Origin: Echinicola rosea
GTDB lineage: Bacteria; Bacteroidota; Bacteroidia; Cytophagales; Cyclobacteriaceae
NCBI RefSeq assembly: GCF_005281475.1
Contig: NZ_CP040106.1
Coordinates: forward strand, 1,245,501 to 1,309,500
Length of the DNA stretch: 64,000 bases
Direction: 5' to 3'
Positions 1 to 64,000 of the stretch are shown in pieces. The notes beneath the pieces were generated by a model. The model did not search any database, was not told where the DNA came from, and saw nothing but the letters and a program-made list of their open reading frames with translations. Both the position numbers and the translations under genes were made by a program. Positions within the stretch are counted from its first letter, which is position 1. Each line of letters opens with the position of its first letter.

Positions 1-176
1 AGCTTTTAGGATTAAAGAAAAACGTCCAGATTTACCCCTAAATCCCCTAAAGGGGACTTTATATTTCCATTTCAAAGAATGGGACAGTTTTAGAAAATCC
101 AAAAGATCTTTTTTGATTTCATATAAAACCAGATGTTTAGCGTAGTAAAATTTAGTCGGGGGACAGTGATTAAAAA
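1..176. other. Intergenic segment downstream of the nitrate operon
   Basis: No credible gene is seen. The segment contains a short hairpin CCCCTAAAGGGG near position 50, followed by AT-rich sequence. It lies 3' of the last gene of the minus-strand transporter operon, so the hairpin could be part of a termination region, although it has only a short T-tract. The operon may also continue beyond the window edge. Confidence 0.4.
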
Positions 177-990
177 TCAGTGATTCAGGAAATTCATAAG
201 ATAACCCCTATAATCATAGTATTCGGGATGCTCGAGTACTTCCCTGCGTTCGCGGGGACGAGCAAAGGGAATGATCAGTTCATCCCCGATTTTGGCATAA
301 GGGCCACTGGTCATCATGATCACCCGATCGGCCAAAAAGATGGATTCGTCCACATCGTGGGTGATGGCCACAGCAGTGATTTTCTCCCGTTGCCAAATTT
401 CCAGCAAGACGTCCTGAAGCTCGCCCCGGGTCAGGGAATCGAGCATTCCGAACGGCTCGTCCAGCAGCAGTAATTTTGGCTTCAGCGCAAAGGCTCTGGC
501 AATCCCAACCCTTTGTTGCATACCTTGGGAGAGGGAGTGCGCTTTCTTGTCAAAATCTCCACCAAGCCCGACTTTGTCCAGATAATATTTACAAATATCA
601 AGTTTTTCGACCCTTTTGGCATGGGGAAATACCTGCTTCACTCCGATCATTACGTTTTCCAATGCGGTAAGCCAAGGCAGTAAACTGGGTGACTGGAAGA
701 CCACGGCGCGGTCAGGACCTGCTTCAATGACAGGCGTACCATCGACAATGATCTTTCCACCAGAGATGTCATTGAGTCCGGCAATCATGGTGAGCAGGGT
801 TGATTTGCCACAGCCCGAATGGCCAATAATGGACACAAATTCTCCTTTGCGGATGCTGAGCTGAAGGTCATCCAACACGACGTAATCGCCCTTTGGGGTG
901 GGATAGACCTTTCGGAGTTGGTCACAGACGAGCAGATAGGGCTGGTCTTTTAGATGGGGATTGGTGTTTTCGTTCTAGTAAAGCTTGCAT
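177..990 (-). CDS. Nitrate/nitrite-type ABC transporter ATP-binding protein (NrtD-like), 5' end apparently frameshifted
   Basis: ATPase subunit of a nitrate/nitrite/cyanate-type (or taurine-type) importer. The long reading frame 177-975 has Walker [10 protein letters not shown], the Q-loop region [14 protein letters not shown] signature LSQGMQQR, Walker B LLLLDEP and the switch histidine in ITHDVDES. The only usual start codons in that frame are GTG/TTG at 876-881. These would remove the conserved first strand, yet the frame upstream still reads like an ABC N-terminus ([19 protein letters not shown]) back to an in-frame stop at 976-978. A good ATG lies at 988-990, 11 bases after the preceding gene's stop, reading [12 protein letters not shown] in another frame. 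Removing one base from the C4 run (complement of 956-959) would join the two frames. The 177-990 coordinates therefore assume a frameshift (sequence error, mutation or recoding); the conservative alternative is 177-878 from TTG. Last gene of a five-gene operon. Confidence 0.75.
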
Positions 991-1001
991 GATCAGTGGA
1001 T

Positions 1002-1886
1002 TTAGAAATACTTGACTTTTTCACTTTTACGCTTGATACCCGGGAACACCCTTCCAGGCATCACAGGTTTTAGGTCTGGCAGGATGTATCGTTGATCATG
1101 GGATTTTTTCCTGTTGGCGCCTACTTCGATGAGGTATTCCATGATCTCATTCCTGAGCTTTTTATAGTGATCGTTTTGGTTGATGGCAGAAAGGTCCCTT
1201 GGCCGTTCGATGTCGATGGCAAACGCTGGTCCCAATGTGGCCTTGGGCCCTGGCGTCAGTGGTATGATGCGGTCAGCCATCAGGATGCCCTCATCCACGT
1301 CATTGGTGATCAGCACGGCGGTCTTTTGGTCATGGCTCCAGATGCGGACGATTTCTTCTTGTAAGCTGCCTCGGGTGAGGGCATCCAGGGCGCTGAGTGG
1401 TTCGTCCATCAGCAATATTTCAGGATTCATCGCCAAGGCCCGCGCCACCGATACCCGTTGACGCATGCCGCCGGAAAGTTCTTTGGGAAATTTGTCCATG
1501 GCCGGTGTGAGGTTTACCATCCCGATGTACTTTTTGATGTGGTGGCTTTTTTCATTGGAGGACATTTTTGGAAATACCTCGTCCACTGCGAGTTTTACAT
1601 TGTTATAGACCGATAGCCAGGGAAGCAGGGAATAGTTTTGGAAAATCACTCCACGGTCGGGGCCGGGGCCGGTTACAGGAAGTCCGTGCAGCAGCACTTC
1701 GCCGCTGTCGGGAAACTGCAGCCCGTTCAGGAGGTTGATCAAGGAAGTTTTTCCAGATCCTGAAAAACCTACGATGGCCACAAATTCGCCTTCTTGGACA
1801 CTTAAGTTGATATCCGCTAACACCTCAACCCTTGCGGCACCTGTGCCATAGGATTTTGATACGTTTTTGAGTTCTATGATGGCCAT
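1002..1886 (-). CDS. Nitrate/nitrite-type ABC transporter ATP-binding protein (NrtC-like)
   Basis: Second ATPase of the importer, 294 residues. Visible motifs are Walker [10 protein letters not shown] (about residues 39-47), the Q-loop region [11 protein letters not shown], signature LSGGMRQR, Walker B ILLMDEP with D-loop SALD, and ITNDVDEG, where the usual switch histidine (THD) is replaced by asparagine. The ATPase core ends near residue 255 and is followed by a short basic tail. It lacks the large substrate-binding-like C-terminal domain of cyanobacterial NrtC, so the resemblance is to the ATPase half only. It starts 4 bases after the permease gene and precedes the second ATPase, so a heterodimeric ATPase pair is likely. 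The non-canonical H-loop suggests asymmetric nucleotide sites (inference). Confidence 0.88.
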
Positions 1887-1890
1887 GGTC

Positions 1891-2982
1891 TTATGCTTTT
1901 TGAAAGGTCATTAATTGCTGCACGGTAAGCATGATGCGGTCCAGTAGGAAACCGATGATGCCGATGATAAACATGGCCACGATGATCTTGGCATTGGAAT
2001 CACTGGCGCCATTTTGAAATTCCTCCCAGACGAAACTCCCTAGCCCAGGGCTCTGTGCCAAGAGTTCGATGGCGATCAATACCATCCAGGCCACGGACAC
2101 GGTGATCCTTAGGCCGGTAAAGATCAAGGGAAAGGATGCCGGGAGGATGATCTTGAAGATTTTTTTACCAACGCCCAGTTTGAGAACTTTGGCGACATTG
2201 ATATAGTCCTTGTCCACAGAGGAGACGCCCAAGCTGGTATTGACCAAGGTGGCCCACATGGCACAGAGCCCTACGCTGATGGCAGAGATAATGAATGATT
2301 TGTCCATTTGAGGATCAGTGATCAGGGTTTTGACCACCATGAATACGAGTAGCAACCACACTACTGGAGACACTGGCTTCAGGATTTGGATAAGCCAATT
2401 GAAGGAATTGCGCAGTACGTCGCTTAGTCCAATGATGATACCGATGGGCACTGCAATGACCAGAGCCAATACAAATCCCGCCGCGACGGTTTTCAGGCTG
2501 GTACCGATTTGGTCCACAAAGGACGGCCGGCCAGTGTAGGTAATGGGATCCAAGCCCTGTTCTGCCCGTTTGGCATTGGTGTCGGCTACTTTATGGCGGA
2601 ATTCCCTTTTTTTGTCCGTAATTTGGAGATGGTCTTTCCATAAGGCGATGTAAGCGGCATACACCTGCTTTGGAGATGGTAGGGTATTTGGCTGACAACT
2701 GATGTCGCCAGAGGCAATGCAGTCTGCCATGGCTATTGCGGCTTCCTCACCCTGTTCTGTGCGTGCTTTTTCTATCCGGGCCTCTGCTTCTTTGTTGTAA
2801 AGGGCAGTGGCGCCGAGGTGCCAGAGCAGTATAAAGAGCAAAATGGAAAGGAGAGGAAACAAGGTGCTTTTGATCAAGGCAAGGGCGTTTTTCTTTGGCT
2901 CTTCCCCGGCAACAAGCCTTACCAAGGGCTCCAAAAAGCCCAAGCCTATCGTACGCATGGTGTGTATCGTTCTATCTTTCAT
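1891..2982 (-). CDS. Nitrate/nitrite-type ABC transporter permease (NrtB-like)
   Basis: Inner-membrane permease of the importer, 363 residues, BPD_transp_1 family. One hydrophobic segment lies near residues 39-58 and is followed by a charged loop of about 100 residues. Then come the core transmembrane helices (about 165-355) with the EAA-type coupling sequence [20 protein letters not shown]. The C-terminal core resembles NrtB/SsuC/TauC permeases. The long loop between the first helix and the core is larger than in typical NrtB proteins and probably faces the periplasm. It follows the binding-protein gene by 21 bases and precedes the first ATPase gene by 4 bases. Confidence 0.9.
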
Positions 2983-3003
2983 GGCTTTTTTGGTTGGATG
3001 GTA

Positions 3004-4395
3004 TTAGTCTTTATTTCCAATTTTGAAGCTATTGATATACTCAATGGGTGCTTTACCGTCATAGGACGTGCCATCAATAAAGTCGGTGCTGGCCGGCTTG
3101 TATCCGTCGGTTTGCGGGATTTCATCAGCAGTTAGATGGCCTTCCGTGACCAGCATTTCTGCGGCTTTTTTCCAGATGTCCGGGCGATAGATGTCCTTGA
3201 TGGTTTCATGGTACCATGCTTCCGGTTTGCTTTCCGGGATCTGTCCCCATCGGCGCATCTGTGTCAGGAACCATATACCGTCTGAGTAGTACGGGTACGT
3301 AGCATGATAGCGAAAGAAGACATTAAAATCGGGCATGGACCGTTTGTCGCCTTTTTCAAACTCAAAGGTACCTGTCATGGAATTGGCGATGACCACGGAA
3401 TCTGCACCGACGTACTCAGGCTGGGAGAGGATCCCAACTGCTTTTGGGCGGTTTCCGGGAGTATCCAACCATTTTCCAGCGCGGATCAAGGCCTTAGTGA
3501 CAGCGATTGCCGTATTGGGATTTTCATCCACAAACTTTTTGGACATCACAAATACCTTTTCGGGATTGTTTTTCCACACATCATAATTGGTCGTTACCGG
3601 TACACCGATGCCTTTGAAGACTGCCTGTTGGTTCCAGGGCTCACCCACGCAGTAGCCATAGATGGTTCCTGCTTCCAGGGTAGCGGGCATTTGTGGTGGA
3701 GGTGTCACCGAGAGCAGCACGTCAGCATCCACTTGCCCTTGGATATTGTCTGCAGTATAGAAGCCAGGATTTATTCCTGCCGCCGCCAGCCAATACCTAA
3801 TTTCATAATTGTGGGTGGATACCGGAAAGACCATCCCCATTTTAAAAGGCCTGCCACTGTTTTTGTATTGCTGGATTACAGGGGCCAGGGCGTCGGCTTT
3901 GATGGGATGTTGGGGGCGTCCTTCGGCATCTTTGGGAATGTTTGGCTTCATGTCGGACCACACTTCATTGGAGACTGTGATGCCATTGCCATTCAGGTCC
4001 ATGGAAAAGGGCGTTACCAGTTCTGCCTGTCGGCCAAATCCAGCTCCTGCAGCGATCGGCTGCCCTGCAAGCATATGGGAGCCGTCCAGTTGACCGTCGA
4101 TGACCCGGTCGAGGACATTTTTCCAGTTGGATTGTGCTTCTATGGTTACGTATAGTCCTTCGTCTTCGAAGAAGCCCAGTTCTTTGGCGATGGCCAGGGG
4201 AGCCATATCTGTCAGCTTTATAAAGCCAAAGGTCAGCTGTGGTTTTTCGATGGGGAGTGGGTTGCTATGGGAAGTATTTTCTTCTGTTTTGACGGAGGAT
4301 CCGGAGGTGTTTTCTCCTCCGCAGCCGGCCAGAGCTCCTGACAAAAAAGGCACAAGTACACTGGCCACAATCCATTTAGATTGTAGAAATTTCAT
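3004..4395 (-). CDS. Nitrate/nitrite-type ABC transporter substrate-binding lipoprotein (NrtA-like)
   Basis: Solute-binding protein of 463 residues. The N-terminus is a lipoprotein signal with lipobox LAGC (Cys near residue 25) and a Ser/Thr/Asn-rich linker, so it should be lipid-anchored on the periplasmic side. The body carries features of the NrtA/CynA family: [19 protein letters not shown] at the first strand, [14 protein letters not shown], and [13 protein letters not shown] late in the fold. Nitrate or nitrite is the expected ligand from the family; bicarbonate or cyanate cannot be excluded from sequence reading alone. It is the second gene of the operon, 24 bases after the porin gene. 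Confidence 0.92.
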
Positions 4396-4419
4396 AAGGA
4401 TGTTATTTTATAGGTTAAC

Positions 4420-5691
4420 TTATTTGGATGAGGTAAAAAGGGTAGGTTTGAAGGTAATCATAGTCCAGGCCCAGTTTTGGATATGGGTGCGGTCACCGCC
4501 GCGGATGGTTTCCATGGTTTCCGTGGCAAACATCTGTGAATAGCCGATGTTCCAGGTTACTGCTTCGGCCAGTTTGATGCCATAGACTAAATCGATCTCA
4601 GTACCCATGGCCTTGGAGAGCTCTTCACCCGTGCCATCGAATTGGCTGGATCCGGTAAAGAATTGGTGCAAATGTCCTTGGAGGCTTCCTTTGCCAATTT
4701 TCCATTTGGTTTTTAGGTAGATGTCATTGACACCTACGGCTCCATTGGCAGGCCCTACAAAGAAATAGTCCATAAAGCCATTAAAGGCGTGATTGGTGCC
4801 GAAATCTGGGCTAAAAGCGGTGTTTTTCCCATCCGAGAGGTCTCCATCACCAGAGATATACTCCACACCTAAGGTCAGTGGTGTGACTGCGGTGGGAATG
4901 GTCGCATTAATTCCTGCCAGAAAAGCACTGACATCGTTGGTGCCTTGTTTGCCAGATTGGTAGTAGAAGTCTCCAGCGAAGGACACCTTACCAAGGTTTA
5001 CATTAGGGATAAAACCAAATGTTTGTTTATTAGAGACTGTGCTATCTGCATTTTGATAACCGGCATTGTGTGCCAATAATGAAAAGCCTCCTGCCTCGTA
5101 GTCTTTGTGAAACCAAGCATATTGCATGGTTTTGTAATTACCGGACACACTATAAAAATTGGCACCGTCGCCCTGTAAAAAGCCAGGCTCGGGCACGTCA
5201 TCATCTTGGTTATAGGCAAGTCCGACGTGAAGTTGCGTGCTTTTTTCCTGGCTTTCATATATGAAGAGAAGGGCATCATGCCTTCTTCCTTGTTGTGCCC
5301 ATTCCAGTCCACCAAGAAATCGTTGGTTATCATAGGAGAGTATCTGGCGGCCTACTTTTACCGAAAATTCCGGATTGAAGAAATATTGGCCCCAAGCTTC
5401 ACTGAGGAAAGTATTGCCGGGTTCCTCCTTGAAGATTTGGGTAGTTTCGCCCCAAATGCGGACATCCTGAAAGGCCAGTTTGAATACAAAGTCACTGTTG
5501 GAATAATCCAAGTACAGCCTTGATCGCTGCTCTGTGAAGAAAGCAGGATCCTTGCTGTCGTCGGTGAGTGTTTTGAAACCATTGCGAAATTCAGACCTTG
5601 GGCGCACCTCAGCAGAAATGCGGATTTGTGCAAATGTCTTGGAGACCAAGATTCCACACATCAATGCGGTTAGGAGATAAATCTTTTTCAT
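4420..5691 (-). CDS. Outer-membrane porin of the alginate-export/OprD-like beta-barrel type
   Basis: A secreted protein of about 423 residues with signal peptide MKKIYLLTALMCGILVSKTFAQ, followed by alternating aromatic/polar strands (for example RSRLYLDYSNSDFVFKLAFQDV) typical of a 16-18-strand barrel and a C-terminal strand ending in Phe-rich sequence. The frame is open upstream to 5811, but the ATG at 5691 is chosen because it gives a canonical signal peptide and the upstream stretch holds the promoter elements. It is the first gene of the nitrate transport operon, so it probably provides outer-membrane passage for nitrate/nitrite (inference from context; family members also export alginate or take up small anions). 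Confidence 0.85.
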   Translation of the reverse strand: MKKIYLLTALMCGILVSKTFAQIRISAEVRPRSEFRNGFKTLTDDSKDPAFFTEQRSRLYLDYSNSDFVFKLAFQDVRIWGETTQIFKEEPGNTFLSEAWGQYFFNPEFSVKVGRQILSYDNQRFLGGLEWAQQGRRHDALLFIYESQEKSTQLHVGLAYNQDDDVPEPGFLQGDGANFYSVSGNYKTMQYAWFHKDYEAGGFSLLAHNAGYQNADSTVSNKQTFGFIPNVNLGKVSFAGDFYYQSGKQGTNDVSAFLAGINATIPTAVTPLTLGVEYISGDGDLSDGKNTAFSPDFGTNHAFNGFMDYFFVGPANGAVGVNDIYLKTKWKIGKGSLQGHLHQFFTGSSQFDGTGEELSKAMGTEIDLVYGIKLAEAVTWNIGYSQMFATETMETIRGGDRTHIQNWAWTMITFKPTLFTSSK

Positions 5692-5710
5692 TGGGTTGTT
5701 TTGTGGTGGT

Positions 5711-5762
5711 GTTTTGTAAATAAGTATTATTACGTAATGTTTATGCAAACATAAGCTACGTA
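5711..5762 (-). promoter_or_regulatory. Promoter and candidate Crp/Fnr-type operator of the nitrate operon
   Basis: Read on the minus strand, TTTG (5749-5746), 19 bases and TACTTATT (5726-5719) fit the Bacteroidota -33/-7 promoter layout. The -33 TTTG is the exact centre of a perfect 5-4-5 palindrome, TTATG-N4-CATAA at 5741-5754, the geometry of Crp/Fnr half-sites. TACGTA palindromes lie at 5731-5736 (between -33 and -7) and 5757-5762 (just upstream). The adjacent gene encodes a Crp/Fnr protein whose own promoter has three TACGTA copies. Confidence 0.55.
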
Positions 5763-5809
5763 AGACAGAGGTTCTATGCGTTAATACAGCATAGAGTCCT
5801 TTTTTTATC

Positions 5810-5836
5810 ATAAAAAAACCTGCGTTTTGGCAGGTT
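5810..5836 (-). terminator. Rho-independent terminator of the Crp/Fnr gene
   Basis: On the minus strand the stem AACCTGC/GCAGGTT (5836-5830 with 5823-5817, 6-base loop) is followed directly by a run of T residues. It lies about 40 bases after the stop of the regulator gene and separates it from the nitrate operon. A second hairpin TCTATGC/GCATAGA at 5773-5795 sits just beyond it and has a T-run on the plus strand. Confidence 0.75.
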
Positions 5837-5874
5837 CTAACTCAGGAAGGCATCATGTACTGTAATAAAGCGAT

Positions 5875-6588
5875 TTAGCTGTCGATAAAATAGTTGTGTT
5901 CGGAAATCTCGTTTCTAAGTAAATCTACGTTTTTTATGCCCAAATTTTTTCCTGATGCCTGAATCAGCCCTTCTTTTTTTAAGGAAGAAATAATGCGAAT
6001 GACCTGTTCATCGGTGGTACCGGCAAAATCCGCAATCTCTTTTCTAGATAATTTCACATTAAAAAAGCCATCTTTCTGGCCAAATTTTCTATTAATATAC
6101 AAAAATGCATCGATAACTTTCTCACGAACAGTCATTTGAGCAAATTTTTTCACTTTAGTTTCACTTCTGCTAAGCTCTTCAGCATAAAATGTCATCAGAT
6201 CATAGGTCAAGGAAGGTAATTGCTGGAGCATGGCTTTCATGGTGTCAGTAGAAAAATTGCAAAGTGTGGAATCCTCCAAGGCGGTGGCAGAGATATGGTA
6301 GGCTTGGCCTGCTCCGAATCCACGGTGACCGATAATGTCACCGTCCTTGGTCAGCCGGACAATTTGCTCTTTGCCATTAAGGCCTGTTTTGGCCACTTTT
6401 ACCTTCCCTTGGTTGATAAAATACAGCCCATGGATCGGCGCTCCTTCGATGATAAAATTTTGTCCTTTCTTACAAACAAGGGTGTTTTTTTGACATAGGA
6501 ATTCAGCCATTTCTTGGAGATGACAGTTTTTCTTGATGATGCAAGAAGTATTGGTACAGGTGAAGCAGTCTGTTGTTTGCGTTTCCAT
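5875..6588 (-). CDS. Crp/Fnr-family transcriptional regulator with N-terminal cysteine cluster
   Basis: A 237-residue regulator. Residues 1-25 contain four cysteines spaced Cys8-X2-Cys11-X4-Cys16-X5-Cys22, resembling the Fe-S ligand region of FNR proteins. A cyclic-nucleotide-binding-like beta-roll follows (about 30-145, with GLYFINQGKVKVAK and DGDIIGHRGFG), then a helix and a winged HTH (about 155-225) with recognition region LSRKEIADFAGTTDEQVIRIISSLKKEG. The cysteine spacing suggests an oxygen- or NO-labile iron-sulfur cluster (inference). It lies upstream of the nitrate operon on the same strand but has its own terminator and promoter, and both promoter regions share TACGTA palindromes, so it likely controls nitrate uptake and itself. 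Confidence 0.9.
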   Translation of the reverse strand: METQTTDCFTCTNTSCIIKKNCHLQEMAEFLCQKNTLVCKKGQNFIIEGAPIHGLYFINQGKVKVAKTGLNGKEQIVRLTKDGDIIGHRGFGAGQAYHISATALEDSTLCNFSTDTMKAMLQQLPSLTYDLMTFYAEELSRSETKVKKFAQMTVREKVIDAFLYINRKFGQKDGFFNVKLSRKEIADFAGTTDEQVIRIISSLKKEGLIQASGKNLGIKNVDLLRNEISEHNYFIDS

Positions 6589-6643
6589 ACGTAGAACTGT
6601 TTGTACGTAAATATACGTATTTTATATTAAAAATGACTACAAA
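6586..6643 (-). promoter_or_regulatory. Promoter of the Crp/Fnr gene with three TACGTA palindromes
   Basis: On the minus strand TTTG (6643-6640) is separated by 20 bases from TACGTATA (starting at 6619), a plausible Bacteroidota promoter. TACGTA occurs at 6614-6619 (as the -7 element itself), 6604-6609 (around the predicted transcription start) and 6588-6593 (touching the start codon). Sites at these positions would suit negative autoregulation. Confidence 0.5.
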
Positions 6644-6826
6644 CTGTTTTTTATCATGAATCGTGGCAATTGGTATTAGATTGGAAGAAAAATTGTAGGC
6701 GATGTTTTTGACGGCATGTAAATTTCCATGATGTGACCAGTCATTAAGTTCTTTATCCTTAGATAAGCAGATTGCGCTAACTTTACCGCTTGCCCTTGTC
6801 TTGGGGTGAAAGAATAAGCATGGCAA

Positions 6827-6859
6827 TTGCGGCTTTCCGGGACATAACATTTACTTTTG
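6827..6859 (+). promoter_or_regulatory. Candidate promoter placed unusually close to a start codon
   Basis: TACTTTTG at 6852-6859 matches the TAnnTTTG -7 consensus, with a TTG at 6827-6829 as a possible -33 element. The predicted transcription start would fall on or next to the ATG at 6864, implying a leaderless or nearly leaderless mRNA. Confidence 0.4.
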
Positions 6860-6863
6860 GGGC

Positions 6864-7238
6864 ATGATTGATTTTGATTTTGCACCGGAAAGTTACTTTG
6901 ACGGAACCGGCCCTTCTGCGCTGCTGGCTAAGCTTTCGTATCCCGAAAGCCAGTGGGGAGAGGAGATCAGTATTTATGCAGTGCCGCTAGATGGGAAGAT
7001 TTATTATGAGGTGGTGGATTTTTACGGAAATGATTTTGCCGTAAATCCTGAAAGGTCAGATCATCCCTTGAACCTGCAGGAGTTTATTGTTCTAATAGAG
7101 ACATTAGAGGTAATCGATCAAGGAGCAAAGGGAGACATGAATCTTACGCTTTCCGGTATTCCGGAAGCAAAAAGCAATGTGTATCCAGCGCTTGGGGCAT
7201 ATTTTATGGAAAAGCGCAAAAATTTTGGGATGCTTTGA
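6864..7238 (+). CDS. Conserved-looking hypothetical protein, 124 residues
   Basis: No family recognised. The protein is acidic, soluble and without a signal peptide. It begins MIDFDFAPESYFDGTGPSAL and contains WGEEISIYAVPLDGKIYYEVVDFYGNDF, which looks like consecutive beta-strands, followed by a helical LNLQEFIVLIETLEVI segment. Codon use and composition match its neighbours. A promoter-like TACTTTTG sits immediately before the ATG. It is convergent with the next gene, whose stop lies 3 bases away. The existence of a gene is fairly sure; function is unknown. Confidence 0.7.
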   Translation: MIDFDFAPESYFDGTGPSALLAKLSYPESQWGEEISIYAVPLDGKIYYEVVDFYGNDFAVNPERSDHPLNLQEFIVLIETLEVIDQGAKGDMNLTLSGIPEAKSNVYPALGAYFMEKRKNFGML

Positions 7239-7241
7239 TCA

Positions 7242-7472
7242 TCAGAAATCCCAAATGGTAGAGGTGGTTCCGTTTTGGACATGATTGGTCTGGAACCAAT
7301 ACTCATACGTTTCAAATTCAATGCAATCTTGAAGCTCCATTCCCTGATAGGTCATTTGCTTGATACTGGATCCTGGCAAAAAGCTTCTCAAATCATTGGC
7401 TTGGTCGATGGTCAACTGCGAAAGCTGCACGATGCGCTTGTTGTCGATTAGAATAGGTACAAGTTTTGTCAT
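7242..7472 (-). CDS. Small hypothetical protein, 76 residues
   Basis: No family recognised. A short soluble protein, MTKLVPILIDNKRIVQLSQL at the start, then a helical TIDQANDLRSFLPGSSIKQM segment and a C-terminal aromatic region (YEYWFQTN). It lacks cysteine pairs, a signal peptide or membrane segments. It is convergent with the 124-residue gene and divergent from the AEC transporter gene, from which it is separated by about 108 AT-rich bases that probably hold both promoters. Support comes from the tight gene packing and from plausible protein composition. Confidence 0.6.
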   Translation of the reverse strand: MTKLVPILIDNKRIVQLSQLTIDQANDLRSFLPGSSIKQMTYQGMELQDCIEFETYEYWFQTNHVQNGTTSTIWDF

Positions 7473-7580
7473 AGCAATTGGATTTCATTCATTAAAGAAA
7501 ATTAATAATATCAAATTATTGATTAACAACAGATTACATTACTGTTAATTTAGCTAAAAATTCTTGCAAACCTTTGTTCC

Positions 7581-8486
7581 ATGACCAACCTTATTCTCGT
7601 TATTCTTTGCCTGATCATCGGAATCCTACTGCAGCGGGTAAAGGAACTGCCCGACAGCGCTCCCAAGTCCCTGAACACATATTTGATTTATATTGTGTTG
7701 CCCGCATTGGCTTTGCTTCATATTCCCGAGACGGAACTTTCCATTGGATTGCTACTTCCCGTACTGACAGCTTGGATAAGTTTTGGACTATCATGGTTGA
7801 TTTTTGGTACCCTCGGTAGGCAGTTGGGATGGAGGAAAACCACTACCGGATGTCTCATTATAGTGCCTGGGCTGGCCAATACCTCTTTTATAGGCTTTCC
7901 GATTATCGAGGCCCTTTATGGAGAGGAAGGGCTGAAGATTGCTTTGTTGGTGGATCAAGCGGGCTCATTTATCATCGTGAGCAGCGTGGCAATTATCGTC
8001 GCATCGATTTATGGTCATGGAAAGAAGCGCAAAAGAGACGTTACCAAAAAAATCCTGACCTTCCCTCCATTTCTGTTTTTCCTGATTGCTATTGCCATGA
8101 ACCTTGGGGAGGTTACGCTTACGGGTATTCCACATGACATTTTGGAAGCATTTGCCGGCACCCTCACCCCCATCGCACTCATTGCTGTCGGGCTTCAAGT
8201 GAAGATCAGTTCCCAGACGCTTTCCTCAAGGGGTTTATGGTATGGCTTAGGCTATAAGCTATGCTTTATTCCGGTGGTGATTTTTTTGGTTTACAGATGG
8301 ATTTTCAGCCCAGATGATATTTTGTATAAAGTCAGCGTCATGGAAACAGCCATGGCCCCCATGATTACGGGTTCCATCATTGCGATTAACCATGACCTTA
8401 ATCCCAGGCTAGCTTCCTTGTTGGTGGGGATCGGGATTCCGCTATCTTTCATAACCTTGGTAGGTTGGTATTACATGGTAGGATAG
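7581..8486 (+). CDS. AEC (auxin efflux carrier) family transporter
   Basis: An integral membrane protein of 301 residues with about ten hydrophobic helices in two five-helix halves, the layout of the AEC/BART superfamily. Recognisable sequence includes VPGLANTSFIGFPIIEALYGEEG in the first half (the broken-helix region with an Asn-Thr pair) and VMETAMAPMITGSIIAINHDLNPRLASLLVGIGIPLSF in the second. Family members carry organic anions such as malate or malonate, but the substrate cannot be read from sequence. It stands alone between two divergent or unlinked neighbours. Confidence 0.85.
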   Translation: MTNLILVILCLIIGILLQRVKELPDSAPKSLNTYLIYIVLPALALLHIPETELSIGLLLPVLTAWISFGLSWLIFGTLGRQLGWRKTTTGCLIIVPGLANTSFIGFPIIEALYGEEGLKIALLVDQAGSFIIVSSVAIIVASIYGHGKKRKRDVTKKILTFPPFLFFLIAIAMNLGEVTLTGIPHDILEAFAGTLTPIALIAVGLQVKISSQTLSSRGLWYGLGYKLCFIPVVIFLVYRWIFSPDDILYKVSVMETAMAPMITGSIIAINHDLNPRLASLLVGIGIPLSFITLVGWYYMVG

Positions 8487-8686
8487 GGGATACGATGATG
8501 TTGACAGAAATCTTTCTACCGTGTTTTTCCGCATATATATCAACTATATAGGTTGTACTTTCTACCTGCCAATGATCGTTTGGTAGGAGGAGTAAACGTT
8601 AAAAGGAACCTTGTGGAGCGATTCCAAAGAATATTCCAGCATTGATAAAAAAAAGCGGAATTTTTTAAATTATTTTCTTACTGACG

Positions 8687-8718
8687 TTGATTCGCATTCA
8701 AAATTGTTCGTATCTTTG
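8687..8718 (+). promoter_or_regulatory. Promoter of guaB
   Basis: TTG at 8687-8689 and TATCTTTG at 8711-8718 fit the Bacteroidota consensus pair (TTTG and TAnnTTTG). The -7 element ends 33 bases before the guaB ATG, leaving a short leader. No riboswitch-like structure was seen in the leader. Confidence 0.55.
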
Positions 8719-8730
8719 ACGGGCAAATAG

Positions 8731-10230
<1,500 letters not shown>

Positions 10231-10252
10231 TATTAAGAACATAATGGCAAAG

Positions 10253-10285
10253 AAGGCTATCCAAATCAATGGGTAGCCTTTTTTT
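10253..10285 (+). terminator. Rho-independent terminator of guaB
   Basis: The stem AAGGCTAxCC pairs with GGxTAGCCTT across an AT-rich loop and is followed by seven T residues, starting 22 bases after the guaB stop. Confidence 0.85.
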
Positions 10286-10293
10286 ATCAATGG

Positions 10294-10351
10294 CAAGCTC
10301 AACGGCACTCGTTTGTAACGAGCTGCCACCGAGCTTGGCATTTGAAATGCC
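10294..10351. repeat. REP-like double hairpin
   Basis: A nested inverted repeat: CAAGCTC/GAGCTTG outside, GGCA/TGCC in the middle and CTCGTT/AACGAG with loop TGT at the tip (10294-10337). It is followed at once by the palindrome GGCATTT-G-AAATGCC (10337-10351). The inner hairpin has the same architecture as 15436-15463, with compensating stem changes. The rest of the guaB-pnuC gap shows nothing else clear. Confidence 0.7.
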
Positions 10352-10489
10352 CCTGCGCACGTTCAAAAAAAATTATGCTTTTCCAAATTCTTCCTACCCA
10401 GACAGTTTACAGCTTAGATTCTCGAATAGTAGTCGATTTATTCATAAGGATCGCTTTATTTTCACGCTTTTTTACTGTTATTTCGGGGC

Positions 10490-11110
10490 ATGGATTGGCA
10501 GTGGATCATCAATAGTTTTGTAGATGGACTTCAGCAAATGACTTGGCTGGAGGCTTTTGCGGTAGTTTTTGGCATTGCCAGTGTCTTTTTTTCCATGAAG
10601 GAAAATATCTGGGTCTATCCTACAGGGATCATCAGCACCTTGATTTATGTTTGGATTTGCCTACAGGTGAAGCTCTATGCGGACATGGGGATAAACGCCT
10701 ATTATTTTTCGATGTCCATTTATGGCTGGTACGTCTGGACACATCCCAAACCAGGAAAGTCCGTGCTGCCTGTGACGTGGCTCAAATGGAGGGGGTGGCT
10801 TTATACACTTTTATTACTGATCGTTTCATACGGCGTTCTATATGTGGTATTGTTACGATATACCGATAGTGATGTTCCTTATTGGGATTCGTTTACGACT
10901 TCCTCAGCCTTCGTGGGGATGTATTTGATGGCAAAGAAGAAAGTGGAAAACTGGATGGCATGGATCATTACCGACTTGGTTTCTGTTCCCCTGTATTTTT
11001 ACAAGGGGTTGATCCTGACGTCATTTCAATTTTTGTTTTTTACAGTATTGGCGGTCATAGGGCTGATCGCTTGGATAAAATCGGCAAAGAACTATGCCCA
11101 ATCAGCTTAA
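10490..11110 (+). CDS. pnuC: Nicotinamide riboside transporter PnuC
   Basis: An inner-membrane facilitator of the PnuC/SWEET-like family, 206 residues with seven hydrophobic segments. Family-typical sequence includes FAVVFGIASVFFSMKENIWVYPTGI and YFSMSIYGWYVW, with the aromatic WxxW-type residues that line the pyridine nucleoside path, and a C-terminal ITDLVSVPLYFYKGLILTSFQFLFF. Transport is expected to be driven by phosphorylation of the substrate inside the cell, and the overlapping next gene supplies a plausible kinase. No NAD or thiamine riboswitch was recognised upstream, only the REP-like hairpins. Confidence 0.93.
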   Translation: MDWQWIINSFVDGLQQMTWLEAFAVVFGIASVFFSMKENIWVYPTGIISTLIYVWICLQVKLYADMGINAYYFSMSIYGWYVWTHPKPGKSVLPVTWLKWRGWLYTLLLLIVSYGVLYVVLLRYTDSDVPYWDSFTTSSAFVGMYLMAKKKVENWMAWIITDLVSVPLYFYKGLILTSFQFLFFTVLAVIGLIAWIKSAKNYAQSA

Positions 11111-11630
11111 AAAAGTCGTCATTATTGGACCCGAATCCACTGGGAAGAGTACCCTTTCAGCGGCATTGGCGGCTCATTTTGGGGAGCCTTGGGTGGAGGA
11201 ATACGCCCGCGAGTACGTTGACCAGCTGGACAGGGACTATCGCTATGAGGACCTGTTGGAAATCGCCAAAGGCCAAATCCACTTGGAGGAACTAAGGGCG
11301 AAACAGGCGAAGAAATTGCTTTTTTGTGATACGGATCTGCACGTCATTCATGTCTGGAGTGAGCACAAATACCAGCAAACGGCTGAGTGGATCAGGGAAC
11401 AAATGGCTCGGCGGAAATATGACCTTTACCTCCTGACGGACATAGACATTCCATGGGAGGAAGACCCGCAGCGGGAATATCCTGACCCAACCATGAGGCA
11501 ATTTTTTTACGACTGGTACGATCGGTTAATGAAGGAAGTAGGTGTTCCAGTGGTAAAAATATCAGGGGACTTGAACGTACGTCTGGCCACATCGCTCCAT
11601 GCGATCCAAAAGCTATCCAAAAGCACTTAA
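11094..11630 (+). CDS. NadR-like AAA ATPase, probable ribosylnicotinamide kinase
   Basis: 178 residues with a P-loop VVIIGPESTGKSTLSAALAAHF at the N-terminus, a GxxWVEEYAREYVDQL segment, and FCDTDLHVIHVWSEHKY, all characteristic of the C-terminal kinase domain of NadR (AAA_28). The N-terminal NMN adenylyltransferase and repressor domains of enteric NadR are absent. The start overlaps the end of pnuC by 17 bases, so the two genes should be translationally coupled. The pair would import nicotinamide riboside and trap it as NMN (family knowledge plus context). Confidence 0.88.
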   Translation: MPNQLKKVVIIGPESTGKSTLSAALAAHFGEPWVEEYAREYVDQLDRDYRYEDLLEIAKGQIHLEELRAKQAKKLLFCDTDLHVIHVWSEHKYQQTAEWIREQMARRKYDLYLLTDIDIPWEEDPQREYPDPTMRQFFYDWYDRLMKEVGVPVVKISGDLNVRLATSLHAIQKLSKST

Positions 11631-11939
11631 CTCGGTTAATATAATGTGGTTAAAAACGCTAATTACATCATAGCGCACGCAGCGACAGCAGCGGAAAGCA
11701 ATTTCGTCTCCCAGACACGGGACTGCCTCGTCGTTACTCCCTGCCTGAGCAGACCATAGCCGTCAGCCTAACGTCTGTAAACCTAGCTTTTATTGATGTC
11801 CAGACTATTGACAAATGGCCCGGGGGGATTTTAAATGCCCACTATCTCGGTTCCAGATTTGTAATCTTGAACATTACAAATCTCCAACAACTAAGTCCAG
11901 GTATTTGGATTGCGAATTTGGTGCGCAATGGAGCAACAG
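11631..11939. other. Intergenic segment with a perfect hairpin
   Basis: No gene seen. AGATTTGTAAT at 11855-11865 and ATTACAAATCT at 11873-11883 form a perfect 11-bp stem with a 7-base loop. A degenerate GATTTTAAATGCCC palindrome lies at 11827-11840. The hairpins resemble other short palindromes of this window. The segment is the convergent gap between the NadR-like gene and the next minus-strand gene. Confidence 0.55.
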
Positions 11940-12995
11940 TTAAGGTGCAATCTGTAAATTTTTCAGGAAATTGACCAGTGCAATCTGACCATCCGGATCA
12001 GCATCCCATTTTGGGCCGATATAGAGTTCATTTCTTACCAAGAACTTAATATAATACTTGACTACAATCCTGTCCGGATTGTTAAGGCCTGAAGGATTAA
12101 GTCCCATGCTTTCCATCAAATCTGCTTCCCTGCCTTCTACCCGTGTAAGGACAAACTGGATACGATCATCGATTAACTGATCATCAGAACGGATTTCGGT
12201 AAGGAATTCCGTTTGATGTGGATAATATTGGTCAAAAATACGCTCCAAATTGGCTTTTTCTGCCTTTTGGGCTGCTAGCGCTTCCTCTTCGGATTTGCCA
12301 TACAGGTCGTAGCGGTACCTGGTGAGCAGTGCCGTTTCCCCACTGGCTCCCGATAAGGGGATGCCCAATTTGAAAATATCCAGGTTTAGCGGATTTTTGG
12401 CCACAAAACGTGCAGAAACCGGAATACTGCTTGCTGCAGTGCTGTTGGCAGATTGCTGACCGCCGACAAGTGGTGGTAAGAATGTAGGTACATCCAGCGG
12501 CATCAGGTTTTTACTACGCCTACCTTTTCCTGCTGCGATCAAGCTTTCTTTTAGTGTTTTGATATCGCCTGAATGTAAACTCCAGGGGCTTGTAGGATTG
12601 ATAATACTTTCATTTCCTGAATATTCCAAGATATTCGTATAAAAATCACCGTTGCTGGTACGCGTAATGATGAGGATATTTCTAATTAGCCGTTGGCTAA
12701 AAGTGCTGGCATAGGCACGTTGTATCTCCTCAGAGAGGGTGACTTCTTCCAATTCATAATAGGCTACTGGATCACCACCGGCTTCTACCACAGCAGGATG
12801 AACCTCTTTTGCGATGCCTTCCCACTGCATGATGGGGCGAGCCCCCGGCGCATTGGAGATAAATACTATGGTCTTTCCATCCAAAAACTGCGGGGGAAGC
12901 TGACTTTGGCAGAATGTTTGAACTGGTACCAAAAAAGCGGAAATCAGGATCAAAAAGGACTTTACGGACAGCGCCAATATTTCATTATATTGCAT
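11940..12995 (-). CDS. Secreted protein of unknown function
   Basis: Family not recognised. The frame is open to 13085, but the ATG at 12995 gives a clear signal peptide (MQYNEILALSVKSFLILISAFL, cleavage near FCQS-Q), so a periplasmic or secreted protein of about 351 residues is predicted. The mature part begins with a beta-type segment FLDGKTIVFISNAPGARP, has a low-complexity stretch near GGQQSANSTAASSIPVSA, and ends with a helical Glu/Ala/Lys-rich region and YYIKFLVRNELYIGPKWD. It is divergent from the M28 peptidase gene with about 130 bases between starts. Confidence 0.7.
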   Translation of the reverse strand: MQYNEILALSVKSFLILISAFLVPVQTFCQSQLPPQFLDGKTIVFISNAPGARPIMQWEGIAKEVHPAVVEAGGDPVAYYELEEVTLSEEIQRAYASTFSQRLIRNILIITRTSNGDFYTNILEYSGNESIINPTSPWSLHSGDIKTLKESLIAAGKGRRSKNLMPLDVPTFLPPLVGGQQSANSTAASSIPVSARFVAKNPLNLDIFKLGIPLSGASGETALLTRYRYDLYGKSEEEALAAQKAEKANLERIFDQYYPHQTEFLTEIRSDDQLIDDRIQFVLTRVEGREADLMESMGLNPSGLNNPDRIVVKYYIKFLVRNELYIGPKWDADPDGQIALVNFLKNLQIAP

Positions 12996-13128
12996 GAAAT
13001 GTATCCTTGATTGTATGAGCATATTTGTCAGCAAGTGTACTTTTGTCAAATTCATGGAAGCTTCATCAGCGTTTGTTCTTTCCAAAAGACTAAATTAGTA
13101 TTTTCATTGATATACTTTATCCATAGTT

Positions 13129-14037
13129 ATGCATAATCCCTTGAGAATGCCAAAAATCATCATTTTCATGCTCTTTATCCTCAGCCCTTTGTGCGTGTCC
13201 GGCCAGAGAATCGACCGCTCACAGCTGATGGAGGATTTCCAGTTTCTGGCTTCCGATGCCCTGGCAGGAAGGGCGCCGCTGACCGAAGGTAGCATGAAAG
13301 CCCGTACACTGATCAGGAGCCGTTTCGATGCGCTGGGCATGACCAGCCAATATGATGATTTTACCCAGTTTTTTAGCTTTGGCGATAATAAAAAGATTGA
13401 AAATGCGGCCAATATAGTAGGGTTTATTCCTGGCACCGTTTCGGAAAAAATCATCGTGATCACCGCTCATTATGATCATTTGGGTGTAATAGACGGTAAA
13501 ATCTACAACGGCGCCGATGACAATGCTTCTGGAACCGCTGCACTCTTGGCAATGGCGGCGTACTTTTCCGAAAACAGACCCGCACACTCCATGATCTTTG
13601 CTGCTTTGGATGCGGAGGAAATGGGCCTACAAGGCGCCAAAGCTTTGGTGAGGGATTTTCCTTTTCCACTGGACCAGATCATCTTAAATGTAAACATGGA
13701 CATGGTCAGTAGAAGCGATAAGAATGAAATTTTCGCTTGCGGGACGCATCATTACCCAAAGCTCAAACCGATGCTGGAGGAAGCAGCCGATGATTCCAAA
13801 GTCAATTTAAAATTTGGCCATGACCTTCCCGACACAGGCCATGATGATTGGACCAGTGCTTCTGATCATGCTCCTTTCCATGCCAAAGGGATCCCATTTG
13901 TCTATTTTGGCGTGGAGGATCATCCCGATTACCATAGGGATACCGACACATTCGATAAGGTAAACCAGGACTTTTATTTTCAGGTGGTCCAATTGATCAT
14001 CAATAGTGTCCTTAAAATGGATGAAGGGATAATTTAA
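13129..14037 (+). CDS. M28-family metallopeptidase, secreted
   Basis: A zinc aminopeptidase of 302 residues with an N-terminal signal peptide (hydrophobic segment after MPKIIIF, cleavage near VSG-Q). The five metal ligands of the M28 fold are visible in order: His in ITAHYDHLG, Asp in NGADDNASG, the Glu pair in DAEEMGLQG, Asp in VNMDMVSR and His in SASDHAPF-type sequence near the C-terminus (TSASDHAPFHAKGIPFVYFG). It should cleave N-terminal residues of peptides outside the cytoplasm. Start could be the ATG at 13129 or that at 13147. Confidence 0.93.
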   Translation: MHNPLRMPKIIIFMLFILSPLCVSGQRIDRSQLMEDFQFLASDALAGRAPLTEGSMKARTLIRSRFDALGMTSQYDDFTQFFSFGDNKKIENAANIVGFIPGTVSEKIIVITAHYDHLGVIDGKIYNGADDNASGTAALLAMAAYFSENRPAHSMIFAALDAEEMGLQGAKALVRDFPFPLDQIILNVNMDMVSRSDKNEIFACGTHHYPKLKPMLEEAADDSKVNLKFGHDLPDTGHDDWTSASDHAPFHAKGIPFVYFGVEDHPDYHRDTDTFDKVNQDFYFQVVQLIINSVLKMDEGII

Positions 14038-14106
14038 AATTTTTAATAATTAATACTGCTTAATTTAATATATTAACGATTAGTTTATTACTAATCGTTT
14101 TTTTTT

Positions 14107-15216
14107 ATGGTTAAACAGCGCATACTTGCCTTAGACGTATTCCGTGGCATCACCATATTTGCCATGATTCTGGTCAATAATCCCGGCTCATGGTCCCATG
14201 TTTATGCTCCTATGCTGCATGCAAAGTGGCACGGATGCACGCCCACTGACTTGATATTTCCCTTTTTCCTGTTTATCGTTGGAGTGGCCATAGAGCTATC
14301 CTTGGGTGGACAGCTCCGGAAGGGACAAGCAAAAAGAACACTTGTCAAAAAATCACTGATCAGGTCGCTTAAGTTAATTGGGCTTGGTTTGTTACTGACT
14401 GCTTTCCCCTATTTCGACTTTGCCAATCTTCGATTTCCTGGTGTCTTGCAGCGGATTGGCATTGTGTATTTTATCAGTACATTGATGTACCTTTATTGGT
14501 CGCCTCGGACACTGGTCATCGCTTCAAGTGCGATTCTAGTGGGATATTGGCTGTGCATGACCTTGATTCCTGTACCTGGAATTGGCCCAGCAAACCTTGA
14601 TCCGGGGACGAATCTCGCGGCTTGGATCGATCAACAAATACTTACGGGCCACATGTGGTCCCAGACCAAAACATGGGATCCTGAAGGGCTTTTTTCTACT
14701 TTGCCTGCCATTGTTACTTGCCTTCTTGGCGTAGCCTGCGGAAAAGTCCTCACCGGATACAGTAATCATCAAGAACGACTGACAAAATGGGGACTGTCAG
14801 GTGTGGCCTTGCTTATCGCTGGTGTGCTGTGGTCGCTGGTATTTCCGATGAACAAGGCCTTATGGACCAGTTCTTTTGTACTTTACACCGCAGGCTGGGC
14901 ATTTTTGGGATTAGCGGCCTGTTATTGGATTTTGGATGTCCAGGGTTGGAAAAAATGGTCCGTGCCTTTCGTTATTTATGGGATGAATGCCATTACGGTG
15001 TTTTTCCTCTCAGGCGTTATTGCCAAACTATTTGGACTGATAAAGGTTAGCTGGGAAGGAGAAGCCGTTAGTGTTATGTTTTTCTTGCAAGAAGCCCTTT
15101 TCAACGGTTGGCTTGCGCCAAAAAATGCCTCACTTGCCGGAGCCATTCTGATGATGGTCATCCTGTTTATTCCTGCATATTTGATGTGGAAAAGGAATAT
15201 TGTGATAAAGGTTTAG
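14107..15216 (+). CDS. HGSNAT-like membrane acyltransferase (DUF5009 type)
   Basis: An integral membrane protein of 369 residues with about ten helices. The N-terminus RILALDVFRGITIFAMILVNNPGSW and the following HAKWHGCTPTDLIFPFFLFIVGVA are the hallmark of the heparan-alpha-glucosaminide N-acetyltransferase/NagX family, where the histidine of the WHG motif is linked to transmembrane acetyl transfer. The rest shows repeated membrane helices and a conserved YGMNAITVFFLSG segment. In Bacteroidota such genes are often tied to amino-sugar use (family knowledge); no sugar genes adjoin it here. Confidence 0.87.
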   Translation: MVKQRILALDVFRGITIFAMILVNNPGSWSHVYAPMLHAKWHGCTPTDLIFPFFLFIVGVAIELSLGGQLRKGQAKRTLVKKSLIRSLKLIGLGLLLTAFPYFDFANLRFPGVLQRIGIVYFISTLMYLYWSPRTLVIASSAILVGYWLCMTLIPVPGIGPANLDPGTNLAAWIDQQILTGHMWSQTKTWDPEGLFSTLPAIVTCLLGVACGKVLTGYSNHQERLTKWGLSGVALLIAGVLWSLVFPMNKALWTSSFVLYTAGWAFLGLAACYWILDVQGWKKWSVPFVIYGMNAITVFFLSGVIAKLFGLIKVSWEGEAVSVMFFLQEALFNGWLAPKNASLAGAILMMVILFIPAYLMWKRNIVIKV

Positions 15217-15683
15217 CGGTTTGGAAGTGTTATGGGATCAAGCAGGGAAATCGCTGTAAACCCCATGGAGTTATTTAATTCAGGCAAAAAGCGTCAGACC
15301 GGGCGGAGTCGAGGTCCAACGTCTAGCCTTTGACTCCGCTCAGACTGACATCTTTCTAACCTGAGCTCGACTTAATTTTAGTATTAAAAGCGTCATCGCG
15401 AACCCTTTCAAGGAGGATGTGGGTTGAAAAAGGGTGTGGCAACTCGCCGCGGCGAGCTGCCACGGCTTCCACCCGCTCAGGCCTACCTCTAAGCCTCGCA
15501 GTGACGATTTTATAATCGAACTGAGGTTTCTACTATAAGTTTAAAAGTGATTTCCCTGAGGGATTAAATAGTTTTCAATAACTAGGAATTTGTCTTTACG
15601 AGCGGTAAAAGCGAAAATTTGGATGCTGGGCTGTGCTTCACCACGTGTCGTAACCTTTTTATCGCATATTCAAAATAGTCCGT
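15217..15683. repeat. Intergenic segment with REP-like inverted repeats
   Basis: No gene seen. Three imperfect palindromes occur. First, GTCAG-to-GCGGAGTC at 15293-15310 pairs with GACTCCGC-to-CTGAC at 15332-15349 (15 of 18 bases). Second, CGTCATCGCGA at 15391-15401 pairs with TCGCAGTGACG at 15496-15506. Third, lying inside the second, is a near-perfect hairpin GTGGCA-a-CTCGCC-gc-GGCGAG-c-TGCCAC at 15436-15463. The first resembles the TGAGCGGAGTCGAAG sequence also seen at 51490. Confidence 0.65.
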
Positions 15684-16844
15684 TTATTCTGTCCAACTCA
15701 TCGGGTACTCTTTATCCACAAACTGGAGGGCATCTTGGGTCAGCTGAAGGGGGCTGAAGGTATCGAGCATCACAGCGGTTTCTTCCGTTTTGGTAGCGCC
15801 GATGCTTTTTTCGACCATGCCCGGATGTGGGCCGTGGGGAAGCCCGCCCATGTGGAGTGTAAAAGAACCTCTTTGAATGCCTTTTCTGCTCATAAACTCC
15901 CCATCCACATAATAAAGCACTTCATCCGAGTCGATGTTGGAGTGATTGTAGGGGGCGGGAATGGACAGTGGATGGTAATCAAACAGCCTGGGGACAAATG
16001 AACAAATCACAAAACCGGCAGACTGAAACGTTTGATGCACGGGTGGTGGCTGGTGAATGCGACCTGTAATAGGTTCAAAATCATGGATACTCAGGGCATA
16101 GGGGTAGAGGTATCCGTCCCAGCCTACGACATCTAGCGGACTATGTTCATAATGATAGGGATATAAGCGTCCCTGCTTTTTGATGTGTACGGTATAATGC
16201 TCCTTTTCCTGTTCAAGGACAAGCTTATCCGGCACCTTGATGTCTCGCTCACAATACGGGGAGTGTTCCAATAATTGACCAACTTCATTGCGGTACCTAC
16301 GGACAGTCTCTATTGGGCTGGCGGCTTCAATGACCAGCAGTTTCACTTTTCCTTGTTGCCAATCAAATCGGTAAATGGTCGTTCTGGGAATCACCACATA
16401 ATCACCGGCTGTTACCTTTAAACGCCCAAATTGTGACAAGAGCGTTCCTGTACCTTCATGGACAAAAACCACTTCATCCCCATCGGCATTTTTGAAATAA
16501 TCGTCCATTTTTGTGGTTTGGGGAATACAGAGCCCCATCATCACATCCGGATTTTTGAGCAGCATCTTGCGGGCAGTCAAGTAATCCCGACCGGTGAATT
16601 CCACATTTGAGGTATTGAGGTGGGTTTGTGTCAAGCCATAGTCATCGGCGATTTCCCAAGAGTAGATTTTCGGCTTACCTATTGAGGCTACACGGTTAGG
16701 GTTGTGGATATGGTACATGGTAGAATATATGCCCGAAAAGCCTTTGGAGCTTACGAGTTCTTCTTTGTATAGGCTGCCGTCAGGCTGACGAAATTGGGTA
16801 TGCCTTTTTGGGGGAATTTCACCAAGACGATGATAAAATGCCAT
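15684..16844 (-). CDS. hmgA: Homogentisate 1,2-dioxygenase
   Basis: Fe(II) ring-cleaving dioxygenase of tyrosine/phenylalanine breakdown, converting homogentisate to maleylacetoacetate. 386 residues, within the range of bacterial members. The cupin active-site segment SFTLHMGGLPHGPHPGMVEKSIG carries the expected metal-binding His and Glu residues, and the N-terminal half has YHRLGEIPPKRHTQFRQPDGSLYKEELVSSKGFSG, typical of the family. None of the other genes of the pathway are adjacent, so it stands alone here. Gene symbol given from family resemblance. Confidence 0.9.
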   Translation of the reverse strand: MAFYHRLGEIPPKRHTQFRQPDGSLYKEELVSSKGFSGIYSTMYHIHNPNRVASIGKPKIYSWEIADDYGLTQTHLNTSNVEFTGRDYLTARKMLLKNPDVMMGLCIPQTTKMDDYFKNADGDEVVFVHEGTGTLLSQFGRLKVTAGDYVVIPRTTIYRFDWQQGKVKLLVIEAASPIETVRRYRNEVGQLLEHSPYCERDIKVPDKLVLEQEKEHYTVHIKKQGRLYPYHYEHSPLDVVGWDGYLYPYALSIHDFEPITGRIHQPPPVHQTFQSAGFVICSFVPRLFDYHPLSIPAPYNHSNIDSDEVLYYVDGEFMSRKGIQRGSFTLHMGGLPHGPHPGMVEKSIGATKTEETAVMLDTFSPLQLTQDALQFVDKEYPMSWTE

Positions 16845-17030
16845 AGTTTTTTGGGTTTATATCTCTATTTACAATTTACAAAAAATTGATCACGTCCTTT
16901 AGCTTGGGGACGGATTTTATCGGTTCTCGACCGCTTATGTAATTTACCACATAAATCAGGGTACGATTCCGAACAAAATTTCCATTTTGATGCTTCTTCT
17001 ATTCCTGATTATCTGGTTAAATTTACTTTT

Positions 17031-19289
17031 ATGAGACGTATAATTTCCACTTGCTGCCTGCTATTGGTCAGTTTTTTTCCATTTACCGTTGTCGCACAGA
17101 CATCCATTTTGCTTATCGATGCCGAAAGCGGTGATCCCATTCCTTCGGTGATTGCCCAAGTGGATAATAGTGGACGCCATCTTTCCGATGAAAGGGGGCA
17201 ACTATCCTTGGAATTGTCTGCAAAAACTGATGCGCTGTTTTCGCATATTGCTTATGAAACCAAACGGGCAGTCCTTGCTCCTGATCGTGCCGTAACCATA
17301 GAGATGGTAAAAAAGACCAATAGTCTTTCCGAGGTGACCATTACCTCTTTCGAATCGGAACGGGGACTCATGGAGCAAGCTGCTGCGGTCAGCAAGGTGG
17401 ATGAAGCAGACCTCAACCGCTTCAATGAAACCTCCATTGTCAATGCGTTTAACACCAAACCGGGGATTCGGCTAGAAGAGCGGGCACCGGGGAGTTATCG
17501 GGTATCCATCCGGGGAAGTTCGCTCCGCGCTCCTTTTGGTGTACGGAACGTAAAAATTTACTGGGACGGCATTCCGTTTACGGCTCCAGACGGTACTACC
17601 GCCCTCAACCTACTGGACCTTACCAATATCCAAGGAGCAGAGGTGATCAAAGGTCCCGCAGGAAGTATCTATGGTGCCGGAAATGGCGGGGTGATTTCCT
17701 TTACCCCCGGTAAGGTCACCCAAAACAAGGCGGAAGCCTCTGTGATGGGTGGAAGCTACGGCCTCCTTAAATACCGCGTAGGAGTGGACCAGACACTGGA
17801 GAACGGTAGTTTTTCGGCCAGCTATGTAAAGCAGCAATCTGATGGTTACCGTGATCACAGCGCATTGGACAGGCAAGTGTTTCAGTTGCAGGGGAGTTTT
17901 GAGCCATCTGACCGGCAGCAAATTACCACTAAGCTGCTTTACTCGGACTTGTTTTATGAAATTCCCGGCGGCTTGACTGCGGAGCAAGTGGCTGAAAATC
18001 CCCGACAAGCCCGACCGGGTTCTGCTGAGCAAAATGCGTCCATTAAGCAAAAATCCCTCTATGGGACCTTCGTTCATGATTATGAATTTAATGACCACTG
18101 GAGCAATCACACCACGGTATATATTCAAACCACGGATTTCGAAAACCCATTTAACCTTGACTACAAAAAGGAAACGCAGTATGGATATGGAGCGAGGACC
18201 AAGTTTACATTGAACGATCAGTGGGGGGCATTTCCGGTGCGGCTACTCTTTGGTGGAGAATACCAATTTGCCAATACCAGTGCGCAGAATTTTGGCAATC
18301 GCAATGGCCAGGCAGATACCATACGCTTTGCGGATGATCTGATCACGACACAAGGATTCCTGTTTCAGCAAATAGAGGTCAATTGGACGCCTACTTTGCT
18401 GATGACCTTAGGCGTAAGTGAGAATTTTTCACAGTATGATATCAATAGGACTGTGGATGCCAGTGCCGGCGATCCGTATGCCGCTACACGTACATTTGAC
18501 CCAGTGGTCGTGCCCAGAATCGGCCTTTCCGGGCAATTGACGGAGTATTCTGCTGTTTATGGTAGCCTCAGCTCAGGATTTTCTCCACCGACCATCGACG
18601 AAGTGCGGACCAATGAAGGCAGCATCAACCTGGGCTTAAAGGCTGAAAGGGGAGTCAATTACGAAATCGGCTATCGTGGGGAATATTTGGGAGGAAAGGT
18701 GCAGCTGGATGCCAGCGCTTTTTTCTTTAAGTTGGACGAAACGATCACCACCTATACCAATGAGCAAGGGGTGGTCCTTTTCCGTAATGCGGGTGCTACT
18801 GACCAGAAAGGCATTGAAGCGCAACTGGATTATTTTTTGGTCAGTAATCCTGTCGGACTGATTCAGGAACTCAAAGTGGGCCATGCGTATTCTTATCATC
18901 ACTTTCGCTTTAAGGATTATGTGAATGACGGAGAGGATTTTTCGGGAAATGCCCTTACAGGGGTGCCGCAAAACAACTTGGTCAATAAACTGGACCTTAT
19001 TTCCCGGACGGGCATTTACCTGAACCTCACCTATCAGTGGGTGGATGAAATCCCACTTACCGATGACAATACCGTGATGCAGGATCCCTATCAGTTGATG
19101 AATGTACGCCTGGGATGGCGCAAAAACTTCGGCACTGCGTGGCAACTGGAGTTGTTTGGTGGAGTGGATAACTTGCTGAACGAATCATATAGCCTTGGAA
19201 ATGACCTCAATGCTTTTGGCGGACGCTACTACCAACCTGCAATGGACCGAAACTACTATGGGGGTGTCAAAGTGAAAATGAGGTATTGA
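17031..19289 (+). CDS. TonB-dependent outer-membrane receptor
   Basis: 752 residues: signal peptide (MRRIISTCCLLLVSFFPFTVVAQ), a carboxypeptidase-regulatory-like beta-sandwich (about 24-95), a plug domain (about 110-225, with FNTKPGIRLEERAPGSYRVSIRGSSLRAPFG and VIKGPAGSIYGAGNGGVISF) and a 22-strand barrel ending in an aromatic strand (VKVKMRY). The plug/barrel pattern resembles siderophore-type receptors (FecA/FhuE-like) more than SusC, and no SusD gene follows. The ligand is unknown. It is transcribed in the same direction as the S9 peptidase gene about 240 bases downstream, with no obvious operon link. Confidence 0.92.
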   Translation: MRRIISTCCLLLVSFFPFTVVAQTSILLIDAESGDPIPSVIAQVDNSGRHLSDERGQLSLELSAKTDALFSHIAYETKRAVLAPDRAVTIEMVKKTNSLSEVTITSFESERGLMEQAAAVSKVDEADLNRFNETSIVNAFNTKPGIRLEERAPGSYRVSIRGSSLRAPFGVRNVKIYWDGIPFTAPDGTTALNLLDLTNIQGAEVIKGPAGSIYGAGNGGVISFTPGKVTQNKAEASVMGGSYGLLKYRVGVDQTLENGSFSASYVKQQSDGYRDHSALDRQVFQLQGSFEPSDRQQITTKLLYSDLFYEIPGGLTAEQVAENPRQARPGSAEQNASIKQKSLYGTFVHDYEFNDHWSNHTTVYIQTTDFENPFNLDYKKETQYGYGARTKFTLNDQWGAFPVRLLFGGEYQFANTSAQNFGNRNGQADTIRFADDLITTQGFLFQQIEVNWTPTLLMTLGVSENFSQYDINRTVDASAGDPYAATRTFDPVVVPRIGLSGQLTEYSAVYGSLSSGFSPPTIDEVRTNEGSINLGLKAERGVNYEIGYRGEYLGGKVQLDASAFFFKLDETITTYTNEQGVVLFRNAGATDQKGIEAQLDYFLVSNPVGLIQELKVGHAYSYHHFRFKDYVNDGEDFSGNALTGVPQNNLVNKLDLISRTGIYLNLTYQWVDEIPLTDDNTVMQDPYQLMNVRLGWRKNFGTAWQLELFGGVDNLLNESYSLGNDLNAFGGRYYQPAMDRNYYGGVKVKMRY

Positions 19290-19526
19290 GATGGGGAATG
19301 ACCCTATTTAGGTACGAGGTATGCTGGTAAAGTACCTGACTTATATTCATGCCAAACACCAACCTAGCATTATCACCATATTGACCATTGATGATACATG
19401 CTTAACAAATAGCCTTCCGATGTCAATCATAAAAGGGAAATTACCTGATTATGCTTATTTTTAGATTGATCTTCATGCCTTTTCAAAGAAAATGAAGCTG
19501 TACCCAATCATAATGAAGTGAACACG

Positions 19527-21770
19527 ATGAAGAAGTTAACCCATATTGCATGTTGCGGAGTACTTTTGCTCCTTGGCCATTTTGGCCATGCCCAGCAATC
19601 CCAGCTTGATATCAACAGGATCTATTCTGGGGAATTCCAACAGGAAAGCATGAGCGCCTACCAATGGATAGCGAATGGAGATGCCTACGCTGTGGTCGAA
19701 TACACTGCGGAAGGCATGCCTCAAATCATCCAATACCAAACCGCTACTGGTGAAAAAAACCTTTTGGTATCGGGCAGCCAACTGGTGCCCAGCGGAGCGA
19801 CAGCCTCCATTGGCGTTGAAAATTTCTCCTTCTCACCTGATAGGACCAAGGTGCTGATATTTACCAATAGCTCTCGTGTCTGGCGTGCAAATACCAAAGG
19901 GGATTATTGGGTATTGGATCTCGAGACAGAAAAGCTAAGGCAGCTGGGCAGCGCGTTTCCTTCATCTTCCCTGATGTTTGCCAAATTCTCAGCTGATCAA
20001 TCTCAAGTAGCCTATGTCCAGGATTTTAATTTATACGTGGAGGATATTGCCACTGGAGGGGTGACGCAACTCACTGACCGCCAAAATGAGTCCATTATAA
20101 ATGGTACTTTCGATTGGGCATATGAGGAGGAGTTCGGTGCAAGAGATGGTTTTCGATGGAGTCCTTCCAGCCAGCATTTGGCTTTTTGGAATTTTGACAT
20201 TTCCGGTGTTGGAACGTTTTATATGATTGATAATATTGATTCCATTTACTCGAAACCTATTCCGCTCCAATACCCGAAAGTAGGCCAAGATCCTTCCATC
20301 GTAAAAGTGGGCGTGGTCGATCTGAAAGGGGAAGAGGTTCATTGGGTGCCTGTCCCCGGCGTGGCCAACCAAAATTACTTGCCTGGGATGCAATGGGTAG
20401 ATGACCAAACCCTGCTCATCCAGCAGCTAAATCGCCTCCAAAATAAGCTTACGGTCTGGAAATACAACCTTAGTACTGCGGAATTGCAGGAGCTCTATGT
20501 AGAAACAGAGGAGACATGGGTGGACATTTATTATCCCGATGTTTCTGCTGGAGGCTGGGAAGAAAATGATTTGAAGTTAGTGGATGATAACACTGCCTTT
20601 TTGCGATTGACTGAAAATGATGGATGGCGTCATGCCTACAAGATCGACATTGCGACTGGAGAAAAAACACTACTTACGCCTACCGAATTTGATGTAGCCT
20701 CTCTCGCAGGAGTAACGGACAAGACCATCTATTTCCATGCCTCTCCGGCAAACACAGCGCAGCGCTACCTGTACCAGGCCAATATGAAGGGGAAGGTGCG
20801 GCAGGTCACCCCCCAAATGGAGACTGGCATCAATATCTACAACTGCGCACCGAATGGTAAATTTGCTATTCAGCAACACGATGAGGCCTTGGCACCTACC
20901 ACTTACACCTTGGTCAGTCTGCCAGACCATAAAGTCATCCGCTCAATGGTGGACAATAAAACCTACAAACAACAGCTGAATGCCCTTGCGCTTCCCGAGG
21001 TGGAGTTTTTCCAGGTTACTACCGAAGAAGGTGTCACGATCGATGGACGCATGATCAAACCGGTGGATTTTGACACACAAAAGCAGTATCCTGTGCTTTT
21101 TCATGTTTATGGGGAGCCTTGGGGAGCAGTGGCAACGGATAATTTCATCGGACTATGGAATATCATGTTGGCCCAGAAGGGATACGTTATTATCGATATG
21201 GACAACCGCGGTACACCGTGCCTAAAAGGTAGCGAGTGGCGGAAAAGTATCTATCGGCAGATTGGACGGATAAACGCCCAAGACCAAGCAATGGCAGCCA
21301 AGGAAGTTTTTCGTAAATTTTCATTTGTAGATCCAGACCGGGTGGCGGTTTGGGGCTGGAGCGGTGGAGGTTCCATGACCCAAAACCTGCTTTTTAGGTA
21401 TCCTGATATTTACCATACTGGCATGGCGGTGGCCGGTGTTTCCTTACAGCTGATCTACGATAATATCTACCAAGAGCGTTACATGGGGCTTCCACAGGAA
21501 AATGTGGAGGATTTTATCCAAGGCTCGCCGATTTCACATGCTGGTGGGCTGGAGGGTAACCTGCTCTTGGTTCACGGCACCAATGATGACAATGTCCACT
21601 ACCAAAGCCAAGAACTACTGGTCAATGAACTGATCCGGCAAAACAAGCAGTTTGACATGATGGCCTACCCAAACCGTTCGCATGGGATTTATGAGGGAAT
21701 GAATACCAGGCGCCACCTTTACACGCTATTGACCAATTATCTTATGGAAAATGTGCCCGTGAATAAATAG
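19527..21770 (+). CDS. S9-family peptidase, dipeptidyl-peptidase IV type
   Basis: A secreted serine peptidase of 747 residues. The frame is open from a GTG at 19518, but the ATG at 19527 begins a good signal peptide (MKKLTHIACCGVLLLLGHFGHAQ). The N-terminal half is a beta-propeller (DPPIV_N) with the DWAYEEEFG segment, whose Glu pair binds the substrate N-terminus in DPP-IV. The catalytic domain has the nucleophile in GWSGGGSM (Ser612), the Asp in HGTNDDNVHY and the His in PNRSHGIYEG. It releases X-Pro dipeptides from peptide N-termini (family knowledge). Confidence 0.95.
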   Translation: MKKLTHIACCGVLLLLGHFGHAQQSQLDINRIYSGEFQQESMSAYQWIANGDAYAVVEYTAEGMPQIIQYQTATGEKNLLVSGSQLVPSGATASIGVENFSFSPDRTKVLIFTNSSRVWRANTKGDYWVLDLETEKLRQLGSAFPSSSLMFAKFSADQSQVAYVQDFNLYVEDIATGGVTQLTDRQNESIINGTFDWAYEEEFGARDGFRWSPSSQHLAFWNFDISGVGTFYMIDNIDSIYSKPIPLQYPKVGQDPSIVKVGVVDLKGEEVHWVPVPGVANQNYLPGMQWVDDQTLLIQQLNRLQNKLTVWKYNLSTAELQELYVETEETWVDIYYPDVSAGGWEENDLKLVDDNTAFLRLTENDGWRHAYKIDIATGEKTLLTPTEFDVASLAGVTDKTIYFHASPANTAQRYLYQANMKGKVRQVTPQMETGINIYNCAPNGKFAIQQHDEALAPTTYTLVSLPDHKVIRSMVDNKTYKQQLNALALPEVEFFQVTTEEGVTIDGRMIKPVDFDTQKQYPVLFHVYGEPWGAVATDNFIGLWNIMLAQKGYVIIDMDNRGTPCLKGSEWRKSIYRQIGRINAQDQAMAAKEVFRKFSFVDPDRVAVWGWSGGGSMTQNLLFRYPDIYHTGMAVAGVSLQLIYDNIYQERYMGLPQENVEDFIQGSPISHAGGLEGNLLLVHGTNDDNVHYQSQELLVNELIRQNKQFDMMAYPNRSHGIYEGMNTRRHLYTLLTNYLMENVPVNK

Positions 21771-21773
21771 AAG

Positions 21774-22340
21774 TCATAAAGAAATCCGCTTGCGGATACG
21801 ACTTAGGGCTTGAGGGGTAATACCAATATAACTGGCAATGTACTTTAGTGGTATTTTGTGGATAAGCTCCGGTCGATCTGAAAAAAGATTGAGGTAGCGC
21901 TCTTCCGCTGATTCATTCAGAAGGGCCAATTCCCTCTTTGCTTTCTTTAGGAAGAGGCCTTCCGCAGCATGTCTTCCTATTCTATCGCCCATAGCTGACC
22001 CCTCGTAAACTTCCTGCAAATCGGCATGACTAATGCTCCAGAGGGTCGTTTCGCTCAGTGCCTCAATGGTATATCGGCTCGCTACCCGTGTCAAGAAAGC
22101 ATCATAAGCACTCATGAATTCACCTGCAAAGGAAAATCCAAAGGTCAGTTCATCTTCTCCGGGAATATAATATCTCACCATGCCCTTTTGGATAAACGAC
22201 AAGTAATCTTCTCTTGCCCCAGCTGAAATCACGGGGCTCTTGGCAGGGAAATGTCGCGGTGTTAGCTTTTGCGAAAAGAGAGACCAATCCTCATCTGTCA
22301 GCGATACCTGTGCTTCGAAAAGCTGCCTTATTTCATCCAT
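21774..22340 (-). CDS. Crp/Fnr-family regulator, cyclic-nucleotide-binding-like
   Basis: 188 residues with an N-terminal cNMP-binding-type beta-roll (about 25-120) and a short C-terminal HTH ([28 protein letters not shown]). This short form is common in Bacteroidota and lacks obvious cAMP-contacting residues, so the ligand is uncertain. No N-terminal cysteine cluster is present, unlike the other Crp/Fnr protein of the window. Its stop codon lies 3 bases from the convergent S9 peptidase stop. The GNAT gene upstream on the same strand is 41 bases away, so the two could be cotranscribed. Confidence 0.85.
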
Positions 22341-22381
22341 GGGCCTTTGTTGCTTGTGAATGCCTTGAGCAAATAAGCTTG

Positions 22382-22864
22382 CTATTCCTCGATGACTTTT
22401 TCCACGCGATAATTAATGAGCGCTAACCCATTGACCACTTTGGTGTTTTCCTGGACTTGGTGAAAACCCATTTTCTCAAAAAATGGAACGGCGGTCTTAC
22501 TGGCATCGGCAATAATAAGTCCTGCATTGTTTTCCTTTGCTTTATTTTCCAGTGCTTTAAGTAATCGTTCCGCTAGGCCTATCCGTTGGTAGTCATGCTG
22601 GACATACATGAAATCAATATAATTATCATCCTTCAGCGCACCAAAGCCAACGATCTTTGATACGTATTCTGCGACTAAAAAAAATTCCTCTTTCAAGGCC
22701 AGCCTCCATCGTTCCTCATTGATCACCGATGATATCCATGCAGCAATCTCCTCTTCAGAATAATCATTTTTACAGGAGCTTTGGATCGTTTCCACGTACA
22801 GCTGTTGAACCTTGACTATATCATTCATTTCAGCTTGGCGAATAATAATGTCGTAAGCATTCAT
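22382..22864 (-). CDS. GNAT-family N-acetyltransferase
   Basis: A 160-residue acetyltransferase of the GNAT fold. It starts with [26 protein letters not shown], has the central beta-strands [17 protein letters not shown] and [24 protein letters not shown] (the acetyl-CoA pyrophosphate loop is QRIGLA), and ends [19 protein letters not shown]. The substrate is unknown. It lies directly upstream of the small Crp/Fnr gene in the same direction. Confidence 0.88.
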
Positions 22865-22988
22865 ATCAAGGGTGATTTATGGGATTATAGATAAATAATT
22901 GTAGAATTTAGCTAAATAATTTCGATATATTTTCTTTATAATGCCACAAAATTTGTTGATTTCTCTTGTATGGGTAAATCGGCATCAA

Positions 22989-23777
22989 TGCCGTTTAGTT
23001 AGTGTGTATCTGGAAAATATGGGTTCTATATTTTTTCCTTGGGCAGTTATTTTTCTAGCTAAACCCTAGGTGGTTTTCATCTCTTTACCTTTGTCACTTT
23101 TTTGACCTGCAGCAAAAAAGTGACCAAAAAACCCCGCCGCTACGCCACGGCGCACAGGTGTGCATCTATTGGCCTAAAATTAAAACCTCCCCTCATGCAG
23201 GCAAACTCCTCCTTTTCTAGCAGCCAACATTCTTTTTGGCTAGTATTTCGTCAAACAAGCCTGCTTTTTTGCCCACCCGCTATTTAATTTCTTAACGCCC
23301 AATAGCTGCAAGTTGGATCCGATTAATAAGTTTCTTATGGATAAATTATCATCATTATTCCATGTAGTGGTATATTTTCTTGAGTAACCAAGTTGAGCCG
23401 GAACGATAAGCCCCCCTGAGCCAAAAAAGGTATCGCTTCCTTGTTACGGCCCTTGGTATGCCTGTTTTCCAGCCGATGGTGGAGGCCGTTAAGAAAGTGA
23501 GTTGGCTCGCGTCGTGGAACAGCGAGACCCACTCGCTTTTAGGTCGTAGCCATCGGGTGGAAATTAAAATGGGTGACGGATCCACGTCGCAGGGTAAATC
23601 CATGTTCCATTTTAAAGGGCATACCACCGGCCTAGATTTTTTTCTTTCTTTTTTCATCAATGGAAAAAAGGAAAAGGATAAAATCCACCAGGATGATCAG
23701 GTTTCCCCAGCCAAAGTCAATCAAAAAAAGGACTTTTAGGTATATGAAAAGAAGGAAATCCCCTTAACTAAACGGCA
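22989..23777. repeat. Non-autonomous element copy 1, bounded by terminal inverted repeats
   Basis: Left end TGCCGTTTAGTTA (22989-23001) and right end TAACTAAACGGCA (23765-23777) are perfect 13-bp inverted repeats. The 12-bp sequence AAATCGGCATCA flanks it directly at 22976-22987 and 23781-23792. The first ~60 bases and the last ~480 bases match the copy at 60719-61526 in the same orientation. The middle differs: this copy carries about 200 extra bases (about 23044-23245) that include an 11-bp hairpin GTCACTTTTTT/AAAAAAGTGAC. No transposase is encoded. Confidence 0.75.
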
Positions 23778-23930
23778 ATGAAATCGGCATCATTTAATTT
23801 TAGGCTAATTTTTTGGCTCCTTTATACCTGTGTTAATCTACGTTCATCCGTGGCCGAGTAGAAATCAAAGGTGGCAAAGAGTATATTTTCCCATCGAAAT
23901 AGGCAAGCCCCAGCTTTTCGGCTTGAGCCA

Positions 23931-23956
23931 AAAAAAGCCGACCAAAATGGCCGGCT
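23931..23956 (-). terminator. Rho-independent terminator of the cysteine desulfurase gene
   Basis: On the minus strand AGCCGGCC pairs with GGTCGGCT (one G-T pair) across a 5-base loop and runs straight into TTTTTT, 27 bases after the gene's stop codon. Confidence 0.8.
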
Positions 23957-23982
23957 ATATTTACTGTTCCACTCTTTACTTC

Positions 23983-25125
23983 CTAGGCCATTACGCCATA
24001 GAGTTCCTTTAATTTTTCTACGGTATAGTCGATTTCTTCCTGTGTATTGAAGCGGCTAAATGAAAACCTGACGGAGTCCCTTTCAGGCTGAGCATTGAGC
24101 GCGCGCAAGACGTGGGAACCGACTGTGGCACCGCTGCTACAGGCAGAGCCACCCGAAGAAGATATTCCATTTAAGTCCAGGTTAAAGAGCAGCATGCCGC
24201 TGTTTTCTTCTGACGGAGGGAGGCTGACATTGAGTACAGTGTACAGGCTGCGATTGAGATCAGCAGAGAGCCCGTTAAATTCCACCCCGGGAATTCCTTC
24301 TGTTAGTTGATCGATAAAACGCTTCTTAAGCTGCTGTACATGTCGCTTGTGACTTTCCATGTCCGTATAGGCCAGTTCCAGTGCTTTGGCAATTCCGACG
24401 ATGCCATAGACATTTTCGGTTCCACCCCGCATACTTCTTTCCTGTGCTCCTCCATAAATAAACGGCCTGATTTTATTTTTCTTGTTCAGGTACAGAAAAC
24501 CAGAGCCTTTTGGTCCGTGGAATTTGTGTCCACCCGCTACCACTGCATCAATGGGAAGCTCTTTCAGGTTATGCACGTAATGGCCCATGGTCTGAACGGT
24601 GTCGGAGTGAAAAAACACCTCATGCTCTTTGCATTGCTGGCCAATGGCTTTGATATCGTTAATATTACCGATTTCATTATTGGCGTGCATAATAGAAACG
24701 AGCGAATGGGGGTGCGTTTTTATCCACTCATTGAGATGGTCCATGTCGATCTGACCATTTATGTCGATTTGGGCAAAGTGCAGTGTGACAAGGCCGCGCT
24801 TTTCACATTCCTCCAGGGTATGGAGCACGGCATGGTGCTCGATTGGAGAAGTTAGCACATCCTTAATCCCATAGGTTTCGATGGCACACACCAAAGCAGT
24901 ATTGTCGGCTTCGGTGCCACCAGAGGTGAAGAATATTTCACCCGGAGTGGCATTCAGGATTTCGGCTACCTTTTTCCTTGAACGCTCGATCGCTGTTCGT
25001 ACTTCTCTTCCGTGCGAGTGCACAGAGGAGGGATTGCCATAATGCCCCTTCATGTAAGGCAGCATGGCTTCCAGCACTTTTTCATCCAGTGCGGTAGTGG
25101 CTGCATTATCTAAATAAATGTTCAT
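23983..25125 (-). CDS. Cysteine desulfurase (IscS/NifS type)
   Basis: PLP enzyme that removes sulfur from cysteine for Fe-S cluster and thio-cofactor synthesis. From the ATG at 25125 the protein is 380 residues, starting MNIYLDNAATTALDEKVLEAM, the family's standard beginning; the frame is open upstream to 25215 but that part is not conserved-looking. The PLP lysine lies in VAGGHKFHGPKGSGFLY, and the active-site cysteine in SGGSACSSGATVGSHVL. It resembles class I desulfurases with the long Cys loop. No isc or suf partner genes adjoin it. Confidence 0.94.
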   Translation of the reverse strand: MNIYLDNAATTALDEKVLEAMLPYMKGHYGNPSSVHSHGREVRTAIERSRKKVAEILNATPGEIFFTSGGTEADNTALVCAIETYGIKDVLTSPIEHHAVLHTLEECEKRGLVTLHFAQIDINGQIDMDHLNEWIKTHPHSLVSIMHANNEIGNINDIKAIGQQCKEHEVFFHSDTVQTMGHYVHNLKELPIDAVVAGGHKFHGPKGSGFLYLNKKNKIRPFIYGGAQERSMRGGTENVYGIVGIAKALELAYTDMESHKRHVQQLKKRFIDQLTEGIPGVEFNGLSADLNRSLYTVLNVSLPPSEENSGMLLFNLDLNGISSSGGSACSSGATVGSHVLRALNAQPERDSVRFSFSRFNTQEEIDYTVEKLKELYGVMA

Positions 25126-25191
25126 TATCTCTAAATACTTGGGTACGACGATTATTGATAGCCTGTGGCTATCTGCTATGATAAGATAAAC

Positions 25192-25237
25192 CATCCATTT
25201 TCCGTCAGGATACACCTTTCTCCACAGAAAATGGATG
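25192..25237. promoter_or_regulatory. Perfect 11-bp inverted repeat between GlmM-like and cysteine desulfurase genes
   Basis: CATCCATTTTC (25192-25202) and GAAAATGGATG (25227-25237) form a perfect stem with a 24-base loop in the 144-base gap between two minus-strand genes. It could terminate the mutase transcript (the following T-run is short) or form a structured leader of the desulfurase mRNA. Confidence 0.5.
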
Positions 25238-25269
25238 ATTTACAGGTAAAATACCAGCTCAAAAGCTGA

Positions 25270-26661
25270 TTATTTGCTTGCAGAGATGACCTCTTTTATG
25301 TCCAGAATGAGTTTATTGGCCAAGTGCTCGGCAGTTGCCTTGGTTTCGGATTCTGAGTAGATCCTGATGATCGGCTCCGTGTTTGATTTCCGTAGGTGAA
25401 CCCATTCTTTTTCAAACTCTATTTTGATACCATCAATGTCATTGATGGGCTGTTTGCTGTACTTTCTGCTGATTTCGTCCAAGATAGCATCCACGTCGAT
25501 TTCTGGAGTCAGCTCGATTTTATTTTTTGAAATATAATAGTTTGGATAGCTTGCGCGAAGCCTATTGGCCGTCTTTCCGAATTTTGCCAGATGTGTCAGG
25601 AAGAGCCCTATTCCCACCAAGGCGTCACGACCATAATGGGATGCCGGATAGATGACGCCGCCATTGCCCTCACCACCGATGATGGCATTGGTTTCTTTCA
25701 TTTTATTGACCACATTGACTTCACCCACTGCTGCGGCAGTATAGGTGCCATGATGCTTTTCGGTCACATCTCTTAGTGCTCTGGTGGAGCTGAGGTTTGA
25801 CACGGTGTTTCCAGCAGTTTGGGACAGCACATAATCAGCTATGGCCACTAAGGTATATTCTTCGCCAAATGCCGAACCGTCTTCTGTCAGGAAGGCCAGC
25901 CTGTCCACGTCTGGATCCACTACGATCCCCAAATCAAATTTTCCATTTTCCAATTTACTGGAAATGTCTCTGAGGTTTTCAGGCAATGGTTCAGGATTGT
26001 GGGGAAAGTGTCCGTCTGGTTCACAATACATTTGTTCCACATGCTCCACGCCAAGGGCTTTTAGGAGTTTTGGCAGGGCGATGCCTCCGGTGGAGTTGAC
26101 GCAGTCAATGACTACGCTGAAGTTACGGGCAGCGATAGCCTCCTTGTCCACTAAGTCGAGGCTCAGCACATGGTCGATATGCCGGTCGATGTAGTCTTCG
26201 ACCAAGGTATAGGCGCCAATTTCTTTCACACCAGCAAATTCAAAATCTTCCTTCTCTGCCTTTTCGAGGACTTCTTTTCCATCTTGGTCAGAGATAAACT
26301 CTCCTTTGTCATTGAGCAGTTTCAGGGCGTTCCATTGGATGGGGTTATGGCTGGCGGTAAGGATGATTCCTCCTCCGGCTTTTTCCAACGGCACGGCAAA
26401 TTCTACCGTAGGAGTTGTGCTAAGCCCCAAGTCAATGACGTGAATGCCCAGTCCCTGAAGCGTAGCAGTGACCAATCTGGAAACCATGTCGCCAGAAATT
26501 CTCGCATCTCTGCCGATGACGATTCGAGGGTTGTTGGTTTTTTCTAGGATCCACGCACCATAAGCGGAGGTGAATTTTACGATGTCAACAGGAGTCAGTC
26601 CTTCTCCCGATTTTCCTCCGATAGTACCACGAATACCGGAAATAGACTTGATTAATGCCAC
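25270..26661 (-). CDS. glmM: Phosphoglucosamine mutase / phosphohexomutase (GlmM-like)
   Basis: Member of the alpha-D-phosphohexomutase family, 463 residues. The phosphoserine loop is GIILTASHNPIQWNALKLL, the metal-binding loop is VDPDVDRLAFL, the sugar-binding loop is GGEGNGGVIYP and the phosphate-binding C-terminal region is HLRKSNTEPIIRIYSES. It starts MALIKSISGIRGTIGGKSGEGLTP, which is typical of Bacteroidota GlmM proteins. The likely reaction is glucosamine-6-P to glucosamine-1-P for UDP-GlcNAc synthesis; phosphomannomutase activity is the alternative. Confidence 0.88.
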   Translation of the reverse strand: MALIKSISGIRGTIGGKSGEGLTPVDIVKFTSAYGAWILEKTNNPRIVIGRDARISGDMVSRLVTATLQGLGIHVIDLGLSTTPTVEFAVPLEKAGGGIILTASHNPIQWNALKLLNDKGEFISDQDGKEVLEKAEKEDFEFAGVKEIGAYTLVEDYIDRHIDHVLSLDLVDKEAIAARNFSVVIDCVNSTGGIALPKLLKALGVEHVEQMYCEPDGHFPHNPEPLPENLRDISSKLENGKFDLGIVVDPDVDRLAFLTEDGSAFGEEYTLVAIADYVLSQTAGNTVSNLSSTRALRDVTEKHHGTYTAAAVGEVNVVNKMKETNAIIGGEGNGGVIYPASHYGRDALVGIGLFLTHLAKFGKTANRLRASYPNYYISKNKIELTPEIDVDAILDEISRKYSKQPINDIDGIKIEFEKEWVHLRKSNTEPIIRIYSESETKATAEHLANKLILDIKEVISASK

Positions 26662-26730
26662 TTTGATAGCGTTTGGTTTAAACTAAAAGAAAAAATCCCA
26701 CCTGGCACTGCAGGCAGGAACTCTTGGTGA

Positions 26731-26961
26731 TTATTTAAATCTTTCCATTACTTTGGTGACTTCTGAATCGGGATTGCCACATGCTTCACCTTCATCCATT
26801 GACTTTCCACAATAGCTGCATGTACCACCCTCTTTGTTAAGGTATGGGTTTTGAGACGCACACGTTCCCTTAAACTGGCCGTTTTTGATGAAAATCAACC
26901 TTACGGACATTAGAATGAAAAACAGTGCAAGAAATCCCAAAGTCAAATATAGAGTTGCCAT
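26731..26961 (-). CDS. Small membrane protein with NqrM-like cysteine motif
   Basis: 76 residues from the ATG at 26961 (a TTG two codons earlier is also in frame). It has one N-terminal transmembrane helix (LYLTLGFLALFFILMSVRLIF) followed by KGTCASQNPYLNKEGGTCSYCGKSMDEGEAC. The Lys-Gly-x-Cys plus Cys-x-x-Cys arrangement after a single helix resembles NqrM (DUF539), the protein that helps insert iron into Na+-NQR. No nqr genes are in the window. Its role is therefore tentative. It is divergent from mazG, with about 74 bases between starts. Confidence 0.7.
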   Translation of the reverse strand: MATLYLTLGFLALFFILMSVRLIFIKNGQFKGTCASQNPYLNKEGGTCSYCGKSMDEGEACGNPDSEVTKVMERFK

Positions 26962-27035
26962 ATCCAATTAATTTGCTCAAATTTACGTAATACTTTGAAA
27001 ACGTCCACACAATCCAAATAGTTTCCCAAATCCTT

Positions 27036-27836
27036 ATGAGCAAATCCTCGTCCCGCCCCCAACAACTAGAAGCATTTGACAGGCTGTTGACCATCATGGA
27101 TGAGCTGAGGGAAAAGTGCCCCTGGGACCGCAAGCAAACGATTGAAAGCCTGCGTCACCTGACCATTGAGGAGACTTTCGAGCTGTCAGATGCCATTCTC
27201 GATGATGATTTGGAAGAAATAAAAAAAGAACTCGGGGATATTTTGCTTCATATTGTCTTTTATGCCAAAATCGGAGCTGAAAAACAGGCCTTTGACATCG
27301 CTTCGGTAATCGATAGCCTATGCGATAAGCTGATTCGTCGTCATCCACATATCTATGGCGATACTGAGGCGGACGATGACGAGGCCGTCAAACAAAACTG
27401 GGAAAAGATCAAGCTCAAGGAAAAGGGCAACAAGAGTGTTCTTGGTGGCGTGCCGCGGTCATTGCCGGCTTTGATCAAGGCCATGCGAATTCAGGAAAAG
27501 GCGAGAGGTGTGGGCTTTGACTGGGAAGAAAAGTCTCAGGTCTGGGAAAAAGTGGAAGAAGAAATGCAGGAGTTCAAGGAAGAGTTTGATGCAGCTGCGC
27601 CCGATAAAATAGACAAGGAAAAGGCTACTGGGGAATTCGGTGATTTATTGTTTTCGCTGATCAATTACGCAAGGTTTGTGGATATCAATCCTGAAGAGGC
27701 ATTGGAAAAAACCAATAGGAAGTTCATTCACCGGTTTCAATATTTGGAGAAATCAGCAAAAAAAGCGGGAAAGAGCCTGGCCGATATGACCTTGAACGAG
27801 ATGGATGTTTACTGGAATGAAGCCAAGAAACAATAA
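27036..27836 (+). CDS. mazG: Nucleoside triphosphate pyrophosphohydrolase MazG
   Basis: 266 residues with two MazG all-alpha NTP-PPase domains. The first (about 10-125) has the metal motif EETFELSDAI and KELGDILLHIVFYAKI; the second (about 140-250) has EEMQEFKEEF and GEFGDLLFSLINYARF. CPWDRKQT near the N-terminus is a family signature. It hydrolyses non-canonical or excess NTPs to NMP and pyrophosphate in the cytoplasm. Monocistronic by layout. Confidence 0.95.
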   Translation: MSKSSSRPQQLEAFDRLLTIMDELREKCPWDRKQTIESLRHLTIEETFELSDAILDDDLEEIKKELGDILLHIVFYAKIGAEKQAFDIASVIDSLCDKLIRRHPHIYGDTEADDDEAVKQNWEKIKLKEKGNKSVLGGVPRSLPALIKAMRIQEKARGVGFDWEEKSQVWEKVEEEMQEFKEEFDAAAPDKIDKEKATGEFGDLLFSLINYARFVDINPEEALEKTNRKFIHRFQYLEKSAKKAGKSLADMTLNEMDVYWNEAKKQ

Positions 27837-27964
27837 AGTCTCAGATTTATAGCATTATTTTAAGATGGAATCCAATAAATTTTTACTTTTGGCTTTGATT
27901 ATCAGAAACTAGCCAAATAACCTAAAATGAATCTGAATAAATTGATTATCAACTTCGTTCCGTT

Positions 27965-29740
27965 TTGGCAAAAGATATCATAACCCGGTTTTTAATCTGG
28001 CGGCTCAAGCATATTAGCACTAAGAATTTTATGCTGATTCTTAGTGGAGTCATCGGTATTCTTACGGGATTAGCCTCTGTGATGCTTAAAGTTTCGGTGC
28101 ATTCCATCCAGCATTGGTTGATTGAGGGTTTCCAGATTGAATATGCCAACTTCTTTTTTATCCTTTATCCCCTGATTGGTATTTTTCTTACATACGTGGT
28201 GGGCAAATACATTGTCAATGACTACGGCGGCCATGGTATTCCAGAGATACTTTATAATATTTCCAAAAAGAAAAGCCTGATTCCCAGGGTAAAGATGTAC
28301 AGCCGTGTGTTCACTTCTTGCCTCACAGTGGGGCTGGGAGGATCGGTCGGGTTGGAGGCACCGATTGTGGTGACGGGATCAGCCATTGGCTCCAATTCCG
28401 GCTTATTGATGCACCTTAACGCCAAAAAGCGGAATATCCTGATTGGGTGTGGTGCGGCAGGAGGGATATCGGCCATCTTTGGTTCGCCCATTGGAGGGGT
28501 GATTTTTGCGATAGAAGTTATCCTGATGGAAGTAAATACGGGAGCCTTTATTCCCTTGTTGATCGCTTCTGTATTGGGGTCGCTGACCACCATGGTGCTT
28601 ATCGGAAATGATCCTATTTTCTCATTTAACCTATCCGGAGAATTTATAGCGGCACATACTCCATATTACTTGGTGCTGGGGGTATTGACCGGTTTGGTAT
28701 CAGTCTATTTTATCAAAGCCGTGTTGAGGACAGAAAATCTACTGGAGAAACAGTCCAATCCCTGGCTGAAGATTTTGATCGGGGGCGCAGTACTCGGACT
28801 TATTATCTTCTTTTTTCCTCCGATTTACGGCGAAGGTTATAATACGCTAAACTCGCTTATCTTGGGAGATCCGGCGGTATTGCTAAACAGGAGTCCATTC
28901 TTCTCCGAGATCAACAATACCTACTTTATATTATTCTATCTCCTGATGATCATCTTTGCGAAACCCATCGCTGCGGCATTGACGATCGGCAGTGGTGGTA
29001 GTGGAGGGATTTTCGCACCGTCTTTGTATGTAGGAGGGATTACTGGGTTCCTTTTTGCTTTTGCCAATAACTTCTTTGGGATCTATATTCCTATTCCGGT
29101 GGCCCATTTTACCTTGGTAGCCATGTGTGGAGTGATGAGTGGTGTACAGCATGCGCCACTCTCTGCGATATTCCTGATCGCAGAAGTGACTGGGGGTTAT
29201 GAGCTGTTTGTGCCTCTTATGCTCGTTTCGGCCATTTCTTTGGCCACTACGAATTACTTTGATAAAAACTCCTTGTACAAGAATCAGTTATTGGAACAAG
29301 GAAAGCATATCCCTGAAACCAAAGATGAAGAAGTACTTGGCCTGATCGATATTCGTCGGATCATGGAAAAGGATTTGCTGCCGATTCACCCGGATGCGGT
29401 ACTCAAGGATCTCTGTGGCTTGGTCAAGCTTTCCAATCGTAATATCTTCCCCGTTGTCGATGAAAAAGGAAATTTGAACGGTATCATTACCCTGGATGAC
29501 ATCCGGGATATTATGTTTGATCGGGAGAAGCAAAACGAAGTACAGATCAGCAAATTGATGCACAGCCCACCTGATACAATCCAGCCTTCTGAAAGTATGC
29601 GGGAGGTGATGGATAAATTTGAGCGCTCTGGCGCTTGGAATTTGCCCGTGGTGGATAATGGTATCTATCTAGGATTTATCAGTAAATCACGTATCTTCAA
29701 TGCCTACCGGACACGGCTGATAAGACAACAGCGGGAGTAA
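27965..29740 (+). CDS. ClC-family chloride channel/exchanger with C-terminal CBS domains
   Basis: 591 residues with about ten or more membrane helices. The three selectivity-filter regions are visible: GGHGIPEI, GGSVGLEAPIV and GGSGGIFAPSLYVG. The Glu of GLEAP sits where the gating glutamate of E. coli ClcA lies, favouring a Cl-/H+ exchanger over a channel (inference). Two CBS domains (about 455-585) follow, with VDEKGNLNGIITLDDIRDIM. The only start in frame before the first helix is TTG at 27965. An ATG at 27927 opens another frame (MNLNKLIINFVPFWQK) that would suit the family N-terminus if one frameshift were present. Confidence 0.9.
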   Translation: MAKDIITRFLIWRLKHISTKNFMLILSGVIGILTGLASVMLKVSVHSIQHWLIEGFQIEYANFFFILYPLIGIFLTYVVGKYIVNDYGGHGIPEILYNISKKKSLIPRVKMYSRVFTSCLTVGLGGSVGLEAPIVVTGSAIGSNSGLLMHLNAKKRNILIGCGAAGGISAIFGSPIGGVIFAIEVILMEVNTGAFIPLLIASVLGSLTTMVLIGNDPIFSFNLSGEFIAAHTPYYLVLGVLTGLVSVYFIKAVLRTENLLEKQSNPWLKILIGGAVLGLIIFFFPPIYGEGYNTLNSLILGDPAVLLNRSPFFSEINNTYFILFYLLMIIFAKPIAAALTIGSGGSGGIFAPSLYVGGITGFLFAFANNFFGIYIPIPVAHFTLVAMCGVMSGVQHAPLSAIFLIAEVTGGYELFVPLMLVSAISLATTNYFDKNSLYKNQLLEQGKHIPETKDEEVLGLIDIRRIMEKDLLPIHPDAVLKDLCGLVKLSNRNIFPVVDEKGNLNGIITLDDIRDIMFDREKQNEVQISKLMHSPPDTIQPSESMREVMDKFERSGAWNLPVVDNGIYLGFISKSRIFNAYRTRLIRQQRE

Positions 29741-30222
29741 GATAAAATTATATTCTGTTTCGTATCTTATCCACGGTTGCCCACATTGGGTAAAAAGGTA
29801 TAAAATTCATTTACAGCGTTTTATCCACAAATTAGAATTATCCAATACCGATTTATATTACTGGTATTCAGTAGGTTATAGCTGCTTTATATGAGTATGT
29901 GGATAAGTGTGGATAATTGTGGATAAATTTTGGCCTTAATTTTTGGAGCTTTTTTCTGACAGTATAGGGCGATTTTTTGTTGCCAAATATGTCCTTTTGA
30001 CCTTTACAAATCACGAAAGATTTTTCCAAAATCAGAATAAAATATTTAAGTAAAGCTCCAGATGAAGCAAAACTTAGCACAGCACTTTGCCGCTTGGGCC
30101 GTAAAGTACCCGAGAGACCTAGCCCTAGAAGGGCGATACATGATGTATAGCCATGTGTAAGTCCTGTAGTAGCATACCTCATCCTACGCATGAATTGACT
30201 GGGAATATACTCGTCAATGCTG
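29741..30222. other. AT-rich intergenic region with a DnaA-box cluster (candidate oriC)
   Basis: DnaA-box sequences TTATCCACA occur at 29821-29829 (plus), 29898-29906, 29908-29916 and 29918-29926 (minus, as TGTGGATAA), and a one-mismatch copy TTATCCACG at 29767-29775. The three minus-strand copies are spaced exactly 10 bp apart, on one helix face. The surroundings are AT-rich (29795-29900 and 29926-30055), as a duplex-unwinding element would be. The 3' part (30085-30190) has small hairpins. There is no gene. A regulatory DnaA-binding site is the alternative to an origin. Confidence 0.65.
30122..30147. repeat. Small hairpin pair near the DnaA-box region
   Basis: GCCCT-AGA-AGGGC (30122-30134) is followed after two bases by the palindrome TACATGATGTA (30137-30147), within a stretch (30085-30190) of higher GC than its surroundings. 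It reads like a REP-type element and no coding potential is evident. Confidence 0.4.
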
Positions 30223-30693
30223 CTAAATCAGTTTCAGGTTTTTACAATTTGGGATTTGACAGTCACCATAGAGTACCAAGGAATGGCTGGTGATGGCTGA
30301 GGAAAACTCTTCGCCCATGGCTTCCTTGATCAGGTTTATCCGTTCGTCGGAAAATTCACGGATTTTGCGGCACTGGTTACAGACATGGTGGTCGTGGTGC
30401 TTGTAGGTGAGTGCCTGTTCGTATAAGGCCACTTTGTCCTTAAATTGGTGCTTGACAGCGAGGCCGCATTCCACCAGCAGGTCCAAGGTATTGTAGATCG
30501 TGGCACGACTGATAGAATAACCTTTGTTTCTCATCAGTAAAAAAAGTCCCTCTACATCGATATGCTCATCTTGGGGCAAGGCGTAGAGTTCATCGATCAC
30601 CGAAAACCGTTCAGGTGTCTTTCTACTTCCCTGTCTCAACAAGAAATTCTCAAAAATTTTCTTTGCTTTATCTACAATTGACTTTTCTGCCAT
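30223..30693 (-). CDS. Fur-family metal-dependent transcriptional regulator
   Basis: 156 residues. N-terminal winged HTH (about 20-90) with SRATIYNTLDLLVECGL as the recognition region, then a dimerisation domain with the His-rich metal site YKHHDHHVCNQCRKI and a second cysteine pair, CQIPNC, which together make the structural Zn(Cys)4 site. Whether it senses Fe (Fur), peroxide (PerR) or Zn (Zur) is undecided. katG lies 12 kb away and cannot be linked to it by sequence alone. It stands alone next to the candidate oriC. Confidence 0.92.
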   Translation of the reverse strand: MAEKSIVDKAKKIFENFLLRQGSRKTPERFSVIDELYALPQDEHIDVEGLFLLMRNKGYSISRATIYNTLDLLVECGLAVKHQFKDKVALYEQALTYKHHDHHVCNQCRKIREFSDERINLIKEAMGEEFSSAITSHSLVLYGDCQIPNCKNLKLI

Positions 30694-30927
30694 AGTTTTT
30701 TATTTACTAAAAAATAAAGATGGTGCATTTTTTGGATTATGTCAAACGGAGGGCATATACAGAGGTTTATTATTGCTAATTTGCTTTCAATCTAAATTAG
30801 TATTGGGGAAATTTTGGCATATTTCATTGGCGTTTTAGCAAGCCAATATCCTAAATCAATGCAAAATCCTATGGTGAAAGCTTAACCTTGTTTTTATTTT
30901 AAAGCTATAGTGCTAAATTGGTTAGGT

Positions 30928-32178
30928 ATGACCCTGACAAGACTATTTATTCTTTTTACTGCAGCCAATTTTTTTATTAGCTCACCACTATGGGCACAAG
31001 TGCCTGGCTTTTATTTTAAAGAAGACCAGAAGCGGGTCAATATTCCTTTTCTAAACTACAATAACCTAATTATCGTCCCACTTTCTATCAATGGTGGGCC
31101 AGAGCTAAATTTTTTGTTGGATACAGGAGTGAAGTCAAACATTCTGTTCAGTAAATCCATTGGTGACGAGATAGGGCTATACTATACACGTACACTAAAT
31201 CTGATGGGTGCGGATGGCCAGTCCGTACTTACGGCACTGGTATCTCCAAATAATTATTTTGATGTAGGTCCCGTGGAAGGAAAGGTGCAGGCAATACTGG
31301 TATTGGAAGAAGATTTTTTGGAATTGGAGCGGGTAATTGGCGTGCCCATCCATGGCATCGTCGGATATGAATTTTTTAAGTATAATCCAGTCAAAATCAA
31401 CTACGATACCGACATGATCACTTTTTACCGACAAGATCGACTAAAATGGCGTCCATTTGGCTATAGGAAAATAGGATTGGATTTTGATAATTATAAACCC
31501 TATGTAAAAAGCACCATAGATCAGATCGGTGGCGAGGTGATTCATGGTAAATTACTGATCGACACCGGAGCCAACCACGGATTGATGCTTAACCGAGAAA
31601 CCTCTGATGAGATCGTTCTGCCTCCAGAAAATATCGAAACGGATCTTGGCCGTTCGTTGGGTGGGGACTTATATGGGTATGCTGGAAGGGTAAAAAAATA
31701 CAGCCTGGGCAATTTGAACTTTAGAAAGGTCATTACATCCTATCCAGATGAAACGGAGTTTTCGTCCATCATTATCGAATCAGGAAGGCTTGGCAGCCTA
31801 GGATCCGATATATTGTCCAGGATGACCATGATCATAGATTATCCTAGAGAAAGGATGCTTTACAAAAAGTCAGGAGACTTTCATAAACCATTTGAATACG
31901 ACATGAGTGGGTTGAAAATACGACTTACTAGCGCTGAGGAGAGACGCTATTATATCAGCAGTGTTCAAGAGGATTCTCCTGCTAGCCGCCAAAATTTCAA
32001 AGCGGGAGATGAAGTGCTAACCATAAATTTACTCCCTGTTGAATATTGGGACCTGTCGGAAATCAATGATTTATTACGTTCAGAGCCTGGGAGGAAAATA
32101 TTACTTACCATTAGGAGAAATATCAACGGTATAATGGTGGAGCTGGAAAAGGAAATTACACTGAAAAAACAAATTTAA
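30928..32178 (+). CDS. Secreted retropepsin-like aspartyl protease with PDZ domain
   Basis: About 416 residues from the ATG at 30928, which begins a signal peptide (LFILFTAANFFISSPLWAQ); a GTG at 30910 is also in frame. Two aspartyl-protease motifs lie in one chain: LNFLLDTGVKSNILF and GKLLIDTGANHGLML. Each is followed by hydrophobic strands typical of a retropepsin lobe, so the chain may fold as an internal pseudo-dimer. A PDZ domain (last 90 residues, YYISSVQEDSPASRQNFKAGDEVLTIN) follows. Substrate unknown. The histidine kinase gene follows by about 100 bases on the same strand. Confidence 0.88.
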   Translation: MTLTRLFILFTAANFFISSPLWAQVPGFYFKEDQKRVNIPFLNYNNLIIVPLSINGGPELNFLLDTGVKSNILFSKSIGDEIGLYYTRTLNLMGADGQSVLTALVSPNNYFDVGPVEGKVQAILVLEEDFLELERVIGVPIHGIVGYEFFKYNPVKINYDTDMITFYRQDRLKWRPFGYRKIGLDFDNYKPYVKSTIDQIGGEVIHGKLLIDTGANHGLMLNRETSDEIVLPPENIETDLGRSLGGDLYGYAGRVKKYSLGNLNFRKVITSYPDETEFSSIIIESGRLGSLGSDILSRMTMIIDYPRERMLYKKSGDFHKPFEYDMSGLKIRLTSAEERRYYISSVQEDSPASRQNFKAGDEVLTINLLPVEYWDLSEINDLLRSEPGRKILLTIRRNINGIMVELEKEITLKKQI

Positions 32179-32280
32179 TGTTCGGATATTTGTCAGTAAT
32201 TCACTAGCGATCTTGCAGATTTACTACTTTTTGTAGTAAAATAAACTAAAATTTAATAAGCTTGTATTTTTTTAATTCAT

Positions 32281-35200
32281 ATGGACAGTAGTAGAGAAAT
32301 AGGGGCTTCAATGCTTACCTATCGAAGGTTTAGCTTTGGAGAGTATGACGGCCTGTATTTGGATGGGTATTTGAGGAATTTGGTAGAATTGCCAGACGAA
32401 GAAAACCTGTCTAAGCTACTTTTTGCTTTGTCTGAGACGCCGCTTGAACAAATTTATCAGTTTTTATCTGTTGAGCAACCACTGGTATCTTACCTGCTAA
32501 TTGATCAGTACCGGTATGTACCTGTAAAGATCACGGGAAATGTAATCAAAGAATCCTCCTATTCTAATGTCAATGTACTGATTGCACCAACGACCCAGCA
32601 GGGCACTGTCGAAAACCAGTGGATCTATAATGTCAACAATGGTAGCTTTTACAGTCATTTTCAAAATCATCCAGCCTATAGCCCACAGGACAGGGACATC
32701 GCTACCTCACTTGGCACTTGGTTTCCGAATGTAGATAAGGCATCCATTGCCGATTTTATCCGAGGATCAGAAAATGGGTTCCTGAGTGTTGAGAATGAAC
32801 ATACATCGATCGTGGAGAAAAAGAGCCTGCCTAATGAAAATTACTACCTATTGGTAGAAAAGAGGCACCTCCTCCATGCTGAAGTTCCCCATTTTTCCTT
32901 ATTGCAAACCGAGCGATTTGATAAAAATGTGCCTAAGTCCCTCTTTTACCACTATCGGTCCGAAAAAAACCAATTGATCCTCACGGGAGATGTGAAAGAT
33001 ATGCTTGGCTACAGTGAAAGTGTACCAATAGTCTTGGATTATGAAACCTGGTTGGACATGGTACATGAGGAAGATCGTGGAATACTGGGTTTTTTATTGG
33101 ATGAAACTTCCAATGCACCAAAATCCAAGGAACTGTGGTACCGTATCCGTCATCAAAACGAAAAATACATCCAGGTAAAGGATATTTGCAGGAAGTTTTC
33201 AGATAGTGATAGCGGTGAAGAGGGCTACTTTGGCTGGATAAAATGGGGTGTTACATGGGAGTATCAGGTAGGAGATAAAATAAAGACAAATCGTACCCTC
33301 AGGGAGTTAGCGGATTTTATGCCGGCCTTTTTCTATCTGTACCAAAAACAGGATAACCTGATCAGGCCACTTTTTACATCAGATAATGTACAGGATGTGT
33401 TGGGAGTGGATGAAGAGTATTTTATGGGGAATTTTAACAATATTCTTCAACAAATCCATTCCAAACCCGAAAGGGAAAGTACGGAACAGCAAAAATTGGG
33501 CAGCGATATTTTCCAAATATTACTGCCAAACCATAACTTACAATGGATATTTAAGAGAGATTTTCCTTTGAGCTTAGGTGTTCAGGATATGTACATCGGG
33601 CACATGGTGAACTTGACCTGGCTTAGGGAAATAAAATCAGCGGGACAACATCAGGATGAGGAAAGAAAGACCTATTTTGACTATAATCCCTTGGTTATTT
33701 TTCAATTCAATACCGAAGGCACGATCATAAATGCAAACAAGACGCTTTTTCTGAAGACCAATATCCGGGATAAAAGCAGTTTTGTAGGGAAAAGCATTCA
33801 TGATATCTATAAAGATTCACCTATTTATAACACCTTAATTCAAGGAATCGAACAAGGTTTTGCCCAATATGAAGGGCCATTTATTTCCTACCTGAGCAAT
33901 AGAAAGTATTATGTAGGCCTGACCGTACGCAAACTGGAAATAGGAGAGGTTTACCAAGCGGCCTTTGAGGACATTAGTGAAAAGGACTTTATACAGCGGG
34001 TACTAAATAGTGTCGCGGCCATATCAGCTCACTACAATGACATAGAATTCTTTCAGCAACTTGTCCAGCTATTATCCAAAAAGTTGAATTTTTCCTCATG
34101 CATGGTGGGAGAATATATCCAGCATTCAGACACTATCCAGAGCATAGCCGTCGCCAAAGACGGAGAGCTGATTCCGAACATAAGCTATTCACTCGAAAAC
34201 ACCCCATGCGAGCATGCGATAAAAGATCTCAATAAAAATGTAATCATTGTCCCGGACCATGTCAGTGAATTGTTTCCCAAAGATGATTTTCTAAAGGAAG
34301 AAAAGCTGGTCAGCTATTGCTCGATAGGGATCAAGGATAAGGCTGGCAGAAAAGTTGGGATTCTGGTGTTGGCGGATACCCGGCCGATCCACAACAAAAA
34401 TGTGCTTGTCAACATCGTATCGATTCTCAGCGACAGAGCAGGGGCTGAACTCCAGCGCATGCGCTACGAAAAGGAACTGATCGCTTCCCAGCAGCTTTAT
34501 AGAAGTATCGCCGAAAACTTCCCCAAAGGCACCATTGATGTGTTGGATCAAAAACTTAAATACATCTATACCGAGGGAAGCGAATACCAATATTTGGGCA
34601 TAAACGCCAAAGATCTCATCGGTGTGTCCCATCTGGAGAAATATGATGAACTTACGGCAAAATTCATTGAGGAGAAGCTTCAGCAGGTGTTTGAAGGAAA
34701 TACGGTCACTTATGAGATCAACTACAATGGTGAAGATTATAAAAAAATCGGTGTGCCGTTAAGAAATGAACACCATGAAGTGACCAGGGTGCTGCTCGTA
34801 ACCCAGAATATCTCTGCTTATAAAATAGCGGAAGTAGAACGCGAAAAACTCATCCGTGACCTTTCCAGCCACAATGAGGAGTTGCAGCACTTTGCTTATA
34901 TCGTGTCGCATAATTTACGAGCACCTATTGTCAATATCACCTCTCTTTTGGACCTGATCAATGGAGAGGACCTTTCAGCGGAAGAGAACAAAGAGCTATT
35001 TGATAGCCTAAAGGTCTCTACAGCTATTCTGAATACCACCCTGATGGACCTGATCGAAGTAGTCTCCATTAAAAAGAAGAAGATCATCAGGGTAAATCAT
35101 ATCAACTTCGATAACATTCTGAACAACATCGAGAAGAGCCTACACCGTCAGCTGAAGGATGCCAAAGCGAAAATCCACAGGGATTTTCAGGAGCCTGCTA

Positions 35201-35574
35201 TTAATTACGTTTACAGTCACTTGGAAAATTTCCTGCTCAATTTTATGACCAATGCCATCAAGTACAGGCATCCAGAGCGAGTTCCGGAAATCTGGATAAG
35301 CACCAGTAAGGAAGGGGACAGGCATAAAATCACCTTCTCTGACAATGGGATCGGGATCGACCTGAACAAGTACGGCGACCGGATTTTTGGACTATACCAA
35401 CGGTTTCATACGCATGTCGAAGGAAAAGGGCTCGGCCTTTACCTTATCAAAGAGCAAATACGGTCCTTGGATGGGGAGATTAACGTGGAAAGCACAGAAA
35501 ATGAAGGTACCACATTCACGGTGATGCTCAATAACCTCCCATTGCCACAGGAACCAAATCTGGAATCCAATTAA
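32281..35574 (+). CDS. Multi-PAS/GAF sensor histidine kinase, no membrane segment seen
   Basis: 1097 residues. The first ~210 residues match no domain I recognise. PAS-like folds follow (about 225-330, possibly 335-450, and 470-560 with YNPLVIFQFNTEGTIINANKTLF), then a GAF domain (about 575-735) and another PAS (about 740-855, SIAENFPKGTIDVLDQKLKYIYTEGSEY). A HisKA domain has the phosphoacceptor His877 in FAYIVSHNLRAPIVN, and a HATPase domain has NFMTNAIKYRHPE, SDNGIGIDL and GKGLGLYLI. There is no receiver domain and no transmembrane helix, so it should sense a cytoplasmic signal. No response-regulator gene adjoins it. Confidence 0.92.
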   Translation: MDSSREIGASMLTYRRFSFGEYDGLYLDGYLRNLVELPDEENLSKLLFALSETPLEQIYQFLSVEQPLVSYLLIDQYRYVPVKITGNVIKESSYSNVNVLIAPTTQQGTVENQWIYNVNNGSFYSHFQNHPAYSPQDRDIATSLGTWFPNVDKASIADFIRGSENGFLSVENEHTSIVEKKSLPNENYYLLVEKRHLLHAEVPHFSLLQTERFDKNVPKSLFYHYRSEKNQLILTGDVKDMLGYSESVPIVLDYETWLDMVHEEDRGILGFLLDETSNAPKSKELWYRIRHQNEKYIQVKDICRKFSDSDSGEEGYFGWIKWGVTWEYQVGDKIKTNRTLRELADFMPAFFYLYQKQDNLIRPLFTSDNVQDVLGVDEEYFMGNFNNILQQIHSKPERESTEQQKLGSDIFQILLPNHNLQWIFKRDFPLSLGVQDMYIGHMVNLTWLREIKSAGQHQDEERKTYFDYNPLVIFQFNTEGTIINANKTLFLKTNIRDKSSFVGKSIHDIYKDSPIYNTLIQGIEQGFAQYEGPFISYLSNRKYYVGLTVRKLEIGEVYQAAFEDISEKDFIQRVLNSVAAISAHYNDIEFFQQLVQLLSKKLNFSSCMVGEYIQHSDTIQSIAVAKDGELIPNISYSLENTPCEHAIKDLNKNVIIVPDHVSELFPKDDFLKEEKLVSYCSIGIKDKAGRKVGILVLADTRPIHNKNVLVNIVSILSDRAGAELQRMRYEKELIASQQLYRSIAENFPKGTIDVLDQKLKYIYTEGSEYQYLGINAKDLIGVSHLEKYDELTAKFIEEKLQQVFEGNTVTYEINYNGEDYKKIGVPLRNEHHEVTRVLLVTQNISAYKIAEVEREKLIRDLSSHNEELQHFAYIVSHNLRAPIVNITSLLDLINGEDLSAEENKELFDSLKVSTAILNTTLMDLIEVVSIKKKKIIRVNHINFDNILNNIEKSLHRQLKDAKAKIHRDFQEPAINYVYSHLENFLLNFMTNAIKYRHPERVPEIWISTSKEGDRHKITFSDNGIGIDLNKYGDRIFGLYQRFHTHVEGKGLGLYLIKEQIRSLDGEINVESTENEGTTFTVMLNNLPLPQEPNLESN

Positions 35575-35775
35575 AAATGGAGCCGATAGAAGGATGTGTA
35601 GTGCATTTTTTTAAACTCTTTCACCTCTTTTGCGTGATTATACCTAAATTCGAATATCTCATTCATAAAACGAAAGCGAATGGATCTGATGGAACCTAAA
35701 GAAGGGGGTTATCATTAGGCCTGATGCATTCCATTTAAATTCAAACAGTGACGATCAACATTCAATAATAAACAC

Positions 35776-36366
35776 ATGAAAAAAGCAATTATTCCAATTT
35801 TGATTTTGGTGGTGGTAGGTGTTTTTGTCTATACCAAAGCGGTAGGTACCTATAACCAATTTGTTCAGACCGAAGAAGACATCAATGGTAAATGGGCAGA
35901 AGTGGAAACCCAATACCAGCGGAGGGCTGATCTTATCCCGAATTTGGTCAATACAGTGAAGGGCTATGCGGATTTCGAAAAGGAAACCCTCGAAGGCGTG
36001 ATCAATGCCCGCGCCAAGGCAACCTCCATCAACCTTAACGCAGATGAACTTACACCCGAGAAAGTGGCCCAGTTCCAACAGGCCCAAGACCAACTTAGCG
36101 GGAGTCTTAGCAGGTTGCTGGTAGCTGTGGAAAGGTATCCTGATCTGAAGGCCAATCAAAACTTCTTGGACTTGCAAGCCCAGCTGGAAGGGACCGAGAA
36201 CCGTATTGCGGTAGCGAGAAGGAACTTTAACCAGTCTGTGCAAGCGTATAATTCTAACCTGAGGACATTCCCGAATAATATCTTTGCGGGTTGGTATGGC
36301 TTTGAGAAAAAAGGCTACTTCGAAGCTGCCGAGGGAGCTGAAAATGCCCCAACCGTAGAATTTTAA
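35776..36366 (+). CDS. LemA family protein
   Basis: 196 residues with one N-terminal membrane helix (AIIPILILVVVGVFVYTKA) and the LemA signature YNQFVQTEEDINGKWAEVETQYQRRADLIPNLVNTVKGYA, followed by long helices ending in VQAYNSNLRTFPNNIFAGWYGFEKKGYFEA. It is anchored in the cytoplasmic membrane; molecular role is unclear. It leads a three-gene cluster with two TPM-domain proteins, an arrangement common in Bacteroidota. Confidence 0.95.
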   Translation: MKKAIIPILILVVVGVFVYTKAVGTYNQFVQTEEDINGKWAEVETQYQRRADLIPNLVNTVKGYADFEKETLEGVINARAKATSINLNADELTPEKVAQFQQAQDQLSGSLSRLLVAVERYPDLKANQNFLDLQAQLEGTENRIAVARRNFNQSVQAYNSNLRTFPNNIFAGWYGFEKKGYFEAAEGAENAPTVEF

Positions 36367-36378
36367 ATGGACTTATTT

Positions 36379-36404
36379 TGCCCGGGAAAAACCGGGCATT
36401 CTTA
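36379..36404 (+). terminator. Hairpin between lemA-like and TPM genes (terminator or attenuator)
   Basis: TGCCCGG pairs perfectly with CCGGGCA across a GAAAAA loop; a weak T-rich tail (TTCTTATT) follows. It starts 12 bases after the LemA stop and may reduce read-through into the downstream TPM genes. Confidence 0.6.
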
Positions 36405-36421
36405 TTAAAAAATATTAGGCC

Positions 36422-36856
36422 ATGGCCGAAAAACTATTTTCCAAGGAAGAAAAGCAACAGATTGTTGCTGCTATCAAAGCAGCTGAACTACAGACATCCG
36501 GAGAGATCCAAGTGCATCTGGAAAGTCACTGTAAAGGGGACGTACTGGACAGGGCTGCAGATGTCTTTGCGATGCTAAAAATGCACAAGACCAAACTCCG
36601 AAACGGAGTGCTCTTTTATTTGGCTGTGGAAGATCACAAATTTGCCGTCTTAGGTGATGGCGGGATCAATGCTGTCGTGCCCAAGGGATTTTGGGACGGC
36701 ATAAAGGAAGAGATGGTGAAGCACTTTAAGGAGGGTAAGTTTGCCCAAGGGCTGGTCACCGGCATCCAGATGTCAGGGAAGGCCCTGAAGGAGCATTTTC
36801 CCTATGATGCTGACACCGACGAAAACGAACTCTCAGATGAAATTTCCTTTGGATAA
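36422..36856 (+). CDS. TPM-domain protein, cytoplasmic or short form
   Basis: 144 residues, no signal peptide. The TPM-type (Thylakoid/Psb32/YgcG) fold is visible in QQIVAAIKAAELQTSGEIQVHLESHC, VFAMLKMHKTKLRNGVLFYLAVEDHKFAVLGDGGINAVVP and MVKHFKEGKFAQGLVTGIQ. It resembles the TPM-domain proteins that follow LemA in many Bacteroidota. The next gene begins immediately after its stop, so they are cotranscribed. Function is unknown beyond a suggested link to membrane stress or repair. Confidence 0.87.
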   Translation: MAEKLFSKEEKQQIVAAIKAAELQTSGEIQVHLESHCKGDVLDRAADVFAMLKMHKTKLRNGVLFYLAVEDHKFAVLGDGGINAVVPKGFWDGIKEEMVKHFKEGKFAQGLVTGIQMSGKALKEHFPYDADTDENELSDEISFG

Positions 36857-36857
36857 T

Positions 36858-37664
36858 ATGTTGATTAAAAGATACGCACTCTTCCTATTTTTATTTTTGT
36901 TGACCGCACAGGTGATCATCGCCCAGGACGATTTTCCTGAGCGTCCCAATCCGCCCAAGTTGGTCAATGATTTTAGCCAGACCCTTTCTTCTTCTGAGCA
37001 AGCTGCTCTAGAGCAAAAGCTGGTGGCATTTAATGACAGCACCTCGTCCCAGATTACAGTGGTCCTGATGGGCTCTGTTGGTCAATATGATATCAGCGAT
37101 TATGCTTTTCAGCTGGGTGAAAAGTGGGGAATTGGTCAAGATGGCAAGGACAATGGACTGTTGATCTTGGCAGCCATGAAAGACCGGAAGGTGTTTATTG
37201 CTACTGGCTATGGGCTCGAAGGAGCCGTTCCGGATGCGCTGGCTAGGAGAATTGTGGACAATGTAATCGTACCGGCTTTTAAGCGGGAAGCGTATTACGA
37301 AGGCTTGGATCAGGCCACTACCATGATCATCAAATTGGCCAGTGGGGAATTTGATGCTGAAGACATCGAAAAGAAAGGCAATAGCGGTGGTGCGATATTT
37401 TTTATTTTGATCTTCATCGTCATCTTTATCATCATACCTTTCATCAAAAATCGAAATGACAATGACAACCACATGGGTGGCCGAGGCGGTGGAGTAGATC
37501 TTTTTACCTCTTTGATGCTGATGAACCTGCTGGGCGGAGGCAATCGCGGTGGCGGTGGCTTCGGTAACTTCTCTGGTGGAGGAGGAAGCTTCGGTGGAGG
37601 AGGCGGCTTTGGCGGCTTCGGCGGTGGTAGCTTTGGTGGCGGCGGTGCCGGTGGAAGTTGGTAA
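36858..37664 (+). CDS. TPM-domain membrane protein with glycine-rich tail
   Basis: 268 residues from the ATG at 36858, which begins a signal peptide (MLIKRYALFLFLFLLTAQVIIAQ). Its start lies one base after the previous stop; the frame is open upstream to 36804 but only through the preceding gene. A TPM domain (about 30-160, with FNDSTSSQITVVLMGSV and DRKVFIATGYGLEGAVPD) is followed by a transmembrane helix (AIFFILIFIVIFIIIPFI) and about 70 residues that are mostly Gly, Ser and Phe. The architecture matches YgcG-type proteins. The flexible tail would be on the cytoplasmic side. Confidence 0.9.
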   Translation: MLIKRYALFLFLFLLTAQVIIAQDDFPERPNPPKLVNDFSQTLSSSEQAALEQKLVAFNDSTSSQITVVLMGSVGQYDISDYAFQLGEKWGIGQDGKDNGLLILAAMKDRKVFIATGYGLEGAVPDALARRIVDNVIVPAFKREAYYEGLDQATTMIIKLASGEFDAEDIEKKGNSGGAIFFILIFIVIFIIIPFIKNRNDNDNHMGGRGGGVDLFTSLMLMNLLGGGNRGGGGFGNFSGGGGSFGGGGGFGGFGGGSFGGGGAGGSW

Positions 37665-38013
37665 TAAGTGATGAGGACAGGTTAACATGTTTCAAAGTTT
37701 AAATATGGTGGTTGTTGAAGTGCTAACCTGATCAAATAACATGTCAGGAGAATAGTTCTTTTGGTTACTTATTCTTCTGCTACAAAGTCTCCACCTCACA
37801 AAATAGATTTTGGTGGGGATGGTGCGTTCTCTGGCACCATTATTTAGAAACCACTTAGCGACATGGTGCCTTTACGGCGTTAAAAAGAAACAAAACAAAT
37901 CGGCTAGATCCATGTTTCATAAAATAGCCCTTTCGCATTATCAGGAACTGATCAAAGTGACGTGCTGTTAGAGTGGGCAAGATTTTAGAAGTAGTAACCC
38001 AAACCAATCGTAT
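37665..38013. other. Intergenic segment, no clear features
   Basis: About 350 bases between the TPM cluster and the alcohol dehydrogenase gene. A GGTGCC/GGCACC-type inverted pair (around 37835 and 37866) and AT-rich sequence are present. No coding frame with credible composition and no strong promoter match were seen. Confidence 0.4.
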
Positions 38014-39174
38014 ATGCTGAATTTTGAATTCAAGAATCCAACGAAGATCATTTTTGGCCAAGGCCAAATGGAGAAAATAGCTGCAGAGATTCCTTCAGGA
38101 GCAAAAGTGCTCATGACTTATGGTGGAGGGAGTATCAAAAATAACGGTATTTATGAAGCCGTAACTACGGCATTGAAAGATTTTGAGGTCGTGGAGTTTG
38201 GCGGCATACCTGCTAATCCCGAATACCATCAGTTGCTGGATGCGCTGAAGGTCATCAAAGAAGAGGAGGTCTCCTTTATGTTGGCCGTAGGAGGAGGGTC
38301 TGTCATAGATGCCACAAAGTTTTTGTCTTCAGCCGCGCTGTACGATGGTGAAGAGCCTTGGGATATTTTGGCCAAAAAGATCCGTACGGAAAAAGGCTTG
38401 CCCTTCGGTACGGTATTGACCATTCCGGCCACCGGCTCGGAGTCCAATTCCGGAGCGGTGATCTCCAATCATCAAACAGGAGAAAAGTTTTCCATGGGCG
38501 GACCGGGCTTGTTCCCGCAGTTTTCGCTTCTGGATCCCACCGTGATCCGCTCGCTTCCAGAGAGACAGCTGGCCAATGGCATCATGGATGCCTTTTCCCA
38601 TGCCTTGGAGCAGTACATGACCTATCCCGTAAAAGCTGGCTTGCAGGACCGTTTTGCTGAAAGCATCATGCAGACCTTGATAGAAGTGGGACCGCAAGTG
38701 ATGAAGGATCCTACCGACTACGATGCAGCGGGGGACTTTATGTGGTGCTGCACCATGGCCCTCAATGGTCTTATCCAAAAAGGCGTGCCTACTGACTGGG
38801 CCATCCATGCCATGGGCCATGAGCTGACGGCACTCTACGGAATCGACCATGCGCGTACCCTGGCGATAGTTGCTGGCAGCCACTATCGCTACAATTTGGA
38901 GAGGAAAAAGGCCAAACTGGCCCAATATGCTGAACGAGTATGGGGAATTATGGAAGGCACAGCAGAGGAAAAAGCACTGGCCGCGATTAAGAAAACAGAA
39001 GCCTTTATCCAATCCTTGGGAATTGACACCCATCTATCCGCCTACACCGATAGCTACAAAGATACGGCAAAGGAAATTGCGGATAGATTTACCAGCAGAG
39101 GCTGGACAGCCTTAGGTGAGCACAAAGATCTAAGCCCAGCAGACGTGGAAAAAATCGTGGAAATGGCGTATTGA
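38014..39174 (+). CDS. Iron-containing alcohol dehydrogenase (YqhD-like)
   Basis: 386 residues of the group III metal-dependent alcohol dehydrogenases. The N-terminal nucleotide-binding part has KVLMTYGGGSIKNNGIYE and FMLAVGGGSVIDATKF. The metal ligands lie in GIMDAFSHALEQY and AIHAMGHELTALYGIDHARTLAI (one Asp and three His). It resembles E. coli YqhD, which reduces aldehydes with NADPH and helps with lipid-peroxide aldehyde stress (family knowledge). Monocistronic, ending in a shared bidirectional terminator. Confidence 0.93.
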   Translation: MLNFEFKNPTKIIFGQGQMEKIAAEIPSGAKVLMTYGGGSIKNNGIYEAVTTALKDFEVVEFGGIPANPEYHQLLDALKVIKEEEVSFMLAVGGGSVIDATKFLSSAALYDGEEPWDILAKKIRTEKGLPFGTVLTIPATGSESNSGAVISNHQTGEKFSMGGPGLFPQFSLLDPTVIRSLPERQLANGIMDAFSHALEQYMTYPVKAGLQDRFAESIMQTLIEVGPQVMKDPTDYDAAGDFMWCCTMALNGLIQKGVPTDWAIHAMGHELTALYGIDHARTLAIVAGSHYRYNLERKKAKLAQYAERVWGIMEGTAEEKALAAIKKTEAFIQSLGIDTHLSAYTDSYKDTAKEIADRFTSRGWTALGEHKDLSPADVEKIVEMAY

Positions 39175-39205
39175 TTTTTAATCAAGTTTATAAAATTTAG
39201 GGTTT

Positions 39206-39249
39206 AAGCCGCAGTTTCACGAAGGTATTGATTCGTGAAACCGCGGCTT
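39206..39249. terminator. Bidirectional terminator between convergent genes
   Basis: AAGCCGCAGTTTCACGAA (39206-39223) pairs with TTCGTGAAACCGCGGCTT (39232-39249), 18 bp with one mismatch, followed by ATTTTTT on the plus strand and A-rich sequence on the other side. It serves the alcohol dehydrogenase gene and the M1 peptidase gene. Confidence 0.9.
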
Positions 39250-39254
39250 ATTTT

Positions 39255-40916
39255 TTATTCTCCCATGACATTCATTTTGGCCACATAAAAGTTACGGTCC
39301 ACCATGAGTGTTGGTGATGCTGGCGCCAGTTTTTTGGTTTGCCATTGGGTGGTTGGTTTGAGCCAAACCGGTTCTCCTTCGATCCAAACCTTCAGGGGCA
39401 TCTTAAAGCTCTCAATGGTATTTTCCCACCTGTAGGACAGTGTGCCCTCTTTGATGGTATAGCTGAAGATCGGTATTCGGACATCCCGCAGGTATTGATC
39501 AAACACTGGCTCCAGGTCGATTCCTGCATGGTCGCTGATGAAGTTTTCGACCTGCTTGGTCGTGACGGTCTGGTGATAAAATTCCCGGTTGAGTCCGCGT
39601 AGGATTTTACGCCATTTTTCATCATCATTGATCAGCTGGCGAATGGTGTGGAGCAAATTGGCTCCTTTGTAGTACATGTCTCCGGACCCCTCGTGGTTTA
39701 CGCCATAAGTGCCGATGACTGGGCGGTTGTTTTCGATGGCCATGCGCGTGCCCAATACATAATCACTGGCCGCTTCTTTGCCATAGAAATAATCTAAAAA
39801 CAGATTTTCGGAATAGGCCGTAAATCCCTCATGGATCCACATGTCAGCCACATCTTTGTTGGTGATGTTATTGGCAAACCATTCATGGCCGGATTCATGG
39901 ATGATGATAAAGTCAAACTTCAGTCCCCAGCCTGTGCCGCTGAGGTCCCTTCCCAAGTAGCCATTGCCGAATCCATTGCCATAAGTGACGGAGCTCTGGT
40001 GCTCCATGCCTAGGTAAGGGACTTCTACCAACTTGTAGCCATCCTCATAAAATGGATACGGCCCAAACCAATGCTCAAATGCTTCCATCATCCTTCTGGC
40101 ATCCTTAAATTGTTCTTTGGCTTTATCTAAATTCTCGCGGAGCACATAGTAATCCATATCCAGCTCACCTTTTTCACCTTTGTATGTTTCGGAGAAATGC
40201 ACATAGTCTCCTATGTTGATGTTGATGCCGTAGTTGTTGATGGGGTTTTTTACTTCCCAGGTGTACGTTTTGGTGTTTTCCTTGGGGTTGTGTTTGGTGT
40301 CCATCAGGCGGCCGTTGGAGACGTCCATAAGGTTTTCGGGTACTTCCACTTTCAGGGTTACGCCATTGTCAGGTTCATCGCTGGGATGGTCCTTGTTTGG
40401 CCACCAGACACTGGAACCGATACCTTGGTTGGCATTGGCGATAAATGGAAGGCCGTTGCTGTCTTTTTGCCAAGTGAGGCCTCCGTCCCATGGAGGGCGC
40501 TGTGCCACTACTGGCTTGCCGGAAAAGTGAAAGGTGATTTCGTAGCTTTTCCCTTGCTCTTGCATGGCTTTCAGGGTGATAAAATGGGCATTCCCCTCGT
40601 GCTCGACGGAAAGTTCTTCGCCATTTTGAACGACTTTGGTAAGTTCCATGGGCGTTTGGAGGTCGATCTGCATCCGCTTTGCTTGCCCCGTGACTTTATA
40701 GGTCATGGTGTTGGTGCCGGAGAGGAACTGCCTTTCGGGCATTACCTTTACCTCCAAGGTGTAATGTTCTACATCCCACCACGCCCTTTCCGGGCCAATG
40801 GTGCCGCGTAAGGTGTCTTGGCGCGTAAATCCCTCCCCATGGGGGAAGAGCTGGGCCTTAGCACTAAAACTCAAACAACATGTGGCCACTATCAAAAGTG
40901 TTTTCATCCAATTCAT
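39255..40916 (-). CDS. M1-family metallopeptidase, secreted
   Basis: 553 residues with a signal peptide (MKTLLIVATCCLSFSAKAQ after the first three residues). The N-terminal beta-domain is followed by the gluzincin site: HESGHEWFANNIT with HExxH, and the third zinc ligand Glu in WIHEGFTAYSENLFLDY. The exopeptidase motif region reads VPYLGMEHQSSVTYG, where M1 aminopeptidases have GAMEN, so N-terminal recognition may differ. The C-terminal helical domain is short, as in leukotriene-hydrolase-like bacterial members. Confidence 0.93.
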   Translation of the reverse strand: MNWMKTLLIVATCCLSFSAKAQLFPHGEGFTRQDTLRGTIGPERAWWDVEHYTLEVKVMPERQFLSGTNTMTYKVTGQAKRMQIDLQTPMELTKVVQNGEELSVEHEGNAHFITLKAMQEQGKSYEITFHFSGKPVVAQRPPWDGGLTWQKDSNGLPFIANANQGIGSSVWWPNKDHPSDEPDNGVTLKVEVPENLMDVSNGRLMDTKHNPKENTKTYTWEVKNPINNYGININIGDYVHFSETYKGEKGELDMDYYVLRENLDKAKEQFKDARRMMEAFEHWFGPYPFYEDGYKLVEVPYLGMEHQSSVTYGNGFGNGYLGRDLSGTGWGLKFDFIIIHESGHEWFANNITNKDVADMWIHEGFTAYSENLFLDYFYGKEAASDYVLGTRMAIENNRPVIGTYGVNHEGSGDMYYKGANLLHTIRQLINDDEKWRKILRGLNREFYHQTVTTKQVENFISDHAGIDLEPVFDQYLRDVRIPIFSYTIKEGTLSYRWENTIESFKMPLKVWIEGEPVWLKPTTQWQTKKLAPASPTLMVDRNFYVAKMNVMGE

Positions 40917-41066
40917 ATCAAGAAAGGTTGGGTTTCTATTCTATTTTGATACCCTAATGTAAGTGTTATTCATAAAAAGTGGGAATGGAATGGGATAAAT
41001 GGATGTCGCAAAACCGCAAAAAGATGAATCAAGTCATATTTCTGTGGGGATTGCTTCACTCAAAAG

Positions 41067-41176
41067 AGGCATTTTAAATGCCTTTCCCAGCAGTACACAT
41101 TTTACGGACCTAGAGGAGATGCCCACCGTAGGAGGTTAGGCATCTCTCCAACCCGTCAGGAGCCTCTATTTTTTTT
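41067..41176 (+). other. Structured leader upstream of tandem array 1
   Basis: AGGCATTT-T-AAATGCCT (41067-41083) is a perfect-arm palindrome. Downstream, TAGAGG (41111) pairs with CCTCTA (41163-41168), AGATGCC (41117) with GGCATCT (41139-41145), and CTCC (41146) with GGAG (41159-41162). These make a complete three-way junction with no unpaired junction bases, followed directly by eight T residues (41169-41176). The region is collinear with the leader of array 2. It may be a small structured RNA end or an elaborate terminator. Confidence 0.5.
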
Positions 41177-41190
41177 AATGTAAAAAATAA

Positions 41191-42318
41191 GCCACTAAGA
41201 CACCAAGCCGCAAAGTATTTTGGAATGTAATAAACCAGGAACACGCCAAGCCCATGTTCATCCTCTTGGTGACTTCGAGCCTTTGTGGCAAAAAAAATAA
41301 GCCACTAAGACACCAAGCCGCAAAGTATTTTGGAATGTAATGAACCAAGAACACGCCAAGCCCATGTTCATCCTCTTGGTGACTTCGAGCCTTCGTGGCA
41401 GAAAAAAATAAGCCGCTAAGACACCAAGCCGCAAAGTATTTTGGAATGTAATGAACCAAGAACACGCCAAGCCTATGTTCATCCTCTTGGTGACTTCGAG
41501 CCTTCGTGGCAGAAAAAAGAAGCCACTAAGACACCAAGTCGGTAAGTATTTTGGAATATAAAGAACCCATAACACCAAGTCTATATTCATTCCCTCTTAG
41601 CGACTTCGAGCCTTCGTGGCAAAAAAAATAAGCCACTAAGACACCAAGCCGCAAAGTATTTTGGAATGTAATAAACCAGGAACACGCCAAGCCCATGTTC
41701 ATCCTCTTGGTGACTTCGAGTCTTCGTGGCAGAAAAAATAAGCCACTAAGACACCAAGTCGCAAAGTATTCGGGAATGTAATGAACCAAAAACATGCCAA
41801 GCCCATGTTCATCCTCTTAGTGACTTCGAGCCTTTGTGGCAAAAAAAATAAGCCACTAAGACACCAAGCCGCAAAGTATTTTGGAATGTAATGAACCAAG
41901 AACACGCCAAGCCTATGTTCATCCTCTTGGTGACTTCGAGCCTTCGTGGCAGAAAAAAATAAGCCGCTAAGACACCAAGCCGCAAAGTATTTTGGAATGT
42001 AATGAACCAAGAACATGCCAAGCCCATGTTCATCCTCTTAGCGACTTCGAGTCTTCGTGGCAGAAAAAATAAGCCACTAAGACACCAAGCCGCAAAGTAT
42101 TTGGGAATGTAATGAACCAAGAACATGCCAAGCCCATGTTCATCCTCTTAGCGACTTCGAGTCTTCGTGGCAGAAAAAAATAAGCCACTAAGGCATCAAT
42201 CCGCAAAGTATTTTGGAATGTAATGAACCAGGAACACGCCAAGCCCATGTTCATCCTCTTGGTGACTTCGAGCCTTCGTGGCAAAAAAAAGAAGCCACAA
42301 AAGCACCCAGTACGAGGT
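41191..42318. repeat. Tandem repeat array 1, ten units of 110-111 bp plus a partial unit
   Basis: Units start (GCCAC or GCCGC) at 41191, 41301, 41412, 41522, 41632, 41742, 41852, 41963, 42073 and 42184, with a degenerate partial unit from about 42294. There are no spacers. Each unit starts GCCACTAAGACACCAAG and ends CTTGGTGACTTCGAG plus CTTCGTGGC, so its ends are complementary, and an A-rich linker separates units. Minus-strand frames through the array are periodic and have no independent coding evidence. The array lies just 3' of katG and its terminator. Confidence 0.95.
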
Positions 42319-42335
42319 AAGAGGGATAATAAAAA

Positions 42336-42391
42336 AAAGGAGAAATCCTCCACAGCCATTTAAAAAACTAAGCAGCAGGGATTTCTCCTTT
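42336..42391 (-). terminator. Rho-independent terminator of katG
   Basis: Perfect 13-bp stem: GGATTTCTCCTTT (42379-42391) with AAAGGAGAAATCC (42336-42348). On the minus strand the stem runs directly into a T8 tract. The loop is about 30 bases. It lies about 24 bases after the katG stop and 18 bases before array 1. Confidence 0.85.
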
Positions 42392-42414
42392 CATCAGAAT
42401 AAGAAGGTATTACC

Positions 42415-44980
<2,566 letters not shown>

Positions 44981-45074
44981 TGCCTTTCTCAGCAGGTTGC
45001 ATTTCTAATGCGGAACTAAAGAACATAGGGCACAGCCGGAGGTTAGTTATCTGTCAAGAACCTCCACTTTTTTT
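44981..45074 (+). other. Leader upstream of tandem array 2
   Basis: Collinear with the array 1 leader: TGCCTTTCTCAGCAG (44981-44995; 14 of 15 match with 41079-41093), a GCATTTCTAATGC palindrome (44999-45011) and GGAGGTTAG (45038-45046; identical at 41131). GGAGGTT (45038-45044) pairs with AACCTCC (45059-45065) and is followed by AC and seven T residues, a terminator-like hairpin 13 bases before the first repeat unit. Confidence 0.5.
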
Positions 45075-45087
45075 CTGAAAGAAAGAA

Positions 45088-46180
45088 GCCACTAAGACAC
45101 CAAGCCGCAAAGTATTTGGGAATATAATGAACCAAGAATACGCCAAGCCCATATCTATCCCCTCTTAGAGACTTCGAGCCTAAGTGGCAGAAAAAAAGGA
45201 GCCACTAAGTCACCAAGCCACAAAGTATTTGGGAATATAATGAACCAAGAACACGCCAAGCCCATATTCATCCCCTCTTAGAGACTTCGAGCCTAAGTGG
45301 CAGAAAAAAAGGAGCCACTAAGACACCAAGCCGCAAAGTATTTGGGAATTTAATGAACCAATAACACGCCAAGGCCATATCCATCCCCTCTTAGAGACTT
45401 CGAGCCTAAGTGGCAGAAAAAAAGGAGCCACTAAGACACCAAGCCGCAAAGTATTTGGGAATTTAATGAACCAATAACACGCCAAGGCCATATCCATCCC
45501 CTCTTAGAGACTTCGAGCCTAAGTGGCAGAAAAAAAGGAGCCACTAAGTCACCAAGCCGCAAAGTATTTGGGAAGGTAATGAACCAATAACACGCCAAGC
45601 CCATATCCATCCCCTCTTAGAGACTTCGAGCCTTAGTGGCAGAAAAAAAGGAGCCACTAAGACACCAAGCCGCAAAGTATTTGGGAAGGTAATGAACCAA
45701 TAACACGCCAAGCCCATATCTATCCCCTCTTAGAGACTTCGAGCCTTAGTGGCAGAAAAAAAGAAGCCACTAAGGCACCAGGCCACAAAGTATTTGGGAA
45801 GGTAATGAACCAATAAAACGCCAAGCCCATATCCATCCCCTCTTAGAGACTTCGAGCCTAAGTGGCAGAAAAAAAGGAGCCACTAAGACACCAAGCCGCA
45901 AAGTATTTGGGAATTTAATGAACCAATAACACGCCAAGCCCATATTCATCCCCTCTTAGAGACTTCGAGCCTAAGTGGCAGAAAAAAAGAAGCCACTAAG
46001 TCAGCAGGCCGCAAAGTATTTGGGAATATAATGAACCAATAATACGCCAAGCCCATATCTATCCCCTCTTAGAGACTTCGAGTCTTAGTGGCATAAAAAA
46101 GGAGCCACTAAGTCACCAAGCCGCAAAGTATTTGGGAAGGCAATGAACCAATAACACGCCAAGGCCATATCCATCCCTCT
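45088..46180. repeat. Tandem repeat array 2, ten units of about 113 bp
   Basis: Units start at 45088, 45201, 45314, 45427, 45540, 45653, 45766, 45879, 45992 and 46104; eight of the nine spacings are exactly 113 bp and the last is 112. The tenth unit is truncated near 46180. Orientation is the same as array 1 and the unit is clearly related (GCCACTAAGACACCAAGCC, AAAGTATTTGGGAA, ATGAACCAATAACACGCCAA, CTTCGAGCC, AGTGGC). The most similar neighbours (units 3 and 4) differ very little, so recent tandem duplication is likely. It lies just 3' of the GH5 gene and its terminator. Confidence 0.95.
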
Positions 46181-46203
46181 TTGCTTTCTTAATCTTGGAT
46201 AAC

Positions 46204-46234
46204 AAAAAAAGCTGCTTCAGTGAGAGGCAGCCTT
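46204..46234 (-). terminator. Terminator of the GH5 gene
   Basis: On the minus strand AAGGCTGC pairs with GCAGCTT (one bulged G) across an 11-base loop and continues into a T7 run, 17 bases after the stop codon. Confidence 0.7.
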
Positions 46235-46250
46235 ATACAATTAGGGGTTA

Positions 46251-47678
46251 TTAATAAATGTTAGGTAATAGATTTTCGATCAGGTTGGGATATGCCTGAT
46301 GCCCGTTTTTTCTGTTAAAAAGCCCAAAGCCATGATTCCCTGTGTGGCCATTGTCCCAATAGAAAGGGACTAGCGACTGATCCAGCATAGTTTGGGTGAT
46401 CTTTTCCAAATAGTACGCCCTATAGATCGAGTGATCTTCCAAGTTGGTTTTAGAGATGGCGCCGTATTCACCCACGATGACCGGAATGCCTTTATCCACA
46501 AAATGGGTTTTCATTTTTTGAAATTGGCCGACAGCGTGCGCTTCACCTCCCCATCCGGCTGTTTTGGTGGGGTCATCGGCGATGTTTCCCCATTGGCTTA
46601 CCGGGCTATCAGCATCCAATGCAAACTCGAAGGGGTCGTAGTAGTGGACTTCCATCATTAATCGATCAGCTATCATGTCCTCCGGCATTTCCATAAATTC
46701 CACTGCGTGGTCGATATTGGTGTTGAAGCTTTGGACGATCAAGTGGCGATGGGCATTTCGGCCTCCAGTACTTCGAATAGCATCCACAAACGTTTGGTTA
46801 TAGCCATTTTGTACTTCAGTATATTCCGGCTTTGGAGTACCGTAATCTCCTTCCACCATTACTTCATTCGTGCCGGCGAAGAGCAAATGGTCATCGTAAT
46901 CCCTGAAATGCAAGGCTATTTGTATCCACATCGCCTCCAATCGGGCATTTACCGCAGCTTCTGCTGCATAAGTGGGCTGCATCCAACCTCCATCCCAATG
47001 GATATTGATAATGGCATACATGTCACTGTCCAGCACATAATTGACCACTTCCTCGACACGTTCTTTCCATAATGGGTCAATGGTGAAGTTGCTTTCATCT
47101 GTAAATTTGCTCCAGGCCACGGGAATCCTTACCGCTGTAAAACCCGCGGTTTTGACTGCATCGATAAGTTGCTTGGTGACCACAGGGTTTCCCCAGGCCG
47201 TCTCGCCACCTATGGCCTCCAGTGAATTTCCAAGATTCCAGCCAACGCCCATTTCGCCTGCCAGCTCCAAGCTGCTGATCTGCCGCATATCCGTTTGATC
47301 TGCGGGGATATAATAGGCCGGAAATGATTCCCCGGCCAACTGTTTGGCCTTAATTGTTCGGTGTAAACTACCTGCTCGAAGCGTAATCGCGGCCTCGCGA
47401 CCTTCGCTGGAAGTATTGGCTAAGACCGTAATGGAAAGGCATTGACTGCCTTGGCCTGATAGGGGGGTAACACTGAGCCAATCATCCGACACCGCAATTG
47501 TCCAGGGACCGTTTGAAGTGATGGAAACTTCCCGTTCTCCCCCTTCCTCATCCCAAACGATCTCCATAGAGGAGATGTGCAATTTGGCAGGTTCTTCCTC
47601 CGCTGATTTACATGCCCAGCCCATTGTCCACAAGACAATTAGGGATAGCAACATGGAAAATCGGTTAGTTTTGTGCAC
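46251..47678 (-). CDS. GH5-family endoglucanase lipoprotein with BACON domain
   Basis: 475 residues. The start is GTG at 47678, which gives a basic n-region (MHKTNRF) before the hydrophobic stretch and lipobox WACKS; an ATG at 47654 would lack the n-region. A BACON domain (about 35-110, with GPWTIAVSDDWLSVTPLSGQGSQ) is followed by a glycoside hydrolase 5 barrel. NIHWDGGW marks strand 3, the acid/base Glu is in LLFAGTNEVMVEGDYG and the nucleophile Glu in IPVIVGEYGA. It should cut beta-1,4-glucans or related polysaccharides at the cell surface. Array 2 lies just downstream. Confidence 0.92.
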   Translation of the reverse strand: MHKTNRFSMLLSLIVLWTMGWACKSAEEEPAKLHISSMEIVWDEEGGEREVSITSNGPWTIAVSDDWLSVTPLSGQGSQCLSITVLANTSSEGREAAITLRAGSLHRTIKAKQLAGESFPAYYIPADQTDMRQISSLELAGEMGVGWNLGNSLEAIGGETAWGNPVVTKQLIDAVKTAGFTAVRIPVAWSKFTDESNFTIDPLWKERVEEVVNYVLDSDMYAIINIHWDGGWMQPTYAAEAAVNARLEAMWIQIALHFRDYDDHLLFAGTNEVMVEGDYGTPKPEYTEVQNGYNQTFVDAIRSTGGRNAHRHLIVQSFNTNIDHAVEFMEMPEDMIADRLMMEVHYYDPFEFALDADSPVSQWGNIADDPTKTAGWGGEAHAVGQFQKMKTHFVDKGIPVIVGEYGAISKTNLEDHSIYRAYYLEKITQTMLDQSLVPFYWDNGHTGNHGFGLFNRKNGHQAYPNLIENLLPNIY

Positions 47679-47829
47679 GGGTTTAACCTATTGGAAACAG
47701 TTCAAAGCTATGGAAAAACGCTCCATCTTGGGGTGGTCAAATGTTAAGGGAAGGGGTGATGTTTGTTTAATCAGGCATAAAATGCCAATGAATGTCAAGT
47801 ATATAACCTTCAGACCTCCCCAATCTCAT

Positions 47830-49923
47830 CTAACTGATCCGGCTCCAGTTGACAGCATGTTTCTTTTGGTTTTGGATTTGGCGGAGGATCATGGCATGCT
47901 GTGGAAGAGTGATTTCGGGGTCTTCAGCGATCAGTTGCTGGGCAGCATCACGTGCCATCGTCAGGATTGGGGCATCTTTGCTGAGATCAGCGATGATCAG
48001 GTCAGCGACGCCGCTTTGTTGGGTGCCCATCAGGTCACCGGGGCCGCGGAGTTTGAGGTCCACATCGGCGATCTCAAAGCCGTTATTGGTGCGTACCATG
48101 GTATCCAATCGTACACGGCTGTCTTTGGAAAGCTCGTATTTGCTCATCAGGATGCAGTAGGATTGCTCTGCACCTCTACCTACTCGTCCACGCAGCTGAT
48201 GGAGCTGGGAGAGTCCAAATCGCTCGGCATTTTCGATCACCATCACAGAGGCGTTGGGGACATTTACGCCCACTTCGATTACCGTGGTGGCTACCATGAT
48301 TTTGGTTTCGCCTTTGACAAAGCGCTGCATTTCGAAATCTTTATCGGCAGGTTTCATATTGCCATGGACGATGCTGGTGGGATACTGTGGAAAGGCACGC
48401 TGGATGCTTTCATAGCCGTCTATAAGGCTCTTAAGGTCCATTTTTTCGGATTCTTCGATCAGCGGATAGACCACGTAGATCTGCCTGCCCAGTTCGATTT
48501 CCTTTTTCATAAAGCCAAAGACTTTCAGCCGGTCCCTGTCATAGCGGTGTACCGTCTGGATGGGTTTTCTCCCGGCAGGGAGCTCGTCAATGACCGAGAT
48601 GTCCAGGTCACCGTACAGTGTCATGGCCAATGTCCTGGGAATTGGGGTGGCCGTCATGACCAGTACATGGGGATAATAATCTGGGTTTTTTGCCCATAAT
48701 TTTGCCCGCTGGGCGACGCCAAATCGGTGCTGCTCATCCACGATGGCCAAGCCGAGGTTTTGGAACTGAACCACATCTTCCAACAAAGCATGCGTACCGA
48801 TGAGGATATGTAGTTGGCCATTGAGCAATTCTCCGTGGATACGGGTTCGGGCCGATTTTTTGGTGGAGCCAGTGAGCAGGTCGATGCGCAGCCCCATCAT
48901 ATCGGCAAACTCCAATAATCCTTCATAATGCTGTGTCGCCAAGATCTCGGTGGGAGCCATCAGGCAAGCTTGCGTGCCGGAACTTATGGCGATCAGGGCA
49001 CAAATAAAGGCCACAATGGTCTTACCACTGCCCACATCCCCTTGGATGAGTCGGTTCATTTGCTTACCGGACCGCATGTCCGCAAAGGCCTCTTTGATTA
49101 CGCGCTTTTGGGCATTGGTCAGGTCGAAGGGCAAGTGATCGGTGTAGAATTTGCCGACAAGTTCCGTTTGGCCAAGTAATTGACCCCGGTATTTCTCTGT
49201 CCGGGTGAGCTTTAGTTTTAGCAGCCGCAGCTGGACGAAGAAAAATTCTTCAAACTTGAGCCTGAACCTTGCCCGCTTGAGCTTTTCAGGATCATCGGGA
49301 AAGTGTATCTGTCGGATCGCATCCTTTTTGGCCATGAGGTTAAACTGCCCAATGACAGCCTCTGGGAGGGTTTCCTGAATGTGGGGATACGCATTCTGAA
49401 CCAGCAGGTCCATGATGCGGGAAATCCCTTTACTGTCCAGGTATTTTGCCCGCAGTTTTTCAGTGGTGGGATAGACAGGTTGAAAAAAGCTCTTTTCCTC
49501 CTGTGCGGCTGTCAGCGGCTCCATCTCCGGATGGGCGATACTGAATTTCCTGCCATAGCGGTTGGGTTTACCAAAAAAAACATACGTGGCACCTGGTACC
49601 AATTTTTTGGCTACCCACTGGATGCCCTTAAACCAAGTGAGCTCCATTTCACCCGTTTCATCTTCGATATAGGCCACCAACCGCTTTTTGCGAGCCATTC
49701 CGATGGTTTCCAGCCGACGGATTTTGCCGATGACCTGTACATGCTCCAAATGGTCGGCGAGCTGGTTGATCTTGTAAAACTTGGTGCGGTCTTCGTAGCG
49801 GAAAGGGTAATGCTGTAGCAGCTCACCAAAAGTGAAAATGTCCAACTCCTTATTAAGCAAAGCTGCTTTTTGGGGGCCGACGCCTTTAAGAAACTCAATT
49901 TTTGTATCAAAGAATCCTGGCAA
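47830..49923 (-). CDS. recG: ATP-dependent DNA helicase RecG
   Basis: 697 residues, full length. An N-terminal wedge/OB domain (about 60-160) is followed by SF2 helicase motifs: Walker A LIQGDVGSGKTIVAF, motif II VDEQHRFGV, motif III MTATPIPRTLAMTLYGDLDISVIDELPAGRKP and motif VI QLHQLRGRVGRG. It remodels stalled forks and Holliday junctions. An in-frame TAA lies 12 bases upstream of position 49923, so the only available start is TTG at 49921-49923, reading PGFFDTKIEFLKGVGPQKA. An unusual start codon is thus well supported. Confidence 0.97.
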   Translation of the reverse strand: MPGFFDTKIEFLKGVGPQKAALLNKELDIFTFGELLQHYPFRYEDRTKFYKINQLADHLEHVQVIGKIRRLETIGMARKKRLVAYIEDETGEMELTWFKGIQWVAKKLVPGATYVFFGKPNRYGRKFSIAHPEMEPLTAAQEEKSFFQPVYPTTEKLRAKYLDSKGISRIMDLLVQNAYPHIQETLPEAVIGQFNLMAKKDAIRQIHFPDDPEKLKRARFRLKFEEFFFVQLRLLKLKLTRTEKYRGQLLGQTELVGKFYTDHLPFDLTNAQKRVIKEAFADMRSGKQMNRLIQGDVGSGKTIVAFICALIAISSGTQACLMAPTEILATQHYEGLLEFADMMGLRIDLLTGSTKKSARTRIHGELLNGQLHILIGTHALLEDVVQFQNLGLAIVDEQHRFGVAQRAKLWAKNPDYYPHVLVMTATPIPRTLAMTLYGDLDISVIDELPAGRKPIQTVHRYDRDRLKVFGFMKKEIELGRQIYVVYPLIEESEKMDLKSLIDGYESIQRAFPQYPTSIVHGNMKPADKDFEMQRFVKGETKIMVATTVIEVGVNVPNASVMVIENAERFGLSQLHQLRGRVGRGAEQSYCILMSKYELSKDSRVRLDTMVRTNNGFEIADVDLKLRGPGDLMGTQQSGVADLIIADLSKDAPILTMARDAAQQLIAEDPEITLPQHAMILRQIQNQKKHAVNWSRIS

Positions 49924-50001
49924 TTTCCTATTTTATTGGTGATCAGATGTCCTACTTCATCCTTTAATGATGAACTGCTACATTGGGTTAATTTAACGGA
50001 T

Positions 50002-51189
50002 TTATTTACGTTCCAATCGGGCAATGTAAAACCCATCAAACCCACTCTCATGGGCGAGTACCTTCTGATCCTCAAGAAGTTTGAAATGCTGTCCTTTTTC
50101 AGACTGCAGGAATTTCTCTACTTGTTGCTGGTTTTCAGTGGGTAAGATACTGCAGGTAGCGTAAACCATGATGCCCCCCGGCTTGACCATGGAGCAGTAA
50201 TTTTGGAGGATATCCTGCTGAATGGCTTGTACATTGGAGATGGATTCAGGGCTAAGCTTCCATTTGGTGTCCGGGTTTCTTCTGAGCACGCCCAGACCCG
50301 AGCAAGGCACATCCAGCAATAGCCGGTCGGCAGATTCCTTAAGGCGCTTGATGGTTTTATTATCTTCGATCGTGCGGGTTTCGATGATGCTAATGCCATT
50401 TCTTCTGGCCCGTAACTTGGTATTTTTAAGCTTCCAGCTTTCGATATCCATGGAGAGGACACGGCCTTTGTCCCCCATCAAGGTGGCGAGGTGAAGGGAT
50501 TTGCCACCGGCTCCTGCACAGGCGTCGATTACACGCATACCTGGCTCCACCCCGAGCGCATTGGCGACCAATTGGGAAGAGGCGTCTTGGATTTCGTACA
50601 AGCCCTCCTTGAATGCAGGGTTGCGGAAGATGTTCTGGCGTTTGGCCAATATCAGCGCATCCGGATAGCCTTTTGGCGCGTAGGTCTCCACGCCATCTTC
50701 TTGGAGTTGGTTCATTAGGGCTTCACGGGTAGTTTTGAGGGTGTTTACTCGGAGGACTACTTGCGCTTGTTCGTTGAGGGCATTGATCTCATCGTCCCAT
50801 TTTTCACCGAGGAGTTCAGCTCCCATTTCATCGAGCCAATCTGGAATGGATTGGAGGGCAGCACGCGAAGTAAGGGCTTCGTATTTCCTTTTGACCGCAT
50901 TGACGCTCACACCTTCAAATTCCTCCCATGGCGGTAAGTGATGCCCTTGCAGCAACCAGTAAGTGCCAAATAGGTGATAAAGGTCCTCCGAAGGGCTTAC
51001 TTCATTGATCAACCGCCACCATCGAACCATTTCATAAACTGACTCGGCAATAAACCCGCGGTCTCTGGCACCCCATTTTTTGTTGGATTTCAAGGTCTTT
51101 TCGATCACCTTGTCCGCATATTGCTGGTCATAAAAGATTTGTTCAATGGCACTGACCACGCCTCTGACCGTATTGGAATAAAGCCTCAT
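50002..51189 (-). CDS. RsmB/NOL1/NSUN-family RNA cytosine methyltransferase
   Basis: 395 residues. The N-terminal ~130 residues form an RsmB-type RNA-binding domain. The SAM site is RVIDACAGAGGKSLHLATLMGDKGRVLSMDIE, and the two m5C-methyltransferase cysteines lie in LLDVPCSGLGVLRRNPDTKW and VYATCSILPTENQQQVEKF. It likely methylates C967 of 16S rRNA or another rRNA cytosine. It is directly upstream of recG on the same strand, with about 78 bases between. Confidence 0.93.
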   Translation of the reverse strand: MRLYSNTVRGVVSAIEQIFYDQQYADKVIEKTLKSNKKWGARDRGFIAESVYEMVRWWRLINEVSPSEDLYHLFGTYWLLQGHHLPPWEEFEGVSVNAVKRKYEALTSRAALQSIPDWLDEMGAELLGEKWDDEINALNEQAQVVLRVNTLKTTREALMNQLQEDGVETYAPKGYPDALILAKRQNIFRNPAFKEGLYEIQDASSQLVANALGVEPGMRVIDACAGAGGKSLHLATLMGDKGRVLSMDIESWKLKNTKLRARRNGISIIETRTIEDNKTIKRLKESADRLLLDVPCSGLGVLRRNPDTKWKLSPESISNVQAIQQDILQNYCSMVKPGGIMVYATCSILPTENQQQVEKFLQSEKGQHFKLLEDQKVLAHESGFDGFYIARLERK

Positions 51190-51819
51190 GAGTTTTTGAT
51201 TGTGTTAAACCACAAAGATAGGGAATTTAGAGGACGAAGTAGCAACATAAAAGTAGGTAGATGAAAGTAGCTAGTAGTAAGACGTGAGTCAATCTGTCTT
51301 GGGGTTTACTAGTGCTGGGTTGTGCCGGGCTCCGGGTTGTGCAGGGGCTCTTCCCCAGCACTGGCAAGTTTTGAGTCTTTGACTCAATTAAGCAATTCCG
51401 GATTTGTAACCCTCACAGTTATTACAATATTTAATAATCAAAACTAATATTAATCTGGACAATACTAATAGGGGAAGTAAAACACGTTTGTCACCCTGAG
51501 CGGAGTCGAAGGGTAGTGTAGGATCCGCTCTACCTGTGGAGGAAAGACAGGTCCGCCCGGCCTTACCTCATTTAATTTCATTGTAGGCGAGCTTAGGAGT
51601 AGCCTGGTGGCAAGAGTAAAAAACAAATCGAGTTATTCGCTGCCTATGTGGGGAGCTAGGTTGCCTTTACATTAAGCTCCATCGACGTAACCCAATACGG
51701 AGAGGTTTTCTGATACCATTTTAGCATGTTTTTGCCTGAAATTTTCATTGTCTGGTAAAATTTGTGATCCATCCTGTACAATTGGTTATATTAAAGATTG
51801 AACCTTTATAAAACCCACG
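51190..51819. other. Intergenic region with dispersed repeats
   Basis: 630 bases, no gene. A TGAGCGGAGTCGAAGGG sequence at about 51498-51514 matches the REP-like arm at 15332-15349. The segment 51421-51481 is about 80% identical to 62095-62153. A CCGGGCTCCGGG/CCCCAGCAC-type GC-rich patch lies at 51310-51365. The last 150 bases should contain the fucosidase promoter. Confidence 0.5.
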
Positions 51820-53874
51820 ATGAAGAAGTATTTAGTATTATTGCTGGTAGCCTTTTCCTGCCAGCAAAAGGAAGTGGCGCCTCCTGCACCTGTGGAGCCC
51901 GTGCCATCCGAAAGGCAGCTGGCTTGGCAAGACTTGGAATTTTACGCTTTTGTACATTTCAACATGAACACCTTTTCCAATATGGAATGGGGGATGGGCG
52001 ATGAAGATCCGGACACTTTTAACCCCACCGCCTTGGACTGTCGCCAATGGGCCAAAGTGGCCAAAGATGCCGGGATGAAAGGCATCATCATCACGGCCAA
52101 GCACCATGATGGATTTTGCCTTTGGCCCACCGAAACGACCGAGCACTCCGTAAAAAACTCCTCATGGAAAGACGGAAAGGGCGATGTGATCAAAGAACTA
52201 TCAGCAGCCTGCAAGGAATATGGGCTTAAATTTGGGGTTTACCTGTCGCCTTGGGACAGAAACAACACCAATTACGGCACACCCGAATATATTGACATCT
52301 TCCGTACGCAGCTACGGGAGCTACTGACCAATTATGGGGAAGTATTCGAAGTGTGGTTTGACGGAGCCAATGGTGGAACCGGCTACTACGGCGGTGCCAA
52401 TGAAGAGCGCCGCGTGGACAAAAAGAATTATTATGATTGGGAAAATACCTATAGCATCATCCGTGAGCTCCAGCCCAATGCGGTGATCTTTTCGGACGGA
52501 GGACCTGACATTCGCTGGGTAGGAAACGAAGAGGGACATGCCTATAAAACCACTTGGTCCAACCTCAAGCGGGACGAAGTGTACGGTGGCATGCCGGAAT
52601 ACGCTTCTGAATACGCGGCAGGCCAGGAAGATGGTACACACTGGGTGCCTGCGGAAGTAGATGTGTCCATTCGTCCAGGCTGGTATTATCATCCTTATGA
52701 AGACCATAAGGTAAAGTCACTCCCCAAGCTCTTGGACATTTATTATGAAAGTTTAGGTCGAAACGGATCACTTTTGCTCAACTTTCCAGTGGATCGCAGA
52801 GGCTTGATCCACGAGAGGGATGCAGAACAAGTCCAGAAATTGGCCAATAAGATCAAAGAGGATTTTGCGCATAATTTGGCCAGAGAGGAAGGTGAAATAG
52901 CAGCCTCAGAGACACGAGGAAACGGATACGAAGCAGCTATGGCCTTGGATGGTGATGAAGCCACCTATTGGGCCACTTCAGATGGTACTGTCTCTGGATC
53001 GCTGACAGTGACCTTCGGTGAAGCTATCACCTTTAATCGGTTTTTGGCACAGGAGTATATTGCCCTGGGGCAACGTGTGAAGGCCTTCACCGTGGAGGTG
53101 GAGACAGCAGCTGGATGGGAAGAAATCGCCAGTGAGACCACGATTGGCTATAAGCGAATATTGAGGTTTCCGGATGTGACGGCTACTGCATTGCGGTTTA
53201 CGGTGACCGATGCCAAGGCCTGCCCGACGATCAGCGAAATAGGAGTTTTTAATGCGCCAAAGGTAGTTTTGGCTCCTAACATTTCGAGGTCTGTTTCGGG
53301 AATGGTAAGCCTGGAAGTGCCGGATCAGGGAGTGGACATTTATTATACCACGGATGGCAGTGCACCAAGTAAAGAAAGCCAGGAATATACCGCGCCTTTT
53401 GAGGTGAAGACGCCCAAGACCGTTCAGGCTATCGTCATTGACCAAAACTCCGGCAAAACCAGTGAAGTGAGTCGTGTGGATTTTGATATGGTCAAGGCAA
53501 GCTGGAAAGTGCTAAATGGAGGTGATAAGGCGGATCACGTAATGGATGAAAATGTCCATACCAACTACACCAGTAAAAGTGATGAAGTTGTGATAGACTT
53601 GGGAGGTGCCATAGAGCTGAAAGGCTTTACTTACATGCCCATGCAAAACAGGTACATGTCCGGTGTGATCCAGCAATATGAGTTTGCTGTAAGTACCAAT
53701 GGGCGTAATTGGAAAACGGTCAGCAAAGGGGAATTTGGCAATATTGCCGCTAGCCCGATAGAACAAAAGATTACTTTCGAAGCTGAAAATGCAAGATTTA
53801 TCCGGCTTAAGGCTATCAAAACGTTGGATGGCAAGGATGCTTCCTTTGCAGAGATTGGAGTGATTTCCAAATAA
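51820..53874 (+). CDS. GH29 alpha-L-fucosidase lipoprotein with C-terminal carbohydrate-binding modules
   Basis: 684 residues. A lipoprotein signal (MKKYLVLLLVAFSCQQ, lipobox Cys14) precedes a GH29 barrel (about 30-350) with YAFVHFNMNTFSNMEWGMGDEDP, ITAKHHDGFCLWPT and VWFDGANGGTG, where Asp181 is the expected nucleophile. Next come an F5/8-type-C-like domain (about 365-480), a chitobiase/beta-hexosaminidase C-terminal-type domain (about 490-560, VDIYYTTDGSAPSKESQEYT) and a second F5/8-type-C domain (about 570-684). It would release fucose from algal or host glycans at the cell surface. The start ATG is preceded by AT-rich sequence without an SD motif. Confidence 0.93.
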   Translation: MKKYLVLLLVAFSCQQKEVAPPAPVEPVPSERQLAWQDLEFYAFVHFNMNTFSNMEWGMGDEDPDTFNPTALDCRQWAKVAKDAGMKGIIITAKHHDGFCLWPTETTEHSVKNSSWKDGKGDVIKELSAACKEYGLKFGVYLSPWDRNNTNYGTPEYIDIFRTQLRELLTNYGEVFEVWFDGANGGTGYYGGANEERRVDKKNYYDWENTYSIIRELQPNAVIFSDGGPDIRWVGNEEGHAYKTTWSNLKRDEVYGGMPEYASEYAAGQEDGTHWVPAEVDVSIRPGWYYHPYEDHKVKSLPKLLDIYYESLGRNGSLLLNFPVDRRGLIHERDAEQVQKLANKIKEDFAHNLAREEGEIAASETRGNGYEAAMALDGDEATYWATSDGTVSGSLTVTFGEAITFNRFLAQEYIALGQRVKAFTVEVETAAGWEEIASETTIGYKRILRFPDVTATALRFTVTDAKACPTISEIGVFNAPKVVLAPNISRSVSGMVSLEVPDQGVDIYYTTDGSAPSKESQEYTAPFEVKTPKTVQAIVIDQNSGKTSEVSRVDFDMVKASWKVLNGGDKADHVMDENVHTNYTSKSDEVVIDLGGAIELKGFTYMPMQNRYMSGVIQQYEFAVSTNGRNWKTVSKGEFGNIAASPIEQKITFEAENARFIRLKAIKTLDGKDASFAEIGVISK

Positions 53875-53885
53875 CTTCATTTTAT

Positions 53886-53920
53886 AAGCCCATCTTCAGT
53901 ATAGGAGGTGGGCTTTTCCT
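53886..53920 (+). terminator. Terminator of the fucosidase gene
   Basis: AAGCCCA (53886-53892) pairs with TGGGCTT (53909-53915), followed by TTCCTTTTT, 12 bases after the stop. Confidence 0.75.
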
Positions 53921-54022
53921 TTTTGGGCCAAGGACAGGTTAATTGAGAAAGTTATGGAGGATGTTGTTTTGGTCCGCATAGGCGACCAGGTCAGAAAGGG
54001 ATACCTTTTGGTTATCTCCTCA

Positions 54023-54793
54023 TTACTGATTTACCCATTTTTTAAACTTACTTACCTTTTCGCGGCTCACGATGATATCATCGTTGTAAGCGACTTTTGG
54101 AAGAATTTTAAGCCGGCTATTCACGTATTTTTTTATCGCCCCGATAGCTTTTACATTTAAGATGATGCTACGATTGATCCTGAAAAACTGGTTGGGATCA
54201 AGCTGCTCTTCCAGTTCCATCAGTTTATTGCTCATTAGGTATTGTGCTCCGCTGACCATCTCCACTAGATAGGTTTGTCCCCCTTCTGCAAGGAAAAATG
54301 CAACATCCTCCTGGTTTTTTTGGAAGAGTTGTTCACCTGATTTTACCAAGAAACGCGTTTTTTGGGGGGAGCCGGTTTCCGTTGGTTTGGCTTTATTTTT
54401 TGCATCGTCAACATTCCTCTTGGGATAGAGTAATTTGAATTTATCGAATGTTTTGGTCAAGCGCTCATCCGAGCAATTTTCGTTGATAAAATCAAGGCAA
54501 TTGAGGGCAAAGGCTTTTTCTGTTACAAATGGTTTGGGAGACGTAAATACCACAGGAATAAACTTGTCCATTTTATCAAAGACAGAAGGATGAAGGTCAG
54601 TAAGTTCATAGCTTCCCAAAATCACATCTGCTTTGTTTCCATTCCTGAGGTACTGGATAGCATCGTCCCATGAAGGCAATACCGCGACGGTCTTGGCTTC
54701 TTCACATGCTTGGTGGATTTGATGGCTAAGCCGGTAACCTTCATCAGGCTTATGTATGACTAGACACTGAATAAATTGCTTTTCCACTTTCAT
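54023..54793 (-). CDS. LytTR-domain response-regulator-like protein with degenerate receiver
   Basis: 256 residues. Residues ~8-120 have the length and strand pattern of a receiver domain (CLVIHKPDEGYRLSHQIHQACEEA, then ADVILGSYELTDLHPSVF), but the phospho-acceptor position reads Gly/Ser in place of Asp, and the acidic pair near the N-terminus is absent. A LytTR DNA-binding domain follows (about 150-256, FFLAEGGQTYLVEM, LDPNQFFRINRSIILNVKAI, NSRLKILPKV). It probably binds DNA without normal phosphorylation control. No kinase gene adjoins it. nadC is 27 bases upstream on the same strand and may be cotranscribed. Confidence 0.85.
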   Translation of the reverse strand: MKVEKQFIQCLVIHKPDEGYRLSHQIHQACEEAKTVAVLPSWDDAIQYLRNGNKADVILGSYELTDLHPSVFDKMDKFIPVVFTSPKPFVTEKAFALNCLDFINENCSDERLTKTFDKFKLLYPKRNVDDAKNKAKPTETGSPQKTRFLVKSGEQLFQKNQEDVAFFLAEGGQTYLVEMVSGAQYLMSNKLMELEEQLDPNQFFRINRSIILNVKAIGAIKKYVNSRLKILPKVAYNDDIIVSREKVSKFKKWVNQ

Positions 54794-54820
54794 GGTGTTT
54801 TAGTAGTTTCCAGAAAAATA

Positions 54821-55678
54821 TCAATCTGCTTTTAGGCTGATATCCATGCTTTTTACATGGTGGGTCAGGGCACCTACAGAAATATAGTCCACGCCACATT
54901 CTGCGACATTCTTGAGCGTTTCTTCCGTGATCCCGCCGGAAGCTTCTGTTAGCATTTGGCCATCGATAAGAGCGACGGCCTCCCGCATCATGTCATAACC
55001 CATATTGTCCAGCATGATGACATCTACACCTCCTACTCTCAAAACCTCTTTTACTTCCTCAAGGTTTCTTGTTTCCACTTCGATCTTAAGGTCCAGCAGG
55101 TTTTCTTTGAGATAGGCATTGGTCGCTTCGATGGCGGCTTCGATGCCACCAGCAAAATCAATGTGATTGTCCTTGAGCATGACCATATCATAGAGGGCAA
55201 AACGGTGGTTTTCTCCGCCTCCAATGGCTACTGCCCATTTTTCTAGCATTCGGAAGTTTGGTGTCGTCTTCCGAGTGTCCAAGAGCTTGGCGCTGGTATG
55301 GGAAATGAGCTGGGTCAGTCGGTGTGTTTTGGTGGCGATACCGCTCATCCGCTGCATGCAGTTCAGCACCAGTCGTTCTGTGGTGAGAATAGAAGCCGCC
55401 TTGCCCGTTACTTTGAGGCCGATGTCCCCTTTTTTTACCGCTTGCCCATCTTCCAGCAGCAGCTGCACTTCCAATTCCTTATCGTAAGAATGAAAAATCA
55501 TTTCTGCCAGTTTAAGGCCGGCAATGATTCCGTTTTCCTTGATTAATAGTTGAGCACTGCCTTCCTTGTCTTTGGGAATAGCGGCTAGGGTGGAATGATC
55601 CCCCTCCCCAACATCTTCCTTAAAAGCAGACTGGATAAATGCTTCCAGATTTTCCTGTGTTAAGTAGTTTTCTTTCAC
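54821..55678 (-). CDS. nadC: Nicotinate-nucleotide pyrophosphorylase (quinolinate phosphoribosyltransferase)
   Basis: Makes nicotinate mononucleotide from quinolinate and PRPP in de novo NAD synthesis. 285 residues, full length. Typical sequences are LNCMQRMSGIATKTHRL, LLDTRKTTPNFRMLEKWAVAIGGGENHRFALYDMVMLKDNHID, VDVIMLDNM and EASGGITEETL. The start is GTG at 55678, just after a GGA. nadA and nadB are not in the window. Confidence 0.96.
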   Translation of the reverse strand: MKENYLTQENLEAFIQSAFKEDVGEGDHSTLAAIPKDKEGSAQLLIKENGIIAGLKLAEMIFHSYDKELEVQLLLEDGQAVKKGDIGLKVTGKAASILTTERLVLNCMQRMSGIATKTHRLTQLISHTSAKLLDTRKTTPNFRMLEKWAVAIGGGENHRFALYDMVMLKDNHIDFAGGIEAAIEATNAYLKENLLDLKIEVETRNLEEVKEVLRVGGVDVIMLDNMGYDMMREAVALIDGQMLTEASGGITEETLKNVAECGVDYISVGALTHHVKSMDISLKAD

Positions 55679-55767
55679 TCCGTAAAAATAAGAAAAATCG
55701 AGAAAGGGAGACCCTTTAAGGGAACAACTTCCCTGCTATTTTGTAGAAATGTGGTGTTGTGGTGAGT

Positions 55768-56172
55768 TTATTCTTTGGTAATGTCCAGAGAGTAGATCGA
55801 GCAGCCTTTGTCATCCTTTTTGCATTTGATCAGGATACGGAATATAGTGCCTGAACTATCATAAGTACCGATAAAATATTCTATTTGATTTCCGGAAGTT
55901 CCCCGATGCACTATATCAAAGTCGCTTGGTGAGAACTTTTTGAAGAAATCCCGCATGACCATTTCCGCTTGATTCTTGGAGTAATCTCCCTCGTTTCCAT
56001 TGATACTTAATTCCACATTTCTATCAAAAAAAGCCGCCAAGTCTTTACTCGAGCCTGCTTTTATGGACATGGCAATCTCTTCGGGATCGTCCTGCTGTGC
56101 CCATACGGATGAACCCATAAAGATCATCCCAACTACAAGTAGAAAGAAGGTTTTTGATATTAGTTGTTTCAT
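55768..56172 (-). CDS. Secreted DUF4783 / lumazine-binding-like protein
   Basis: 134 residues with a signal peptide (ISKTFFLLVVGMIFMGSSVWAQ). The mature part has an NTF2-like pattern: DDPEEIAMSIKAGSSKDLAAFFDRNVELSINGNEGDYSKNQAEMVMRDFFKKFSPSDFDIVHRG, then strands NQIEYFIGTYDSSGTIFRILIKCKK. This matches the DUF4783 family of Bacteroidota, whose function is unknown. It lies upstream of nadC on the same strand with about 89 bases between, so cotranscription is possible. Confidence 0.85.
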   Translation of the reverse strand: MKQLISKTFFLLVVGMIFMGSSVWAQQDDPEEIAMSIKAGSSKDLAAFFDRNVELSINGNEGDYSKNQAEMVMRDFFKKFSPSDFDIVHRGTSGNQIEYFIGTYDSSGTIFRILIKCKKDDKGCSIYSLDITKE

Positions 56173-56558
56173 TACTTGAGTGAAAGGCTCAAATTCTAAG
56201 CCAAAGTGTGTGATTGTAGGTGAACATGTTTATAAGTAAACAAAAAAAGGTAATTTTTGCTTAAAATAGAAAGAATAAGCCATTAATTGAGGTACTCAAA
56301 ACCCGTTTGCGTCACGGGATTTTTCCTTCACGGGCATATGCTGTTACTTTATTTTGGATCGTAAATACTTGTAATTCAATAGGATTTAGTCATCCAGAAA
56401 CCATTGTAATGGTCAAAAGCCTTGGGTACTTTTATACAAATAGATTTGCCGTAATAAAATTCTTACCAGCTTAGCCTTCACACTCCTGAAAAGAAATACT
56501 TTCAATAAGCACGCTTCTCCTTACATTTGTACTGTTAAGCAAAATTTAAAAGTCTCCT
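56173..56558. other. Divergent intergenic region upstream of recF
   Basis: 386 bases, no gene. A small hairpin CCCGT/ACGGG followed by ATTTTT lies at 56302-56323. The candidate recF promoter TACATTTG is at 56522-56529 (TAnnTTTG), with a weak TTTC 18 bases upstream, about 30 bases before the ATG. The minus-strand promoter of the DUF4783 gene was not resolved. Confidence 0.45.
56522..56529 (+). promoter_or_regulatory. Candidate -7 element of recF
   Basis: TACATTTG matches the TAnnTTTG consensus exactly and leaves a leader of about 25 bases before the recF ATG. Confidence 0.45.
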
Positions 56559-57677
56559 ATGCACTTAAAAAGCCTCCAGTTGATCCAATTCAAAAATTAC
56601 GAAAAGGCCCTGGTCGGTTTTAGCGCTGAGATAAATTGTTTTTTGGGCATCAATGGAAGTGGAAAGACCAATATGTTGGACGCCATTCATTATCTATCTC
56701 TGACCAAAAGTGCTTTTAACCCTGTGGATCTCCAAAATGTGCGGCACGGCCAAGGGTTCTTTTCGATGAAAGGGAACTTTGACAAGGCGGGAAAGTCTGT
56801 GGAAATCCAGTGTATTTTAGAAGCCAAAAAGAAAAAGCAGCTGATCAACAACGGGAAGGCTTACGATAAATTAAGTGAGCACATTGGGCTGTTGCCGGTG
56901 GTGCTGATTGCTCCGGATGATACCTCACTCATCAAGGAAGGCAGCGAGGAGCGGCGGAAATTCTTTGACAGCCTATTGTCACAACTTGACAAAAATTACC
57001 TTGGCAAGTTGGTTCGCTATCAGCATTTTCTTAAACAGCGAAATGCCCTTATCAAGCAGTTTGTGGAGCAGGACAAGCTGGACAAAAGTCTTCTGGAGCC
57101 TTATGACTTGGAGCTGATCCAGCTTTCCAAATGGCTCTACCGGGAGCGAGAAGCTTTTATTGATCGCTTTAAGCCCTACCTTCTCCAGCATTATGCGGAG
57201 ATTTCAGGAAGTCGGGAGGTCGTAGAAATCCGCTACGAAAGCCAATGCCAGAAACCGGATTTTGAGGCTTACTATCATAGCTGTCTCCAGCGGGACCTTA
57301 TCCTGAAGCGCACCAACGCAGGAATTCACAAAGATGACTTTGTCTTTGAGATCAATGGTTATCCCCTAAAAAAATTTGGATCCCAAGGTCAACAGAAATC
57401 CTTTCTGATCGCGTTAAAGCTTGCCCAGTTTCAGGTCTTTAAGGAAGATACCGGCACAAAGCCCCTGCTGCTGTTGGACGACATCTTTGATAAGCTGGAT
57501 GATTTTCGAATAGGGAAAATGATGGAATTGGTGGCCCATCATGAATTTGGGCAGTTATTTATCACAGACGCCCGACCAGAGCGCACCAAAAAAATCATGC
57601 AGGATATCGACGCCGATATCGCCTACTTCCATATTGAGGATGGGGATATCAGGAAAGAGGGAGATTCTCTTACCTGA
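56559..57677 (+). CDS. recF: DNA replication and repair protein RecF
   Basis: SMC-like ATPase that helps RecA loading at gaps. 372 residues. Walker A is FLGINGSGKTNMLDAIHYL, the ABC-type signature is FGSQGQQKSFLIALKLAQF and Walker B LLLLDDIFDKLDDFRI. The N-terminus MHLKSLQLIQFKNYEKALVGFSAEINCF is standard for RecF. In this genome it is not adjacent to dnaA or dnaN. It is convergent with the next gene, whose stop lies 15 bases away. Confidence 0.97.
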   Translation: MHLKSLQLIQFKNYEKALVGFSAEINCFLGINGSGKTNMLDAIHYLSLTKSAFNPVDLQNVRHGQGFFSMKGNFDKAGKSVEIQCILEAKKKKQLINNGKAYDKLSEHIGLLPVVLIAPDDTSLIKEGSEERRKFFDSLLSQLDKNYLGKLVRYQHFLKQRNALIKQFVEQDKLDKSLLEPYDLELIQLSKWLYREREAFIDRFKPYLLQHYAEISGSREVVEIRYESQCQKPDFEAYYHSCLQRDLILKRTNAGIHKDDFVFEINGYPLKKFGSQGQQKSFLIALKLAQFQVFKEDTGTKPLLLLDDIFDKLDDFRIGKMMELVAHHEFGQLFITDARPERTKKIMQDIDADIAYFHIEDGDIRKEGDSLT

Positions 57678-57692
57678 ATCAATCAAAAGTTA

Positions 57693-60569
57693 CTACCAAC
57701 TTCTTGCTCCCCCTCTTGGTGGACGGAATCCCCTTGGACGATCACCTTCTTCTGGCTTTTTAAATTTGCCGATTATATAGGTAAATGTGATCAACCCGTA
57801 CCGGGTGAGAACATTGGTGTGGACGTCGGATACTGTCACATCAGAAACGGTCCGGCTTATGCTGTTGTTTTGACCCAGAAGATCGAAGATGCTGAGTTTA
57901 AGTTCGCCTTTATTTTCTTTAAGAAAACGATAGCCAGCTTCGACATTCCAGAGCCAAAAGGACTGGTCAAAGCCTTCCGAAAGTCCCGTGTACCAGGTAT
58001 TGGTCAAGTTTGAATTGACGAATAGTTTTCCATCATTGGGAGAGTAATAAAACTGGAACGAGGAATTCTGGGTGTAGTAGTTGTTTTCGTTGGCTGTTTG
58101 CAGACTGCTGTTGACGATATTGTAGGTGCCGGATGCGGACAGTGTAAAATCAACGTTTTTGCTGATATTACTCGTCAGGGAAAGCCTCTGGGTCAGGCCA
58201 ATATTATCGTTATGGTTTAGTTGGTTATTGATCATCCCAGGCGTTCGGCTAAAGCTGACACTGGTGTTGGTGTTGAAGTTGGACTTTAGTTTTTCCCAAG
58301 GGCTTCCATAATTCAGAAAGACCCGGGCATTCCATCTGCCGTGGAGGTTGACGGGCTGAGTGATCTGGCCCCCTTTGCGGAGAAGTACTTCCCCATTGAT
58401 CAAGGTGTCTTGACTGGTCACATAAGTGTGTGTTCCAATGTAATTATTGGTAAGTGACCCAGTGGCAAAGACAAAAAGGGTCTTGGAGTTTTCCATATCG
58501 AATTTGCCAAAGTTGGCAAAGAGGTTATGATTATAGCTCTGGCCCAAAGAAGGATTACCGATGCTGAGCTGTAGGGGGTTACTATTGTCGATGACATTCT
58601 GAAGCTGGTTTACACTGGGTTCATCCGTGCTGGTGCGGTAGCGGAAGCGCAAGTTTTTGCCCGTTTCTCGGGAGCGAAAACTGATGCTGGCATTGGGAAG
58701 CAGGTTGTTGAAGCTACGGGAATAATTTGCCATAACCGGAAAGACAGCCTCATTGTTCAGTTTGGCATGCTGATAGTCCAGGTTCATGTTGACACTCCAT
58801 CCGTTGTCACTAAAGCGGTACCCAAGGCCCACTTTCTGGGTAGTGAACTTGTTGTCAAACTCATTGCTGAGCGCAGTGTCCAGCACCATGATATTTTGCT
58901 CTCGTGCCAATACATAGGTTTTTTGGTCCGCACTGCTTTTATTATTGCCAATGGAATAATCCAATGACACAATTGATTTTTCGCTCAGGGGCTCGGTATA
59001 GGTGATGTTTGCCCGGTAATTAAACCCGTCGGAAAGTGCCGTGGTCTCCTGTAATGTCGTATCGATAGCGCTGTTTACAAAATCTGTATTGGCCGTCAAC
59101 AGCTCTGTGAGCTGGTCCCTGTCATTTATGCTGGTGAAGATATTGGTGGACAAGGTTCGCCCTTGTTTGTCAAATTTGAAGCGGTAAGTGAAGTTGTTGG
59201 AGAAATTGAATCCATTGACATCCCGGTCATTCAACGTTCTGGCGGCACTAAGGGAATCCAAGTTATTGTCCAAGTTGAGCCCGTCCTGGTTGCTTATGCT
59301 CAAATTGTCTTGAAAGCTAAAGCTGGGCGCAAGGACAATACTGTTTTTGTCATCTATATCGTATTCCATTCGGGCCCTAAACCGATGATTTTGGTTTTTG
59401 GTGTTTTGGAGCAGCTGCTCTTGGTAATATTGGTCAGTATCTTCCGAAACGACAGTTTGGGTATTGGTAAGTTGGTTGAGGTTTGTATTGGCGTTATTGA
59501 AAAAATAGCTCCCTGTAAAATTGATCTTTTTCCCCCAGCGGTCACTGTAGTTCAGCCCAATGGAGTTGGTTTTGGCGATGCCGTTATTATTGCCTGTCAT
59601 GAAGTTTGAATCTTCGCCGCCTCCAGGCCCCCTTCTGCGTCCACGGCCCACTCCTCCGGACACCCCTAAGAGGTCTTCCGAGGAGAAGTTTTGTTGATTG
59701 ATATTATTGGACAGCCCGATGATCGAGATCCGTTTGTCTCCTTTAAAAAGGTTGATATTGCCGCCACCTGTATATCGGTCGTCGGTACCATAGCCTCCAT
59801 ATACCCTACCAAAATATCCATTGCGCATATCCCCTTTGGTGATGATATTGATGGTTTTGGCATAATTGCCATCGTCTAATCCCGTCAGCCTTGCCTGGTC
59901 GGACTTTTGATCGAGGATTTCTACTTGATCGATCATGTTTGCCGGGAGGTTTTTTAGGGCAATATTGGGATCACTGCCAAAAAACTCCCTGCCATCCACC
60001 AGCACTTTCTGCACCTCTTCCCCTTGTGCTTGGATGGTGCCATTTTCGATGACGACACCAGGGATTTTCTTTACCAAATCTTCCGCATAGCCATTTTCTT
60101 TGGTCTTGAATGCTCCAGCATTGAATACGGCGGTATCTCCTTTCATCTCGCCCACAGGGATCTGCCCCTTTACCAGGACCTCATTGAGTTCATTTTGGTC
60201 CTCCATCAGGCGAAGTGTCCCCAGCGAGATGGGGCCGCGCTGGTCAAGGGTTTGGGTAAGTTTGGTATAGCCGATGTACGTAATCTCCAAGACCAATGGA
60301 AATACCCTTGGCCTGTTGAGTGAAAAAGCACCCTTTTGGTCCGTCACCGCTGACGACAGTAGGGAGTCTGCTTGGCTCTTTAGGAGAATATTCGCACCGA
60401 TAAGTGGCTCTTCTGTACCGGCGTCGATGACTGTCCCTGTGATGGTAAGCGACCTTCTACCTGCGGGACCTTGTCCTGCTGGTCTTTCCGTAGGTCGTTG
60501 TGCAAATGATGGATAAATCCACGTGGCCAATAAGAGGCTAAAAATGATTTTGGTAACGGTGTCCTTCAT
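57693..60569 (-). CDS. Large outer-membrane beta-barrel protein (TonB-receptor-like, OMP_b-brl_3 type)
   Basis: 958 residues. The signal peptide is followed by an Arg/Pro/Gly-rich stretch (RPTERPAGQGPAGRR), a carboxypeptidase-regulatory-like domain (about 40-125) and a plug-like domain (about 150-235, VKKIPGVVIENGTIQAQGEEVQKVLVDGREFFGSDPNIALKNLPANMIDQVEILDQKS). A long barrel with many Asn/Ser/Thr-rich strands follows. The C-terminus is again Pro/Arg/Gly-rich (KKPEEGDRPRGFRPPRGG). The typical C-terminal aromatic barrel strand lies before this tail. The ligand is unknown; it is not of the SusC type. Confidence 0.9.
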   Translation of the reverse strand: MKDTVTKIIFSLLLATWIYPSFAQRPTERPAGQGPAGRRSLTITGTVIDAGTEEPLIGANILLKSQADSLLSSAVTDQKGAFSLNRPRVFPLVLEITYIGYTKLTQTLDQRGPISLGTLRLMEDQNELNEVLVKGQIPVGEMKGDTAVFNAGAFKTKENGYAEDLVKKIPGVVIENGTIQAQGEEVQKVLVDGREFFGSDPNIALKNLPANMIDQVEILDQKSDQARLTGLDDGNYAKTINIITKGDMRNGYFGRVYGGYGTDDRYTGGGNINLFKGDKRISIIGLSNNINQQNFSSEDLLGVSGGVGRGRRRGPGGGEDSNFMTGNNNGIAKTNSIGLNYSDRWGKKINFTGSYFFNNANTNLNQLTNTQTVVSEDTDQYYQEQLLQNTKNQNHRFRARMEYDIDDKNSIVLAPSFSFQDNLSISNQDGLNLDNNLDSLSAARTLNDRDVNGFNFSNNFTYRFKFDKQGRTLSTNIFTSINDRDQLTELLTANTDFVNSAIDTTLQETTALSDGFNYRANITYTEPLSEKSIVSLDYSIGNNKSSADQKTYVLAREQNIMVLDTALSNEFDNKFTTQKVGLGYRFSDNGWSVNMNLDYQHAKLNNEAVFPVMANYSRSFNNLLPNASISFRSRETGKNLRFRYRTSTDEPSVNQLQNVIDNSNPLQLSIGNPSLGQSYNHNLFANFGKFDMENSKTLFVFATGSLTNNYIGTHTYVTSQDTLINGEVLLRKGGQITQPVNLHGRWNARVFLNYGSPWEKLKSNFNTNTSVSFSRTPGMINNQLNHNDNIGLTQRLSLTSNISKNVDFTLSASGTYNIVNSSLQTANENNYYTQNSSFQFYYSPNDGKLFVNSNLTNTWYTGLSEGFDQSFWLWNVEAGYRFLKENKGELKLSIFDLLGQNNSISRTVSDVTVSDVHTNVLTRYGLITFTYIIGKFKKPEEGDRPRGFRPPRGGARSW

Positions 60570-60718
60570 GCGTTTAGTTTTTAACGCTTGTTAGACCGCA
60601 GAAATGGGAAGATGTTTAAGGGGCTTAAAAAATAAATGGCCATTTATTGCATAAGGCAAATAATGGCCATAAATGGTATATATCGAGGTTGGATCCCAAG
60701 CTCTTGGGGTTTTACCTA

Positions 60719-61526
60719 GAATCAATGCCGTTTAGTTAGTGTGTATCTGGAAAATACGGATCCTATATTTTTTCCTTGGGCTGCATTTCGTCAAACCTGT
60801 CTAGCAACGAGATAGACAAGCCTGCCTTTTTGCCCACCCGCTTTTTAACCCGATTTATGCATTAGGAACCGTAGTGAGGACTGAAAGTGCAAGAAAAGCA
60901 GTTGGTTTGGCGGTGTGAGCGTAGCACCGCTACGGTTACACCGAAAACTAAAGCAAAGCGGTTGATTTTAAAGCAATTTCAGGTCGCAATAGATTGGCTA
61001 ATGCATATTTCGGGTTTAATTTCTTAATGCCCAATACCTGCAAGGCGGATCCAATTAATAAGTTTCTTTGGATAAATTAATACCATTATTCCATGCAGTG
61101 GCATAAAAGGTTGAGCCAGAATTATGGGCTCTGTTGAGTCCACAAAAGGTGTCGCTTCCTTTTGACGGCCCTTGGTATGCCTGTTTTTCAGTAGGTGGTG
61201 GAGGCCGTTAGGAAAGGGAGTTGGCTCGCGTCGTGGAACAGCGAGACCCACTCTCTTTTAGGCCGTAGCCACCGTATGAAAATTAAAATGGGCGACGGAT
61301 CCCCGTCACAGGGTAAATCCATGTCCTATTTTAAAAGGCATACCACAGGCCTAGATTTTTTTCTTTCTTTTTTCATCAATAGCCTGCCCCGAAGGCTTTC
61401 GGGGGAAAAAAGGAAAAGGATAAAATCCACCAAGATGATCAGGTTTCCCCAGCCAAAATCAATCAAAAAAAGGACTTTTAGGTATATGAAAAGGAGGATA
61501 TATCCTTAACTAAACGGCATTGATTC
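60719..61526. repeat. Non-autonomous element copy 2 with perfect 20-bp terminal inverted repeats
   Basis: GAATCAATGCCGTTTAGTTA (60719-60738) and its exact complement at 61507-61526 bound an 808-bp element. Both ends match the copy at 22989-23777 in the same orientation. Compared with that copy it lacks about 200 internal bases and carries a 166-bp inserted element at 60849-61014. Short frames on both strands are conserved between the copies but show no clear protein-level signal. Confidence 0.85.
60849..61014. mobile_element. 166-bp MITE-like insertion with inverted ends and TTTAA target duplication
   Basis: The ends CCCGATTTATGCATTA (60849-60864) and TAATGCATATTTCGGG (60999-61014) are inverted repeats matching at 14 of 16 bases. 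TTTAA occurs on both sides (60844-60848 and 61015-61019). The paralogous element at 23 kb has the uninterrupted site with a single TTTAA (23283-23287), an empty-site control. The centre contains a palindrome, CGTAGC-acc-GCTACG, within longer pairing arms. It is too short to encode a transposase. Confidence 0.85.
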
Positions 61527-61535
61527 CGGGTTTAA

Positions 61536-61871
61536 TTACACCTTGTCAATAATGTCCTGATAATTGATGCCCATGTGGCTGGTATCATAAAAAGCCATGC
61601 CGTCTTTGAGAAGGATCACTTGGGGGGACTCATGGTCCACAGCAAACTCCTGGGCGATGGCATTGGAAATCTCACGATAGCTCAGCAGGTCCAGTACGTA
61701 TGGACTGACTTTTTCGAAGTCTCCTTCCTGCCAGTTACGCTGTAGCCGATTCCAAGCCATGCCGCTGATGCTGCAACTGGTGGAGTGCTTGAAGATCAGT
61801 ACCGGTTGGATTTTGCTTTCTGCTTTGATTTTTTGGATTTGCTCTAGGTGATCAATTGCTTTCCAAGCCAT
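61536..61871 (-). CDS. YtxJ-like thioredoxin-fold protein (bacillithiol-system associated)
   Basis: 111 residues from the ATG at 61871 (MAWKAIDHLEQIQKIKAES); the frame is open to 61898 without conserved sequence. The thioredoxin-like fold shows VLIFKHSTSCSISGMAWNRL, where TSCSIS is the YtxJ active-site segment with a single reactive cysteine, and HESPQVILLKDGMAFYDTSHMGI near the end. Family members are proposed monothiol bacilliredoxins that resolve bacillithiol-protein disulfides. No bsh gene lies in the window. Confidence 0.88.
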   Translation of the reverse strand: MAWKAIDHLEQIQKIKAESKIQPVLIFKHSTSCSISGMAWNRLQRNWQEGDFEKVSPYVLDLLSYREISNAIAQEFAVDHESPQVILLKDGMAFYDTSHMGINYQDIIDKV

Positions 61872-62475
61872 AGTTTCTTTTCGTTTGGTGTGTAACAACC
61901 CAAAAGCTGGTTTTGGTTCGAAGATAAGTAAAAAATGGTTATGATGGGGAAGTCTTGAGTAGTGAGTCTTGAGATTTGAGATTGGACAAAATGTACATTG
62001 TATTGAGACAATCTTCCCCGCTGCGGCGGGGAGGTTAGGTGGGGTTATTTTGGAGCAAAGAGAAACACAATAGGATTTTAGTAAATGACTAGCGATTACA
62101 ATAATTGATAATGAAAACTAATATTAATCCGGTCAACACCAATCAGGGAAGTACATTGAGTCTTGGACCTAGGACTGGTAAGCATGGAGTTGCTCACTCC
62201 AATAAGCAGTTCCTAATTCCTGTGCTGAGCGTGCTCCCATTTTACCGCCCCAATTTCATGCTCCCAATATCCCTTTCCAAGTAGATAATATCCCTATTCA
62301 GGTGCAATGTAAGCTTTTCAGCAGGATAGTTCAGGAAGGTTTGGTTACCTTATTAAGTAACTTTACATCAGCAAATTGGGGAAAACCGAGGCTTTGAATA
62401 GGTTTTTTCCTTCTTGTTAGATTAACCGTGGTGGAGTGCTTATGGCAAATACCAAAAACCTAAAATTAACTGAAA
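61872..62475. other. Intergenic region with repeat fragments
   Basis: About 600 bases, no gene. The segment 62095-62153 matches 51421-51481. A GC-rich hairpin TCCCCGC-TGCG-GCGGGGA lies at 62015-62032. The region upstream of the pectate lyase ATG is AT-rich; no sure promoter could be chosen. Confidence 0.45.
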
Positions 62476-64000
62476 ATGATATCGATAAAAAAGAAGTCTT
62501 TTTGGCAGAAGAGCATATTTATGATGGGCGCTGCTGCCCTAATGAGTGCAGAGGCCTTTGCCCAATATCCGGAAATCCCTCCGGCCTTGCAGGCCAAAAC
62601 AGATTCTATCATGGCTTTGGAAGAGGCGAGATTGGACAAGGTATGGGATGAAATTTATCCGACCATCCAGCAGGAAGCCACAGAAGGTAGGCCTTATATG
62701 CGCTGGGCTTCTTATCCCAAAGATTTTGTCAAGGCCGATATTCCTGCGTTTCCAGGGGCAGAAGGTGGTGGAGCTTTCACGCCGGGAGGACGAGGAGGAA
62801 AAGTCTTTGTCGTGACGAGTTTGGCCGATAGCGGCCCCGGCACCCTACGGGAAGCTTGCGAAGCAGGCGGTGCCAGGACCATCGTCTTCAATGTGGCCGG
62901 CATTATCCAATTGGAAAAGCCCATCAGCCTACGGGCACCTTATGTCACCATTGCAGGTCAGACTGCCCCGGGAGATGGGATTTGTGTGGCAGGTGAAACC
63001 TTTGCTGTGGATACGCACGACGTGATCATCCGGCACATGCGATTCCGAAGAGGCGCTACGGATGTCACGCGCAGGGACGACGCCCTGAGCGGTGATCCTA
63101 TGGGTAATGTCATCATCGACCATTGCTCGGTGAGCTGGGGATTGGACGAAAATATCTCCCTGTACCGTAACATGTTCAAGGCAAATGAAAATTCCGATCG
63201 TGAAAAGTTGCCAGCTGCCAATATTACCATTCAGAATACCATTTCGTCCGAAGGATTGGATACCTATAACCACGCTTTTGGCAGCACCATTGGCGGGCTG
63301 AACAGCACTTTTATCAGAAACCTCTGGGCCAATAACATCTCCCGAAACCCTTCCGTGGGCATGTACGGAGACTTTACCTTCGTCAATAATGTACTGTTCA
63401 ACTGGTGGAACCGGTCCGTGGATGGCGGCGATTACCGTTCCCTGTTCAATATCATCAACAATTATTACAAACCGGGGCCGATGACACCTGAAGGCAAACC
63501 CATCAGCTACCGGATCATCAAACCGGAATCCGGTTACTTGGATCCCAAGACTTTTGGTAGAGCATATGTGGAGGGAAATTTCGTAGAAGGCAATCCACAG
63601 GTGACCGCAGACAACTGGGACGGTGGTGTGCAGCCCGGTGATCTCAGCCCTTCAGAGAGGGAAGAGCACTTTGCCTATATGCGCCAATCCAAGCCATTCG
63701 AAATGGCACCGCTCCACATCATGGCCGCCAAGGAAGCCTATGGCTTTGTGTTGGAAAATGCAGGAGCCATTTTGCCCAAAAGGGATGCGGTGGACCAGCG
63801 GATCGTCAAAACCGTGAAAACGGGTAAAATCAATGCGCCGGAAGGAATGGAAATGGAAATCGGTGCTGAATTTATCAATAGGAGACTACCCATAGATTCC
63901 TATAAAAAAGGCATCATTGTTCATCCCGACCAAGTTGGAGGTTATCCAGAATACAAGGGGACTCCTTATCAGGAATCCGATGGTGATGGTATCCCAGATG
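62476..64000 (+). CDS. Secreted pectate lyase (PL1-type parallel beta-helix), truncated by the window edge
   Basis: At least 508 residues, running past the window end. The ATG at 62476 (one of two frames open here) gives a signal peptide, MISIKKKSFWQKSIFMMGAA, cleaved near AFAQ. The mature region has FPGAEGGGAFTPGGRGGKVFVVTSLADSGPGTLREACEA, FNVAGIIQLEKPISLRAPYVTIAGQTAPGDGI, HDVIIRHMRFRRG and DHCSVSWGLDENISLYR, typical of Bacteroidota pectate lyases. A DSDGDGIP-like stretch (ESDGDGIPD) is at the edge. It should cleave pectic polysaccharides outside the cell by beta-elimination. The overlapping 71-residue frame from 62436 is a shadow. Confidence 0.9.
   Translation, partial: MISIKKKSFWQKSIFMMGAAALMSAEAFAQYPEIPPALQAKTDSIMALEEARLDKVWDEIYPTIQQEATEGRPYMRWASYPKDFVKADIPAFPGAEGGGAFTPGGRGGKVFVVTSLADSGPGTLREACEAGGARTIVFNVAGIIQLEKPISLRAPYVTIAGQTAPGDGICVAGETFAVDTHDVIIRHMRFRRGATDVTRRDDALSGDPMGNVIIDHCSVSWGLDENISLYRNMFKANENSDREKLPAANITIQNTISSEGLDTYNHAFGSTIGGLNSTFIRNLWANNISRNPSVGMYGDFTFVNNVLFNWWNRSVDGGDYRSLFNIINNYYKPGPMTPEGKPISYRIIKPESGYLDPKTFGRAYVEGNFVEGNPQVTADNWDGGVQPGDLSPSEREEHFAYMRQSKPFEMAPLHIMAAKEAYGFVLENAGAILPKRDAVDQRIVKTVKTGKINAPEGMEMEIGAEFINRRLPIDSYKKGIIVHPDQVGGYPEYKGTPYQESDGDGIPD

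Follow-up and report, generated by a model that had tools for sequence, protein, structure and literature searches.

A conserved non-coding DnaA-box element near, yet apart from, the probable replication origin of Echinicola rosea: a putative DnaA-control locus

The window analysed here is a 64,000-nucleotide stretch (C1:1245501-1309500) of the single 6,064,527-bp contig, C1, of the Echinicola rosea genome (G000). Within it a ClC gene and a fur-family gene converge on a gap that holds five DnaA boxes in 160 bp (C1:1275267-1275426). Re-reading positions and strands bears out the original prediction of four perfect TTATCCACA boxes and one single-mismatch copy at 29767..29926, with three of the perfect boxes in tandem on the minus strand at a 10-bp pitch (29898, 29908 and 29918). 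The features are as follows, in window coordinates; member counts refer to the 26 aligned members of the element described below.

27965..29740, + strand: ClC chloride-channel family gene (Voltage_CLC and CBS domains), the usual, not obligatory, neighbour of the element
29767..29775, + strand: weak outer box TTATCCACG, one mismatch; in 11/11 Echinicola it reads TTATCCAC(G/C/T) and stands exactly 54 bp before box A
29821..29829, + strand: box A, a perfect DnaA box; perfect in 22/26 members, one mismatch in 4/26
29854..29878, no strand: central palindrome of 25 bp (consensus TAANNNNYTGANNNTCARNNNNTTA) that ends 19 bp short of box B; 2 of its 14 defined positions differ here
29898..29906, - strand: box B, perfect in 26/26 members
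29908..29916, - strand: box C, optional; perfect in 7/26, one mismatch in 2/26, absent in 17/26
29918..29926, - strand: box D, perfect in 18/26, one mismatch in 8/26
30223..30693, - strand: Fur-family regulator gene, convergent with ClC

A mechanical 107-aa ORF (29868-30191, - strand) overlaps boxes B-D. No ORF of at least 70 aa is listed at the matching place in the other ten Echinicola, and because the 107-aa frame lacks a counterpart there we treat the gap as non-coding, in agreement with the earlier description. The window holds four further perfect boxes (12217 -, 15712 +, 21857 - and 46492 +) rather than the two first counted; the chance rate given by the reversed control is about 0.65 per 64 kb. 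Chromosome-wide, perfect TTATCCACA occurs 119 times versus 62 for the reversed control (100 of the 119 places were listed), and the tandem TTATCCACA-N-TTATCCACA is confined to the cluster: across all 6,064,527 bp the 1-bp-spaced doublet is found twice, both times there. This genome-unique tandem, the excess of 119 over 62 and the recovery of the element in 88 genomes against 0 for the reversed control (see below) exclude a chance origin of the cluster.

The locus had been put forward as a candidate chromosomal oriC or a strong DnaA-binding locus. The latter description is well supported by sequence; the former is not: a better oriC candidate is found ~64 kb leftward, beyond the window. GC skew was sampled over about 1.2 of the 6.06 Mb (40 evenly spaced 20-kb samples and the window, with 1.01-1.41 Mb contiguous). 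It is negative in all samples to 1.05 Mb, positive from 1.20 to 3.90 Mb and negative again from 4.05 Mb. Over the contiguous part, the raw cumulative minimum falls at 1,123,132, and a shallower second low at ~1.215 Mb is followed by a mostly rising curve. A ~58-kb segment (~1.108 to 1.167 Mb) is inverted relative to the related genome G003, and reversing it in silico shifts the minimum to 1,214,594. From the skew, and from the contiguity in G003 of a zone of DnaA boxes described below, we infer that the inversion arose in the E. rosea lineage. The minimum had been expected at the gap itself; the cluster, at 1.275 Mb, is away from the corrected switch point.

The candidate oriC is the gap at 1,211,395-1,211,719, behind an operon of mnmG, a methyltransferase gene and a gene for an Ig-like protein. 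Directly upstream of mnmG, 4.5 kb from the gap, are four tandem parS-like sites (C1:1,206,707-1,206,881; L011:6707-6881). Four such sites also stand beside the matching gene block in G003 and in a second relative, G006. None lies near the cluster, which also has no origin genes nearby, and the 400 kb scanned hold one other match, with two mismatches, at 1,198,360. The skew of these relatives fits the mnmG gap as well: in G003 (200 kb fetched) the cumulative minimum is at ~1.225 Mb and the Ig-like protein gene ends at 1,225,510, and in G006 (200 kb fetched) the skew changes abruptly at 1.345 Mb, next to a gap at ~1.347 Mb, with the formal minimum at ~1.36 Mb (a fit to within ~13 kb) and the ClC cluster ~76 kb inside the negative-skew arm. 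The mnmG gap contains ten one-mismatch boxes and no perfect box. Aligned across 11 Echinicola and G011, it shows ten box columns, each filled by at least 3 and at most all 12 of the sequences, and it closes with a nearly invariant AT-rich block, TTACCCACAAATCCACA...TAATAAC...ATAGTTTTTT. By their letters, frame and polarity aside, the TAA and TAG triplets of this block are reminiscent of DnaA-trios, for which the accessible text of PMC5742627 gives the consensus TA(A/G). Among loci of the Ig-like protein in relatives, 28 of the 30 fetched (39 genomes matched) have a 400-bp stretch with a box score of at least 4, counting 3 per perfect and 1 per one-mismatch box; L113 and L118 have no such stretch. 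The dnaA gene itself is at C1:506, 1.2 Mb away. No second Bac_DnaA-domain match, and hence no Hda-like paralogue, is seen in the genome. With the skew switch, mnmG, its four parS-like sites and the conserved AT-rich gap with its many boxes all ~64 kb to the left, we conclude that the cluster is very probably not oriC.

Comparison with related genomes, proposed in the original prediction as a check, reveals the same architecture elsewhere and suggests that the cluster is a separate conserved element, in which box A is followed after 76-78 bp by the facing boxes B-(C)-D, with the 25-bp palindrome between them. We read 28 ClC loci of at least 40% identity (L063-L090, the E. rosea locus included), leaving out two paralogues of 41-45%. 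The element lies downstream of ClC in 21 of the 28; ClC stands without it in G015, G020, G022, G030 and G036, and the loci of G018 and G026 stop at a contig edge. Together with L125 (Marinoscillum), L126 and three loci found by pattern (G113, G148 and G230), these make up the 26 aligned members. The A-B spacing is 78 bp in 12 members, 77 bp in 11 and 76 bp in 3, and the B-D spacing is 20 bp by construction of the member search. Information per column reaches 1.6-2.0 bits in box A, 2.0 in B and 1.3-2.0 in D; linker columns that do not belong to the palindrome mostly stay under 1 bit. The element is 106 bp long from A to D and 160 bp with the outer box; three members of genus g31 also have a weak outer box, 52-53 bp before A. 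L126 (PBTY01000067.1) belongs to a metagenome bin labelled Rickettsiales, a doubtful label since its ClC is 57% identical to that of Echinicola and is accompanied by the same element.

A scan of the family, Cyclobacteriaceae (Cytophagales), requiring perfect A and B boxes and allowing a relaxed D, recovers the element in 88/295 genomes and 39/84 genera, once per genome, and 0 times with the reversed control. This exact-match pattern is absent from the other 207 of the 295, some of which hold the element with a mismatch in box A (G021, G024). Across the phylum, Bacteroidota, the strict pattern occurs in 4/395 genomes, all within the nine family members sampled there, and is absent from 391/395, five of those nine among them.

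The palindrome occupies its fixed place in 25 of the 26 members, G016 being the exception. Of the 88 matches of the family scan, 21 were already in the alignment and 67 were new; 23 of the new ones were returned as loci and scored as a held-out set, and the other 44 are printed strings, left unscored, among which G466 seems by eye to be palindrome-less. In all 23 held-out loci the best palindrome score falls at the predicted place, with a mean there of 12.35 of 14 versus 4.77 elsewhere in the spacer. An RNA hairpin formed by the palindrome was rejected, as arm pairing in 25 members is no better than in shuffled columns, and no Rfam family reaches its cut-off in 29500-30950. We regard the palindrome as the probable site of a putative dimeric protein. 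With at most one mismatch, TAANNNNYTGANNNTCARNNNNTTA is found at 23 sites of the E. rosea genome versus 3 for the reversed control (for example C1:2135814, 5390720 and 5783509); the element's own copy, with two mismatches, is outside these 23. Nineteen of these genomic sites were examined: within 300 bp, none has a perfect DnaA box and 14 lack even a box with one mismatch. The palindrome protein would therefore have other roles, and the genomic family is a candidate set of sites for a regulator or nucleoid protein.

The genes around the element are less constant. A fur gene is found no more than 1.5 kb from the end of ClC in 10/11 Echinicola and in 0/19 other stretches tested, and the right-hand neighbour is variously fur, a transglycosylase gene or another gene. 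The E. rosea ClC is 91% identical to those of Echinicola pacifica and E. arenosa, the closest named relatives. In the held-out set, ClC is within 1.5 kb of the element in 15/23 loci and not found within that distance in 8/23, which weakens the idea of a tie between the two. For seven of these eight loci (all but L198), ten flanking genes were tested; five are unassigned, and the others include genes for MazG and GcvP and thioredoxin-like and FAD-binding ones. At L193 MazG directly precedes the element, and in the window MazG precedes ClC, an arrangement that looks as if ClC had been lost. A promoter or terminator explanation was also rejected: the three promoter-like matches in 29700-30300, two of which overlap the element, compare with 1.8 expected and are not above shuffles, and two terminator-like matches (30055-30093) fall outside the element.

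In all 15 members with both features on one contig, drawn from related species, the element is 19-299 kb from the oriC gap. Eight of these contigs are of chromosome scale (G000, G003, G004, G006, G008, G010, G023 and G033) and give 58-299 kb; the other seven distances are biased small, because in incomplete genomes the sharing of a contig favours short distances. ClC is ~2.5 Mb from the oriC-side gene in G022 and ~156 kb away in G020, and in both it is without the element. In being a single-copy, non-coding, oriC-proximal cluster of DnaA boxes outside oriC, the element has the placement expected of a datA-like locus.

DnaA boxes are also abundant beside the candidate origin itself. Outside the window, C1:1,105,000-1,200,000 (95 kb; L044-L049) contains 33 perfect boxes. 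The sampled background, from which 1.00-1.42 and 3.90-3.93 Mb are excluded, predicts 1.1, and an even distribution of all 119 predicts 1.9. No other 9-mer is as enriched as TTATCCACA in this zone, which in E. rosea is split, relative to G003, by the ~58-kb inversion. Mechanical ORFs of at least 90 aa enclose 25 of the 33 boxes; mutS, a gene that reads as radA-like from its domains, M14 and M48 peptidase genes and a DNA-alkylation-repair gene are among these ORFs. Twenty of the 30 boxes alignable with G003 are identical there, whereas 6.3 would be expected from same-frame 9-mers nearby, and 0 of 200,000 simulated draws reached 20; by comparison, identity is 29% among 9-mers matched in composition and 42% among one-mismatch boxes. 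In the reverse direction, 20/31 G003 boxes are kept in E. rosea versus a 22% background. Against the G006 genome, in which 21 of the 33 boxes are unalignable, 9 of the 12 alignable boxes are identical versus a 9% background. Beside their own oriC gaps, 31 boxes lie in 48 kb in G003 and 20 in 40 kb in G006. In G023 the ~147 kb from oriC gap to element hold 10 boxes, mildly above the 2 to 3 expected, and no dense zone is evident there or in the listed part of G022.

The excess of boxes near oriC beyond composition, together with their conservation, speaks for selection on DnaA binding across tens of kilobases beside oriC in Echinicola. It also suggests a DnaA-titration zone of the E. coli type; by analogy, titration would be the best explanation, as proposed for E. 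coli, where boxes enriched near oriC are so read in the accessible text of PMC12371093. That enrichment was described there for degenerate motifs in wide windows, whereas here 33 perfect boxes fall in 95 kb and single boxes are kept from one species to another. A second, small box-rich stretch, L057 (C1:3,913,505-3,926,044), is situated near the replication terminus and has 8 perfect boxes over 12.5 kb. Its first three boxes, the ones compared, are identical in G004 (3) and in G003 (2); in G006 one is alignable and differs, and in G010 no match was found. Two other samples, L031 and L032 (C1:4.20-4.22 and 4.35-4.37 Mb), have ~35% G+C versus 40-48% in the other samples and are possible foreign islands.

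In E. coli, datA, the DnaA-ATP hydrolysis locus, is intergenic and needs boxes 2, 3 and 7 together with an IHF site that has boxes on both sides at a spacing that matters; initiation is disturbed when it is relocated to the terminus region (accessible text of PMC10950094, PMC4585315 and PMC5742627). The element is alike in being non-coding, intergenic and outside oriC, with boxes at a constrained spacing flanking a putative central protein site; where datA has its IHF site, the element has the fixed-distance palindrome (25/26 and 23/23). It differs in that this site is a 25-bp palindrome rather than a recognised IHF site, in the 10-bp pitch of its B-D boxes, and in its length of 106-160 bp versus 262 bp for the minimal datA as described. 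Spacing also differs from the 2-3 bp between paired boxes that E. coli DnaA is described as preferring (PMC11317965, in part): neighbouring boxes of the B-C-D group are separated by 1 bp where C is present, and B and D by 11 bp where C is missing. Box clusters of Bacillus subtilis and Streptomyces are likewise outside oriC and are described in a review (PMC5742627) as datA-analogous and as repressing untimely initiation; they belong to other phyla, and the accessible part of that review mentions no palindrome. In B. subtilis, losing all six clusters leads to early initiation, yet clusters with significant roles were not identified there, according to the accessible text of PMC5295017.

The boxes, their fixed geometry, the palindrome, its conservation and that of the boxes, the variable neighbours, the ori-proximal position and a better oriC elsewhere are read from the DNA. 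Based on these, we consider it fairly probable, by analogy, that the element is a negative DnaA-control locus that works like datA with a different partner protein, which is not to claim membership of datA itself. We favour this reading because boxes facing across a fixed protein site match the descriptions of datA. We propose that DnaA would bind box A and, facing it across ~77 bp, boxes B-(C)-D, and that a dimeric protein on the palindrome would bend or bridge the DNA such that DnaA on both sides meets. Copied soon after initiation, the locus would by its doubling take up DnaA, inactivate it, or both, and so help to block a second round. DnaA binding, the palindrome protein, looping and the negative sign of control are in this scheme what we infer.

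Geometry alone does not tell inactivation, as by datA, from reactivation, as by DARS, and the opposite sign of control has therefore to be considered. On a DARS-like locus DnaA-ADP would gather on the facing boxes and release ADP, promoting initiation. As described in the accessible text of PMC4585315, DARS1 and DARS2 of E. coli have a three-box core in non-coding DNA, and DARS2 needs nucleoid-protein sites; the three near-obligatory boxes of the element would suit such a core. This likeness is by description, and the layout, with boxes on either side of a central protein site and little freedom of spacing, resembles datA rather (PMC10950094, PMC4585315, in part), so we judge a DARS-like role unlikely. 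A site of chromosome organisation or segregation, built from DnaA boxes and a nucleoid protein and without effect on the level or nucleotide state of DnaA, would agree with the element lying less than 300 kb from the oriC gap in the 15 genomes for which this distance is available and with the family of ~23 genomic palindrome sites. Four parS-like sites already stand beside mnmG, however, and the strict conservation of the boxes points to DnaA; we hold this role to be very unlikely.

The place of the element, usually behind ClC, could also mean that it controls a neighbour (ClC, fur or the right-hand gene), with DnaA and the palindrome protein as transcription factors or as a roadblock, and in several other genera the right-hand gene faces away and leaves room for a promoter. 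Such control is quite unlikely given that both Echinicola neighbours point toward the element, that the neighbours change and the geometry does not, and that ClC can be absent. As for the cluster being the chromosomal origin itself, the earlier proposal, it does hold clustered boxes in AT-rich non-coding DNA and outscores every other box cluster in the 400 kb contiguous, with four perfect boxes versus none in the mnmG gap. We nonetheless find it highly improbable: the skew switch, the parS-like sites and a conserved multi-box gap coincide at mnmG, 64 kb off, and in G010 and G148 the element is ~300 kb from the mnmG-type gap.

Returning to datA-like negative control, we suggest tentatively, and with rather less than even confidence, that the element represents a DnaA-control locus of a new class, the counterpart of datA-IHF in this Cytophagales family, in which convergent boxes at a fixed 76-78 bp enclose the palindrome of a putative dimeric architectural protein. 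It would act together with the zone beside oriC and its dozens of selected boxes, in a genome with one Bac_DnaA-domain gene and no Hda-like paralogue. In the literature on DnaA boxes, oriC or datA in Bacteroidota, no such element is described at the level of titles and abstracts, which is weak evidence of novelty with subscription papers mostly beyond reach.

To our knowledge, how re-initiation is blocked in bacteria beyond the E. coli and Bacillus models is largely open. The 106-bp element of fixed geometry, present in 39 of the 84 family genera sampled, offers a direct handle on that control. The zone of conserved boxes beside oriC provides a natural test of the DnaA-titration model, and several independent sequence signals now place the probable oriC of a Bacteroidota genus.
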